Source: Sistotremastrum niveocremeum HHB9708
Taxonomy: Eukaryota; Basidiomycota; Agaricomycetes; Sistotremastrales; Sistotremastraceae
Assembly: GCA_001630475.1 (NCBI GenBank)
Contig: KV419396.1
Coordinates: 124,001-188,000 of the forward strand
Direction of reading: 5' to 3'
DNA: 64,000 nt
The position numbers and the translations under genes are program-made. Below the pieces are notes generated by a model that worked only from the letters and a program-made list of their open reading frames with translations, was not told where the DNA came from and did no database searches. Every line of letters starts with the position of its first letter. The stretch's first letter is position 1. Shown here in pieces: positions 1-64,000 of the stretch.

Positions 1-706
1 AAAAAGCAAACCTGAAGAAAAGGTTACTCGAAGAACAGGGAAAGAGACATGTCTGATATGGTTCCACTTCCACCCTTGTTCCATGTCATTCACAGAGCGT
101 GTCGACTGATGGTAACGAGAGTCGTCCTCTTTATTTAGGACATTCATATGATGGCTTCTTTTATCTTGCTTTGTGTTACGCCTCAAGCTGACTTGCGTCA
201 GTCGAGCTACACATGAGGTATGAACAACTTGGAAAATTTGGATTGATGGGAGGAAGGAGAATGGAGGCTTTGGCATGGGAATTGGTTGGGGTAGTGAACA
301 GATTGATTTACAAGGGAGCAAGCTCCCCGATTATGTGCCAAGTATGCGTGGAAGAAACGAAAATGCTGCTTCTCAAACCTGGGGAAGCGCGGCTTCCCTG
401 TGCTCATCCGCTGAAACGGACGAGGAAACGACAGCAATCGACATCGACTCGCACATCCGCAACGACGCGGGCGAAGGCATACGATGCGGTGGCAGTGGCC
501 GGGAGGAACGGGAAGAAAGGAGAAAGAAAGTCCAAATGAATGATTGACAGTGAAACAGTTGAGAAAAGATGTTTTTGGTTTTGAGTTGCTTTATGTACGA
601 CGCTGTATGCATATGAGGATCAAGACATGAAAACCCGCGCGAGAGACCGGAATAAGCAAAGTGAAGAAAATACGAGGCGATAGTTGGCTTGAATCGCCAA
701 GTGTGT
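1..706. other. No supportable gene
   Basis: Overlapping open frames of 60-110 codons occur on both strands (for example around 213-547), but none has a recognisable domain or a clear splice pattern. The stretch is probably 3' flank of the glutamine-rich gene that reads leftwards and ends at 707, plus intergenic DNA. An exon of a gene lying further left cannot be excluded. Confidence 0.4.
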
Positions 707-2333
707 TCAGTATGCTTGGACTTCGACGTGAAGTCCGCTGTCTCGCCTCTCTCTCGCGCCCATCAGAACACCAAGGCCGCCAATCGCCTTTTTCCTGAGC
801 CTGTTAGCGAAGTTTCGCTCGCCCAGCTCATCAACGGAGGCAGGAGGCCCACGAGGCTGTCTGGTCGGCTGGCTGTTCACTTTGATCTGCGGAACCTGAG
901 CAGATACTGGTGACTGGGGAACGGGTCGACCGATACCAAGCCCCTCGTACAATCTCTTGCTAGCTTCTTCACGAGCCGACAAGGAACCACCAGATCCGGC
1001 TGACGACGGAGTCGTAGGGGAAGATGATTGCTCGTCGGACTTGCATGAAGAAGAGTCGTCGTTGTCATCAGCCGAGCTGACAGACAAAGCCGGGAGAGGA
1101 GATTGGACGGTCATCGCGAACGTCAGGGGCTGAGGACGCGCCCTCGAAGAGTTTTGCGTGACGATCGGTCCAACCGTTGTGGGTGACGATGGGGCGGGAG
1201 GTGACTTGGAAGAAGATCTGTTAACGTTGCCGTTCAAAACAGAGTTTGAGGTCTTCCTCCATGAGACAGCCGTATCCGACTTGGACGGAGCAAACGCTGG
1301 AGCGGATCCAAGAGCGGGAGTGGGATTGCCGGACCCAAGAGGGATACCACCACTAAGGACAGTGGTGCTGCCCGCGGTAGCAGGTGTGTTTGCAGGGGCA
1401 ACGAATCCGAGGGTGCGGCCCATGTCTTCGCCGAAGTTGGAACGACCTCCGACAAAAACGCTGGCATTGGGATTGAGACCACTGGCGGAGACTGCGCGGC
1501 TACCGAATCTCCCATCCAGTGCGGCGGTCATAGGTGGCTGGTTCTCAGAGGGTTCTCCGAATTGCTGCGCATGCAACTGTTCCTGCTGCCTCGCACGAAG
1601 CTGGGCAAGAGGGTTCATTTGCTGGGGGAAGCTGGTGACCGCAGGGCCGGCACTGAAAGGCTCGTGGATGCTGGAAAGGCGGCGGCGTTGCTGCTGCTGC
1701 AAAGCCTGTTGCTGTCTCTGAGACTGCAGAAGGGACTCGGCCTGGAGTTGTGCGTTCTGCTGTTGCTGTTGCTGTTGTTGCAAAGCCTGAAGTACATGTC
1801 AGCTGACATCCGATAGAGTGAAGAAAGTGACCTACTTGAAGACGCAACACCTCCATTTGCATCAACTGCATCTGGAACTGAAGCTGGGCCTGCGACTGAG
1901 CTTGGTTGGCTTGGGCTTGGGCTTGGGCTTGAGCCTGAGCCTGAGCGAGCAACTGGTACTCGGCGAAGTTGAGATTATTCATGCCTCCGCTGAGAACTGC
2001 CCTCTGCGCGAACTGCATCTGGAGCAATTCTTGCTGCTGTTGCTGAGATAAGAGGTTGGCAGATGCGTCAGCAGCAGCGGTCCTCGGAAGCTGTCTGGCG
2101 GAGGGGCCTGAACTTATATATGCATTTTGAGCGACCATGTCGGCGAGTTGATCGACTTCTTCGTCATGAGAATAAAGAGATTGGTGACCGGATGAGGCCA
2201 GACGGGGGACCTGGAAAGAAGCGCCGGGGGCAGCTGTGTAGGGGACTTGGGAACCAGAGACAGAACGGACGCCGCCTGTTCTGAGGCCGGCAAGGAGAGA
2301 TGCACGATGGTTTGGCTGCTGCGCCGTGGCCAT
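707..2333 (-). CDS. Glutamine-rich protein of unknown function
   Basis: Two exons, 2333-1836 and 1786-707, joined by a 49-nt GT-AG intron in phase 0, give about 525 residues. The N-terminus (MATAQQPNHRASLLAGLRTG) reads like a conserved start. Residues about 95-175 hold poly-Gln tracts and an Ala-Gln dipeptide run (AQAQAQAQAQ), followed by a second Q/A-rich block; the middle is Ser/Pro/Gly-rich and the C-terminus becomes basic (RLRKKAIGGLG). There is no recognisable enzyme domain, signal peptide or membrane segment. I do not recognise the family. Low-complexity Q-rich composition is typical of fungal RNA-binding or transcription cofactors and of prion-like proteins, but that is inference only. 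It lies downstream of TRS20 on the same strand. The boundaries are well supported by frame. Confidence 0.75.
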
Positions 2334-2795
2334 TTCGATGAAGTGAATATGCAGCGAATGAGGAGTCTAGGAGAGCGATCGGGATACAGCTACAAGTGGC
2401 GGTCAGTACGGGTCTTTTTTTCTGAAAAAAGCGAGAGGACGGACCTAGAAAGAACTCAAAATAGGGATGGGTGTGATAAGTAGAAGAATATGACGTCTGA
2501 AAGATAGATGCGTTGGCAAAGAGAGGCCTGGTGTCGACCTCGGAGCGAAGAAAATGAAGCGGATTTTCTGATTTTTTTAGATTAAGAGATTTGAATATTA
2601 GAGCAGACGAAGAAGAGACAAGACGGAAGACAGTAATAGAGGAATAGAGGACGACCGAGCGGGGAAGCAGTGGGAGACACTGAGCTCGACAACGGTCGAA
2701 GAGGAACGGAGCAACCAGACTGATCCTGTGCAACAAAGCCCCGCCAGACTACAATAACCCCGGCAATCGCCGAACTACTGGTTACAATCAAACTC
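2334..2795. other. Intergenic, presumed promoter of the Q-rich gene
   Basis: About 460 bp between the TRS20 stop and the start of the Q-rich gene, both reading leftwards. It holds purine-rich low-complexity DNA on the plus strand and no supportable gene; it must contain the TRS20 3' UTR and the Q-rich gene promoter. Confidence 0.5.
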
Positions 2796-3482
2796 CTACA
2801 AATGCCGCCGTGCACTCGCCCGAACGCGGCCATCAAACACTGCACTTTTGATCGCAGTGTGCGCGGAATGGAATGGGTTCAACATCGTCTGTTCCGTCGC
2901 TCAGAAATAATCACCATCAGCAGAACCAATCACACCTTCACATACAAGTCCCACACGTCCGTGAAGAACGCCTTGACCCCGTCGTCGTTCTTGCCGTCGT
3001 GCAGCAGCACAAACTTCATGTCTTGTTCATATGAGTGTCTGTGCTTTCGATCGAGGTGGCCCACACTTAACTGCCAAGGGTAATGAATGCAGACACGGTC
3101 CACTCGTTGAATTTATCCACCCCTTTCAAGTACCTAAGTTCGACTGTCAATTTAATGCGCGCGTTTCGAATGGTGCTGTGTACATGGCTGGGTTCGTCCT
3201 CATCAGCTCTTCAATCACGTCCAGACTGGCGTAGGCAATCATCTGCACGACATTACGCCCTTGCCCGCTCCCAATCCGAGGTGCACCGCCGCCTGCAGGT
3301 GCTTGGTTCAGGCCGGCTGCTCCCGACAACGCAGACAACGTTCCGGCAAACGTAGTTGTCGACCATGAGGGAAGATTAGACGAGAGCGGATATGAAGGAG
3401 CTGTAGTCGGTTTGCTGGACTGATGAGTGAGACTGTATAACGGCGTGTCGTTGGGAGACAGAAGGAATAAATGATGCGACAT
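2796..3482 (-). CDS. TRS20: TRAPP complex subunit Trs20 / sedlin (TRAPPC2)
   Basis: Core subunit of the TRAPP tethering complexes, which act as GEF for Ypt1/Rab1 in ER-Golgi and Golgi traffic. Four exons (3482-3184, 3133-3072, 3021-2936, 2888-2796) sum to 540 nt, 179 residues. The longin-like fold is recognisable from the start ([18 protein letters not shown]), through [51 protein letters not shown] and the C-terminal TMLNPFHS, which matches the family's LNPF/LNPL helix. I chose the Met at 3482 because it opens directly on the first beta strand; an in-frame Met at 3500 would add six residues. A roughly 30-residue insertion rich in Gly/Ala/Pro follows strand one. The gene is divergent from SLA1 with only 74 bp between the two start codons. 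Confidence 0.93.
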
Positions 3483-3556
3483 GATCAGATTACGTAACAC
3501 CGCTTCAGGTTGTCCTATACTGTTCTCTGGCTGCTCTCGCAGCTCCTTCCTTCGCT

Positions 3557-6500
3557 ATGAGCAAGCATTATCTCGCTCTGCTTAAAGTCTTGTACGACTA
3601 TGACCAAGTCCAATCGGATGACGAAATTCCTGTCAAAGAAGATCAACTCGTCTTCCTGCTCGAGCGCACAGATGAAGAGTGCGCCAATCGCATCTATTTA
3701 CTATTGAGTTGCCTCTAATGTTGATCTGCTCAGTTGGTGGAAAGTTAAAATCAAGACCGACGTCGAAGACGAGAATGCCCCTTCCGGCCTTGTACCATCT
3801 GCTTATGTCGAGGAGGTAGGAGCTCTCTCGGCTACATACCACGTATAATATATCCAGCTCGGGATCCAGGCTCCTCACACTGCAGTTGCAAAAGCTTTAT
3901 ATGATTACGAAGCCGCTTCTCCGGGAGAGCTGTCGGTCACCGAAGACGAGGTTCTCTATCTCTATGACACCGAGGGAGACTGGTTGCTTGTGAAGTCCGA
4001 GAGAGACGGCGGCGTGGTCGGTTATGTTCCTGGAAATTACGTCGAACAGGCATGTTGTTTACTCCTCGTGCATACTCAGATGAGTCTAATGGTGGCTTTG
4101 TAGGCTGATGAACATGCTACGGAAACAGAACCTTCTCAGCCGCAACATATTGCACTTCCCTCGTCGGCACGTCCCACCTAACCTGTTGTAATTCACATTC
4201 TGACTTCCAACGCAGCCTCCTCCCCAGGTATATGTTGACCCGGCTGAACGAGTGGCTGCTTCAGTAGCGGCTAAGCCTAAGAATGACCCTGTAGAGACTT
4301 GGACCCTTTCCGAAGTAGATAAGAAGGGGAAGAAGAAGAAGGGAACGTTGGGTGTTGGGAATGGCTCGATATTCTTTGCCAGCGAGTCGGACAAGGTGCG
4401 CTTGCAATGTTTCCGGGCACAGCATCGACGTACTCATATATTCTTCAGACTCCCGTGCAACAATGGCAAACGGCACACATCGATTCGGTCAAGGTGGACA
4501 AACCTAAACATATTCTCATCGAAGTGGGTGGTGGTTCACCAACGAGTCTACATTTCCAAGCCAGCACGAAAGAAGCCGGTGAAGCAATAGTCAAAAAGAT
4601 CGAGCATTCTAGGGATGCCTCTCAAACGGCAACTTCTCCCACTGCCATTTCTCAGGGCCCTTCTCAAGCAAGCTTGGCTACCTCGATCTCGCCAAGTCCC
4701 TCTCCCATCCACACAGACGTCTCTACGGCTGCGTCTGCTGCGAAGGCCAAGAACGGAGCGTCTGTACATTGGGCCGCTTCTCCCAATTCTATCATTCCCA
4801 ACAGTCCCCAGGAAGAAGAGGACGAAGAGGAAGCTGATGCTGCTGCCGATGGCCTTGGTGCTACCGCTCTCTACGATTTTGTTGCCGGAGGCGACGATGA
4901 ACTTACTGTTTCGGAGGGAGACCGGTTGGTCGTTCTCGACAGAACAAGTGACGATTGGTGGACATGTCGCAATACGCATGGCGCAGAAGGTGTTGTGCCG
5001 GCGTCGTATATCGAGGTCAGTTAGAAGATACCCATTGGGCTGCGATTTTCATTGATGCATTCTCCGCATAGCTTGACGCGGGGGCTAGCGAGCATAGTAA
5101 CGGACGTCGAACTTCGGAAGAACAGGAAGAGGAGGAGCATCTTACCAATGAGGATGCAGTTGATCACGAGGAGGAAGAGGCTGCAGCCGCAGCTGCCGCA
5201 CGTGCCGAGGAAGAGAGATTAGAGCGAGAACGGTCTGAAAAAGCTAGGCGAGATCGCGAACGAGAAGCGCACGAACGTAGAGAACGTGAACGGAAGATCC
5301 GCGATGCTGAAAAGAAAGCTGCTCAGCAAACTGCCGCCGACGACAAAAAATCTGCATCGCGGAAAGTGTCGGATGAGGGCGAGCGTACTCATCGTTCAAA
5401 ATCGGAAGGAAGATCGTACGTGCAACCAAAACTCGTTTTTGTTCAGCTCATTTCATATATTTGCTACTAGGTCTGGTAAGTCCAAATCTTCACGTAATGG
5501 AGAGCGTTCGGCCTCCGACAAACCGCGTACGTAGGGTTTTGCAACGCGGTCATGAAGCTGCTTAGACTTTCTTCAAGGAGGACCACTACCTACAAAAACC
5601 CGTACATGGCACGATCGTACAGGCCAGTTCCAAGTGGATGCGGAATTTCTTGGTATTAACAACGGTAAAATTCGCCTACACAAGGCGAACGGTGTTGTTA
5701 TAGAAGTTCCAACCGACAAGATGTCCGCGGAGGATATGGCCTACATCGAAACTCAACAAAAGTCGAAATCCGCTTCGTCTTCCGCATCTCCTTCACGAAG
5801 CTCACGAATACCCGACGACGACGATATTCCACTTGGTTCTTTGCCTTCGGCTTCGGGAAAGAAACTCACCCAGCCAGCTGCCCCTACGACTTCCAAATCT
5901 CCTCAGCCAAAGAAAGGACCCACCATTGACTGGTTCGATTTCTTCCTTTCTGCCGGATGTGATGTTGATGAATGTACACGATACGCCGCGGCATTCGAGC
6001 GTGACAAAATCGACGAAACACTCTTGCCACATATTAAGGAAAGCACGATGCGATCATTGGGACTCAAGGAAGGCGACATTATTAGGGTCATTAAAGCTAT
6101 CCAAGATCGATCTGGAAAATCTTCTGGTGATGAAGGGTCGGCGGCCCGGGAACAAATGCGGAAGGATGAGGAGTTTGCTCGCCAACTTCAAGCACAAGAA
6201 GACGGTGGCCCAGAACCCCCGCGCCGACCGAACACCACCAGTCCTGCTCCCAATCTATTTGCTGGACCAGGTGGTGCACTGAAGAATAATTCAAGAAGAG
6301 GAAGACCCACTCCCAGTAAATCGACCCCACCCGTGAAGGTTGACCTAGAATCTATTTCAAACGCTTCCGACTCTTTGGCAAAGACTAGCTCTTCGGGAGT
6401 ATCCAGTCATTTGACTGGCTCATCGAACAGCTTGCTGGGATCACCTATCGGCAGTGTTCCACCGCGGCCTAGTTCAGGGTTTGACGATGATGCATGGACA

Positions 6501-7601
6501 AATCGACCAAGCTCCACACAGCCTCTTGCTTCCACACCTGTTGTGGCCTCACCCCCTCCTGCTCCTCCCGCACCTCCCCCTCCTGCAGTTAATCGTGCAG
6601 CTTCTCCAAAGGCGGCTCAACGAGCTGCATCTCCCAAGCCTTCGACACAGGACCAAGCTACTTTTGAGTTGCTTGCCAAGATTGGTTCGATGCGATCCCC
6701 CTCGGCCCCTGTTGCAACCAACCCAACGGGGCTACAAGCAGGTGTCTCAACTGCAACTATGACCCCACCTCCTATGGGGTATCAGCATGGGCTAGGGATG
6801 GGATCGTCGCCGGTTCCAGTTGCTCAGCTTCAGGCGCAACAAACAGGATTCCCTGGGTTCACTCCTCGAGGACCTCTAGCTCCTGTCCCACAGAACCAAG
6901 GCCTGTTGAATCCTCTGATTCCCACGAATACTGGATTCAACAGTTTCGTTCCTACCCGACCGAACGTTCCCTCGTTCCAGCCAACCAATCTGGCCCCTAT
7001 GCAGCCTTCTTTCTTATCGTCGCAGCCAACCGGTTTCCAACCCTTACGACCTATTCTATCGCAACCTACAGGACTACCCAACTTCAATAATCCTATCTTA
7101 CCTCAGGCTACCGGATATCCTAATTTCCTTCCTCAACCAACAAATAGTAACTTAGGCAACGTTAATGGTTTCGGCGGTGGAGCACTCGGTAGGTGTTTCT
7201 TCCCTTTCACAAGCATGAGGTCTTATGGTGTTTCCCAGGTCCTGGTAGCACGTTTGGAAGCTACAATCCCTCACCTCCGGCAGCTAGTCCGCCACCCGCC
7301 AACAATGTTCATTCCCCAGCAAACGTGTTCGCTCAAATGAAATCGGGGACTTTTGCTAACGACCAAGCCCCGCAGTCGTCTGGTGAGTCTTGTCCGTTTA
7401 TGAAACGCCAAGTTCTGAACCGTGTTTCGTCTCTTTAGATAAGTACGATGCCTTGCGAATGGGACCATGTAAGTGATGTTATCTTCCTTAATCTTCTTCA
7501 CAAACTCTCCTGCAGTGACGTCGCAGCCCACTGGCTGGGGATTTCAAGGCAACGGAAATGGATATAACCCAGGAAACTACAATAATTATTCGGGACGGTA
7601 A
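3557..7601 (+). CDS. SLA1: Actin cytoskeleton / endocytosis adaptor Sla1
   Basis: Adaptor of the cortical actin patch that links cargo with NPFx(D) signals, clathrin and the Las17/WASP machinery. Twelve exons sum to 3489 nt, 1162 residues. Order: SH3-1 (about 1-70, LKVLYDYDQ), SH3-2 (about 73-135, AKALYDYEAASPGE), a linker, SH3-3 (about 349-402, ATALYDFVAGGDDEL), a charged Ala/Glu/Arg coiled-coil stretch (about 405-500), the SHD1 cargo domain (about 545-595, TWHDRTGQFQVDAEFLG), the SAM-like SHD2 (about 656-715, DWFDFFLSAGCDVDEC), a Pro-rich region and C-terminal repeats built on QPTG/TGF motifs, known in yeast as Pan1-binding, Prk1-target repeats. Exon ends: 3557-3678, 3734-3815, 3858-4049, 4104-4166, 4216-4395, 4449-5015, 5072-5415, 5471-5526, 5566-7188, 7239-7382, 7439-7468, 7516-7601. 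The third and fourth introns need GC donors. Confidence 0.95.
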
Positions 7602-7789
7602 ATATGGATTGAGAATGTCTGGATAGAATTCCCTCTACGTAACAATCTTTTGCTCTAACTGTGACTCGAGGGTTGACGCTCAATCGAAGTATATATACAT
7701 ATGTCATGTACAATGCCAGTGAGGAATGAATTAAGGATAACATGATGTTCTAGGCTGAATCGAATTAATACCAAACGAAATAAATATGA

Positions 7790-10700
7790 TCAAGACTCTA
7801 CTAGATTCTGTAACTTGCCAACTCGGACGAAGAATGTCCGCGCAGCCAAACGAATATCTGGTGTCATCTCTCTCGACAGGATGTCCGTGACCAGAGGGTA
7901 AATTGCTGGAAGGTATCGCTTGAACTGAAAAGACATTCAGCATCAATTCGTATATCGATCGCACAAACTCACGCCTTGATCCTCAAACCCACAAAAACCA
8001 TGCAATATCACCGCGACGACGGGGCTCCAAGCAGCAATGCTTTTCATATTACTCTCTGGTTTGAGCTTATTGAAATCTTGTATTACTCCCAGACCCAGCC
8101 TGGAAGAGGATGTTAAACAGGACAAACAGCTTAACTGTCAAACGTACGGTAATAAGCGATCCGCGACCAATTGCTTCGAGGCCTGATGATCTGGCCTTGT
8201 ATCGAAATACATGCGGAACAGTACATTCACCAGAGTCGATGCACTGGCCGACTCCTGCTTCAGCAAATTGGGAAGATGTTTCATGAATCCTAAACCTCAT
8301 GAGACTGTTATAGGATATTATAACTGGAACAATACTGACCGACTTTCCAAAGACCGTTGCGCAATTCTTTGTCGTCATTGAAGCTGCGCGCAAATTGATA
8401 ACTATGGTCGAGCACACCCATCAAGCGCAATAGTTGTTCAGGGGGTATGGTTTCATAGATTTCACGGTTTTGGAGCAGTTCATGTGTGGTCTCGATGAGC
8501 AGCAACTGAAGAACACACTTCACGACGATTTGCTGGAAGACACGGCGACGAGCCTGTACTGGATTGGCTGAATCAGCCTTGACAGAAGCATCTGAGGAAG
8601 AGATTGGGGCCGGCAACATTGCCGCTCCTTGTGAGTCTGAACCGCGAAATGTGAGTCAAAAGAAGATCGGTTCACAAAGGAAGTCGCACCTCGACCTTCA
8701 AGAGAATCACCCGCTTGACTGCGCTCATACTCGACACGCAAGTTCTCATCGAAGAGTTGATGAGGTGTGGTCATTTTGTAGAGCTTCACAAAAGTCGAGA
8801 CAACACGCTCCCAGTGCGATTTGCTCAATTTTTTGACATTCGACTCGAGCAGTTTTTGGAAGCATGATGTACCAATGCGTGCGATAGTGTCATTCTCTAA
8901 AACGGTGGTCACTCGTGATAATCAGTTCGACCGACGACAAACTTACCCTGACAGATGCAGACCGAGAGCAGCTCAAGCAGGCCATCGAGGGTCCGCTCGA
9001 GAAGGTCAAAGTAATGAGTGTAGAGATCAATGACGTTCCGAAGTGCCTCAACCATAGTCGTAGAAAACCACACCGACATATCTTCTTGAGTGCTAAATCG
9101 AGACACATCGGCAGTGGATTTCAAGACGGCGAAAATAGGGAACAAAAGCTCCTTGCAGATTGTATCCCAAAAGTCTGCTGGGAAATTGGTTCCATACTTC
9201 TTCAGTGTGGAGAAGAGCGAGTCAAGGGCCCTGATATAGTTTGAGAACGCAATCAAGTGTCATATCAAATTTCGTCTCACATTTGTCGGACTTCCAGGTC
9301 CTCGCCATTCATTATGATGTCGTAAAAGCCGAACAAAACCGGATACCAAAACTTGATGGTCGGTTCATCCAGTCCCACAGGTGCGCCACTCTCAGAAGAC
9401 GGTGGCGGGCCGGCCAAACAGACGGGAGAGTCCAGCATTCGGGGAATGATCCCTCGAAGCATTGCAATCGCCAACAGACTGACTTTTTGGAATCGACTAG
9501 CCTTGCAGAAATCGGTGATGCAGACCGTCAAATCTGCGAATGCACCATTCTGCACAACAGTTTCAAAGTGATCTTCGTTCAGACGCGTTACAATTTCGAA
9601 GCCGGTTGTTGTGACGCGTTCTACGTGAGGGTCAGTTTAAAAGTCATGACCGATGACGAACGATGACTACCGTTATTCGCACGGGCCGCAGCTGAGAACA
9701 CGCCAAACATTGTTCGCCACCCCGATCTCATATTTTGCATTCTCGCCTGTATCATCTGCTGAAGGCATTGGAGAACCTACAAGATATGCGTTATATTAGA
9801 GAGAATCACCCGTCGATGGAGTGACTAACCATATCGCGAGCATCATTATTCGTGTTGTGGATCATTGTGTACTCGAACGGTTTCAGGAAATCCTTCTGGA
9901 ACTTGAAATGACTGAGTTCTTCCTTCTCCAAGAACCTCATCGCGAGCTGGCGTAAAGCATCCAAAGCGAAGAATACAACATGAATGTTGTTATGACAGCA
10001 AATCTAGATCAAATCAATTTTGGCAAGTACGCCATAGAATGAATGTACATTACCATGTTAAAGTGTTCCCCCAAAATGGCCCACATATTTGACCACTCGA
10101 TACGAATACGACCCATGTTGTAATAGGAAATCTCCACCAGTTTTTGCAAGCTGAATAGTCGGGGGGTCTCAGACATTCCGGATGACTGAATTTCCTCCCA
10201 AGAAATGTCACTGAGCGCTTGTACGAAATCGACAATAGCACTCTTTCAGCAAGTGAGTATAGATGCAACGGACCAATAGATATTGCACGCACTCCAGAGA
10301 GATAATGACTCAGTGAAAAGACCATGTCGGCAGCGACAGTGATGTGGGTTGATCGACTTTCTGCAGCCAATTCCTCTGCAGGAGGTTTACGCTGTCTCCT
10401 ACGGGGTACTATCAGCGACTCTGGCATGACAACTTTGCGGAAAGGGTTTCTACCGATTGCGTATTCCGTCAGGAACATCAAAGCCTCCCCCAATGAGCTG
10501 CATTCGTTCCAGTTGACTGACACAAGTAAGGATATCGCGCCAACAACCCTTGAGCTGGTTTCCTTCGTTCACTGCAACGTCCAAAAGGGTCTTGATAGCT
10601 TCCATATTCTTCGTCTTCATCTCTCCTAGATTATTGAGGAACGTGAACTTTGCAAGAGTTGTAACGAATGAAGTTCGTTGAAGATCTAGATCGAAGAAGC

Positions 10701-13700
10701 AAACGATGTGGATGGCCATTTTGAAACCGTCCAAGCAAAGTTCTACGATCTCAAGATCATTGGTGTCTTGCAGTGGACCGGATAGGCCTGCGAGATACGA
10801 CATCCACGCCACCTCAAACATAGGTTTCACATGATGGTAATGAGAGGCACTGAAGAACTGATGTTCGGATGGTCGGCCTCGGTGCGATCGAGTCATGGTT
10901 TTGAACAGTGCCTTCAAATGACATAGACGATCAGAGAAAAAAGACTGTTGAGCTGAAGGAAAAAGCCAACCTCGGTTCTTGAAAGCATTCCGGTAGATTG
11001 CATTATATACGCCTCTTTCTGGAAGTCTCGGCCGACGTTGGCGATAGCTCCAGCCAAACCTTGGTTGGCGCTGGGTAAAGTGTTTAATAATCCAGCCTCC
11101 ACTTCGTCTTTCATCCGAATTTCATTCGATTGGATTTCATCGAATATCGTCCCCAAAAACTCTTCTGGTAGATTCTCGCCGTCATTGATGCCCCGATTGT
11201 TCTTGACGAAGTCGAGTTTGGTCATGCGGTTCTTCACCTGAGGGTTATGAGCGTCCGTATTGAGCATGATTGTCGAGTATGCGAGAACGTAAGCCGCATC
11301 TTTATATGTTGGTCAGACTTCTGCATCCGAGAAGAGGGTTGTGCGTACCAGCGTTCTTGAATGGGGTCTGTGAGTTTCCCTCGATGTACTTCTCAGCGAA
11401 TTTCAACATGAAGCGATCAATTTTCTGTGCCTCTCCGGGTAAGCGGAATGCTTGAAGAAACATACGAAGGGCATCCGTGAATGAGAGATCAGAGAAATCC
11501 AGAAGATCAACGAATGCATGCATAATGGCCTTATTTGCTTCCTCCCTGTTATTTTTTTGTTTCAGAAGAGCTCTTTGCCTAAAGAGTATTCATACCCTTC
11601 GCCAAGATATTCGCCAATCATCGTCTTGCTCAGGCCATCGGTGGACATGAGAAACTTGGCAATGGGTTCTGGCTCACGCGCCGAAATAAACCCGGCATCT
11701 ATAAAGAATGCAACTCCCTTCGCATCGATAGAAATGAACACATAGAATAACCACGGATTCATAATGAGACGTACAGCTTTGGGCTTGAAATTGAACTTTT
11801 TGATGCCGGCCAGTAGCGTTGTTTTTCTCTGCTTCGCATTTTGGAAACGATCCGGGTCATCATCCCGGAGATCTGGAGTTGAAACGCGGGAAGGGTCCCC
11901 AGAAAGTGGTAGTACCAGCTTCTCTACAGATGAAGTAGAGTGTCGAGTTTCCAATTTTCCGTTCTCTGTTTCCAAAGCCTCGGTCGAACTTGCCTTTTGA
12001 GCATCTATTATGCTTTTTGCAGACGTTGTTCCCCATGCCGCCAAAGACCGCAGCACAGAAACCAAGCATTCAAGGGCTTGTCTCTTTAATAGACTCTCGG
12101 ACAGAACGGCCCCATTTGTCTCCAAGGTGCCCGGCATGGACAGGGCTGATGTGCTCAAGGAAGGTGGAACTGCAGACCCGAGACTGTGATGCTTATGCGT
12201 AGGACCGAATGAGGGACTAGCCGCCTCCGCGGCTTTGTTATGATTGGCTGGTGACGCCTGTGAGGCCATTTTTGAGATAATGTTGATCACGCTTCAAGTC
12301 ATTGGTCAGCGAGTGGCGACAAGGCATTTTCGAAATACTTACCGCTCGTAAATATTTTCCAAAGCTTCGCTGTCACAGTCGTAGTTGATATAGATATCCA
12401 CCAAAGCTTGAGGGTCTTGGCTCAATCTCGATAAGAGGCTGAGAATGGAAGCTTTCTGTCTGAGGGTTGACATGCGTAGCTCCAGAATTGGTATGAAAAT
12501 TTCTGTCAAAAGGACCTCAATTTCTTTCTGAGGGGGGCATGAGCGACAGTCGTCGTGAATATAAACAAATTCTTGCCTTGAGCTTTGTGCGCATGCCACT
12601 GATAACCGTCCACAGCATTTCCACGCTGATTTCGAATATTTGCGGAACGCTACTTACAGCGTTGCGACTAAGACTAAGGCACAAATACTGCTTCGTTGCC
12701 TGCAGAAATTGTGTAGCCTCTCCAGAAGACCCCGAATAGATAATGGAAGTGGGATCAACGAAGACAGACATGTGAGAGTTGAGGACGTTCAAGATGAGGT
12801 GGAGGGAAAGCAACTTGGATCGCATGGCATGAGACTTGATATCACGCTCACTCTCAGTCGCCAGGGGTTTCATGGTCAGTTTGCAAAGAGCACGGAATAC
12901 TAGGAAAGCGTCTTTGACAAATAACTCGTAGGTTGACATCTGACGAAGCAACGAGACATTGTCGCCGTCGCCAAGATTATCATTGGGGTTCGGTTTTTCG
13001 AAGCTTCGCCTGGTGAAGGTAAGGACATGCTAGGAATGATATTTTGTGACTTACACAGATATGGGTGTTGGCCCAGGGGTAGTGGGCCGCAGTTCGCTGT
13101 GTGAGGTTGCCTGATGATGTCCATTTGCTTTGCCATTCGGCTTTTCAGATGGCGGTGATTCATCATGCGGCATTTTTCCGTCTTCTTCAGATTTCTCCAT
13201 GGGATCAGCATGCCCGTTCGTTTCCTCGTGAGGAGTGGGAGGAAGAGGTGTTGCCTGAGCCACCAATGTATCCATTGACGCTTCCTGCGAATTGCTGTTC
13301 GAAGAGGAAGCATAGGGAGATTGTGCAAGAGCAGCCTTTTCTCGATCAGCCTCGGCCTTGCATCTCGAGAAAACGTGATTGACGATCTGGGTGAGACCCC
13401 CTTGGGCAACCATCTGAGTCACGGGATCCTGGCTCAATAGAAAGACATTGTACACCGATCGCACAGCTTTCAGGAGTGAGGAGTGGTGTATAAGAATATC
13501 AGGAGAAAGCACCAAAGCCAGTAGAGCTTTCACTATCTGGAGTGAAACGGCATCAGGAGTGGTCTCAGTGTAGGCCGAGGTAACGGTGTGTGTTATTAGT
13601 TCTGCAAGGGCAGGTTGTACACCATCAGTCGAGGACGTGGGTGAATGCGTAGGGGACACAAATTGGAGTTGGGAAGGCGGATTATTATCACTGAAGAATG

Positions 13701-14433
13701 AGTAGGAGATTAACTTTGAAATGCAGTCCAGGCTGGCAACCATAAGCTTCTCGCTGCGAGTCTCGCATGCAAGCTTGAGGGCTTCGAAGACTATCCGAGG
13801 ATCAAATAATTCAGGCGGTCCTGAATTGATCATGTCGAAGGCACGTTTGGTGGCTTCGCGTAAAGGGGCTGAACGCTTCGCCTCTCTCGAGTCTTTGATC
13901 GTGTCAAGAGCCGAGGTGATCAGGACCGTCGACACCGTGTGTCCTCTTGAAAGGGTCAATGATCTTTGGTGGCTTGACTGAGAGGAGACACTGAGAGAAT
14001 TGCGAGTGGGAAGCACGGTTGGCGGAGACCTTGCGTGAAATCTAGTCGGGCTGGACAAACCAGCGGAGACAGGTAGCTCCTGTTGCTCTTTCTCCTTCAC
14101 AGGAGAGGCTAGTGAAATTTCCTGCATGCTGCCCTGAGGCGACGGATGGAGTGTCACGGTTGCGGAGTCGCTTCGTGAAAGTCGTTCTGAAGAAGGCCGT
14201 AGCTGGTCTAATGGTGTGACCGTTAGAGGCGCATCCAGTTCATGGGACTGTCCTTCGTGTTCTTCATGGACGTGTCTCGTTGCCTCTGGGCTGGAGGGTT
14301 GGTCATCTGCTTCCGCAGACTCAGAATCTGGGAGACGTCCGTTGAGAGCCTCTGCGTCCTCTGCTGTTGATTCAACAGAAGGAGGCAACTCTTTTTCGTG
14401 CAGGTTGCTTTCGATCTCTTCAGACCGTTCCAT
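7790..14433 (-). CDS. SEC7: Sec7/BIG-type Arf guanine nucleotide exchange factor
   Basis: Large trans-Golgi exchange factor for Arf1, needed for vesicle budding. Many exons encode roughly 1,800 residues. The catalytic Sec7 domain lies at about 11,000-11,800: [12 protein letters not shown] carries the glutamic finger and [16 protein letters not shown] the second signature. Upstream are the DCB region (about 13,050-14,000) and the HUS box ([14 protein letters not shown] near 12,360); downstream are HDS repeats, ending in [16 protein letters not shown] at 7790. The N-terminus ([19 protein letters not shown]) is an acidic Ser/Glu-rich extension of about 200 residues. I chose the Met at 14433 because the in-frame extension up to 14634 is basic and unlike a coding sequence. 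The gene is convergent with SLA1 (188 bp apart) and divergent from PRE8 (152 bp between starts). Exon edges in the C-terminal third were not all resolved. Confidence 0.93.
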
Positions 14434-14585
14434 GGTGGTTAGGGAGCGCAGAGGAGCGCAGCGCTGGTATCTTCGCCAGCCGAAAGAAAGTAGGCGGGTA
14501 AAGTGGATTAGGTAAGCACGCAGGAACGCGCCTGCGTAAACGAGACCACCAGAACGCGTACGCGTACACATTTCTCTTTGCAACC

Positions 14586-15553
14586 ATGGCCAGCGACGGA
14601 GGCGCATACAGGTAGACCTATTACCGCGAACCATTCTACAGAAACTTACAATTGGATGCAGTTACTCTTTGACCGTCTTCTCACCAAGCGGAAAGCTTGT
14701 GCAGATCGAACATGCTTTGGCGGCCGTGGCTCAGGGCACAACTAGTCTGGGTATCAAAGGTGAGACCTAGCTGTACTTATCCGTACCCTTCTCGTCTCAC
14801 TATATGTAGCCACGAATGGCATTGTCATTGCTACGGAGAAGAAATCCTCGTCATTGCTGATAGATTCGTCCATGCTTGACAAAGTCGCCGTCATTTGTCC
14901 AAATATTGGAATTGTTTATTCTGGAATGGGGCCTGATTTCCGTGTTCTGGTGGCCAAGGCCCGCAAAAGTGCGCAGGCCTACTGGAAGATTTATGGCGAA
15001 TACCCCCCGACGAAAGTCTTGACACGGGAGATCGCAACTGTGATGCAGGAAGCAACGCAGAGTGGGTACGTCACAGGCTCACAGTTGCTCTTTTCTGTTT
15101 CTCATTCTCGCCCATAGTGGTGTTCGACCGTTTGGGGTGTCACTATTAGTGGCTGGTTGGGATATTACGCGTGGACCTACATTATACCAGGTGGACCCTT
15201 CAGGGTCATTCTGGGCATGGAAAGCGAGTGCGATTGGAAAGAACATGGTGAACGCGAAGACTTTCCTCGAGAAGCGGTTCGTGCCACCCATGATTATGAA
15301 AGTCCGGAACCAACTGAACTGGCACAGATACAATGACGACATCTCCCTGGAGGACGCAATTCACACCGCGCTCTTGACTCTGAAAGAGGGTTTCGAGGGC
15401 CAAATGACCGAGAAGACCATTGAGATTGGTGTGGTCACCGTTCCAACTCCTGCTGAACTGGAAGCCAGTCAAGTAGGTGCAGCTACTGGTCGACCTACTC
15501 CTACTTTCCGGATATTGTCAGAGGAGGAAGTAAGAGATTACCTGGCTTTGTAG
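14586..15553 (+). CDS. PRE8: 20S proteasome subunit alpha type 2
   Basis: Alpha-ring subunit of the 20S proteasome core. Four exons (14586-14611, 14662-14759, 14810-15065, 15118-15553) sum to 816 nt, 271 residues. The first exon is only 26 nt. The N-terminal [20 protein letters not shown] is the proteasome alpha signature with the gate-forming tail; then [38 protein letters not shown] and [16 protein letters not shown] follow in the canonical order. As in all alpha subunits there is no catalytic N-terminal Thr. The C-terminus is some 30 residues longer than in animal homologues and ends [10 protein letters not shown]. It shares a 152-bp divergent promoter with SEC7. Confidence 0.96.
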
Positions 15554-15660
15554 TGACCGTCTCGCAATTGTATTACCGCTGATCGCCTTTCCCCCGGGTG
15601 ACTTGTTATAACGAAACAATTTACTTCCATTGGGTTAATTATTTAGTACGCCGTCTACCA

Positions 15661-17945
15661 CTACAGCGGCCAGGGAAGCTTTTCCCCGAAATTCCAATGA
15701 ACGGCCTTTATGGAGGTATACTCTTCCAACGCATATGATCCTAGCTCACGACCGATACCGGACTGTTTCTTTCCTCCAAACGGCACATTGTTGTTCAAGA
15801 GGTTATATTGGTTCACCCAAACCTTCAGAGCGTAATTGAGTGACTTGGACTTTGGTGAACGCAATAGATACTTACGGTTCCGGCTTCAAGAGCGGAAGAT
15901 ACACGCATACACTGATCGGCATCCTCTGAAACGAGATGTTAGATGATAATTGTCAAGATCATACCCACACTCACTTGAATGCAGTCCAGCGCCAAGACCA
16001 TAGGTCGTGTCATTCGCGAGCGCAATGGCTTCCTCCTCGGTCTGGAATTTTCCTATGGCTAGAACTGGCCCAAAGATCTCCTCCTTGACCTTGAAAAATG
16101 GTCATGAGCTTGGCGTGCAGCGTACCAGTATGAAACTAAGACTCACAATCTTCATTTCCGGTTTAACATTGGTGAAAACTGAGAACGATATTCAGCCAAT
16201 TCCTTGACATTGTTAGCTATAAAGACTCACTAGTCGGTTCAACAAAGTATCCCTTGCCATTCCATTTCTCGCCGCCACAAGCAACGGTCGCACCTTCCGC
16301 TTTTCCCGCAGCAATGTAATTAAGTACGCGCTCAAACTGAGTCTTTGAAACAAGTGGTCCTCCAGATACGTTATCATCGTGCCCAGGCCCGACCACGAAC
16401 TCCTTCGCTTTCTTCACAAGAATGTCGACGAATTTGTCGTATATCGAGTCCTGAACATACAGCCTGGAGCCTGCGGTACAGTCTTGACCGGTATTCCAAG
16501 TGATACCCATGATAGCCCAATTCGCCGCTGTTTGACATGGTTCTAGTTGTGTCCGTGTCATGCAGCGAAAGATTCTTTACCTTGATCCAAGTCGGCTGAC
16601 TCAAATATCAGATGGGGAGATTTGCCCCCGAGTTCCAGTGAGACCTGTCAGAATCTCAGCTTTCGCATTTGCATCACAAATACGTTAATTTTCACCTTCT
16701 TGAGATTACTCTTCGCCGCAGCTTCCATGATTTTGCGACCAGTGATGGTCGATCCAGTAAAGGCAACTTTGTCCACATCCAAATGAGAGGCCAAGGCTGC
16801 TCCTCCGACGCTTCCAAGCGACGGTACGGTATTGAGAACTCCAGGAGGGAATCTATTATTCACATGAGTGTTATTACAAAGTGGGAACTCAGTGTGCGTA
16901 CCCGGCTTCAGTGACAAGGACATTCAGTTTCTAGAAGCGATGAATTATCATTCAACAAAAGGACCCTTTCGCACGCACCAACGCCGTCAAGGGTGTGATT
17001 TCCGACGGCTTCATTACGATGGTACATCCCGTGGCCAAAGCCGGAGCAACTTTCCATGCCCTATGAGTGTGGTCAGCGAAGGCGCCTCTCCCCTACGATA
17101 TAACATACCACATGTTGATCGGATACTACGGGATATGCACTATGAGCACACCGTGAAATATCCAGAGTCAAACAGGGACGTACATTCCATGGTATGCTGA
17201 TTCGGGTATGATCAATTGAGTAACTTCTGAGCTGTTGACAAGTTACTTACATCTGACCGCAAACGCCGATGGGTTCGTGACGAGTAAAAGCAAGCTTAGT
17301 TTTATTGTCGACTTCGATCGTCTGGATCGACATTCAGCATGGAAGACTAACGACCGAGGCAAACACCAGACGTACCTGTCCAACAATCTTATCAGCCCAC
17401 CCAGCGTAATATCTGAAGCAGCCTATAGTGTCCGTAATATCGCCACCCCTAATAGAAGATCAGTACTGCGGCTCATGAAACGGGCAGATGTGGGCTGACA
17501 GAGCAAACTTGACAGGCTTTCCGTTATTCAGGGACTCCAGTTGAGCGAGCTCTTCGGAGTCGCGCTCGATGAGATCCGCAAGCTTGTTGATTAACTTGGC
17601 TCGTTCAAATCCAGTGACATTTTTTCCCCAGGTTGTCTTGAATGCAAGACGAGCTGCGGCAACGGCGGCGTCGATGTCCTTCTCAGACGCTAATCGCGAT
17701 TACTCAAGGCAATCCCCACAATCTGAGGATTGAACGTACCAGCTGAGACTTGACAGATCAGTTCTTCAGTTGCAGGATTGACGATGCTTTCGAAGATGTG
17801 AGAGTGGGAGCGCCGAGATTAGATAAAGCAGGACGCACTCAAGCTTTGGAGCTGAGCCTTCAACCCATTTGTCGTTTATGTATAGCCCGGTCGGAACAGT
17901 GACTTTCTTTCCATTAGGGAGGGTAACATCTGCAGTAAGAGCCAT
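15661..17945 (-). CDS. NAD(P)+-dependent aldehyde dehydrogenase
   Basis: Class-I-like aldehyde dehydrogenase of about 500 residues that oxidises aldehydes to acids; probably cytosolic, since the start ([20 protein letters not shown]) shows no targeting signal. Family motifs are spread over many short exons: the cofactor-binding [19 protein letters not shown], the general-base glutamate in [18 protein letters not shown] (about 16,590-16,645), the catalytic Cys in [14 protein letters not shown] (about 16,450-16,500), and the C-terminal [16 protein letters not shown] and [15 protein letters not shown]. All catalytic residues are present. At the catalytic site most relatives read GQxC with Cys, Val or Ile before Cys; here it is Asp. 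The substrate (acetaldehyde or another) cannot be told from sequence. Start codon is 174 bp from the divergent COX8 start. Confidence 0.93.
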
Positions 17946-18119
17946 GATCAGAGTAGTTGTGGAGGTCGTGAGATACGGGACTAACTGAACCGGAACGTTA
18001 TCAGGTGAGGGATATAGGGGACCCTTCCATTATCCTTAGCGCCCAGCGCCGCAACGCGCTTTATCGGCTATTCGTCACAGTCCGTCACAGCGTTACGGTC
18101 ACTCTTCATCTCAAACACC

Positions 18120-18473
18120 ATGGCCCTCTCATTGGCCCGCCCAATCTTACGCCAGAGCATTCTGCGTCAGTCGCAATCACTCGGAAAGCCACGTTTCGTT
18201 CACATTGAGAACAAACTTGGTGATGTGCGTTGCCAATCCATCTTCGACGTCCCTGCACACTCGCTCACACAACTCTCATCTGGTACCATAGAACATGCCC
18301 TTCAGCTATTCCAACAAGAGAGCCTTTGGAATTAAGCTCGCAGCATTCCTTCTCAGCGGGTTCTCTATTCCATTCATTGCCGCAAGTGTCCAGCTGTACG
18401 TTACCTCTTCCTCGTCGCCAATTCTTCAATTCAATGACTTTGTAACAGGAAAAGAGCCGGCGGCTCTGCATAG
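18120..18473 (+). CDS. COX8: Cytochrome c oxidase subunit VIII (VIIc-like)
   Basis: Small nuclear-encoded subunit of mitochondrial complex IV. Three exons (18120-18224, 18292-18395, 18449-18473) sum to 234 nt, 77 residues. The first 30 residues (MALSLARPILRQSILRQSQS) form a basic amphipathic presequence without acidic residues. The mature part begins near ENKLGDNMPFSYSNKRAF, matching the NxPF...KRAF core of the VIIc/Cox8 family, followed by one membrane helix (GIKLAAFLLSGFSIPFIAAS). The last exon adds only eight residues, ending KRAGGSA. Too short to show up as a single long frame. Confidence 0.85.
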
Positions 18474-18611
18474 TAATGCTGGGCTCCAATTGGGTCCAAA
18501 GCGTTGTTATTGCTACACAGATGCTGCCTGATAATACAAGGGATGATGCTACAAACCAATCATAAATTCTTGCTTTAGATGTGCAAATTGATCAAAGTGC
18601 AATTCGATTGT

Positions 18612-21600
18612 CTATGCCCCAGCATCAACCATAATGATATCACCACTGGCTGCAGCCTTCGCCTTCTCGATCCTCTTCGCTTCTTGTGCTTTCTCGCGAC
18701 AGTCGCAAACGGTCAGGAAGTCGGGGTCCCCTGCCAAGGCATCCAAGGCCGCCGCAGATGCTGCTCGAGAGGCCAGAGGAAATGTGATATCGGTGGCGCT
18801 GGAGAGAACAATATCGTGTATGACCACTGAAGCAAGGAATTAATTGCAATGCATCCCGAAAATGAAATGTCGTACCTTCAGCCGTGCTCCAATCTTCCCC
18901 ACGTCTGGCGTTGTTAGTATCAACGTTAATCATCTGTATTTTCTGACAACCCCGCCCTTGCACGAGCTCGAACAGGGTCTTGGTCGGGTGCTCTACAAGC
19001 TTTCCCTCCCTGATATGTGCATCGTAGAAAGGCAGAATCCGACGACGAAAGAATGCTTCCGTTCCCGAAGGATTAAACCCGTCAGAGACATAGAGGGCGC
19101 CAATCAGGGATTCTACCAAATCCGATAGCGGCTGCGATACCGGTTTTTAGCGACTGTTGACGTGTGCTGAGGCATTGGCTCACCTTGGGTTGTTCTAGTG
19201 AAGACCAATACTGGCCAGGTGGTCGTGCTTCCATCTCCGCCATTCGATATTCGTCCTGCTTTCTAGCTTCTAGAACGGAGACATAGTGTCTTATTTGGTA
19301 CGACAGCTCCGGAGAATCTAAAATCATATGATGCTGTAATCCAAGATGAACTGCCAGGGCAGCAAGGGTGTTGTTGGAAACCATGGCACTCTAGTACAAA
19401 TTTCAGGAACAGTTTGATATTTGCAAATTCAAGCAGACCTTCAAGACACTCAGTGGGCCAGGTCCGTACAGAGGATACTCTTTATAGAGATGTTCAGTTA
19501 CGACTATGTTGGATGTTTAGCTTGATCCATATAGCGAACGGGAGTTCTCTCACAAAAGTCAAGAATTGCATCTCCGAGGAACTCCAGACGCTCATAACAA
19601 GTGACTTGCAGACCATGTCTAACGGATGTGTGGGTCTGCAATGCGGCTTTTAGTCGAGAGCCAACCGCGAACAAGGCAGGGGCTGACCATGGCTTGGGCT
19701 AAGAACCTCGGATTGCGAAACTTCTGTCCCATCATTTCCTCAATCGTTCTCAAAGTCCCTGGCTTCAATTCTGCGGTTGTTGATGGCGGCGGGGGTACAG
19801 TCTTTCTCCCAAAATCAATCCATCCGTCCACGTGAGGAAGAGGAATATTCAGTCTCTTAGCGATACCCAATGCAGTATCTCGTCCTCCAGAGTAATAGGC
19901 CGCAGCAACAATAGCTTCGGATACGTCTGCAATCATCTAGAAAAGTATTTAGCATCCAGGTCACCTCTTCATCTCATACTCTTTTACCTTATCGCCCAAG
20001 ATCCTAGGTTCCCGCTCTACGCGTTCGGGCACTATACCAATCGGCGCAGGTTGCTCTGGCACAGCGGGCTGGGCCTCTCGATTGGAATCCGGCGTAATTT
20101 CCATCGCATCGTTATCGGCAGCGACGGGGCGCTCTAACATGGCTTCATATTTCCTGGCGGAGGATCGATTGACGATGGGATATCCGGGAGGAGGCTGCAT
20201 GAATGGCGGGATCCAAGATTTGAAAGTATGAACCGTCGTCTGGATATACTGAGATAGACCGCGCCTTTCCGCATTCTTGAGGAGGCAGAAATTACTGACA
20301 AGGCGCTGCCGTGAAAGATGCATTGCGCCTTCGGGCTCCAACGGACGTGTAACAAATAGGTATATCGAGGAGACGTATTTCAAAAACGCGTCACCTGAGA
20401 TCAGATAAGCCCACGAACGACAGATTTATGTGGGCGGCTCACCGAGAAGTTCTTGACGTTCATAATTGTACTCAATGCCCGCAGACGCCGACGTCAGTGC
20501 AGCGTGTAAATGCTTTTCATTAATGATGTGGTCAAAGTATTTCGCGTTAACCTCTTTGACCAAGAGCATTTCGTCTACTCGTCGCATGATAGAAGGAAGC
20601 AACAACACAGAGCGATAGGTACTGTGACAAGGTTAGAGGTTGTTCAGAGAGCGCATGCAGAGGTGCGATATACCTGGCGGGAATCGTTAAACGCCATGAG
20701 CACTCAGGTATCCGAACTACATCGTGTCGCGTCAGGTAGGGTTGATCGAGAATACTAGATGACATACATTGTATATCATTGTCCAAAGTTTGCTGCATGC
20801 TGAGGGGGGACAAATGGTTCAGAGATTGTAAGACTCTCACGGTTTCTATCAAAGGCTGCGAATCGTTCTTGAGCCCTGTGAAAAATGGACGCCGTGCGTG
20901 ATGACGCTCCAGAGGTGTCTGGTAGGTGACTCCATGCTGAAAAAGGATATCTGTTTAGTTCGGGAACGGAAAGCGCTCGAGATACTGACCACTGTGCTTG
21001 GCATTGATGAATGTGGATTCAGGTCTGGGCGAATACGGACGACCTGGAACCTGCGAATCCATTCATTGGCCCGGTCCTGCACAATGGCGTCCTCCATTAT
21101 CCGCTCCAGTTCTTCCACGGAATCCGTAGGGACCGGCTTTACCCAGTCGTCAACAGCTTCCTCGACTCTTTTCCAATCAATCTGAGCTTCTGTATGTTCC
21201 CCCGTTGATAAGACGCCAGTATCAGGCAGAGTCGGAGCGAAGAAGTACTGCATGTCAGCAACGTCGCACACCGCCGGCTTATTGCATACAAGTCGATAGA
21301 TTCTAATGGTGTACTCGCAGAGCTGATCAAGCTGAGCGGAGCTGATGGTAATTGGTGCCATAGCTTTTAACTCAGCCTGAACTGTACCCTGTGCGATGAA
21401 CAAGTCAAAGCCGGGTATATCGGGCAGAGGCAGCTTCGTCAGAACGAGGACAGGTTGGAATTTCCCATGAAAGGTCTGACTAGTCTCCAGTATAACCTTG
21501 GTGGGGTACAATACACTGGTCTGTGCGGAAAGGCAATTAATCCAAAAGTCGGGGGACTTGCTGGGGCAGTATCGTGGTCGAGCAGGATTAGATCGTCGCT

Positions 21601-23431
21601 CTCCTTCGTCATCGCTGACCTCTTCTTTGACCACGGGTGATAGGTACGTAACCCGCTGACCACGAGTGCTCACTATGGGACCTCTTCGAAAAACACGGTA
21701 GTCCAACAACCCACGCTCGTACAGATCGCGGCAAAGATCGTAGCAAGCAGTGCGTCGGGCCAACCATCGTGATTTGCATCGAGATCCAACGAATTTCTTG
21801 TATGGCCATGACGTTTTGTGAGGAAAGTGGATGGTGCAAATAACTTTACGCTTCTTCCTCTCATATACCTCTTCGTAGGTGAAGAGGACATTGATCTCCG
21901 AGTTTTCCGACGTATCGTAGGGTTGAGCAGTTACCTGACAAATGACAGACACAGCATCTGCTGGATAGATCCTTCCGCCAGAAACACCTTCCATCAGATA
22001 CTGCGAGGGGTCATCTTCATCTTCGCTGTCAGAACGGTATGGCTCAATGTTCTCCTTGATTGTAGCAGGAGGGACCAGAGGATCGTCGCCTTTCATAGAG
22101 TCAGCCCATCGCTGCAGGTCCGGGTCCAAACTTGCTATGGCTGAAGTCACACGTCGATGCATGTCATTACCTCTTTCTGCTAATAGCACATGATGACTTT
22201 GCTGGTCCTTTGCTCTCGCACGTGATAGGGCATAGGAGACATGGCTTTCGTACAGATCATACCTAAGAGCCACGTCACACTCTGGTTCTAGATGAAGACG
22301 AGCTTCTTACCGGATCACACAGTTTGCCGGAAGGAATTCGATATCTTCAGCGAACTTCGTGGCAATAAGGAGATTGATCGTTCCCATCCTAAAGGAGTGC
22401 ATGATATCCTCCTGAAAGACAGGTTTCAGTGATTAGGGTCTGCGAAGTGGCGATGCTATTGTACCAGGGTTTCGTTGTCATTAAGATGCCCATGCACAGC
22501 TTGTGGGCGCAAGAACCCCAATAGTTCGTCAAGCCCTTTGATCACATCCGTTATGGTGTTCGCCACGATGCGTCGATGAACTGGGTCGGGTGTGAGACAT
22601 TGTTGAGATGGCCCGTAGAGGTTCTCACCAAAAATAATTCCGCGGAATGACTCGCCGTATGGCTCACAGGCCTTCAAGACTTGTATGAGTTTAAGGAACT
22701 TTGGGGTGACGTTGAAACCACGGGACGAGGGGTCTATGTTCGGCATAGCAAAAATGTAGTTTTTGATCGTGCTGACAACATTGGCTTTCGCTTTTGCCAT
22801 GTCATTGGATGTCTTAATTTTCTCTCCAGTTTCTGAATCATTGGCTGGAACTTCGACAGCTTCTATATCGTTCAGTGCCTTGCGCCAGGCCAAGTCAGAG
22901 CCACAGGCACCAACGTCTTGCAGTCTGATAGGGGGTAAGGCTCAGGATCACCCGAGGAATTAATCTATGCACTTACGCATGACGAGCATTCTTGAAAAAT
23001 CTCCGAAAATATCGTCGATCGGGGTCAAAGAGTAATAACTTGGAGTACAACCGAGTGATGCTAACTTGCGGTTGAGGGTCGTAAAACACCACGATCTCTT
23101 CTGCTCGATTGCGGACACGTTCTTCGAATAGAGGATCAAGTTTGAGACGCTTCGTAGGACGTTTGTCGTTGCCTGATGAAGCCTGATCAGCCTGATCTCG
23201 TTTTCTGACGCTGCCACTGCTTGGCTCTGCGCATGGGCCTGAAGAGCCGTTGGTCTGAGCAGTGTCTGCGCTGGTACCAGTGTGGGAGCCTAAGTCGACG
23301 GCGACAGCTGCTGACTGTGACGCAGCACTACCAGACAATACAGCCCCATCGTTGGGACGCAGTGGCTCGGTCTGTTGACTGTCACGTTTCCTCCAAGTGT
23401 TCTTCCAGAATTTGAACATCATCGCAGCCAT
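18612..23431 (-). CDS. Dicer-like ribonuclease lacking the N-terminal helicase lobe
   Basis: RNA-interference endonuclease that cuts long dsRNA to small RNAs. From the start: a low-complexity N-terminus with a possible nuclear signal (DKRPTKRLKL), a HEL2i-like insert region (SITRLYSKLLLFDPDRRYF), the second helicase lobe (FRMGTINLLIATKFAEDIEF, ESHVSYALSRARAKDQQS), the Dicer dimerisation domain, a PAZ-like region (about 20,900-21,300), RNase IIIa (ERQELLGDAFLKY near 20,440 and KMIADVSEAIVAAAY near 19,930), RNase IIIb (YERLEFLGDAILDF near 19,590 and MVESLIGALY near 19,110) and a C-terminal dsRNA-binding-like tail. Both RNase III signatures keep their acidic residues, so cleavage should be possible. 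No Walker A (GSGKT) or DECH motif is seen in the gene or in the 400 bp upstream. The first ATG, 23431, opens a continuous exon. Confidence 0.88.
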
Positions 23432-23832
23432 GGATTACTAGAACAAAAAGCAGCGGTAGAGATGAGGAGCAAGACAGACTCTGACTCAAGACCGGATGCT
23501 TCGTGGTCTAAGTAACGTGGCGGCGGTGATATTCTGCATTCAGCCGTTCAGTCGTTGCTTTCTTCGACTCGGAGGTGTCGGAATTCGGAAACTCAATCCG
23601 GAGTGGACACATTAATATTGGTTCCGCAGGCTGAGGCGCTGTCATTCCAGGCTGACGATGGGAGAGCATATTGCAAGGCTGTATCCCTGACACCTTGCTC
23701 TGTCGACAAACCACCGTCTATTACTTGCTCAGTAATGTTCAACAACAGCTTTGCCGCTCATAGAGCTGCAGAAACTGAGGATAATGCTGCCATGCCACAC
23801 CCTGTTCCTCGACAGCGAGTATCATCGGACCC
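23432..23832. other. Divergent promoter region
   Basis: 400 bp between the Dicer start and the start of the conserved unknown gene. Open frames here do not join either gene by plausible splicing, and no helicase motif is visible on the minus strand. It presumably carries both promoters. Confidence 0.5.
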
Positions 23833-25262
23833 ATGCTTGCCTCTACGATTACCATCTACGAGTCTGTATTCACGATTCAATATCAATTGTTGAGGTAACC
23901 GACCCGATTGACCCCAAGGCATATTGGTACGCGAAGGCGAACTCAGTGGCCCCAGGGAAGTTCTGCGCCAGCTGAGGAGGACCCCAAGTCCACCTGTGGA
24001 AGAGGACACTGAAGGCGCAGACGAGGAAGGGGAAGAGGAACTGCCTGCTGATCTTCCGCAACGTCCCCGGACACTTAGTAGCAGTACCAGCCGGTCGAGC
24101 TCCTCCATCACCTCCATGTTCAAACGTTCACCAAAGGTGGCCAAACCTTGGCGAGAGCCAGCGCCTTTCGAATTATTTCGTGCTATCGAAGACAAAGATC
24201 TCATGTATATCATGGAAGTCAGAGATCGTGCATTCCATGTGAGCAAATGCCTTTCGTTAACCTTGATGCAATATCAATCTTCCCTTGAGCTTTTACTGCG
24301 TAAAACTGGAGAGGCAACTCCACTCGTACATGCGATGAGGATTGGCGCATCTCATCGTGATGTTGCGATGGTCCTGATTGGGGCTATGAGCCGATGGGTG
24401 AATCACCTCGAAGATCATGACATGGAGCAGCCACGAACACGAGTGATATTGAAAGCTCTTAGTACGTTCTGTCGACTCTGATCCTTATCCAGATCCAATC
24501 TTTGCTCAGGGACAAATCTCAAACTGGCAATCGATTATGGATTGCAACGAAGCCAAAGTGACCTAATCCCAAGCTTTCTTCAAACCCTCATCATGAGTGA
24601 AGGAGACAGATGGGTCACGTCAGCAAGTATGCTTACTTCTGAACCGACCGTTCTACTTCCCTCATTAATATCACGATTAGCTGCGAGCATTGCTTTGGCA
24701 TTAAGGGCAGGAACGGAAGGAAAGCCCGTGGCGGCCGCTGAATCTTTAGTCCGGAAGTTTGCCACCAAAGAACTCGGGAAAGCTGATGGCATCGCGGCTT
24801 TGGATGATTAGTAGGTGCTATCTCTTTCACTTGTTCGATGAGATTAACGCTTTTGACAGCATTTCGAATGCAACCATCGACCTGTTGCTATTTGGTGTGT
24901 GGAGCATTGCGTTGGAGTCAATTCCCAACGCAGAGTCGATGCCAGTAAGTGATGTGCTTTCTATATTGATATGTATTCTGATTTCTCGAAGACATATTAT
25001 TTCGCGCGAGACGATCGCGTCTGGCGAGCCTTCAAAGAGCGCTTAGATACTCATCAGAACGAGATTGGCACGAAATTATCGAAAAGGCTGAGGTGGCAAA
25101 TTCGTGTACTTTGTAAAGTGCTCGAGAACCGTAGCGAAACCCTTCACGTGAGCGTCGTCGGCGTTCCTCAACTTTACCCTCTGCTAACAATACGGTTGTG
25201 ATCCTGTTTAGCGGAAAATGGATCTTCTCTCCGGGGAACTGGACGACGGTCCTGGTGTCTAA
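23833..25262 (+). CDS. Conserved protein of unknown function
   Basis: Spliced gene of about 400 residues. Exon 1 is 23833-23894 and exon 2 23947-24238; later exons begin at 24290 and about 24511, and further introns occur near 24809, 24940 and 25146. The protein starts MLASTITIYESVFTIQYQLL, runs through an acidic/Ser-rich segment (PPVEEDTEGADEEGEEELPA), then a helical globular part with FELFRAIEDKDLMYIMEVRD, MRIGASHRDVAMVLIGAMSR, DLIPSFLQTLIMSEGDRWV and a C-terminal KERLDTHQNEIGTKLSKRLR. The helix-pair pattern recalls ankyrin or HEAT repeats, but I do not recognise a family and infer no function. It stands head-to-head with the Dicer gene and tail-to-tail with the peroxisomal carrier. The start codon is inferred from frame continuity across the first intron and is the least certain part. 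Confidence 0.7.
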
Positions 25263-25458
25263 CACTCATTCTTACACTGCCTTGATCCTCTGACGGACCT
25301 CCCGACATCATCTACTCATTTTTTGGCTTTCGGCGATCCACTGTCCTTCCATGACGCAGCATTTCACACTAGCACTGGCACACACAACTTTGTACATTCC
25401 TTAATTTAAACCTGCTTACACGTGCCCGAACTGGTGGTATAGCATCCTCTGTGCACTA

Positions 25459-26744
25459 TTACTTTATTAGGACGGGTGCGAGGGCCTGGTTAAAATCAAT
25501 TGTCTGACGTTAGCAAGAAGGTATTGATTTCGAACCTTCTTAGTCATTTCATATATCCGTTTTTGACCAACAAATAGTATGGCAGCTGTTAGCACACTTT
25601 GAATTAACTTATTGCCTACGCCCTTATAAACTCCTGATATGCCCTCTTCTTGGATAACTGTCAGAATACCGTCTAACGCCGACTTGTAGCGCAAAGCCGA
25701 ACTGTGGCCTGCTTGAAGTCGGCTCTTGATCACACTGTATAGTGCCATTTAATAAAAGGAGAGACTGCAAAGAGAGAAATCTCACATGTAAGGATAAGTT
25801 ATTGAGGTAGCCACTGAATCCAAAGTAAATATATGCTGCAGTGAATAGACCGACCATCGTAGTTTACCTAGCTTAGAGATGGCACCCAAGAAGAAAAAAT
25901 CGATGTCTGTGAGAGTACCGGGTCCACGCTGTCCTGCTGCTCTCAGCTTTGCAGTACGCCGTAAAACGAGTAGGTTCTTCAGCTGCTCAAAAACTGTGTA
26001 CTGCGATGAAGGAAGTCAAAATTCAGCGCAATGATTAGAACGGAGGTTTTACCTGAAGGACTGGATTGGTGACTATCACGAAACGCTCAGTTTCGAATCT
26101 TTTGCAATGCAATTGCATTGAGAGAGCACTGATCACACATACCGAGTACCAAAGCTGGACCTATTCCTCTCCAGAACGCCGGCAGGCCGCCTTTACTGAG
26201 GATATGTTGGATGGTCTCCCATATGCCCAACTTCTTGATCACCGTTGCCCGTTTACTACTGGCCGATTCGCCGGCAGAGTCGCTGGGTTCCATTGTTTGT
26301 ACGGCCTGTGAGGTCTGGATCACCCATACCGGATTACTGATGACGGCCGTTGCTGAACCTGCAACCAGTCCCGCAAGCATAGACTCCAATGTACTGAGGG
26401 CTTTCGAGCCTGACTTCCGATCCAGAATGGACGCCCGCGTCCGCTCGTAGAAGAAATAATAGGCCCCTTGTGTGACGGCGATTCCTATCAGTGAAGAACC
26501 CAGTCCACTATAAAGACCCGTGAGGCCTTCTCGAGTTATAATATCGTGGACTGCCTCGTATGTTGTCTGTGCCGACAGATCTTGAACTGCAGATCACAGA
26601 GAATTACAGGCGTCATACTTTATTCTCCTTCTTCGTTTCAACCGCCGCTCTCGTCGACAGAAATATCAAAGGATACGTGGCCGACATTGCGGCAATCCCA
26701 CCCAGAGCTCCAGCCAAAGCATGGATAAGAGAGTCGCTGGACAT
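25459..26744 (-). CDS. ANT1: Peroxisomal adenine nucleotide carrier (Ant1/PMP47 type)
   Basis: Member of the mitochondrial carrier family, of the PMP47/PMP34 branch that imports ATP into peroxisomes for fatty-acid activation. Three carrier repeats are visible: repeat 1 from the start (SLIHALAGALGGIAAMSATYPL), repeat 2 (MLAGLVAGSATAVISNPVWV, near 26,300-26,390) and repeat 3 (GAISKLVATSITYPYIVIKS). The modified signatures (ISNPVWV..TSQA instead of PxD/ExxK) are those of the peroxisomal branch rather than of mitochondrial ADP/ATP carriers. Repeat 3 continues with GISGVYKGVGNKLIQSVLTA and the tail ends ALAPVLIK. At least six short exons; the last one is only about 27 nt. Convergent with the unknown gene to its left. 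Confidence 0.85.
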
Positions 26745-27099
26745 GGCGCTTGTCTCAATTGTGGGATGTGATGATTAGAATTCGTGGGAAGGATGGTGCT
26801 TGGACGTGAAAGTTACAGAAGCAGAAATCCTGGGTTGTCGAGTGTCTAGCAGCGCTCTAACAACCTGGGAGCCAGCTCGGAGTACGCGCTTGGGGTTGAG
26901 TGCATGGTGCGGTCGTTCTTGCTTCAATGTTATCACATGCTTCTTACCATTCTTGCGGTGAGCGGGAGTAACACAGTATCCTTCAATGAAACAAAGTCGT
27001 TCTTCAGATCACACACAGTGGTAGGTACAGAAACGACTGGAATGTTGACCCAAAATTAAAATGATACAAAACAATATTCTGGTGATTTATGAATGATAA
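26745..27099. other. Intergenic region with no supportable gene
   Basis: 355 bp between the carrier start and the stop of the UBA-E2 gene, both reading leftwards. The minus strand has short splice-like open segments (around 26,850-27,020), but no family resemblance, so I treat it as 3' UTR plus promoter. Confidence 0.45.
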
Positions 27100-30000
27100 T
27101 CAGTCTTCCTTCTCAAGCGCTGCCAAATATTCCTTGAGCTCTGCTACGTGCTTTTTGAATTCTGAAGAAGAAGTTGACGGTTGGTTTCGATTTTCAGCAG
27201 CCAGCCCGTGGAAGTCGCCCATAACCCTCCTGCCATCATCCATTTCAAGCCAGGTATCCAGTTGTTGTGTAATGGTTTTAGCCTTTAGCTTGAAATGCGT
27301 GCGGATGACATTCTCGAAGGGTTCCGGCGGATTCTTGAGGTTTCCAAGCATCTGGAACTGTATTTCAGAGCGATTCTACACGAGAAAGCTAGACTCTTAC
27401 CGCTGTGTGCACAACCATTCTCCTAATGTTAGCCGAATCTAAAAGCCCACAAGTCAGGAAGATTTCGATCTATTAATATGCGGGACATACAAGCACGAGA
27501 TTGAGGTGTGCCGGCACTAGTCGCCCAACCAGGCTCATTGATATATGGCTCCTCGACCAAAATCATGGATTGGATAGAGATGAGAACCTAGAGCGTCTAT
27601 ATTGGACAAGGATCGAAGAGAAAGTGGGTTCAGTGACTCACTTGGAGAAGTGTCGATTTGCCCGCCACCCACCCGGGCCCCGACCATGTCCCAAGTAAAC
27701 TGAGACAAACCTTGCCGTCGGCGTAAAGGTTAGGGTTGAAGCGGTATTGACCGCCGTTCGTCTGATTAATGGTCAACGCAGGAAATATTCAGAGGTCCAG
27801 AGCTACGAACTGTCAAATATTTGACACTCGGAGGTCCATTGTTGTATTGTGCACCGAGGAATATGTCAAACAGAAAACTGCAACCGTGATCAGTCATTGA
27901 GCAATCGGAAGATATGGTGGAATTACCATCCATTCTCATACGGCGTGCCTTGTGGTCCGAAGATTAAACACTTCACAATGTCAACTCGGGCCTCGTCCAC
28001 TCGAAGAAACACTGAGGAGTCCCAGGCGACAGGCAGATTGGTCGTCAGAATGGCGAGCTCCTTTGCGATAGCAAGTGACCGCTTGGGTGTATCTGAGCCT
28101 GCCAACAAACGCGCCTCGTTGTTGAAGACGAATCGATAATTGATGTTATCATCGGTGGAACCAGGCGCAGGTGGGATAGAAAGGTCGCAATACTCGAAGC
28201 GAACACGGGTGGCCCATTCTAAGTACCTTTGCTTTGTCTCTTCTTCAGTTTGTCCGGCTTTGACAATGGGGTCTTCCGCTGATGATTGACGAATCTTAGG
28301 CAGTGATGCGTGGAGCCTCGTCACGAAAGCCTCCCCTTTGGTCTCTCGAAGGGATTTGTCGATCGCAGCTGCGGTCGCTAAGATTCGCCGACTGTACACA
28401 GGGGTTAGTGACAGATGGCACATACTGAATCAAAGTCTTACCAGAATGTCAACATCTTCTGGTTTTCATCAGCATGCACGGGTTTCTCTTTGATTTTGCC
28501 CTTGTCATCGTTGGTCATCCGTTTCTCGTCTTCAGTCATCTCCTTCTGTTCTTCCGCCTTCGCTTGCATGCCCTCTAGGCCTTTGATGGCGGCTTGTGCC
28601 TGGATTACGATGGCCTCTAGGAGCTCACGAGGTCCGGAGCTACCCTCGTAGATAACCAAACGTTCACGAGGGTTCGAGGATTTGGATGAACCTTCCTGAG
28701 GCCTGAGTTGACGCGAATGAACCACCATGATGGGCATAGCCATCATAGACGCCAGAGACTCGTGATTAGATATAGTCTAAAATGACGGTGAATCATAGCC
28801 AAACATCCTAGGCGAAGAAGACACACCTCCAACCACTCAAAAAGTTCGAAATACAGCGTAGAACGATCCGACATGTCTGATAGCGAATCATTTCGTAGAA
28901 GGGTACTACAAACGTGGTTGAACCGTCTTCGAAGATGAGCAAGAGCTGTAGGATGAGGAAGATAGTCGCTTGTACGACCTCCTCCGGAACGCTTCAGGTT
29001 TGGCAAATATTCTCGGATCTCCTTAAGCATCTTAGCAATCTTCGCATCTTTCTCAGACTGGGCCTGCATTGCTTGCAACTGTCCGGTTGTCTGAACCAAA
29101 GCCATTAACACTGGTACCTCAGATATTGAAAGCGACTTACATCTTCTTTCACATCGCCTGCATAACCTGTACCCCCTGGAGCTGATCTACGAGGTCTCCC
29201 CGCAGCAGTAGCCGTTGGATGATCGTCGTCATACTCATCTTCGGGATCTACAGCATACATTGGAAGTGCTTTATCTTCAACCTTGCGTCGCTTGGCATTT
29301 CGCGTATCTTGGTTCCTGGTCGAGTCTACTTGTGCCGTAAAATGATTCTCGAGCATGAACAAGCCCATGCCCAAAAGGACACCTTGAAGATTCGCACAAT
29401 GAAACATGGGATCGTCCGCCTCAGTGGCCACAGCTTTGCCGTTCCTCTCGAACGAAATGCCCTCTCCACAAGCCAGACACACTTCTCGAGTGCAATCGGG
29501 ACATTGAGGTCTTATCCTCTTACGCAATTGCTGCACATAAGTCGCAAAATCGGGCTAGAAATGAGGGTTCAGACAGGGTTGGGATCAAATATCTTGGATG
29601 GCACGTACATATATCGCAAAGAAGTCGGCTTTATTGCGCTTGAACGTGTGGCCACAGGTAGTTGGACACTTGAACGTCTCATTTGCGAGCTGATTGTAAA
29701 GTGCAAAGAGGAAACCTTGTTCGCCGCCCTCTGGACAACCGCTCATGAATTCACTTTGTGACATAATTTTGATAGAATCATTGAATCCAGGTATCTTGAA
29801 GAATTCAGGTCTGTCCTCCATCTCTATAACCTCTTCTCGACGATCCTTGGAGAAGAAGATGCCTGATAGGAGCAATGATCTTTTGGTCCATCGCTAAATG
29901 GTATTCAAGACATACCTGCGTACGGATCTACGCTCGCATGAGGGGCCTTGGCATTTCCTACTTGGATCTCGTCTCCATCCGAAGCATAGTCAACGTAATC

Positions 30001-30451
30001 ATCTGAGACAAAGGTCAGTCATGCCACTGCGCTGCAACTCACGATGCTGAGCTTCGGTACCTTCGTCTCCTTCATCGAGATCCATCTCTGCATCGCTTCC
30101 ATCGGCTTCGTCGTCGCTCCCTGTCTCATGTGGAGTCTAAAAGGCAACACTGTCAGCGCACCAACAAGGCAGGGTGAAATGTCGCATCTTACAAGAGGTC
30201 GTGCAGGCTTCTTGGCCGATCCTGTCGGTTTGCTCTCTACGATGTTCATATCATCGTCAACGATATGATCAAAGCTTCCCGAAAATATCTGTTCTGCAGC
30301 CTCCATCACGTCTCTATGCTTCTTCAACGCCTCTCTCGCCTGCGCCGGGGTGGCACCCTAGATCGTCCAAGACAGATCAGTCATGGAAGAAAAAAGGTAT
30401 CCAAAGCTGTATTCGCACCATCTCGACTAGCTGGGCTATTTCGCTGTCCAT
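27100..30451 (-). CDS. UBA / Cys-rich zinc-like / E2-fold protein (BRUCE/UBE2O-type)
   Basis: Large ubiquitin-conjugating-type protein of about 850-900 residues in many exons. It begins with a UBA domain ([20 protein letters not shown], then [16 protein letters not shown]), followed by an acidic linker, a Cys/His-rich module ([37 protein letters not shown]; about 29,400-29,720) resembling an IBR/RING2 zinc site, a nuclear-signal-like [10 protein letters not shown], a helical middle part, and a C-terminal UBC fold (about 27,550-28,000). The UBC part has [10 protein letters not shown] and the catalytic-Cys segment [20 protein letters not shown], so the active-site Cys is present. The tail (about 27,100-27,350) is helical and charged. 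This resembles UBE2O/BIRC6-like giant E2/E3 hybrids in its UBC part, but there is no BIR domain. Likely self-contained E2/E3 activity is inference. Confidence 0.82.
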
Positions 30452-30873
30452 GTCGTGACCCGTCCACGATGGTAGTGATGGTCAAGAAGAGGGGTCGACT
30501 GGTTGCGGCACCGCTCGACGGAAGTCGGGAGAACGACTGAGCGCTTACCGTAGCCTTCCGCGATCATTGAACTTTACGACAGAGCCAGCGTTTACTACAT
30601 GTACTGAATATATTTTTCATTAAATAACTCCTTACATCCAATAAAAGGTACGAAGCGACGTGATAGTTTAATTTACTGATCAAATGCAAAGCATGAATTC
30701 AAGCCCCAAAGGGAAAAGACGCAAAAGAGAGAAAGAGAGGAAAACAGGATTCCCAACTATGTCACGAGATTTGTTTCGGTGAAGGGACAAAGAACGAAAA
30801 GAAAGAAAGTGCAAACAAGAAACATGCCTCATTCCAGAAGTCGGACCATTATTCTTGAACGTCGCTTTGGATT
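30452..30873. other. Intergenic, 3' flank of OPY2 and promoter of the UBA-E2 gene
   Basis: About 420 bp with an AT-rich part near 30,590-30,700 and purine-rich low complexity near 30,720-30,830. No gene is supportable. Confidence 0.5.
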
Positions 30874-32789
30874 TTAACGCTGCGTCGAAAAAGAGTCACG
30901 AACCTCTCCTTCGCCGTTGAGCGCCAGTGGGAAAGCAGAGAGATCTCGAGACAGCGCTAGCGTGTCAAGAGAGGCTCTTGTGTCGCGCTGAGGTAATGGA
31001 GGTTGCGATTCTCTGGCTGAATTGATATCGAGCTGGAACGGGAATTGCTCTAAACCAGAAGACATGGTAGATGCCTGACTGAAACCGGAGACGGCCTGCG
31101 CTCGCCGGTCAGTGAGCTGTCTAGGCTGCTGTTCTTCACTTCGGAAAGAAGACGGTGGAGAAGTCTTGAATCTGGCAGCAGTAGGAGTTCCGCTATTCCC
31201 AGAACGGAAAGACTGCAGACTTAACGGCGAACGAGGAGGGATCGAAGAGATTGGCGATGGGGGAACGAAAGGGAAGGCTTCAAGGATGCTATCTGCGCGC
31301 GAGGAAGCCTCGGAAGCATACGACATCCCTCGCTTGTGCAACTTCGGAGCAGGACCAGCCGACTCCACTGAAGTTGGAGTCAGCAATCCAGAAGCCGTGC
31401 GAGTGGCATTAGACCCTGCTCCGACGTTGACTCTCCGTGCGTTGCCAATTGAAGCGCTGATCGTGCCAATACTGTCTCGAGATCGATTATCTGAATGGGG
31501 CGAAGCCCAGTCACCGGCACGTCCACCATACGTCGTTGTGGATCGAAGCGATATATCATCTGGAGTGCTGGTAGCTTGCGACCCTCTCCTTGAGCCGTTC
31601 GCCATTTGATGACTGTCATCAAAAGGACTACGCTCTGCCTGAACATCCATCTCGATATCCGTCGGGGTAAACGCCGATTGCGCTAGTGGCGATCTGTTTA
31701 ATGCCACGCGAGAGAACCGGGATGACGGCATAGGGGATAGGTGTGAGCTTGGCAGAGGACTGAAACCATCAGCGGATGAAGAAGCGGGAACTTCGACAAA
31801 TTGCGGCTTTGTCGTCCCTAGGACTTGTCGGAATGCCCCACGCTCGGGTGTCATGATCATAGGCGCCTCTCCATTCAGCAGATCAGAGGCGTTAGTCATA
31901 TAACTAACACTAGAGTTAGCGGACATTCCCGTCATGTTTGATCGTGTTGATGCGGCCCCCCTGAGACGGGGTGGCTGTAACTTGAAGCTATCTTCTGAAA
32001 CATTAACGTGCTCCAAGTTAAGGATTCCACGGTCTCCAACGGGTGATCTGCGATCATCCATACGCAAATTCAGGTCAGGCGACCGTACCGGTCGAGGGGG
32101 TGGAGAAGGAAGGGGAGAGTGAGAGTGAGAGTGAGAGCTGTGACCGGGGGACGCCGGTGATGTCAGGGTACCAGAAGGGACGAGAGCAATTGGGATGACA
32201 TTGGTGGATTGAGTGTTGGTTGTCTGTATGGACTGCTGATCCATGAAAGGATTATGAGGTTCGACTCCAGACGATGCTAACGTCCGAGAAGGATTCGCGG
32301 CGGCTGGCTCATCGCTCAGCGACGATTCAGGATCAAGGTTGATGGTTGTGTGAGAGTTGCTAGAGTACATCCGCACTGTACCAGATTGAGGACGGGGTTT
32401 TTCGATTGGATCAGGGCGACTGAGCACTGTTTCTGCGGGAGCTGGGATATCAGGCTTCACCTCTGGTTGAGCTTCGGCGGCGTGGCGACGACGGGAGCGG
32501 ACATGGAGGTACCAAAGGAAAGCAGAGACAAGACCAAGGAAAATAATGGCACCAACGATGCCTCCCGCCAACGCGCCGTTGCTGATGCCGTGTGAGGAAG
32601 AAGCTGACTTGGCAACGCAGGTGTTGATCGCGCAGACTTGACAATTTCTGACAAACGATAAGTAAAAGCACGTCGAGCGACGAAGAGAACAAGAGCTGAC
32701 TGGCTGGTCTGCACACAGGTCTGACTGGGACTACAGTTACAAGGCGCAGGATTCTCGCAGGTGACACAGCCACGGGCGTCGAGGAGCAT
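30874..32789 (-). CDS. OPY2: Opy2-type membrane anchor of the HOG/filamentation MAPK pathways
   Basis: Single-pass plasma-membrane protein; in yeast it docks the Ste50 adaptor with Ste11 at the membrane. Two exons (32789-32701, 32647-30874) encode about 620 residues. The short extracellular N-terminus has the Opy2 cysteine pattern: CVTCENPAPCNC, CVQTS, then NCQVCAINTCVAK, i.e. eight or more Cys in about 45 residues. One membrane helix follows (LAGGIVGAIIFLGLVSAFLW), then a basic stop-transfer stretch (HVRSRRRHA). The long cytosolic tail is Ser/Pro/Thr-rich and disordered, with repeated SPxxR/SP sites suitable for MAPK or casein-kinase phosphorylation. There is no cleavable signal peptide; a type III topology fits. 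It is divergent from CAF16 (245 bp). Confidence 0.85.
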
Positions 32790-33034
32790 GGTGGAAAACG
32801 ATAGCTGGGGGTTGAACGAGTGTGGGGACCAGATTAATGTGGCAGGGTCGGTAGTTGGAAAGAGAGGGGATGGAGAAGACGCTCAGTTGCCAGCGCGTCG
32901 ATGAAGTGGGCGGAGGAGGAGGAGGGGGTGGTTGTGAGAAAGGCGATCACGGCGTTACGGTAGCAATCGTCTCAAATTTGTGCCGCGTACAAAAAAAGCC
33001 TGGCTTGTACCACGAACACACCGCAGCTCATCAA

Positions 33035-34083
33035 ATGGCTGCTGCTATAGACATCCAAGGCCTTTCGTATGCTCACGACCAGCACGCAAATTCAGCCAAC
33101 TACTCTCTTAGAAACGTCGAACTGCAGCTGCCCCGCGGGTCCAGGACAGTCCTAATCGGTGCCAATGGAGGTCAGCCTGCCCTTTTTCTATTCAGGGCAT
33201 CGCTCACATGCCCCTAGCCGGAAAGTCGACCCTGTTGCAAATTCTGTAAGAACGCTTCCACCCTGAAATGGAATTCTGCCGACTGTCGTCGCTTTAGCGC
33301 TGGAAAGCGCCTTGTAAACTCCTCAAAGGTCCTCATATTCGACCGCGATGTATTCAGAGATTCGCCTCCTGGTGTTACTTTTCTTGGTACAGAATGGGCC
33401 ATGAACCCCGTCGTGCGAGGCGACATTGTTGTTTCGCACTTTCTCGACTCGGTTGGCGGATACCGCCACAAGGAACGCCGAGACAAACTCCTTGATATTC
33501 TCGACGTCGACCTCGACTGGCACATGCATCAGATAAGCGATGGCGAACGTCGTCGTGTCCAGCTCTGTATGGGTCTCATGGCCCCATGGGATCTGCTTCT
33601 GCTCGACGAAGTACGACACTCCATTTCCGCTCGATTGCCATCTCATCGCTGCGTCAGGTTACAGTCGATCTCGATGTCCTCGTGCGCGATCACCTCCTGA
33701 ATTTCCTTATTGACGAAAGCGAGCAACGTGGCGCCACCATCTTATGTAAGCCCACTTCTCATAACATGAAAATCATTTCCGCTCATACAGCTGCAGACGC
33801 AACTCATATCTTCGATGGCCTCAACGCTTTCCCTACCCATATCGCTCACATGAGAGATGGCACCTTTGTGATTCCGCCAGTAGCGTGGCCTTCCATTCTT
33901 GAAACGGCTCCCACGGCAAAGACCGCTTTGCCAGGTTCTTCGCTTCACGCAATTGCACTGAACTGGCTCAAGGAAGATCGCGAGATTCGACGAAACGAGG
34001 AACGCGCAGGCAAGCGAGTCCAAACGAGAGGTGCCCGCAAAAATGGCGTCACCTCAGATTCCGAGATCTTTTACAAGAAGTGA
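33035..34083 (+). CDS. CAF16: ABC-type ATPase Caf16 (CCR4-NOT associated)
   Basis: Soluble single-domain ABC ATPase, in yeast associated with the CCR4-NOT transcription regulator. Five exons (33035-33170, 33218-33245, 33298-33610, 33658-33745, 33797-34083) sum to 852 nt, 283 residues; exon 2 is only 28 nt and splits the Walker A loop. Walker A reads GANGAGKSTLL, the signature motif is the Caf16 variant ISDGERRRVQL instead of LSGGQ, and Walker B is WDLLLLDEVTVDLD; the H-loop is YATHIFDGL. No membrane segments, consistent with a non-transport ABC protein. The C-terminus is basic (RAGKRVQTRGARKNG). Confidence 0.93.
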
Positions 34084-34510
34084 GCCCATTTTTCTCAGGT
34101 CATGTAATCCATTAACTTGCGGGGGTCTTCTAGATATGATTATTCTCATTAGTCACGCCATCATCAATTGTCATTCCTCTCCACAGGTCTCTCGCATTGT
34201 TTCTTATTCACGTTTCAACATGTAGCTCAATTCGGCAATGATTCAACATCATCAGCGATTCCACTCGCCATTGTAGCCCTACCACAGATTTCATATATAC
34301 TGCTTTCATTAACTAAGGCTTCGAGTTGAACAAAAAGTGTTAGGTGTGTCATTAATCGGCCTCCGCTATAGATAGGGCGTCGCGTGAGAGGCCCTATTGT
34401 AAACAAAAGGCAGAAACCAGATCAACAAGCGTCGTGTACGATGCAGGAACATAAAAAATCCACATCAATTATGCATAGATGCCCATAACATAAGCCTACC
34501 AAAGGAACAC
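34084..34510. other. Intergenic 3' flank of CAF16
   Basis: About 430 bp, AT-rich and stop-laden in all frames. No gene or repeat that I can support. Confidence 0.5.
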
Positions 34511-34516
34511 AAAAAA
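34511..34516 (-). terminator. Pol III T-run terminator of the minus-strand tRNA-Tyr
   Basis: Six consecutive T on the transcribed strand begin four bases after the discriminator base of the tRNA, a typical RNA polymerase III terminator. Confidence 0.75.
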
Positions 34517-34520
34517 GCAG

Positions 34521-34605
34521 TCCCTCAGACCGGGATCGAACCAGTGGCCTCGGGATGACATGTAACCATTACAGTCCCACGCTCTTCCAACTGAGCTACC
34601 GAGGG
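34521..34605 (-). tRNA. tRNA-Tyr (anticodon GTA) with 12-nt intron
   Basis: An 85-nt gene folding as a cloverleaf: acceptor CCCTCGG pairs with CTGAGGG, D-arm GCTCAGTTGGAAGAGC, anticodon stem TGGGA/TCCCG with anticodon GTA, T-arm ACTGG-TTCGATC-CCGGT. A 12-nt intron sits one base 3' of the anticodon, the canonical position; tRNA-Tyr genes carry introns throughout eukaryotes. Sequence is identical to the plus-strand copy at 35885-35969. Confidence 0.93.
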
Positions 34606-35884
34606 ATGGGTTAGGGTCGGCAAAGAACATATAGAGTCCGTGGAGCCAAGTGCAGTTAATAATAATGCTCAGACGGGACCGCTGTACCCTGACCGCCACT
34701 CCTCCATTTGCGGGCCAATTCTCGGAACCCACCCAAGGGCACGTAGGGAAAACCACAGAACAGTTACCCTCCTGGACGAGACATATGTGCTCCGAAAGTG
34801 CGACATTTATCGTTCACCGGCAGATCATGATATGCGAGCTTGACCGAGAGACTTACAGAACCATCAGAACATACCACAACCGCAGCACTGTGCTAGTAAA
34901 CCACCTACGATACATGACGACTCCTCCGAAAGTACCGAAAGTATTGCTTGGAGAGGTTACCAACATACTAGTTTAGCAGCTAAATTCGCTTGTCAGTGAA
35001 ACGCACTAGCAGGACCCGGAGTGCCAGCGCACGAAGAATGAAACCAATGAATGAGACTAGGCGAGAATAGCCAAGTAACACCAAAGATAAAACAAGACTG
35101 GTGTGTGAATCGTTCGTGGTTGACAGATACTGTGGATCCAAGCCAAGAAAAACGTAATTTCGTCGTTTGTAAGAGCTCCGTCTATTCTCATCTTCCAGTC
35201 GGTTGGGTGCGCACTATCTCATCTGCTTAGAGACCTCGGGTCACTCACGTCTTTTAGATTGTACAAGTCAAAGCCTTAGTCAAGGACCATCACTGCGCTC
35301 CGCAAGGTGATGCTGTAATGCTATCTATAGCTGTACAGAGTCGAAGAGCGGTGACGAACGATAATAGCAGGTGTTGTTAGGCTGAGGTTACGACTTCCTC
35401 AACACCACCACCGACCGGGAACTGAGGTCCCTGAGTCTTGGACGAGACTTGGAAGATCTACAATATTTCCCCGGCCGTACTATAGTGAACTCCGCAGTGG
35501 GCTTTTATGAACTTTCTCCGGCTCCGATCTCAAGCACCTCCCTTCAGGATGGGTTCGGATAAGTATCACATCGTCGCGTCCGACTTTTCGTTCAAGTATA
35601 GTAGACTGCCAAGTCGGACACGATTTCCAACAACATATGTTGCACTTCAAAGTTTTGATCGCATTAGGTCGACTCTACTTCTCTCCCTGAGCAATTGCTT
35701 TAGAAAAATGATCTCTCGAGACTGCCTCGTTGTCTCTGTGAACGCATATCAACCTCGTGTTACAGGAATCAATACGCGAACGAAGCCTATGAGCCCGCGT
35801 GAAGCGCTGGTCCCCAGATCTCAGGCCTCAAGTCAACTATCCGTGCTCCCAACATAGTGCGCTTAGAGTGAGCGCTGATAACTT
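34606..35884. other. Gene-free spacer between inverted tRNA-Tyr genes
   Basis: About 1.28 kb between the two tRNA genes. Open frames up to 116 codons (for example 35507-35857 on the plus strand) show no recognisable domain and no splice logic. No terminal repeats were seen by eye. It may be plain intergenic DNA or an eroded insertion. Confidence 0.4.
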
Positions 35885-35969
35885 CCCTCGGTAGCTCAGT
35901 TGGAAGAGCGTGGGACTGTAATGGTTACATGTCATCCCGAGGCCACTGGTTCGATCCCGGTCTGAGGGA
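35885..35969 (+). tRNA. tRNA-Tyr (anticodon GTA) with 12-nt intron
   Basis: Identical to the minus-strand copy. Acceptor stem 35885-35891 with 35962-35968, anticodon GTA at 35918-35920, intron about 35922-35933, discriminator A at 35969. The internal A-box-like (TAGCTCAGTTGG) and B-box-like (GGTTCGATC) promoter elements are intact. Confidence 0.94.
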
Positions 35970-35973
35970 CTGC

Positions 35974-35980
35974 TTTTTTT
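35974..35980 (+). terminator. Pol III T-run terminator of the plus-strand tRNA-Tyr
   Basis: Seven consecutive T four bases after the tRNA end; the preceding CTGC spacer is the same as at the other copy. Confidence 0.75.
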
Positions 35981-36285
35981 GTTTGAGCTTCTCCTACAAA
36001 ACCTTGATTATTTTTTCGCAAAGTGGCTAAACCATTCCCACCATTCCTGACATCTTCGAGTACAATCCCATTTCTCACAGAACGCAGACAAAGAAGCGGG
36101 TGCACGGGAAATCCCGGAAAGCAGCCTGCGTCGATTTTAGTTCATCATCTCGAAATAAACGACAACCGCTGTCTCCCTCACTTTCGACAGAGGGACGAAT
36201 TCTGTCCCGCCGCTGTCTTCTCTTTCCCTTTATCCATACCTGTACACGCGATTTCACTCCCTGAATCCCGTCCCATTTTGTCAGG
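35981..36285. other. Intergenic, promoter region of the uL24m gene
   Basis: About 305 bp between the plus-strand tRNA and the ribosomal protein gene; nothing further recognised. Confidence 0.45.
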
Positions 36286-37592
36286 ATGGTCTACAAGTTT
36301 ATGACCAGATCACGCATTTTGGCCCAATCCACCACCACCAATGCGGCGACTACCAACCTGCGGCATATGCAGCCTGTTCCCAAGCACCTCACACATACAA
36401 GAAAACTTGGAATCCAAAAGTTCAAACTCTCGGCAACGAAAGACCGAATCAAATGGTGGAACATTGTACCAGGCGATTTCATCAGAGTAAGAGGCAAAGA
36501 GGATGAGGGTATCAAAGAAGTTATGGCTGTGAACAAGTGGAAGAATTGGGTCTATCTCAAGGGGACACAGTTGGTGAGGACAATCGTGATACGCCTCGTC
36601 TATTCTTTACTGAAGCCATTCCGGCCTTGAGGGCGACTCCGGAGAGCTCACTGGCGAACGAGCTAGATCACATGCAGGATACGCTCGGCACGTGCATTAT
36701 TCGCAATGTCAGCTGCTTGTCGGTCAGCAGGAATATAGTAAAACTGGGGAAGACACACCAGTCCGCGTCCCGTACGACTTATCCAGATCGCTGTCGCGCA
36801 TACTCCTAATCCTTAGATTGCAGACTCTTTGCGACGCGGGTGGCAACGTCTGCCCCCAAATGGGTTGGGCTGCAGTGGAAATGGGAGAGATATGCAGTGA
36901 ACACCACACCGCGTATGTCTGGGCGCGATGCACAACCTAGAATCCCCATTCCTTGGCCAGAAAGACAGCTGCCTCTTACCCCGCCAGCCCGTGAGTGATT
37001 ATTGCTACCTCCGTGCCCGACTGCTAAAGAGGGAATAATAGGATCGATATATGATTCACCGGAAAATGCTGCACAAAGCTCGACATACCAACCCCCTACA
37101 GACCTCACAGCAATCAAGTCAGAAGACTATCAAACCCTTGCCGACATGTACCTGCAGTCGTTTCGGGACGCTCAGGCTGACCGAGGCGCCTTGCCTTTCG
37201 AAGTTCTCCCAACCAATGAACTTTCAAACCCACATTCCCGGGCCAAAAAACAGAAACGATGGCAAGAGCTTTTGGAGCAAAATAAACGGGATCGGGCAGA
37301 ACTCATTACGGCACATCTCCGCGATTCGAGGTTTCGAAGCGCCAAAGAGGCGCGCGCTGAGGCTGAGTGGAAGTTCAGAGAGCTTATGAAGCATAAAGAA
37401 GCACGTCGCAGAAAAGAACGGTGGATTCAGCGAGGTGGGCGCGAACGCCTATTGGCAAGGAATGCCAAAAAGGTCAGAAAAGCGCGAAAACTTGCCGAAA
37501 AGTTGGCTCGGCTGGAGTTGGAACCTGCGCCCAATCAATACATACCTCCCCCACCACCTGCAGCGCCGTCAACTCAGGATTTGAGCATATAG
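36286..37592 (+). CDS. MRPL40: Mitochondrial large-subunit ribosomal protein uL24m
   Basis: Protein of the mitochondrial 54S/39S ribosome. The first exon carries the KOW-containing L24 core: KDRIKWWNIVPGDFIRVRG followed by GIKEVMAVNKWKNWVYLKG. A later exon near 36,690-36,780 reads YSQCQLLVGQQEYSKTGED, and the last exon (from about 37,000) is a mitochondrial-specific C-terminal extension that is highly basic and helical (SRAKKQKRWQELLEQNKRD, ARNAKKVRKARKLAEKLARL). The N-terminus (MVYKFMTRSRILAQSTTT) is suited to mitochondrial import; a second Met at 36301 is an alternative start. The middle exon edges (36,575-37,000) are approximate. Assignment rests on the KOW block and the extension typical of fungal mitochondrial L24. 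Confidence 0.85.
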
Positions 37593-37845
37593 GAGCTTCG
37601 TAACCCATTTATATACACTAATATCCATATTTTTTGACTCGTGATAGGGGGTCTGTTTCCCAATATCGATGTCCCTTCTCTTACCAAGTCCTCAGTCGGG
37701 CATTGCCGAAGAAGGATAGAAATGAACATGCATCTAATCATCCCGATGCTTCGACGAATGACGCCCCAGAACGTGTAGAGAGCCCCGGTCCCGAGTAAAT
37801 CTCCACGGCCTGATAGTCTCATGTGAACGAAGCCCACCCAGAGCC

Positions 37846-40457
37846 ATGGCTACTCCTAGAACCCCCATCAGTGCCATCCCTGTGGACACCAGGGCTGGTG
37901 GCGATTGGCATAAGGACTCAGCCTTAAATCTGAAGACCGAGGGAGATGATAAATTAATCAATGATAGCCCCATCGCTGATCATGATTCTGGGCTTGTAAA
38001 GTCTGTTCTGGCTGAGGGTAGGCGAACGGCGGAGCGACGCCTCGTCAGGAAGCTTGACTGCAGGTTGTTACCTTGCGTCATCTTGATCTTCATTATGAAC
38101 TACGTTGGTGTTTTTTCTGGCCCATTGCTTCTCAATATTTCTCCAGCTCAACTAGCTCCCTAACAGATTGATGTACGCACGTGCTTCTGTGTTTGTCCAT
38201 CGCACATTTGAATAATCGAATGACTTGAAAGAGGACTAACATTTCTTCTGCGAGGTTGAAAGGCCTTCAGAAAGATCTTCATCTCACAGGTGAGTTATCT
38301 TTGTTTTGATCTATACATTCTGATTATTGAGGCTTGCCCAGATCTGCAGTTCGACACTGTCCTTGCTGTCCTGTATGCATCCTATTGTTCAGCACAAGTA
38401 CGTGATTAGCAAGTATATGTCTATTGACCTTACACGGACCCAAGATACCATCAAATATGGTTCGTCAGACTTTACATATCGAGGTCATGATTCTCCAATC
38501 CAATCGTTTTCTGTAGATTCTCAACAAGGTCAAAAGGTAAATGTCGCGTTCCGAATACTCACAAACGGCTGAGTGATTGCGACCAGACCATCGGTCTACA
38601 TCTCCATCTGCATTGTCCTGTGGGGAATTGTTTCAGCCTCCACCGCCGCGGCTCAGAATTTCACTGGCATATTGCTTTGTCGTATCTTCATTGGTTTGCC
38701 AGAGGTACAACCCGCCTTTTTTTCTACCAGAAATGCGATACCAATCTCAACTTTTTGTAGTCTGCATTCTATCCGGGTGCCATCTACCTGTTGAGTCGAT
38801 GGTATACTCGCAAGGTCCACTCATTTCATTGATATCTTACGCCTGCGTTATACCGATATTGATGTCAGGAGCTGGCACTGCGTTCTGCCATAATATATGC
38901 AGGGCTGCTTATATCAAATGCGTTTGGAAGTGTGAGGGATAAATTCGCTATTCCTCTCTGCTACAAGCAATAATAACAACCCTCCAGTTGATGGCGGCAG
39001 GGATCCTCTCCGATATGGAGGGTAAGAGAGGTATACAGGGCTGGAGGTGGTAAGAGGTGTTCTGAGCCTTTGATAAATCAGTCCTAACCATTTTACAGGT
39101 TGTTCATCATTGAGGCTAGAACTCCGAGCTTCGATCGTCGTTTCCAAGCCTTTATATCTTTCCACAGGGTTCCATCACTTGCTTCATCGGATTTTGTGCG
39201 TTGTATATACTTCCAGATCATCCGCATAGCACTCGATGGATATCTCCGGAAGAGCGTCATTTGGCACAAGTGCGACTGGCCGAGGATGCCGCAGAGGCCG
39301 ACAAAGATTACGCAGAAGACTCGTACGTACCTCATTGCGCAATAACGAGCTGAACTCAAATTGACAGCCATATTCAGGGCATGGTCAGGGTTCAAACAAG
39401 CCATTTCCGACCCCAAGGTACCAATTTTTGCATTAATGACGTGCTCGTTGCTCTTGGGTTTGAGCTTCGTAAACTTCTTCCCGACATTGACTGCAACGCT
39501 CGGATTCGACACCACGGTCAGCTTGCTTCTTGCTGCGTGAGTGCTATCTTACGTGACCACCAACGACTTCTTGATAATTCCGAAAGGCCTCCTTGGATCT
39601 TTGCCACTGTCGTATGTGTGCTGAATGCCTGGCATTGCGGTTCGTTCGGTTCCCATTAAGATTGCCTATGACTCACAAAAGCGCTCTGTAGATCGTTCGG
39701 AAGAGCGATTCTTCCATATCGCGGGTCCATGGTGGGCCGTCATTATCGGATTCATTATCTCTCTGGCGACGAGGTCGACGGGTGCACGGTATTTTAGTAT
39801 GTTTCTGATGTCAGGTGGTTATGCGGGTAAGTCTTCTGAAAACACCCAAATGCTGCTCCATAATCTTCTGGTTCAGGAGCGGCTCTGGTCCTTGTTTGGT
39901 AGGCGTACCGAATAAAGGTATTGACATCTGACTTCATTTGCCAAGGGTATCCAATGCAGTCCCGAGGCCTCCGGCAAAGAGGGCTGCCGCCATAGGAATT
40001 GTCAATGGATGTGAGTAATGCCATTCTTCAAAAGAAAGAATCAGATGAGAACTTAGCTTCGGTTTCAAAGTTGGCAATATCGGTACTCTGTAAGTCATTC
40101 TGTCATTGTACCATGTGTCCTTTCAATCCTTCCACAGAATTGGATCATATGCATGGAAAGCCGCATGGAGCCCATTTTACCACCCCAGCATGTGGATTTC
40201 GCTCTCGGCCATTGTATTTTCTTCGTTCCTTGCGTTCGGTTCGTTCTCGATTATTTCCATGTCCGATCCCGAATAAACTAAGAATTATTTCAGCAATCCG
40301 GTGCTTATTGCAACGTGAAAACAGGCAGCTGAAAGAAGATCAAGTGAAACAGCTGAGCGAGTCCTCGCGGGCACGTATCGAAGAAGCGGCCAAGCTTGAG
40401 GGTATCAGCTTCCAGCAAGCTTTGGATCGCAAAAGGGGATTCCGGTATCTGTACTAA
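37846..40457 (+). CDS. MFS permease of the Dal5/allantoate (anion:cation symporter) family
   Basis: Twelve-helix transporter of 532 residues; family substrates are organic anions such as allantoate, nicotinate or other vitamins, and the substrate here is unknown. Twenty exons sum to 1599 nt, several tiny: 38167-38172 (6 nt), 38445-38459 (15), 38517-38536 (20), 39099-39114 (16), 39877-39898 (22), 40071-40089 (19). Motifs: helix 1 with NYIDRTNISSARLKGLQ, helix 2 DLQFDTVLAVLYASY, then IPSNMILNKVKRPSVYIS, CRIFIGLPESAFYPGAIYLL, SRWYTRKELALRSAI, GWRWLFIIEGSITCF, LPDHPHSTRWISPEER, and in the second half DRSEERFFHIAGPWW and GNIGTLIGSYAWKAAW. Ends LDRKRGFRYLY, the family's usual tail. The intron 39115-39167 needs a GC donor. 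The frame is fully open, so the gene looks intact. Confidence 0.9.
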
Positions 40458-40765
40458 CGCAACAGAAGCAAGGCGACAGATGATGGTATTAGCATCTGTT
40501 TACGAGGCTTAAGAGATAATCTCTGTGTTCACTGGCATATTGGATGACAACAGAGCTGGAAATGCATAACGTACTGTAAAGGACAAATTTGTAAACAAAA
40601 CTAGTGTAAGAAATTATGCGAGTTCTGTATTGATCAAGCCAAGGCCTTGTGCACTTGCAGAAGATAATTCCAGGAATCAGGTATAGGACAGTAATTGAAA
40701 ATGACGTCCCAGCGTACAAAGAGTTGACTTGGGTCAAGAAATCTGCGGACGACCTTCGAGAAGAT
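40458..40765. other. Intergenic between the permease and the MITE
   Basis: About 308 bp with no supportable gene; AT-rich 3' flank of the permease. Confidence 0.45.
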
Positions 40766-40768
40766 TTA
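40766..40768. repeat. Left target-site duplication TTA
   Basis: TTA directly before the left terminal inverted repeat, matched by TTA after the right one. Confidence 0.75.
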
Positions 40769-41113
40769 GAGCCTGTCCAGCTCGGCTTATAATCAGATTA
40801 TTCTAGATTTTTCCCCCTAAAGGAAATAATCTCGGCTACCCGGGCCATCACGGGCTCGAGGGTCACCATCAGTCACAGTCAAGGGTTATCGGTTTCTTCG
40901 ACTCGGTCTGGAACTTTTCGTACGGAGCGCCCGCGGGATTGCCATATTAAGACGATTTTTCAACATTTGCGACGCGTAACGCCGACAGAACGACCGTGCC
41001 GTCACTTTTTACCATCGGCACCAGCTCTCCGGCTTTTCCCATGATTACGTAGTGTCACGCAAGGAATAAACTACCCGTCGGATAATCTGAAATAAACCGA
41101 GCTGGACAGGCTC
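40769..41113. mobile_element. MITE, PIF/Harbinger-like, 345 bp
   Basis: Both ends carry the same terminal inverted repeat: 17 perfect bases (GAGCCTGTCCAGCTCGG) and matching continuation to about 33 bases with two or three differences. The element is flanked by a direct TTA on each side (40766-40768 and 41114-41116), the target duplication expected for PIF/Harbinger elements. The interior has no coding capacity. The left TIR faces the permease 3' end; the right TIR lies only about 80 bp upstream of the PP2C start codon. Confidence 0.85.
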
Positions 41114-41116
41114 TTA
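41114..41116. repeat. Right target-site duplication TTA
   Basis: TTA directly after the right terminal inverted repeat. Confidence 0.75.
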
Positions 41117-41193
41117 GTTCCGTCGACTCGACCCTGAATTAGTGTAGTACGCGTCGTCGGTTATTTGCCTCAAGCTTGACGCGACTTGACGAA

Positions 41194-42921
41194 ATGTCCA
41201 TACTACGCCCGTCCTGGAAGCCTGTATTAGCTTTCAGTGCTGCCGTTGGGATTGGGACATCCTCATATTTATACCTCTCCCGCCCTCCGAAAAGCCCTTC
41301 ATTTGAAATCGCAGTCAAGTCAAAAAATTCTTCGGGTCGCTCAGAAATGACGACCAGAACATTACCCCTATTATCGAAGCTTGCTCTCGAAGAACGTCTC
41401 ACAGCTATTCAAGGACGGAAATCCGTTACTAGACATGGAGGAGTTAAATGGAATTGGCACACTGCGCAGCTGAACGCGAATGATCCAATCGAGGATACAA
41501 TGGCCCAAGCCATCGTGGAACGGGATGAAAAAGATGGAGATTATATGTTCTTTGCTGTCATGGACGGTCATGGCGGCTTCTGGACGTCGAGGTTGCTCGA
41601 AAAAGTCCTTATCCCCTCTGTTGCTCTCGAAATTGGGAAGCTAGGCTCTGATCCCGTCTCGTTCATTCCCAAGCCCAAAACCGCTCTGGAGATCTTGAAG
41701 AGCTACCTCCCTTTGCCTCTAGGTTCTCCACCTCCTCAGCCTCGAAGGTTTACCGATGACCCAAAATACATGAGCGTGGCTCTACAAACTGCATTTGCAA
41801 ATGTTGACTCGGAAATTATCAACGCTCCCCTCCGTATCCTTTCGAATCCACCGAAAGATATGTCAACGGAACCTATGGCGCTGCCTTCATTCTTGCCCGC
41901 CATGTCAGGTATGTCATACACTTTCCAATTTCGTAACTTGTCTTACTCAATGCAGGCAGCTGCGCTTTGTTGACCTTATTGGATACTGCAAACCGTGACC
42001 TATATGTTGCATGCACTGGGGACAGTCGTGCTGTCGCTGGCTCCTTCGACCCCTTGACTAAACAATGGAGTGTGGAGGTCTTGACTGAAGATCAAACTGG
42101 ACGAAATCCAAACGAACTGACAAGGTCAGTCAATGTCTGTCTACTGAATGTCCCTCGGTCAACTCGTTCTTTACTTTAGGATTCAATCTGAACATCCAGC
42201 AGACGAAGCGAGTTCAGTTATCAAACGAGGACGTATTTTGGGAGGATTAGAACCCTCACGAGCTTTTGGTGATGCTCGATACAAATGGCCGAGAGAAACA
42301 CAACAAAAGTACGCCATCTTTTCAGGTCCCGAATAGTCTGTCTTATCGTCATCGACTAGATTGTCCCAGCTATTTAGTGGAGTCCTAGGACAGCCCATGC
42401 GCAGCCCTCCCGGAGAACTCAAGACCCCCCCTTACGTTACTTGCCAACCTGTCATAACTCATCGCAAGCTCGACTTCCTCCCTTCTTCCGATTCACCAGA
42501 ACCTGGGCCGAAGTCTTCCTTGAGATTTCTCGTGCTAGCTACGGATGGGTTGTGGGACAGACTGAGTTCAGCTCAAGTAGTCTCGTTAGTCTCGGGATAC
42601 TTGGCAGGTGTTCGCGGGACAATACCGCGATCCACTCTCCCTGTCGTCGTTGCGAATGCGGGAGTCGAAGGAAAGGCTCACAAACCTTCTGAGGACGATG
42701 AGGGCCTGCAGAGGGGCACATGGCTTTTCCAGGACGATAATCTTGCTACTCATCTCCTACGGAACTCGCTTCTGGGACCGGGCGGTAATGAAGACGAGTT
42801 GAGGAAGCTTGTCAGTATACCACCCCCACTTGCCCGCAGCTTCCGTGACGACACAAGCATCACCGTCGTGTGGTGGGAAGAGGACAACACGCCTTCAGAT
42901 ACAGTGAAGGCCAAGTTATGA
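41194..42921 (+). CDS. Mitochondrial PP2C-type phosphatase (pyruvate dehydrogenase phosphatase-like)
   Basis: Mn/Mg-dependent Ser/Thr phosphatase of the PDP/Ptc5 group, which dephosphorylates the E1-alpha subunit of pyruvate dehydrogenase. The N-terminus (MSILRPSWKPVLAFSAAVGI) is hydrophobic and can serve as presequence and anchor. PP2C metal and catalytic motifs follow in order: AVMDGHGG, SCALLTLLDTANRDLYVACTG running into GDSRAV, GRILGGLEPSRAFGD, LVLATDGLWDRLSSAQV and RSFRDDTSITVVWW. All metal-binding Asp motifs are present. Introns lie near 41,909-41,956, 42,125-42,179 and 42,310-42,360. I chose the Met at 41194; the frame is open slightly upstream but without another ATG. A MITE ends some 80 bp before the start. 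Convergent with the AMMECR1 gene, 65 bp apart. Confidence 0.9.
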
Positions 42922-42986
42922 AAGCCAAAATATTGATACAAGAACACTACTACATCTACAGATTTGCTTGGATTGGGACGATGAGT

Positions 42987-43852
42987 TCAGGTGCTCCCGG
43001 GCGCACGCTGCTCTCTCCATTGCACGAACTCGTCCCAGGTCACATTGCACAGTTGACTCTGGTATCGTCTCAACTTCACGTTGCGTCGCAGATCCTCGGT
43101 AATACGACCGTCCCATCCAGCCTTTCTAATGGCGCTGTCCACTGCTTCGACTTTCGTCCATCCTTGTTCCGGTATGACGTCTGGCAGATATGTGGCTGTT
43201 AGATTACGTTTGCGAAAGTTGAATCGAGTGGATGGCAGGCTCGCTGAAGAGGAAAGGGGCGACGGGGTACTGGAGCCTGAGGAGGTTAGGGTAGGGATGG
43301 TGGATGGATGAGGAAAGGATATGTAGATGCCATGCACCCCAATGGTCCAATCAAGATATGTTGATGCGTCTTCAAAGTTAGTAAGTAGAGACACACTGTG
43401 CTCCAACATGAGACAGGCCCAGCTCCATATTCGAAATATTCACCTGCACTCTAACCTTTCGAGTTCACGTTCTTCTATCTTTCTGAAACGAGTGTCCTTG
43501 AATGCACTGATAAGCGCATATTCCGGTACTGCCTCGTGAAGAGGCATGGGCTCGAAGTTGCCGATGCAGCCACGTAGGCGAAGGCTGTCAGATCGCTTGA
43601 TATTCCAAGTAACAAAGAGAGGGCTGGAGCGACGCTCAATGGCCATAATGACTTCAATTCGGTCTGATCTTACTATTTCTCATCAGGATATTGTGGTGTC
43701 AAAGGATGGGCGCCGGTGAGGGAGCAGTAAAGAGTGTCGAATGCAATAAAACAATGCTCTGGTGTGCAGACTTGAACAACATCGTCTTGTACAATCTTGT
43801 CCGAAAGTTGGTGATCCTGAGCGAGCGCGTCGTCGACTAGAACCTCAGACAT
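42987..43852 (-). CDS. AMMECR1-domain protein
   Basis: Conserved eukaryotic/archaeal protein of unknown biochemical role (human AMMECR1; MEMO-partner fold). Start MSEVLVDDALAQDHQLSDK at 43852; three exons. The first exon carries PEHCFIAFDTLYCSL, the second PLFVTWNIKRSDSLRLRGCI followed by GNF (the family hallmark LRGCIG[TN]F) and PEYALISAFKDTRFRKIEER, the third SVSLLTNFEDASTYLDWTIG, HGIYISF, ATYLPDVIPEQGWTKVEAVD and RRNVKLRRYQSQL. Length about 260 residues is near family size. A Ser/Pro-rich insertion (TSSGSSTPSPLSSSA) interrupts the third exon's domain part. Confidence 0.93.
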
Positions 43853-44088
43853 GGATAGTCAGACGACAATAGGGATGGTAGTGTCCGAGACCGTGAGCGA
43901 GGGACCATTTGCGGCGATCGATCTAATCTAAGGCGATGAAAGAGCGGAGCTCGACGAATAAAGGTGCTTATTCAGGCGAGTACTAGGGACCTCGTGCGAG
44001 TCGTGCAGCGGCGCAGCTCATCTATTCTAGTGAAATATAACACAAGTCAAATAAAACCTAGGAGTCCTCGCAGTTATATGACCAATAT

Positions 44089-47000
44089 TTAACCGTCACC
44101 TCCATCCATAGTTCTTAAAATGCCCTTTTTACCCTTGCTCTTCCGAGCTCTAGTTAGATTACTGCGCCTCTCCGGAGGTGGAAGGAAGCCTAGGCTAGGT
44201 TTCATGTCTTTGGCACTATGCGGTGGCATCTCCGTCGTCGTAGGAGATGCGATAGCGTATTGGTCATCTTCAGCGCGGGCGAGATTAGCAGTGGTTTGGA
44301 AATTGAGGGAGTCGACCAATGACACAGGCTGAGTTGAATTATAGCAGGTGATCCCAAGCTGGCGACAATAATCTGCCCGAACGTCGATAAGAAAACGTAA
44401 CCTTTACGAAATGCGGGCTTACAGTTGACAGCTGCGTGGAACGCAGTTTTTCTGACGAAGTCTTAATGTCGGCAGTGATTCTATACACTTAAAGCAGACT
44501 CACCTTGCATTCCGAAGTCCCCAATCTTGCCACGTCCTGTCAACGCATCAGAGATGTTCCCACACGGGCTGGCCTTTGCTCACCCATTGTGTCCGATTCC
44601 CATAGTAATAACCAAGCTCTTCTGGAAATCGATTTGGGAAAGGGTGACCGAAGTCGAAGGTTGGAACCACCTATAGCAAACGATGAGCTCCGACACTCGC
44701 GCTCACCAAAGGGACAGACCGATTCTGTTCAGTCGCGAGCCACTCGTTCATGCATTTCTCAAGTGCATCTAATTTCTCCAGAGGTGTACGCCATGACACT
44801 TGCATGGTTAAATTCTCGGCTTGCTTCCCTGAGCGTCGGAGGTTGCAAATGAACTTGTTGAACAACTGGCTGTTGAAATAGTAGGACATGGAACCATCTG
44901 CTCGAGTGAAGACAGTCTACAATAGAAGAATTAGATCATACTCTCAAAGATGACTGCCAAGGGACGCACTGCAAATAAGCTAGTCTTCTTCACAACCAAG
45001 TTCTCGTCTGTATTGAGTAGTTGAGTATGATTCTCGGCTTATCAAATGGCGACGCACTGTCGATGAAGCAGCGATCGCCAGTGTCGTAAGGGCTGGAATA
45101 GAGTGAGTGGTCTGCATACCGTCTTGCTATAGGGCTTACTGGGTGACAAATAGGACTATGAGACAGAATTAAGCGTCACGATCTCAGCAGAAGTTTATTT
45201 TGAGATACTCACAAACGATAGCGTCGAAAGCCTGGCCAGAAACATCATGAGCTACCGAGGTCTACGGCAGAAGGGTTTACTCACATTGCTCGCAGAATTC
45301 TTGAAAATGAAAGATGCAGCAATACCCAGCGAGTATATCGAAGTCAGCGACGCTCCAACCGAAACGCCAAAGACAGAGAGCGAAATAAAGAAGAGCATCA
45401 CGATCGCAAAGAAAATCATGATATGGTCAAGAGATTTCAGAGCAATACCGACATCCCTCAGACTTCTGCTCAAGAAACGTCGTTCCTTGTACAGTTTCAG
45501 CACAGTGGTTTTGATCTCAGCCCTTGAGATATCCCCGTTGCCGTCTTTGTCGAAAACTTTGAACGCTTCCTCGGCCTCGGCTTTGGTTGGGTACGCGGGC
45601 TCAAAGTCGGAGGGTACCAACCACTGTCTCTTTCGATCACCTTTGAATGCGATATAAATCGACCTTGCTACTTTCTGAAGCTCTCGTTAGATTGGGTTGG
45701 CGATGTATAAGACGCAACGCGTACCTTAGCTTCATGAGCACTAGTAACATTCCATGCAAGCCCCGCAGCACCATCAGCGTCAGAGACACGATGGATATTA
45801 CGGGCATCATGCAGGACAGTGCTCTTTAAAACCTTCGCTGCATGTCGAAGAGTAGTGTCAACATCCGGCTCTTTCGATTCCGGCGTATCAGCGCCATTAT
45901 CTCGAGTAGGCGATTCGACAGAACTGGGAGGATAGACATGTACGGAGTGTTGACTGGGTTTCGTCAAGTGTCCCAATGGAATCGGAGTGGTCACGCCCGA
46001 TGGCGTCTTGCTAGCATCCGTGTCGCGTCGAGGCGGTGTCCGTTGACCAAGGAACCATGAATTGCGTCCTTTGCCTTTGCGAGAGCGTGTGCCACCTGCT
46101 CCTTCGCTGTCGGCTATGTTCCCATCTTCGTCGCCAGAAAAGTTGCCGGGCGTTTGGACAGTGGGCGAGCGTGAAGTGGGGTTTTCTTTCTCGCTCGATG
46201 GTGTGAGTCCAAACAACGCAAAACCAGACGTTCTGAGTCCGCGAGAATGGGATCTCGGAGTGCCAGATGCATGCTTGGGACGGTACATTCTCTAATCGGA
46301 GTTGTTTTGGTCAACCAGTGAGTTCAAGACTATAGCAAATGCACGCACCAGATGATCTACAACTTTCAATGCATGCGAAATTTCCTCAATACGATCCTGG
46401 AATGCTTTTTTGTGGAAGGCAAAGGCTAATGGTGTTGTGAGAACTGATAAAATGATTATAAAGCAGCCCATACCGATAAGATGCGACAACATCTTCTCCG
46501 CTGACAAGATGAGCATGACGAAGAACAGGAATTCGACAACCTGGAAGGCTCTAGGTGTATATCTTGCCCGACTATCGTCTTCGTTGGCATGATCGTAAAG
46601 ATGATATATGCTGTCAAAGATGATGACCCAACTGGCCCAGGCAGTGGCACCATAGATCATCGGTTTCAGTGAATTCTTGGCAGAATGATAGAATTCCAAG
46701 CGCGACTTGATCATCTCGGAGACCTCGCCCCAGACGATCTGCACTATCAACTTTGCCAGCACGGGGAAAATGTCCACGAGGAACGCGAAGTACCACGAGA
46801 GGATGAGATTTGCTGCTACCCAGAACACCCAGGCGCAGACTTGCTCCCAGATAAAGTGGTTGTTCTCACTATCGTGTTTATCGAGCCATAGGAACTTCAA
46901 AAGAATGGGGGCCGCTACGAGGAGTCCAGCCAGTAGAGTCGACCCAATTAACGTGGAAAGAAAGAAAGTGATGATTCTTGCTTCATGTGAGCACGAAGAC

Positions 47001-47497
47001 AGATATTGAGGATAAGTCAAAGCTCACCGTTTGGGACCCCAACCCTGTGGCTTCTTGGACTTGACGTCCATCTTCTGCTCAAATTTGGCCTCAGCATCTA
47101 CGAGATCTTCTTCAGCACTCCAATCGTAATCTTCGTCCTCATCCTCATCGTCTGTGCCAGCAATAGACGATGCTCGAGAAGAGGCGCCATCGCCTGTTTC
47201 GGTTCGATTGGGAAGATATCGAGGCGACGGGAGGGCGGGCAAGTCGGACGGATAGTGGACTTTGGCGTCAGGACCCTTTACGTCGAGCTCTGTAGGTCTC
47301 TTTTCGTCGTTGGGGACATCCATATGTTCCTCGCCAGCGACGGAAGGGGGATACGAAGGGACTTGTTCTAATGGGAGTCGCGAACTGGAAGCGTATCTTC
47401 TATAGGGCGGAGTGGGAGGTGGATGCTCGTGATCTGACGCATAATCATCATCAATGTGACTTCTGTGCCAGCTGTAGCCTCGAGTTGGGTGGTCCAT
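44089..47497 (-). CDS. EF-hand MscS-type mechanosensitive channel (Msy1/Msy2-like)
   Basis: Intracellular (ER in fission yeast) mechanosensitive ion channel regulating Ca2+ upon hypo-osmotic shock. About 900 residues: an acidic N-terminus (DDEDEDEDYDWSAEEDL), four membrane segments (about 46,300-47,000, e.g. AGLLVAAPILLKFLW, WVFWVAANLILSWYFAFLV), a long cytosolic loop rich in Ser/Pro/Thr (45,670-46,290), a complete EF-hand loop FDKDGNGDISRAEIK (Ca ligands D, D, N, E in place), two further helices (DHIMIFFAIVMLFFISLS, SIYSLGIAASFIF), then the MscS pore-to-beta transition KNSASNAFDAIVFLFVTHPY and the beta/alpha domain. Two very small exons, 45231-45213 (19 nt) and 45155-45140 (16 nt), encode the conserved AFDAIVFLFVTHP. 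The tail ends basic, near KSKGKKGILRTMDGGDG. Confidence 0.9.
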
Positions 47498-47678
47498 GAA
47501 AAGTTGAATAGAGAACGAGAATTACATGTAATAATTGTGGGGCCCTTATAAGTTATATGATCGGCTACCGTAAAATTAAGCTTTCCGATCAAAACTACAT
47601 CATAGCCAAGAAACCCAACCAAGAAAATGTACAACGACAACAATGGTAATACAACAAAGCAAGAAAGCAACCCCGGTC

Positions 47679-48234
47679 TCAAGGTACATATACAAGACCA
47701 CCTCGATACGTTCTGCGATTTTCATCCAGAAGACTCCTCAATTTACCAGCAACAATGCGCACGCGAGCACGGCTGGCGTCACCAACACCGCCCCCTGGCC
47801 ACGATGAAGCTACCGTCCAACATTCCGAGCAGGCTTTCGATGCGGTGTTGAGGGTCTCGAGCTCGAGCTCATTGCGGGTGTGAAGGGCTAACAGAATATC
47901 CACCAAAAAATTGAAGCCTTTGTCCCAGGTGTCGATGCCAGGAATACTAGGAATATGTTCCTGATTCACGGGTTCATTAGCCAGCTGATGGGCAGCCATT
48001 GTGGAAGGGTTCGTGGTGGTGTCTAGAAGCAGGTATGATGGTGATAGCGCCAGGAAATGTCGGAGCAATTGCTGATCTATGACTCCCCCCTCAGAGCTCA
48101 TCGAGCTAAGGGTGTCGATGACTGCCTGTCCATAATCGGTTGGAGGTCTAGGAGTTGTGTTCTATCGTCATCATCGCAACTGAACCTGACGACTTGGGCG
48201 TGCATGGCCGAACCTGAGTGGCACCCGCGCTCAT
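47679..48234 (-). CDS. Small conserved protein of unknown function
   Basis: Two exons, 48234-48214 (21 nt, seven codons) and 48161-47679, encode 167 residues. The short first exon was chosen because the frame before the Met at 48101 is open and reads NTTPRPPTDYGQAVIDTLSS after a good acceptor, and a 52-nt phase-0 GT-AG intron joins it to an ATG. The body is helical: LLRHFLALSPSYLLLDTTT, GIDTWDKGFNFLVDILLALH, ELELETLNTASKACSECW, ending ENRRTYRGGLVYVP. No targeting signal or known domain. A start at 48101 would shorten it by 27 residues. Divergent from CCDC47. Confidence 0.65.
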
Positions 48235-48503
48235 CGAGCGGTGTCGGGTGAAATGTATTAGCCAGGAAAAGGTAAGCACTGATTCAAGAGTCAGAGCGCT
48301 GCAACACAAAATCTGGATAAAACCAAGACATACGTCCAAAGGAAACGATTGTGCTAACAAGCGAGCAGGGCATAGAATAATAGGAGCCTATAAAGACATG
48401 GCGTGAAGAAGACTCAGGGTCAGCTATACGGAGGAACGGGTTAACGCCGTGCCTTCTCTTCCTCAGGTCACAGTTTCGGTCACAGCTCTTTGGATAGCAC
48501 TTC

Positions 48504-49906
48504 ATGTCGGTCCTGAACCAATACGCTGCGATACTTGGGAAGGCTCTCCAGCCCCCGTACGTGCCTCCCAGTGACCAGTATAACGGTTTGGAGTTCAAAT
48601 GGTGGAAATTCGCATTTCGGCCAGCTGGTACGTAATCCCCTGTATCCTCGCAATTTCTCGTCCATTAATTTCAAGTCTTCAAGAGTATCGGACCGAGGGC
48701 TACCTCGTCGCCTTTCTACTGGCCTATCTCATCACTTGGTTCTTCGGAAGTAGAACCATATCTCAAAAGGCTAAAGCTTGGTGCGTTTCAACAGTCCTGC
48801 AGCCCCTTCTCCGGTGACCGGAATTGCTTCAGGCTGAAAGCCCATCGCTCTCTTTACGGAGCACAGTTCTCGAAGCCATCCCCAGCGAATGGAGAGCTTG
48901 TTCAGGATGGCTTTACTTCATACTTCATCTTCTCTACCGGACGTCGATATGTGAAGACATTGCATAGCACCTTCGAGATGCGCCCTTTGCACGACCTTCT
49001 CCAGCTTATTGTCAATTTCGGATGGGGTCTTTACTTCTTTGACTACAAGAGTGAGGACGTGCTCCAGCTCGATTTCCACCTCCAGCCGTCCGTCGGAGGT
49101 CCTTCCAGTTGGGTTTGGGCCATCGTTAACAAGAATTACCTGAACCAGTCACGACAGGAGCGATGGGATCTGGTAAGTCTCATTATCCCAAGTCTAGCAG
49201 GTTGCTGACGACCCATAGTCTTTCACTAAAACCTCGGACCACCCCTCTCTGCCCATTACACTGACTGTAATGACAGAGGCGGCGGATGTGACCGACGCCT
49301 TGTTCAAGTCCATCTCATCCTCCAACACTCAGGCCAAAAATCTTCTGACCGCAATCTCGGACCCGGTGGTCCAGCCGTACTTCCATTCCCTTATTGTAAG
49401 TCGTTCTTTCCTTCTTGATCTACTCTGCTATCTACTCATGTTCCCAGATCACGGACCAACCTGGTGAACGACCCAAGACTGCGTTGAATGCCGATGAGAA
49501 AGAGCGCCACTTGGTGCTGACTCTCACTGTACCACCCTCATCCAAAGCTGCCGATACTCTACCCCTCGTCCAGGCCGTCTTCGGTCTCGTTGATCTTTTG
49601 GGCGGAAACCCTCCTCAGCTGAGGCCTGACACTAAGAACAAGCTTCGAAAAATGCGTGAAGATGTAGATGTCGAATTGAAGAAAGATGCGGAGAAAGAGA
49701 AACGTGAGCAGGAGGAAGATGCGAAGAGGAGCGAGAAGGCGAAGAAGAAGGAAGAGAAGATCGCCAAACTTTCTGCAGCAGAGCAGAAAAAGGTACGTGG
49801 ATACTCAGCTATGAAGAACCATCAAACTAATTCTCTGTGTCAGCTTCTCGAGAAAGATCAAAAGCGTGCTTTCCGCAAGGCACAAGGCAAAATGGTCAAG
49901 AAGTAG
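48504..49906 (+). CDS. CCDC47/PAT-complex ER membrane protein (DUF1682)
   Basis: ER membrane protein; in animals CCDC47 is part of the PAT/multipass translocon machinery and influences ER Ca2+. Start MSVLNQYAAILGKALQPPYV, then EFKWWKFAFRPAEYRTEGYL and one clear membrane helix (VAFLLAYLITWFFG). The cytosolic domain shows FSTGRRYVKTLHSTFEMRPL, HDLLQLIVNFGWGLYFFDYK, FHLQPS and WAIVNKN, matching the family's order. The C-terminus is a strongly charged coiled coil (KKDAEKEKREQEEDAKRSEK onward) ending FRKAQGKMVKK. Several introns of 50-65 nt near 48,626, 48,781, 49,172, 49,396 and 49,793. Length about 400 residues fits. Confidence 0.9.
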
Positions 49907-50192
49907 AAGCTGTGTCTATATAATATAATATACCACACATAAATTATGATCTGGAGCAAATATGCCTACGCATGTAATTTTGGAGACTATCTACTAGCCT
50001 CCAATGATCTGGTTGCAAATATATCGAGTGGATCCTCAATGCGTCTGAGATCACGGACCGGGTTCGGTAAACACAGTTCGATTCTGCCGTCATGTCAACA
50101 CTCGACCCGGTGCTTCTGCAGATCGCAAAAGAGAGCCAAGGCACGTCAATGCTTTATACTTGCTGATCTTATATGGATGAATACACTCAGAG

Positions 50193-51479
50193 ATGAATGG
50201 TGATCATTACAAAGTCCTGGATCGCCTGCCCTCTGCCCTTGAATTCTTGCGTTTAGTTCATATCTCTCGTCCAGTCTTAATTCTCGGTTGGGTCACCTTT
50301 GACGCGTACTACATTTTTCGATAACTATATCTTCAATCAGAGAGCCCTGTGAATGAACTTGCCCAATTTTCTGACGAATCTCTCCTCCAACGCATGGGAC
50401 AAAATGAAATTTCTATCGCGAAGACGCCCAGCGGGTAGGTTTCCTTGATATTGGACCCTCATATTATGATACAGTTGCTCTCCTTGCTTCCAGTCGAGCA
50501 GATGCTATAGTATATAGTGAAGGGGGTGAATACTTCGCAGAGCCTTGCACAGAAATGACGACCATGCAGGCTTTCCTTAATGAACTGACCAGTGCGTGAT
50601 GAAAACGCGTATGGCTTATGCCTCCAATTCCAACTTAGAGCAGACACCGACGCTTCAGAAGTGCTATACCTGCAATCACAGGATGGCAATGTGTACCGAG
50701 CTGAAGACTTCAACGAGGACCTAGACAAGTCTGAACGGCCACGGGACAGTGAGCTCAAGCTTCTGAGAGACATTGTCCCGCCACAGGTACCGTTTGTCAC
50801 CGAAGCGCTAGGCAGGTGACTTTATTCAACCAACCCAGGGAGTGTATGACTGATGAAGCACTTGGGTGACCAGACCAGCCGCCCGACGCGGTGAACCTCT
50901 GGATTGGAGATGAGCGTAGTGTCACCAGCATACATGCAGGTGAGTTCGTAAAAGCGTTAGTTGGGTTCAGAGTTCGCTGATTCCGATAGACCCTTACGAG
51001 AACGTATACACAGTCGTCCGAGGAGCGAAGCATTTCACGCTCTATCCGCCGACGGAGAGCTGCTTCATGGAAAGTATGTGATTTCCAGCATTCGATGATG
51101 GTAACCTGATGAAACAGGACGGTTGTATCGTCGCGCGGAATACCAACGGCCAAGGCCTGGGGCGCCCTTAGTCCTCAGGCCGAACGAGAATTCGGATGAC
51201 AAAATCCCGTGGCCTTCGTTGGTCGATCCAGACCAGGTTCCCCCGCTGGAAAGTATGCCAGTCCGGATCACTGTGGAGGCGGGACAGACCCTGTATCTTC
51301 CAGCTGGCTGGTGGCACTACGTCCGACAAAGCAACGACCATACCGGCAAATGTGTGGCCATTAACTGGTGGTATGATATGGAGATGCAAGGCTCCAGATG
51401 GCTCTGGCTCAGCTTTCTGAAAGGCGAGCTTGGGGACGGGGAGGCGTTTAGTGAGGAGGATGATTCCGATACGGATTAA
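50193..51479 (+). CDS. JmjC-domain protein JMJD7-like
   Basis: Fe(II)/2-oxoglutarate-dependent oxygenase of the JMJD7 branch; human JMJD7 is a lysyl hydroxylase of DRG GTPases. Seven exons (50193-50286, 50341-50434, 50494-50591, 50644-50811, 50874-50939, 50990-51073, 51118-51479) sum to 966 nt, 321 residues. Motifs: SDESLLQRMGQNEISIAKTP, FVTEAL..PPDAVNLWIGDE, the metal-binding HxD in SVTSIHADPYENVYTVVRGA, KHFTLYPPTE, LPAGWWHYV with the second metal His, and AINWWYDMEMQGSRW. The whole iron triad is present. The intron 50812-50873 works in frame only with a GC donor. The C-terminus is acidic (SEEDDSDTD). Its stop codon overlaps that of ORC4. Confidence 0.9.
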
Positions 51480-53537
51480 AGGGATCTCGAGAACCATTTC
51501 TTGAGGTTTGTTTGACCAGTTCTGTCAATGGCGAGCCTGATCTCCTCTCGCTCTATCGCACATCGATATTTGTTGTATCGTTTATCAAAGTTCGATGATG
51601 CCGCCGTCGTGCTTTCAAATATTTGGGCTTCGACGAGATTCTCGAAAGCCTGATAACCCCGAAGTCAGCGCTCGAAAAATGATACCCAGAGAATACTCAC
51701 TACAAGGAGCACGCTTGTTTCACATTTTACCATGCCAACAGATCCACCGGCCAGCTGGACGGGCGCACTTTGCACAATACGGACATACTCTTTGAAGTCC
51801 GATTCCAAGGCTGCAAAAGTAAAGATGGCTTGACCAGATGTAAGCCTGTGAGCTGCCGCGATAAGTAAAACCGCCGTGGGATATGAAAGATCTACAAAAA
51901 TTTAGACCTGAGGAACACTCGAGAAGCCAAGGACTCACTTCGCAATTGTGGAAAATTAGACTCAGGTCTAGGGAGATCATCACTCAGCCATGGAGCTTCG
52001 GGCTTCAGCATCACCACCTTCGACATCTGATACAATCAATCAAAATTTGATAAAACATGAGAGAACCGAGGTACCAGAGCGTTTCGAAGCAACGGAACAC
52101 TTCTGACAATGCTGAAAGTCTCGGCGAACCAGTCGACCACACTCTTCGACTCGAAAAATCGCTGAACGCTGGCAAGCCAAATTTTATTCCACTCTTTTGA
52201 CGTTGCTGGTGGAGGAACCGTGAGGCATGCTTTAGCGAGGCCTGTAAATTCTTCCAGAGTCGCTGGAGTACCAACTCGAATAGTCCTGTGACTGAACCGA
52301 CTCTTGACTCGCTTTTCGAGTAAAGTCAGGGTGTCAAGTCTCGAGGTGACTCCAATGACGGCTAGACCTTTATGTCCTTCGCCCACTCTGATGGATTGCA
52401 CGGTGTCCAAAAGACAGTACAAAAGAGCCTGTCTCGCATGTCCCGTGAACAGATCGAAGGCGTCCATGACGATGATAGTTGGTCGTGGTAATGAAGGCAG
52501 TGAAGATATCAGTGCGGGAAGATGAGCGGGTGGTGGCAGGGCCGCAAAGTCATTCGTCTCGACATTAATCATCTCTTCGTCTTCTTCCTGACCCCACGAA
52601 GTTCCAAGCTGGCTCGAGACTTGTCGAGCAATCTCTTTCATGGCCAGACGATCATTGATTTGGGCATGTCCAGATAATCGAACAATAATCGGCCGAGGTT
52701 TGAGTTCTCTTAGAGCTTCTTCAATTACCTGTCCGACGTTAATCGAAGCTCAAGACAAAAATAATAGAAACGCACTCGTGTCTTCCCACTTCCTTTGGGT
52801 CCGAGAATCAAACAACTGTTTCCTTCATCTCTCACCGCCGATCCAGCAAGTAACTCAGAAAGTTGCGCGAGAGCCTTCCCTCTTCCACCGACGTCAACGC
52901 CTTCGATGTTGGGAGGATCCTGCAGAGCTTGCAAAACAGCACGTTTCTGGGCCCAAAAAGCCTCGCGTAAATGTTCAGGAACAGATGGGGGCAGGACCAG
53001 TGGCCCTTCATCAGGCTCTTCGATCATATTCGTCTCGACTTCTTCCTCAGCCTCTTTCTCTTGCTCCTTCTCTGGCTGTTGTTCGAGGACATCGTGCATT
53101 ACTACATCGTCACTTCCAAACATCGGAGTCTCCGGAACAACCATCGCGACATCCTTCTCAACAGCAGCTCGAACACGCGGCCGTGAAGGAGTTGATGGTG
53201 TCGGGGTGCCCGCAGTGACACTAGTGGAATCCTGAGCCCTCCGACGCGGCGAACGCGTTGGAGTCGTGATATCAACGGACATCACAAGAGATCTCTTCGG
53301 CTTGACAGGGCTCCTAGGTGGAGGAGTTGCCAAACGCGAAACTTTAGGCGCAATGTTGAGTTCATCTTCATCGTCAGTGGGAGGCACAGGAGACGAATTT
53401 CTGGGTTTGACAGTGCGTTTAGGCTTAGGTTTAGTGGGAGTGGGGATTGGGGTGGGTGGACCACTTGATCTGAGCTGTCGTTTTGTAGGTGAAGTGGAAG
53501 AACGAGCAGGCGAAGCTTCAGATTTTCTCTTAGGCAT
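51476..53537 (-). CDS. ORC4: Origin recognition complex subunit 4
   Basis: AAA+ subunit of the origin recognition complex that marks replication origins. The N-terminal 200 residues are a basic, Pro/Ser/Thr-rich disordered tail (MPKRKSEASPARSSTSPTKR) with several S/T-P sites. The AAA+ core has Walker A LGPKGSGKTR (about 52,780), Walker B-like RPTIIVMDAFDLF, sensor-1-like GLAVIGVTSRLDTLTLLEKR and RVKSRFSHRTIRV. Walker B reads MDAFD rather than the usual LDEFD, with Ala in place of Glu. The C-terminal winged-helix part ends YRCAIEREEIRLAIDRTGQT, NLKKWFSRSL, the hallmark of Orc4. I used the Met at 53537. Its stop (51478-51476) overlaps the JMJD7 stop. Confidence 0.92.
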
Positions 53538-53647
53538 GGTGCCGTTCAAGAGGCCGTGGGAATCATTGAGTTTCCTTTTGCATCACGTCCATCGCTCACA
53601 TTCGCCAAAAAGAAAATTAAAATACAAGGAAATATAGATACAGAAAG

Positions 53648-56600
53648 CTAAGCAGTTCGATTTTTCTCCGCAATATCAGGAGGAGGCTTCACCTCCTTCG
53701 TGTTCCCCGCAACACTCGCCGTTCGCCCAAGATTGAAACCCTTCCCAATCTCCAATAACCGCTCTGCCCACCCTTTAGTTACCTCCACAACAGACACGTC
53801 GTCAAAGTTGATCCCAACCATGTTCTGATCCTCTCTCTCAAGATCTTCTCGGGCTTCAGCAACACCCATTTCCTCAAGAAATTCTTCTTCGGTCCTCCCT
53901 CGTCCGTCTACACGGACATAACCACCAGGCATCGTCTCCTCAAGATACGGATACACATGCGAGATAGTTGAATTTGAGGATTCTCCATGTCCAGAGCCAG
54001 GTAGTTCCCGAACAGTCTTGTATATATGACTGCGCTGAGTCGCAACCCACTGTCGAAGGAGCTTGACATTTTGCCATAGCTTGAAAGGTTGAATCTGTTT
54101 GGACTGATAATGCACGGTGTTGACTTGTTTCTCCACACGGGCTGAATCGTCCCTGAGTTGCTCTACTGCTTGGATAATTTTCCGCTTGTCCTGGATCTGG
54201 GATAGAAGGGGTTGGTTACGCGACTGTTCATGGAACAGATCGGCGTTCCTAGCGCTCTGGACGCGCTCTACAGTCTGGGAAACGGTGTGAGCCACAGATG
54301 GGATCAAGATCGAAGACGATTTACCTCGAGTAGCTGCATCACATTACTCAAGTGGCGCTCCCGCATTCGCATAACCAACAACTCGCCACAAAGATCCGCA
54401 TCGATCTTCATATATTCAAGGGGCAAAAGCCTCGTGCCTCTTATGCTCTGGAGATCCGTGAAGCTATGTCTCCTAACAGAAATTAAAAATGAAACACGAA
54501 AAAACCATTCGATCGAGAAAATTTACCTCGCGAGGAGTTTGTCTCGATCAACAATCTCCACTTCAGACTCATCAGACTCAAACTCCGACGGAGTGCCCGG
54601 CCGACTGCGCAAAGAAACCAATCTATCTCTCCCCTCTCGTTTACCAGTGTCATTTGCACTGAACGGGTCAGCCCAACTCGTAAGCCGAGGACTAGGATAG
54701 ATGCCGATTGGACGTATACGCCGAGGAAAATGATCCGGTTTCGCAGTCTTCTGGTCTCGTTCGGAGCCGGAGCCATTTCCAGGTCTCGATACGGAGCCGT
54801 AAGCGCGTGTTATCTGTCCTTGTATCGGCGATTCTGGCCCACTCGTCGTGTCATAGACTTCACTGTCGCTGCAAAAAATCAGGATGCAGAAAATGAACCA
54901 CGCGATGTTAAATTTACCCAGCAACGGTGGCCGAAGGTAGAAGTGTATTTGATTTTGAGAATGCAGAAGAGCCATCTCTTGTTATATCAGACGGGCTCAG
55001 ATCTCTAGATGTGATATCTATGCTCTTCTTGGATCTTGAGGTTGGCAAAATGGTAAAATCCCAACTGAACCATCGTGAGCAACAGATCACGATCAAGGCC
55101 CGCGAAAAAAATACCTCCTCCAATTATCCATCGCCCTTTGCCTCCGAGACGGACTGAATCTTGATCTCGGTTCCCTGTCGTCATCATCTGAGGTTCTATC
55201 GGACAGATCACCATCGGTATCATGTTTCGAACGTTCACGGGCTTCCTGGAGAGCCGTCTGAGACTTGCCGAGCCAGAGGGCCTTGATACTGGCGGCACCA
55301 TCCACTGCGCCCTTTGAATCGCCGATGACGATATTCACCAAGGTGGCCAGATCGGATGTCGCATAGATAGGAACTGCAGGAGATCCGGATCGAAAATCCC
55401 GGCTTAGATCGTCAAGTTTGTGCATGATTACACGGTGAACTTTGTAATAAGTCTCCGAGGGTTTAACCTTTTGATATGCGGCGTCAATTAGTCGAAGAGT
55501 TGATAAGGTTAGATAGCCCGGTAAGTGATGACTGGAAGACGCCGAAGGTTGTAGGCTGAGAGAAACTGACGAGGCGCCCCTGCTAGAATGAACAAAATGG
55601 GCCAGAGAGCGGAGAAGGGCCTGAGGATGGAGAAATGGATCATGGGGTACGCCCTGTGCAAGGGGTCAGTTTTGCAATCCATCTCGATATATGGACTAAC
55701 ATGGGGAGTGCCTATCGCAGCCAGCTTATTTCGGGTAGTTGCTACAATAGACAGCAACGCTGCAACCACGGTGGGATCAGCCACTCTTTCCATAGGCTAG
55801 AAAAGGGTAAGTTTGATGATTAGAGAGAAGGTATCGAACTTGCTTCTAATGACAGGGTTGCTTCGCCAATTTCAACCGTCCACCGTTCCAATCCTTTGAC
55901 AGTAACATCACAGAGCAAGCCATTCCTCTGCGACCGGCCGATCTCAAACATCCCAAACAGAGAAAGGGCCGTCTGAAGCAGCTGAATGAGGCCCAGAACG
56001 GATACAGTAAGAGAGTCTTGACATGATCCCTCCCGAGGCACGTGTGGAAAGTGGTATGTGGACATGAACCGTGTTAGGGTAACTTCGCTATTCAAGCGTG
56101 AGACAGGGACAGGGAACATAACTGAATCATAGCTCACTTGGGTTCCTCCAGGGTTAATGCACTTCGGCCACTACAACCCATTCTGGACAAGTTGATGTTT
56201 GCATATAGCCTTTCACGTGAAGCAAGAAAATCGCCCGTTGGGATTTGCACAATCGTGAAATCTGAACGGAAATTTGCCAGAGATGTAACCATGAGAGTTC
56301 CCATAGATGTCTATATACTTCATCAACATGAATAGGAACGGTGGTTGACAGCTATCTTGCCTCTTTCGGACGAGCGCCATCACGCTTCAGGGAACGGACT
56401 GCATTGTCAAACTCGGCTTGGGCTTCGCTCTCGGACAAGCCGTGCGAGGGTTCGAGGATCGTGACAGATATCTAGACAAGTTAGGACGCGAAGCGCAGAA
56501 GGAGTTCGGGATCCACCTTGTGCTGAGAGTCACCGGTAGCGACAGCGAGCGTTGTGACGAAACGCGTTCGCTCAACGACCCTGCGATGGCTGAGCACTTG

Positions 56601-56887
56601 AAATAACTAAAAAATGACAAGTCGTACCATTTCTCGACAGCATATAGCTGGTAGCCAGAGATTTGGGTCTGGGTGACGAGGTGAAAGGAGCCTAGATCTG
56701 ACCACCAGATATGTGGCGGTCTGTGGATTGTAGGGGTCGAAGCAAGACTGTCTGAGCGCGGAGATTTGGTGAGGCGGGCGGTGACGTTGGTGTGTCGGTG
56801 TCGGGGCGGCGAGACGGGCTGAGAGGGCGCAGGTTCGTAGTGATGAGTCGTCGGGATGATGAGGCGGCGCGACGAGGAGGAGTACAT
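53648..56887 (-). CDS. STB6-like N-terminal domain protein
   Basis: Large protein with the fungal STB6-like N-terminal domain; yeast Stb2/Stb6 bind the Sin3 corepressor, but the role here is unknown. The start exon (MYSSSSRRLIIPTTHHYEPA at 56887) leads to the domain core ISGYQLYAVEKW, then after a 48-70 nt intron VVERTRFVTTLAVATGDSQH and ISVTILEPSHGLSESEAQAE. Further blocks are MVTSLANFRSDFTIVQIPTG, LGLIQLLQTALSLFGMF, ADPTVVAALLSIVATTRNKL, ETYYKVHRVIMHKLDDLSRD, SDLATLVNIVIGDSKGAVDG and AASIKALWLGKSQ, in the order known for this family. The C-terminal third (53,650-54,900) is acidic and helical (AVEQLRDDSARVEKQ). One gene rather than two is inferred from the continuous frame across the intron near 55,610-55,740. 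Confidence 0.75.
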
Positions 56888-57084
56888 GCGGAGATCAAAT
56901 GGAATGCCGAGAACGGCGAATTTCCAAGTATGGTGTCGGAGTTGAATTGGCACGATCTCCGGAGCCGCGGGATGCGATCGGACGCCGGGAGATTGGACAG
57001 AAGCCGGACGATGAGAGGACGGATTCTCAGGGATCACGACTCACTCAGTGACTGCTATTTGCACATCGACAGCTGCTACGCCCA

Positions 57085-59325
57085 ATGCCCGACGATGGCG
57101 GACGCACAGGGACAGACGACGGCCCCGATGATCCCGACGATGTATCCCGCCCGCCCCCGCCACGTCCCGACGCCCGAGCCCGTCTCGATCCTGCCCCGGA
57201 CGATGGACACGCTCGTTCTGGTGACAGTGCGCCCTCTTCTCGTCCAGCCAGCCTCGCCCCCAATCCAGCGACGCCCCCTCTCCGCCCACGATCGATCTCG
57301 CCACGCCGTCCCCACTCCCGATCGCCCGACCGACCGCTCCCTTCGTCTGCTCAAATATCTCGTCCCTTTTCCCGTCCGCCCGACGCTCGTCCGCTGCCCC
57401 CATCCCCGTCGTCGCTCATGGACAAGCTCGTCCCCCTCCTCCGCTGTCCCCTCTGCGACCCGCCCCGCCTCCTGACGGTCCCGACGACCCTGCGTTGTGG
57501 CCACTCCGTTTGTGCTCGTCATGTCCAGTTGGATGCCTCCGAATCTTCACCATCTCCTAACATCACCTCGTCGCTGCTCCTTCCATCTTGTCCGCTCCCA
57601 ACATGCACCCAGTCCCGTCAATCAGCCACCTCAGCCACTACCATGCAGCCAGACATACCCCGCACCTCCAACGTCATTTATCGCCCGTCAAACACCAGAG
57701 AAACAACTCCACATCCATTTCGTATGGCCGTAAAAGTTCCTCAAGCCACCCCAGACGTGTTGTTGTCAAAAACAGTCGACCTCGTTCGCCGTTCGCTTCG
57801 TGGTTCCAACCATGCGGACCTCGCCCCTCGTTTTAGCGATGATGAAGAACATGACGACTCTGACCAGGATTCCCAGCCTAGCGGTTCGCGTCGTGCCTCC
57901 AAACGTCGTCGCCGCACTAGCCCAGTCCAGCCAACGAGACGTCCAGGTCCAGAAGACGCACAACATTTTGAGAAGGAACTGCTACAAGAACTCACCTGCG
58001 AAATATGTTACATGCTTCTCTACAAGCCTATAACATCTCCTTGTCAACATGTGCGGCTTCCACCACTTTATTCTTCATTTCTTATAACATTTTTTCCGTC
58101 TTGGCACCTCATAGACTTTCTGTTCCAAATGTCTTCAGCGTTCTATGGACCACAACCAAAAATGTCCTTTGTGTAGACAGGATCTCCCCGGCTTTCATTA
58201 CTTTCAAGATCACCCGGTCAACAAGGTCGTATTATCTATTTGTACGTCATCCTCTCGCCCCATCGCCAGCCACTCACTCACTTGCTGCGCACAGTATTGG
58301 AAGCTTTTCCGGAATCGTATCAGGAACGAGGTGAACAACTACTGGCCGAAGAACGGGATGCGCGCCTCGATACCCCAATTTTTGTCTGTCAATTGACCTT
58401 TCCCGGCATGCCCACCCTCCTACACTTTTTCGAGCCCAGGTCAGTGCTTCCACAGCTAGCCAGGCACAAATTAAATTTCTGTCCACAGATATCGACTCAT
58501 GCTCCGTCGATGTTTGGAGCAAACTGTCCCTCGGTTCGGCATGATCATGCCTCCACGACCTGGAGGCACGACTGAGTATGGCACGATGCTCGAGATCCGG
58601 TCAGTACAAATGTTACCCGATGGCAGAAGTATGGTCGAAACCTCTGGATCACATCGCTTTCGAATCCTCGAAAGAGGTACTTTTGACGGGTACATGGTCG
58701 GACGCATCGAGGGGGTGCACGACCTCGATGACGACGTCGAGCCTGAAGCCGCCAGAATTCTTACTGCTCCAGACTCTGCGGGACCTCAGATGAGCCAATT
58801 GACGGGTCGTCAAGTATCCCTTACCAGCACTCGACAGCCACAATCCTCTGCTCCACGTCCTTCTTCCGGTCCCTCAGGTCCATCCAACGTCGCTGGCACG
58901 AGTTCAACAACACGGCCGCGTGGATCACATTCAGAGCCGAGTAATGCAGAACTCGTGGCTATCTGCCATGCTTTTGTCGACCAGCTACGGAGTGGCATGG
59001 CCCCATGGGTCGTACAACGCCTCAACAACACATATGGTCCCATGCCTTCCGACATTGGCAATTTTACATTTTGGATGGGTCTGGTGCGTATATATCATTC
59101 TTCGTTCCACTGCATAACATAAACTGGAATTATTAGGTACTCCCTATCGACGAGCACGAAAAAGCCAAGCTATTGCCTATTCGCAGTCCCCGACTACGAC
59201 TCCGTCTGCTCGTTCATTGGATAGAGCAGCTGAATAGTCAATGGTTCGCGGTACTCATTTTAGTTATACCCACGCTGACCAATTTAATCTCAAGGTGGTT
59301 CATGAACGGCTGTACGATCTGCTAG
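57085..59325 (+). CDS. RING/LON-domain protein (LONRF-like ubiquitin ligase)
   Basis: Likely E3 ubiquitin ligase with the LONRF architecture. A long Pro/Arg/Asp-rich N-terminus is followed by a first Cys-rich RING-like motif (LLRCPLCDPPRLLTVPTTLR, CGHSVCARH, about residues 110-150), an acidic-basic linker (DDEEHDDSDQD, KRRRRTSP), and a complete RING (TCEICYMLLYKPITSPCQHT, FCSKC, KCPLCRQDL) spanning an intron at about 58,052-58,119. The Lon substrate-binding N-domain follows (PIFVCQLTFPGMPTLLHFFE, RYRLMLRRCLEQTVPRFGMI, SGSHRFRILERGTFDGYMVG) and ends PSDIGNFTFWMGLVLPIDEH and LVHWIEQLNSQWWF. The last exon adds MNGCTIC before the stop. No Lon protease domain, so this is not a protease. Confidence 0.9.
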
Positions 59326-60134
59326 TCCTTCTTTTCCCTTTCCCCGACTTCTTGATTCGGCCCCCCTTCGATTCACTCCCGTCATAATCTACTCTCACGC
59401 CTGATTACTTCACTATCCGTCTCAAGATCCTTCCATTCTTTAAACGCCGGCTCTGGTCCGTTATCTTAGTTCATAGGAGGCAATTTCAAGTAGTTTTACC
59501 ACTCATTCACCCACCGATCTTTCTACTTTCCATCGCACGTTCGTCTTGCATGCCATAATGTGTCATTACCCTCACGCTGTATCCATCCCACTGCATATTT
59601 TTTCTTTCAATTTATCACGTTTTATCACGTATACGTACTGGTCACATGTGTTATTCTTTTTAAGCCTCATTCCCATGTAATAAATACATCAAACCCTTTG
59701 GTCGTCAATGCGATCGTCCCAAGACCAGGTTCAAGGCTAGCAACTCGAACCGAGTAGAAATTTGTCGTCCGTTTCATGCTAACCGGCTGTGATCGGAATC
59801 AAATTCTAGACGACGTTTCTCATTTTCTGACTCCGATGTTTGTCAGTCAAAGGCGAAGAGAGACACGGTTAATTCTTAAATTCATCACAAAAAGTAAATA
59901 TTTCATTCTCCTTAGTAAAATCGTACAATCAAACGTTTCAGTTGCTAGTTATCTGCTTCTTTATCGTGCGTACTTTCAAACACTGCCCTATGGAACATGA
60001 CATAACATGGAATGCGATGGGAGGAAAGTCCGTTACGTCATGACCCTACAGGGATGAAAGGCTGGTGACAGGCCAGGCGCTAAAGGAGGTAACATAAGAC
60101 CTAGGCCACTGGAAGTCCAATGAGGAAAAGCTTA
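59326..60134. other. Intergenic, 3' flanks of the LONRF-like and G6PD genes
   Basis: About 810 bp, AT-rich and T-rich near 59,590-59,700, with a short tandem echo of TTTATCACG near 59,608-59,628. Both neighbours end here. I see no gene, no RNA fold and no terminal repeats. Confidence 0.5.
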
Positions 60135-61989
60135 CTAGGCAGCATCGGACCGCTTGTAGCCATACTTCTCAACGAACGCATCGAGTTCCTTAGGTCCCCG
60201 TGAGCCGTATGGGTATCCCACGGGCTTAGGTGCGGGTCCGTTTTTTCCTTCAATCCAGTGAAGGATAGGAGTGAAGATCTGAATGGCGGCCATTAGTCGA
60301 CGGTACAGGCTGCTTTTCCATGGTAACGAACCTTCCACGCCACGTCGAGTTCGTCGTCTCTGACAAAGTTAGAGTGATCTCCTTTCAGGGCGTCGAGAAT
60401 GAGAGCTTCATAAGCCTCGGGAATTTTCGAATCCGCGAAACGGCGCTTATACGTAAGGTCCATCTCGGTCGGGAGAGCTCGTGTCTTCAGACCGGGAGTT
60501 TTCGCGTTCAGCTTAAGGTAAACAGCTTCTGAAGGCTGAATACGGAGGACAAGCTCGTTGCGTGAGATATCTTTGAAGATGCCCTGGGTAACATCCTTGA
60601 ATTGGATTCGGACTTCTACCTTGGCCTCGTTCAGTGCTAAGAAATAATCGGATTTAGTCGGATAAAATCAGAGATATTGACTGTCGTACCTTTTCCGGCC
60701 TTGAGAATGAAGGGAACACCCTCCCATCTGGGATTGTGAATCCAGAGAGTCGTAGCTGCGAAGGTCGGGCAAACGGAGTTATGCGGCACAGTGTCGTCAT
60801 CAAGGTAACCGGGTTTGCCGTTTGCCGCCACGTACTGTCCGAGAAGCGTCTCGCTTGCTTCAATAGGCGGAATCGCACGCAAGACCTTAACCTAAAATCG
60901 ACTTGAGTCAATGAATTCATGTTCCTAGAGCCGGAAAATCCAACCTTTTCGTCTCGAATGTCTTCGGCAGAGAAAGAAACGGGTCGTTCCATGGTCAAGA
61001 CACTCAGAACCTGAAGGAGATCTGAAAGATCGCGTCAGACGAATAATCGACAAGCGAGGCTCCTGAGTCGATCAATGACTCACGGTTTTGAAGAATGTCA
61101 CGGATGATGCCAAATTCATCAAAGTAGCCGCCGCGACCCTCGGTTCCGAATGGCTCCTTGAAGGTGATTTGGACGTTGGAAATGGAGTTCTTATCCCAAG
61201 CGGCACCCATGGCAACATTCGCGAAGCGGAGCACAAGAATGTTCTTGACCATCTCCTTCCCGAGGTAGTGATCAATTCTGAAAGTCTCATCTTCGGTCCA
61301 GTTCTCCTTGAGAGCACCCAGGAGTTCACGACATGACTGGAGATCTTTTCCAAAGGGCTTCTCTACGATGATGCGATTGATTCCTCTCCGTGAGTAGTTG
61401 TTAACTTTCAAATGGTGAGCCACGGGGATGAAAACGGAGGGAGGGAGTGCGAGGTAAAAGAGACGGTGAGCGACGCCGCTTTCGTAAGTTGATTCAATAG
61501 CCTCGAGTGACTTGTTGAGATTCTGGAAAGACGCATCATCTTCGTAACCACCAGCAACGTAGCTTGAGAGCTTCTTGAACTCCTCCAGGGCGGCTTTGTC
61601 CTCATCGCTATCAATATTCTTGAGGTAAGACGTAATGCGTTTGTGATATTCCGCATCGTCCATCTTTGTGCGCGCATAACCGACGATTTTCACACCCTTT
61701 GGCAACAGACCTTGTCTGTAGAGCCCAAAGAGCGCAGGATAAGTCTAATGACGCAACCCCGAGTTTAGCCATTCTGTATTAGATCGATGGAGAGCTAGAG
61801 TCGTACTTTCTTCTTTGCAAGGTCACCGGAGGCACCCAGGACTGTTCAGCAGGATGTCAGTGAGCATACGAATGCGATCTGATAATCGCCCTGACCGATG
61901 ATAATGGTGTCCTCGGTGAGTGCTTCATGGCTGGTCTCCATTGATGGAATTGTGCCAGAGAGGGTCCGGTGATGAGCTTGTTGAGACAT
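60135..61989 (-). CDS. ZWF1: Glucose-6-phosphate 1-dehydrogenase
   Basis: First enzyme of the oxidative pentose phosphate pathway, makes NADPH. Start [20 protein letters not shown] at 61989. The NADP-binding motif [12 protein letters not shown] is formed across a 54-nt GT-AG intron (about 61,896-61,843). Then [32 protein letters not shown], the active-site [75 protein letters not shown] and the substrate/NADP lysine region [20 protein letters not shown]. Ends [18 protein letters not shown]. All catalytic residues are present; about 510 residues. It is divergent from THOC5 (219 bp). Confidence 0.96.
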
Positions 61990-62208
61990 TGGACTAGAGC
62001 AGAGCGTCGGGGTCGTTGAGTGAATATGTGTCTAGTACGGTGATGGTCGGAGGGCAGGAGATGGGAATAAGAAAGGGAGAGCCAGTGGTGGTGAGCCTGT
62101 TCTTACAAGCGGATCGGACCGTGGGGGGATATATGCGTCCTATCGTGGGAAAATATTGCTGACCGAGCGTCCCCGGGGATAGCGGAGTTCCAATTGCACG
62201 TTCTTTCC

Positions 62209-63127
62209 ATGTCCGAGCCACCTTTGCCACCAGACCCAGATGCTGCTGTCGACGCGTTCAACGCTCTGCTCGAGCACACCGACCCGTCGTCGCCTGCGTT
62301 CAAGGTCCAGGGAGGCGCGCTGCTAGCATGGCTCAAGGCTCTGCATCGATCAGCCAACGTTGCTACCCGGGCCATCAAGCAACAAACAGCAGAAGCTCGT
62401 CTTGCTATGGACCAAACCCACCTGGGTCTCCAGAATTTGCTTTACGAGCGTAGGCACTTAGAGCGCGAAATTGACAAATGTCGGCAGTTCGCGTGCGCAG
62501 TCTCTTCTTTGTCAGGACTCGTTGCAGTCACTGACTCAGTTCTTATCCCCTTTTGGGCAGTTCAATATACCAGGATGTACCCTTGCATTCTCTCGAAGAG
62601 TTTAAGGAAATAGCCCCTGACGAGGCAAAGACGGAGGAGGTCTTCATAAATGAACATTCGCTCATGCTCAATCGATTGAGCTTCGAACTCGCGGAACGAC
62701 ACCGGTATCCCCCATCCCCTTCACCTCAACCCGTTCCGACCCTGCTCATTATTGTTGCAGCCTTGAGGAACGTCGGAAGGCTCTTCAGGCCGTGAAAGAA
62801 GCGAAATTGAAGGTCTACAAAGACAACGAGAAATTGGTCAATGAGTGGCTCACCGGAGGTACTGGTCTTGAACGCGTGCGTAGCCTCACTCCTTGGTCCA
62901 ATTGTACACTTCGTGACTAATTCCTTACACAGGCCGTTATGGATCAACTGAAAATGGGGCGCGACGTGGCTTCGAAAGTCAACCGGTCAACCCTTCTCCC
63001 AACCGAGCCATCAGCGGAGAAGCGTCAAGCTTCTGCGCCCGCTGATAAAATGTCCACCCCCACACCAACAGCCCCGGCTACCCCGATGCACCCTTCTATA
63101 CCTACTGGACCTCGCGCAGGCGTGTAG
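62209..63127 (+). CDS. THOC5: THO complex subunit 5 (THOC5/Fms-interacting protein family)
   Basis: Subunit of the THO/TREX complex that couples transcription to mRNA export; present in most basidiomycetes and animals but not in budding yeast. Four exons (62209-62492, 62561-62704, 62761-62875, 62933-63127) sum to 738 nt, 245 residues, the length of the conserved N-terminal part only. Family core: LGLQNLLYERRHLEREIDKC, RQFASIYQDVPLHSLEEFKE, MLNRLSFELAERHRLEERRK and a coiled coil (ALQAVKEAKLKVYKDNEKLV). The C-terminus is a Pro/Thr/Ala-rich tail. Compared with animal THOC5 (over 600 residues) the C-terminal half is missing, as is common in fungi. Convergent with UBC8. Confidence 0.88.
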
Positions 63128-63364
63128 TTCTTCCATGCTCTGTATCACCATATTCGACTCAGACTTGCAACCCTTGTACACTTGGACATTCTAATTCATG
63201 TTTGTACTAATTCCAACAATCATACAATTCAAAAAAACTACTCGGGGGCTTATGGATATGTGAACAGGTTGGCCCGACAAAAGAAACACAAATACAGTGG
63301 CTACGTGATGATGATGCAAACTAACGATGAAAGCAAAGAGTAAAGAGAAGAAATGGGGTGAACC

Positions 63365-64000
63365 TCAGAGATCCATGCGACCTGCAACCTCGTCTTGGTC
63401 GCTGAAGCTCCCAATGTCACTCATCTCTTCGTCCTCTTCTTCATCCTCCGGGTTTGTCGCTGCAGCATCTGCTGCCTCCTTCGTGGCGAAACGCTGGACG
63501 TAATCTGTCAACGGAATGAGTTCACGACTGCACTAACCCAGGTTGTTGGTGAGCATACCCTTGACCTTGGCTTCATAATCCTTTGGGTGTCGCATCAGAA
63601 GAGCGGCAGCTTCCCCATTCAGCGGATCGTTGGGATTTGGGTATCGGAGCAGTTGGGGCAGGAAGACCTCGAAGATGTTGATCATGTCAAACATGGGCGA
63701 CCATGTCTGATTGATGACGTCGAGACAAACGGATCCGCTCCTGGGTATACTGATCAAACTGATGTCCCTTCGCCCAATGCTACACTTACAATTCATCAAT
63801 GTTTGGATGGAATATCTTGTTCATGAAACCGATGCTCGGAGATTTGTAAGGATACTGATCTGGCAACTCGACGTGGATCTTCCACACTCCACCAGAGAAG
63901 GGAGCTGATCGGTTAGATAGAGACCATCGTTAGCGTCCAGGGGTCATGACTTCCATAACGATGCATACGATCAAGACTCACTCTCTGCAGGTCCATAGAA
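63365..64000 (-). CDS. UBC8: Ubiquitin-conjugating enzyme E2 Ubc8/UBE2H (5' part beyond window)
   Basis: E2 enzyme; in yeast it works with the GID/CTLH ligase to degrade gluconeogenic enzymes such as fructose-1,6-bisphosphatase. Only the 3' part is in the window; the start lies beyond 64,000. Readable exons: FYGPAE at the edge, [20 protein letters not shown] followed by [29 protein letters not shown] with the catalytic Cys, [57 protein letters not shown], and the acidic C-terminal tail ([20 protein letters not shown]) typical of Ubc8. The last residues before the stop are AGRMDL. Confidence 0.92.

Follow-up and report, generated by a model that had tools for sequence, protein, structure and literature searches.

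A predicted Dicer gene of Sistotremastrum niveocremeum that appears to lack the HEL1 lobe

The gene and its predicted domains

The window analysed here, a stretch of 64,000 nucleotides from S. niveocremeum HHB9708 (contig KV419396.1, positions 124,001 to 188,000), carries on its minus strand a gene predicted to encode a Dicer, running from an ATG at 23431 to a TAG at 18612 (Table 1). Start and introns are predictions of a splice model with 13 introns, all GT-AG and 48-53 nt long, which leaves no internal stop over the 1386 aa; CTRAY branch points occur in four of the 13 introns, and the model gains no support from them. Exon 1 ends at 22977 in this model, and the 22973 given in a preliminary description of this DNA marks where the open frame stops. 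On the other side of the start, a divergent neighbour gene likely begins with an ATG at 23784, 352 bp from the Dicer gene. AlphaFold, given only the 424 aa of exon 4 and no related sequences, returned a pLDDT of 35.7 and a pTM of 0.23, too low for the model to be used.

The 1386-aa protein was searched with Pfam profiles at E<=1, a range in which HMMER filters discard most matches above about 0.1. Ribonuclease_3 (PF00636) was found in two stretches (E 1.1e-39), together with Ribonucleas_3_3 and a match to RM44_endonuclease below its cut-off (E 0.0087); DEAD, ResIII, PAZ and dsrm were not detected in the protein at this threshold. In the alignment to Arabidopsis DCL1 (AtDCL1), eight of eight RNase III acids, four per domain, are kept, and we take these to be the catalytic ones. 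The head matches the platform-PAZ of mammalian Dicer, a match not made by the heads of the two other Dicers of this genome. The coordinates and the order of domains described earlier hold: Pfam and the AtDCL1 alignment agree with the dimerisation domain and the two RNase III domains with acidic signatures, and phmmer, though not Pfam, with the PAZ-like region. The N-terminus, previously called Ser/Gly-rich, is in fact Ser/Ala-rich (14 S, 13 A and 8 G in aa 1-88), and the KRPTKRLKL motif already noticed there could be placed at aa 90-98. This motif may direct the protein to the nucleus.

Table 1. Features of the Dicer locus (positions in the window; aa, residues of the predicted protein)
Feature	Position	Strand	Basis
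Dicer gene without HEL1, 14 predicted exons, 1386 aa	18612..23431	-	splice model with open frame; Pfam and PDB matches
Divergent intergenic region, 352 bp	23432..23783	.	no HEL1 found, no N
Ser/Ala-rich N-terminus, aa 1-88, at the expected place of HEL1	23168..23431	-	composition; exon 1 without Pfam match
KRPTKRLKL, nuclear-signal-like basic motif, aa 90-98	23138..23164	-	sequence; putative function
Putative HEL2i, about aa 99-175, one intron	22854..23137	-	weak: placed by eye, from its position ahead of HEL2 and a resemblance
HEL2, about aa 176-393, two introns, approximate bounds	22100..22853	-	phmmer match to AncD1D2 from aa 176 (E 3.4e-16), also AtDCL1 and MDA5; shuffle test against C6
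Degenerate HEL2 motifs V (IATKFAED-IEF) and VI (ALSRARAK)	22208..22411	-	alignments to AncD1D2, AtDCL1 and MDA5
Dicer_dimer (DUF283), aa 460-528	21695..21901	-	Pfam PF03368, E 8e-9
Platform-PAZ-connector-like head, aa 612-849	20576..21445	-	phmmer to human Dicer platform-PAZ, E 3.7e-6; Pfam PAZ not detected
RNase IIIa, acids in ERQELLGDAF and IADVSEAI, approximate bounds	19880..20520	-	Pfam; AtDCL1 alignment
RNase IIIb, aa 1127-1248, acids in ERLEFLGDAI and LSDLVESL	19078..19593	-	Pfam PF00636; AtDCL1 alignment
Divergent C-terminal tail, possibly dsRBD-like, approximate	18735..18954	-	AtDCL1 alignment extends into tail; Pfam dsrm not detected

The helicase region

Dicer_dimer occurs at three places in the genome, and all three candidates were scored. 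The two further Dicers, here C6 and C1, carry HEL1 by the same kind of scan, and a 138-aa HEL1 query taken from C6 matched no place in the genome other than C6 and C1. For the Dicer of the window, the absence of Walker A and DECH motifs from the gene and its upstream region, as originally described, agrees with both a pattern scan and a profile search. Walker A, DExH and SAT patterns gave no match in the three minus-strand frames of 18612-26600. As a control, DExH and SAT were recovered in both paralogue loci; the control was partial for Walker A, whose relaxed form (TGSG) appeared in C6 only and whose strict form appeared in neither, the Walker A of C1 being split by an intron and recognised by eye. 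None of the eight upstream minus-strand ORFs of at least 60 aa (23508 to 25265) carries DEAD or ResIII according to Pfam, which returned one or both from three of the four paralogue HEL1 exon pieces used as a positive control, only the C6 piece scoring above the curated cut-offs. The two conditions that would overturn the earlier description were checked at the sequence level: the window contains no N that would mark an assembly gap, and no HEL1 coding sequence was found upstream.

Searched by tblastn at E<=1, none of five paralogue HEL1 pieces matches 18612-26600, and four of the five find the other paralogue; the window yields four chance-level matches (E 0.12-0.75, at 819, 32989, 42239 and 46071), none near the Dicer gene. 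This test is weak alone, because the C6 HEL2i-HEL2 piece likewise found no match in the window at E<=1, though the HEL2 counterpart is present there. The RNase III regions of the paralogues match the Dicer gene at E 3.5e-8 at best. Judged from sequence, the loss of HEL1 looks real.

HEL2 is present according to phmmer and to a shuffle test, in which its score was reached by none of 500 shuffles against C6 and by one of 500 against C1. A Helicase_C match at aa 290-355 (E 0.0015, 19.2 bits) stays below the Pfam cut-off of 23.5, and motifs V and VI have lost conserved residues in the alignments to AncD1D2, AtDCL1 and MDA5, motif VI reading ALSRARAK against the QSRGRAR kept in both paralogues. The second helicase lobe reported in the preliminary description is retained as a domain, but with eroded motifs V and VI and a sub-threshold Helicase_C. 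Because Walker A and DExH were not found and motifs V and VI are eroded, ATP hydrolysis is unlikely, and the initial picture of a Dicer that lacks HEL1, probably does not hydrolyse ATP and keeps its RNase III acids appears sound.

The assignment of about aa 99-175 to HEL2i is tentative, made from position and from a resemblance judged by eye. The region had been called HEL2i-like, and two direct tests gave this no support: aa 87-217 found no match among Dicers at E<=10, and aa 99-215 scored no better against the two paralogues than shuffled sequences did (of 1000 shuffles each, 153 and 306 scored as high). Ahead of HEL2 there is probably a remnant of HEL2i.

Class membership and rival explanations

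That the loss of HEL1 is peculiar to this Dicer is not supported, since the same loss has been reported for a clade of Basidiomycota. According to the available part of a 2025 survey of 1592 fungal proteomes, Dicers without any helicase part or with HeliC only occur mainly in the Basidiomycota clade Ba2, 273 helicase-lacking 'non-canonical C' Dicers are found in other fungi, and the commonest number of Dicers in Basidiomycota is three (187 proteomes, 49.5 %) (PMC12663654). As far as that text describes them, these Dicers are alike to ours in domain content, being without DExD/H or ResIII, with at most HeliC and without a Pfam dsRBD, and they share with it DUF283, two RNase III domains and helicase-complete Dicers alongside; 'non-canonical C' proteins, however, have a canonical PAZ (PF02170), whereas the platform-PAZ homology of the present protein is seen by phmmer only (PMC12663654). 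At the survey threshold of E<=1e-3, helicase subdomains and dsRBD go undetected, as in 'non-canonical C' (Helicase_C has an E of 0.0015), but no canonical PAZ is detected by PF02170, and the strict label would for that reason be non-canonical E. The best reading, drawn from domain architecture, is that this Dicer belongs to the helicase-reduced type that the survey describes for Basidiomycota, to which it would add one member with its HEL2 decay mapped.

PAZ itself is no marker of HEL1 loss, because a PAZ-bearing Dicer of Sanghuangporus vaninii is described, in the available text, as retaining DEXHc (PMC9769868). A search for orthologues found none in viral contigs and, among 25 pattern matches in genome contigs, none that was related, as expected for viruses and prokaryotes. 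In the literature searched, part of it accessible as partial text, no biochemical assay of a helicase-reduced basidiomycete Dicer was found, which is no proof of absence.

Upstream HEL1 exons missed by the gene model, or lost in a gap, would make the truncation an artefact. A pyrimidine-rich, acceptor-like stretch ending in TAG does lie directly before the ATG at 23431, the ORF scan left out ORFs below 60 aa, and the paralogue tblastn test has the weakness given above; yet an exon spliced to that acceptor in the frame of the ATG meets a TAA two codons before it, the window is free of N, the divergent neighbour stands close by, neither the ORFs nor the tblastn pieces disclosed HEL1, and the same architecture recurs in the published class (PMC12663654, as available). 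An artefact is thus very improbable. Slightly less credible still is a decaying gene, the truncation being a step to a pseudogene: erosion of motifs V and VI and a HEL2i region unrecognisable by the tests used would suit it, but 14 exons remain in frame, no RNase III acid has been lost, the head can still be recognised, and the survey text counts 273 helicase-lacking 'non-canonical C' Dicers in other fungi (PMC12663654).

Two further explanations accept an intact gene and give it other work. A role for the RNase III domains outside RNAi, for instance in cutting pre-rRNA or another structured RNA of the nucleus, to which the basic motif would bring the protein, is in keeping with KRPTKRLKL and with a preprint according to whose accessible part Dicer targets pre-rRNA in quiescent cells (PMC12458480); a PAZ-type head with tandem RNase III domains fits a measuring dicer instead, and the genome holds five Argonaute and five RdRP loci, so that we give this role little chance. 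A somewhat smaller one falls to a HEL2 remnant that borrows ATPase activity in trans from a separate helicase, long dsRNA still being cut processively: HEL2 has been kept despite the loss of HEL1, but a composite ATPase site is unlikely because motifs V and VI of this remnant have degenerated.

Proposed working and comparison with other Dicers

The purpose of the Dicer helicase is still debated. The explanation that we favour, and consider reasonably likely, is an intact-looking, helicase-reduced Dicer, ATP-independent and PAZ-anchored, beside two ATPase-bearing Dicers. Such an enzyme would most likely work without ATP, its platform-PAZ head holding the end of a dsRNA and its two RNase III domains cutting at a measured distance. 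What is left of HEL2, together with any HEL2i, may act as a scaffold or partner-binding surface; short dsRNA or hairpins would be taken directly and cleaved without translocation, so that cutting may be non-processive, and ATP-driven work would be left to the two Dicers with complete helicases. Our confidence is lowered a little because HEL2i, on which the docking role leans, was unsupported by the tests. As one genome has Dicers both with and without HEL1, the two modes could be compared by gene removal.

Among mushrooms, Coprinopsis cinerea offers DCL-3 (CC1G_00230, 1499 aa), given in the available text as the PAZ-bearing Dicer among three (PMC6145500). The best solved match to the whole protein is Arabidopsis DCL1 (PDB 7eld, E 1.8e-62). 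The helicase of that enzyme is complete, with canonical motifs V and VI where those of the present protein are degenerate.

The studied analogue is Dicer-O of the mouse oocyte, presumably the protein of PDB 7yyn ('Isoform 2 of Endoribonuclease Dicer'), in which HEL1 is gone and the later domains are kept, with sequence matches over HEL2, head and RNase III. Unlike it, the fungal protein has a Ser/Ala-rich N-terminus, decayed HEL2 motifs and a HEL2i that is not demonstrable. Dicer-O arises as an isoform from an oocyte promoter of one gene, whereas the fungal Dicer is a separate gene; in the accessible part of its description, Dicer-O was captured only in a cleavage-competent state and bound long stems 1.5 to 2 times better (PMC9645528). 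In mammals, Dicer is released from a closed state specific to miRNA when HEL1 is lost; fungi may differ in this, and an open state of the fungal enzyme is conjectural. It is conceivable, although rather doubtful, that the counterpart of mouse Dicer-O has here become fixed as a gene of its own: its product would be a nuclear enzyme that works without ATP and measures by its PAZ, the rest of the helicase serving solely for docking, and ATP-driven dicing would fall to the two paralogues; if so, two Dicer modes would be split between genes in one cell.

Gene model and conserved domains

The HEL1-less Dicer is predicted on the minus strand, from an ATG at 23431 to a TAG at 18612, with 13 GT-AG introns of 48-53 nt, and its coding sequence of 4161 nt including the stop is open throughout (predicted protein of 1386 aa). 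Introns were picked by hand at points where the reading frame is interrupted and Dicer-like sequence then continues; listed GT...AG candidates supplied most of them, and the first came from the raw sequence. CTRAY branch points occur in only 4 of the 13, so that the splice model gains no support from them.

At E<=1 the protein matches five Pfam families. Besides Ribonuclease_3 (two stretches), Ribonucleas_3_3 and Dicer_dimer, these include Helicase_C and RM44_endonuclease, which both score under their own cut-offs. The scan gave no match to DEAD, ResIII, PAZ or dsrm. The top solved-structure match is Arabidopsis DCL1 (AtDCL1, E 1.8e-62), followed by mammalian Dicers, including 7yyn ('Isoform 2 of Endoribonuclease Dicer'), which we read from its name and length as the structure of Dicer-O. 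Each RNase III domain shows four acids in the AtDCL1 alignment (ERQELLGDAF and IADVSEAI, then ERLEFLGDAI and LSDLVESL), and these eight we take to be the catalytic positions.

The head, residues 612-849, matches mouse Dicer and, at E 3.7e-6, a platform-PAZ construct of the human enzyme, yet the Pfam PAZ model misses it. The corresponding stretches of the two HEL1-bearing paralogues (the C6 and C1 Dicers) match no solved Dicer at E<=10; the C6 stretch hits an unrelated nucleoside triphosphatase twice, and the C1 stretch hits nothing. The mammal-like head is therefore found in one of the three Dicers, the HEL1-less one.

The helicase region

The loss of HEL1, the lobe with Walker A and DExH, was claimed in the preliminary description and is borne out. 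No helicase model matched any of ten 5' stretches scanned with Pfam (eight minus-strand ORFs of >=60 aa within 23508-25265, exon 1 and the exon 2 open frame), the sole weak match being S-Me-THD_C (E 0.019). The control scan covered four of the five HEL1 exon pieces of the paralogues (all but L009:709-873), and DEAD and/or ResIII recognised three: L010:7953-8516 (DEAD 5e-8, ResIII 2.9e-5, both above cut-offs), L009:855-1151 (DEAD 4.2e-5) and L009:1258-1560 (ResIII 1.7e-4), the last two under the curated cut-offs; L010:8500-8733 drew neither. On the minus strand of 18612-26600, pattern scans detected no Walker A, DExH or SAT; each of the two paralogue loci yielded DExH and SAT, and C6 alone a relaxed Walker A. 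A genome search with a 138-aa HEL1 query returned two places, C6 itself and C1 (E 2.9e-5). Of the 15 matches listed for ResIII, a single one belongs to a Dicer locus (C6:1018072-1018368), and the vicinity of the window contributes none.

HEL2, judging from sequence, persists in a decayed form. AncD1D2, the ancestral helicase of animal Dicers, aligns over residues 176-527 (E 3.4e-16) and AtDCL1 and MDA5 over shorter parts; the HEL2 part beats 500/500 shuffles against C6 and 499/500 against C1. Motif V reads IATKFAED-IEF, with one residue deleted, versus ATSVVEEGIDI, ATSVAEEGLDI and ATTVAEEGLDI in the AncD1D2, AtDCL1 and MDA5 alignments; motif VI reads ALSRARAK versus QSKGRARA, QSRGRARK and QARGRARA, and is intact in the paralogues (AQSRGRARK in C6, LQSRGRARQ in C1). 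Helicase_C scores 19.2 bits, versus 44.6 in C6. Without HEL1 and these HEL2 motifs, the motor of this Dicer is very unlikely to hydrolyse ATP.

Residues ~99-175, called HEL2i-like in the preliminary description, are a putative HEL2i by their position before HEL2 and by a resemblance in NARHALQDVGACGSD. Against the two paralogues, the score of residues 99-215 lies within that of shuffles (reached by 153/1000 and 306/1000), and residues 87-217 give no Dicer match at E<=10, only two unrelated hits. The earlier interpretation stands for a HEL1-less Dicer unlikely to hydrolyse ATP, and is not supported for the HEL2i-like region.

Other RNAi genes and neighbours

In the assembly (34.7 Mb, 111 contigs; window, C3:124001-188000), Dicer_dimer is found in three places. 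Argonaute and RdRP form five loci each, grouped by us from 13 and 15 matches. Introns of ~50 nt, three Dicers, five Argonautes and five RdRPs are consistent with a basidiomycete; Agaricomycotina means are given as 2.46 Dicers, 5.68 Argonautes and 6.93 RdRPs (funRNA, PMC4290597). One Piwi locus lies ~110 kb from the HEL1-less Dicer on the same contig. One extra RNase III place (L014:3962-5143) holds a 393-aa open frame in which, by eye, EFDGD is kept and the second motif has N for D. The divergent neighbour and the HEL1-less Dicer have a common 352-bp intergenic region.

RNAi loci and neighbouring genes (contig or window coordinates)
Feature	Position	Strand	Remarks
C6 Dicer (L010)	C6:1014109-1018620 (approximate)		HEL1 with DEAH box, canonical motif VI
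C1 Dicer (L009)	C1:481200-485500 (approximate)		HEL1 with DEAH box, canonical motif VI
Piwi loci	C14:215k, C5:280k, C5:1132k, C3:256k, C51:56k		
RdRP loci	C15:536k, C5:1189k, C31:364k, C11:662k, C8:343k		
RNase III without Dicer_dimer match	C7:221205-221527, C7:233571, C3:723092, C5:112141, C11:368842, C31:215417, C60:122170, C6:1079116		Eight places; C7:233571 and C6:1079116 under cut-off
Divergent neighbour	window 23784-25200	+	No Pfam match above cut-off in four pieces scanned
Mitochondrial carrier	window 25467-26593	-	Upstream of Dicer; Pfam; ordinary neighbour
Aldehyde dehydrogenase	window 17460-18000	-	Downstream of Dicer; Pfam; ordinary neighbour

Interpretation and comparison with known Dicers

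The gene is probably an intact-looking, helicase-reduced, ATP-independent and PAZ-anchored Dicer beside two ATPase-bearing ones; by analogy with Dicer-O, it would need no ATP and would cleave from an end bound by PAZ. An artefact, with upstream HEL1 exons overlooked in the gene model or lost in an assembly gap, is highly improbable: the interval between the Dicer ATG and the likely ATG of the neighbour (23784) measures 352 bp without N, leaving no room for a lobe of some 200 residues. Tests that gave HEL2i no support, and the weakness of tblastn as a control, leave the artefact some weight and slightly lower the favoured reading and the one that follows. A separate-gene counterpart of Dicer-O (ATP-free, PAZ-measured and nuclear, its helicase remnant serving as a docking surface and its two paralogues performing ATP-dependent dicing) seems rather unlikely.

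Mouse Dicer-O, which lacks HEL1, was captured solely in a cleavage-competent state and binds a 42-bp stem-loop 2.1x and a 30-bp one 1.5x better than full-length Dicer; human Dicer lacking HEL1, or lacking both HEL1 and HEL2 while retaining HEL2i, supports similar RNAi, and TARBP2 still binds Dicer without HEL1 (PMC9645528). One HEL1-less allele in mice raises endogenous siRNA by an order of magnitude (PMC11239679), and one review reports seeing no evidence for processivity of mammalian Dicer without HEL1 (PMC10328071). The analogy has its limits: mammalian HEL1 has a special part in checking miRNA precursors, and mammalian HEL2i is the partner-binding site, whereas HEL2i is not demonstrable in the fungal protein.

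The helicase-reduced, PAZ-anchored Dicer favoured here belongs to a kind already described. A survey of 1592 fungal proteomes, in which 2911 Dicers were classified, reports 273 'non-canonical C' Dicers, without helicase subdomains and dsRBD but with PAZ, mainly in Basidiomycota (clade Ba2), classes D and C occurring together in 189 species (PMC12663654); a mushroom-specific, PAZ-bearing DCL-3 has also been named (PMC6145500). HEL1 loss is therefore a known feature of the group. PAZ is no marker of that loss, since a Sanghuangporus vaninii Dicer has PAZ and still keeps DEXHc (PMC9769868). Applied strictly, the survey threshold would put the protein in class E, since Pfam does not detect PAZ; in its predicted architecture, the HEL1-less Dicer resembles class C.
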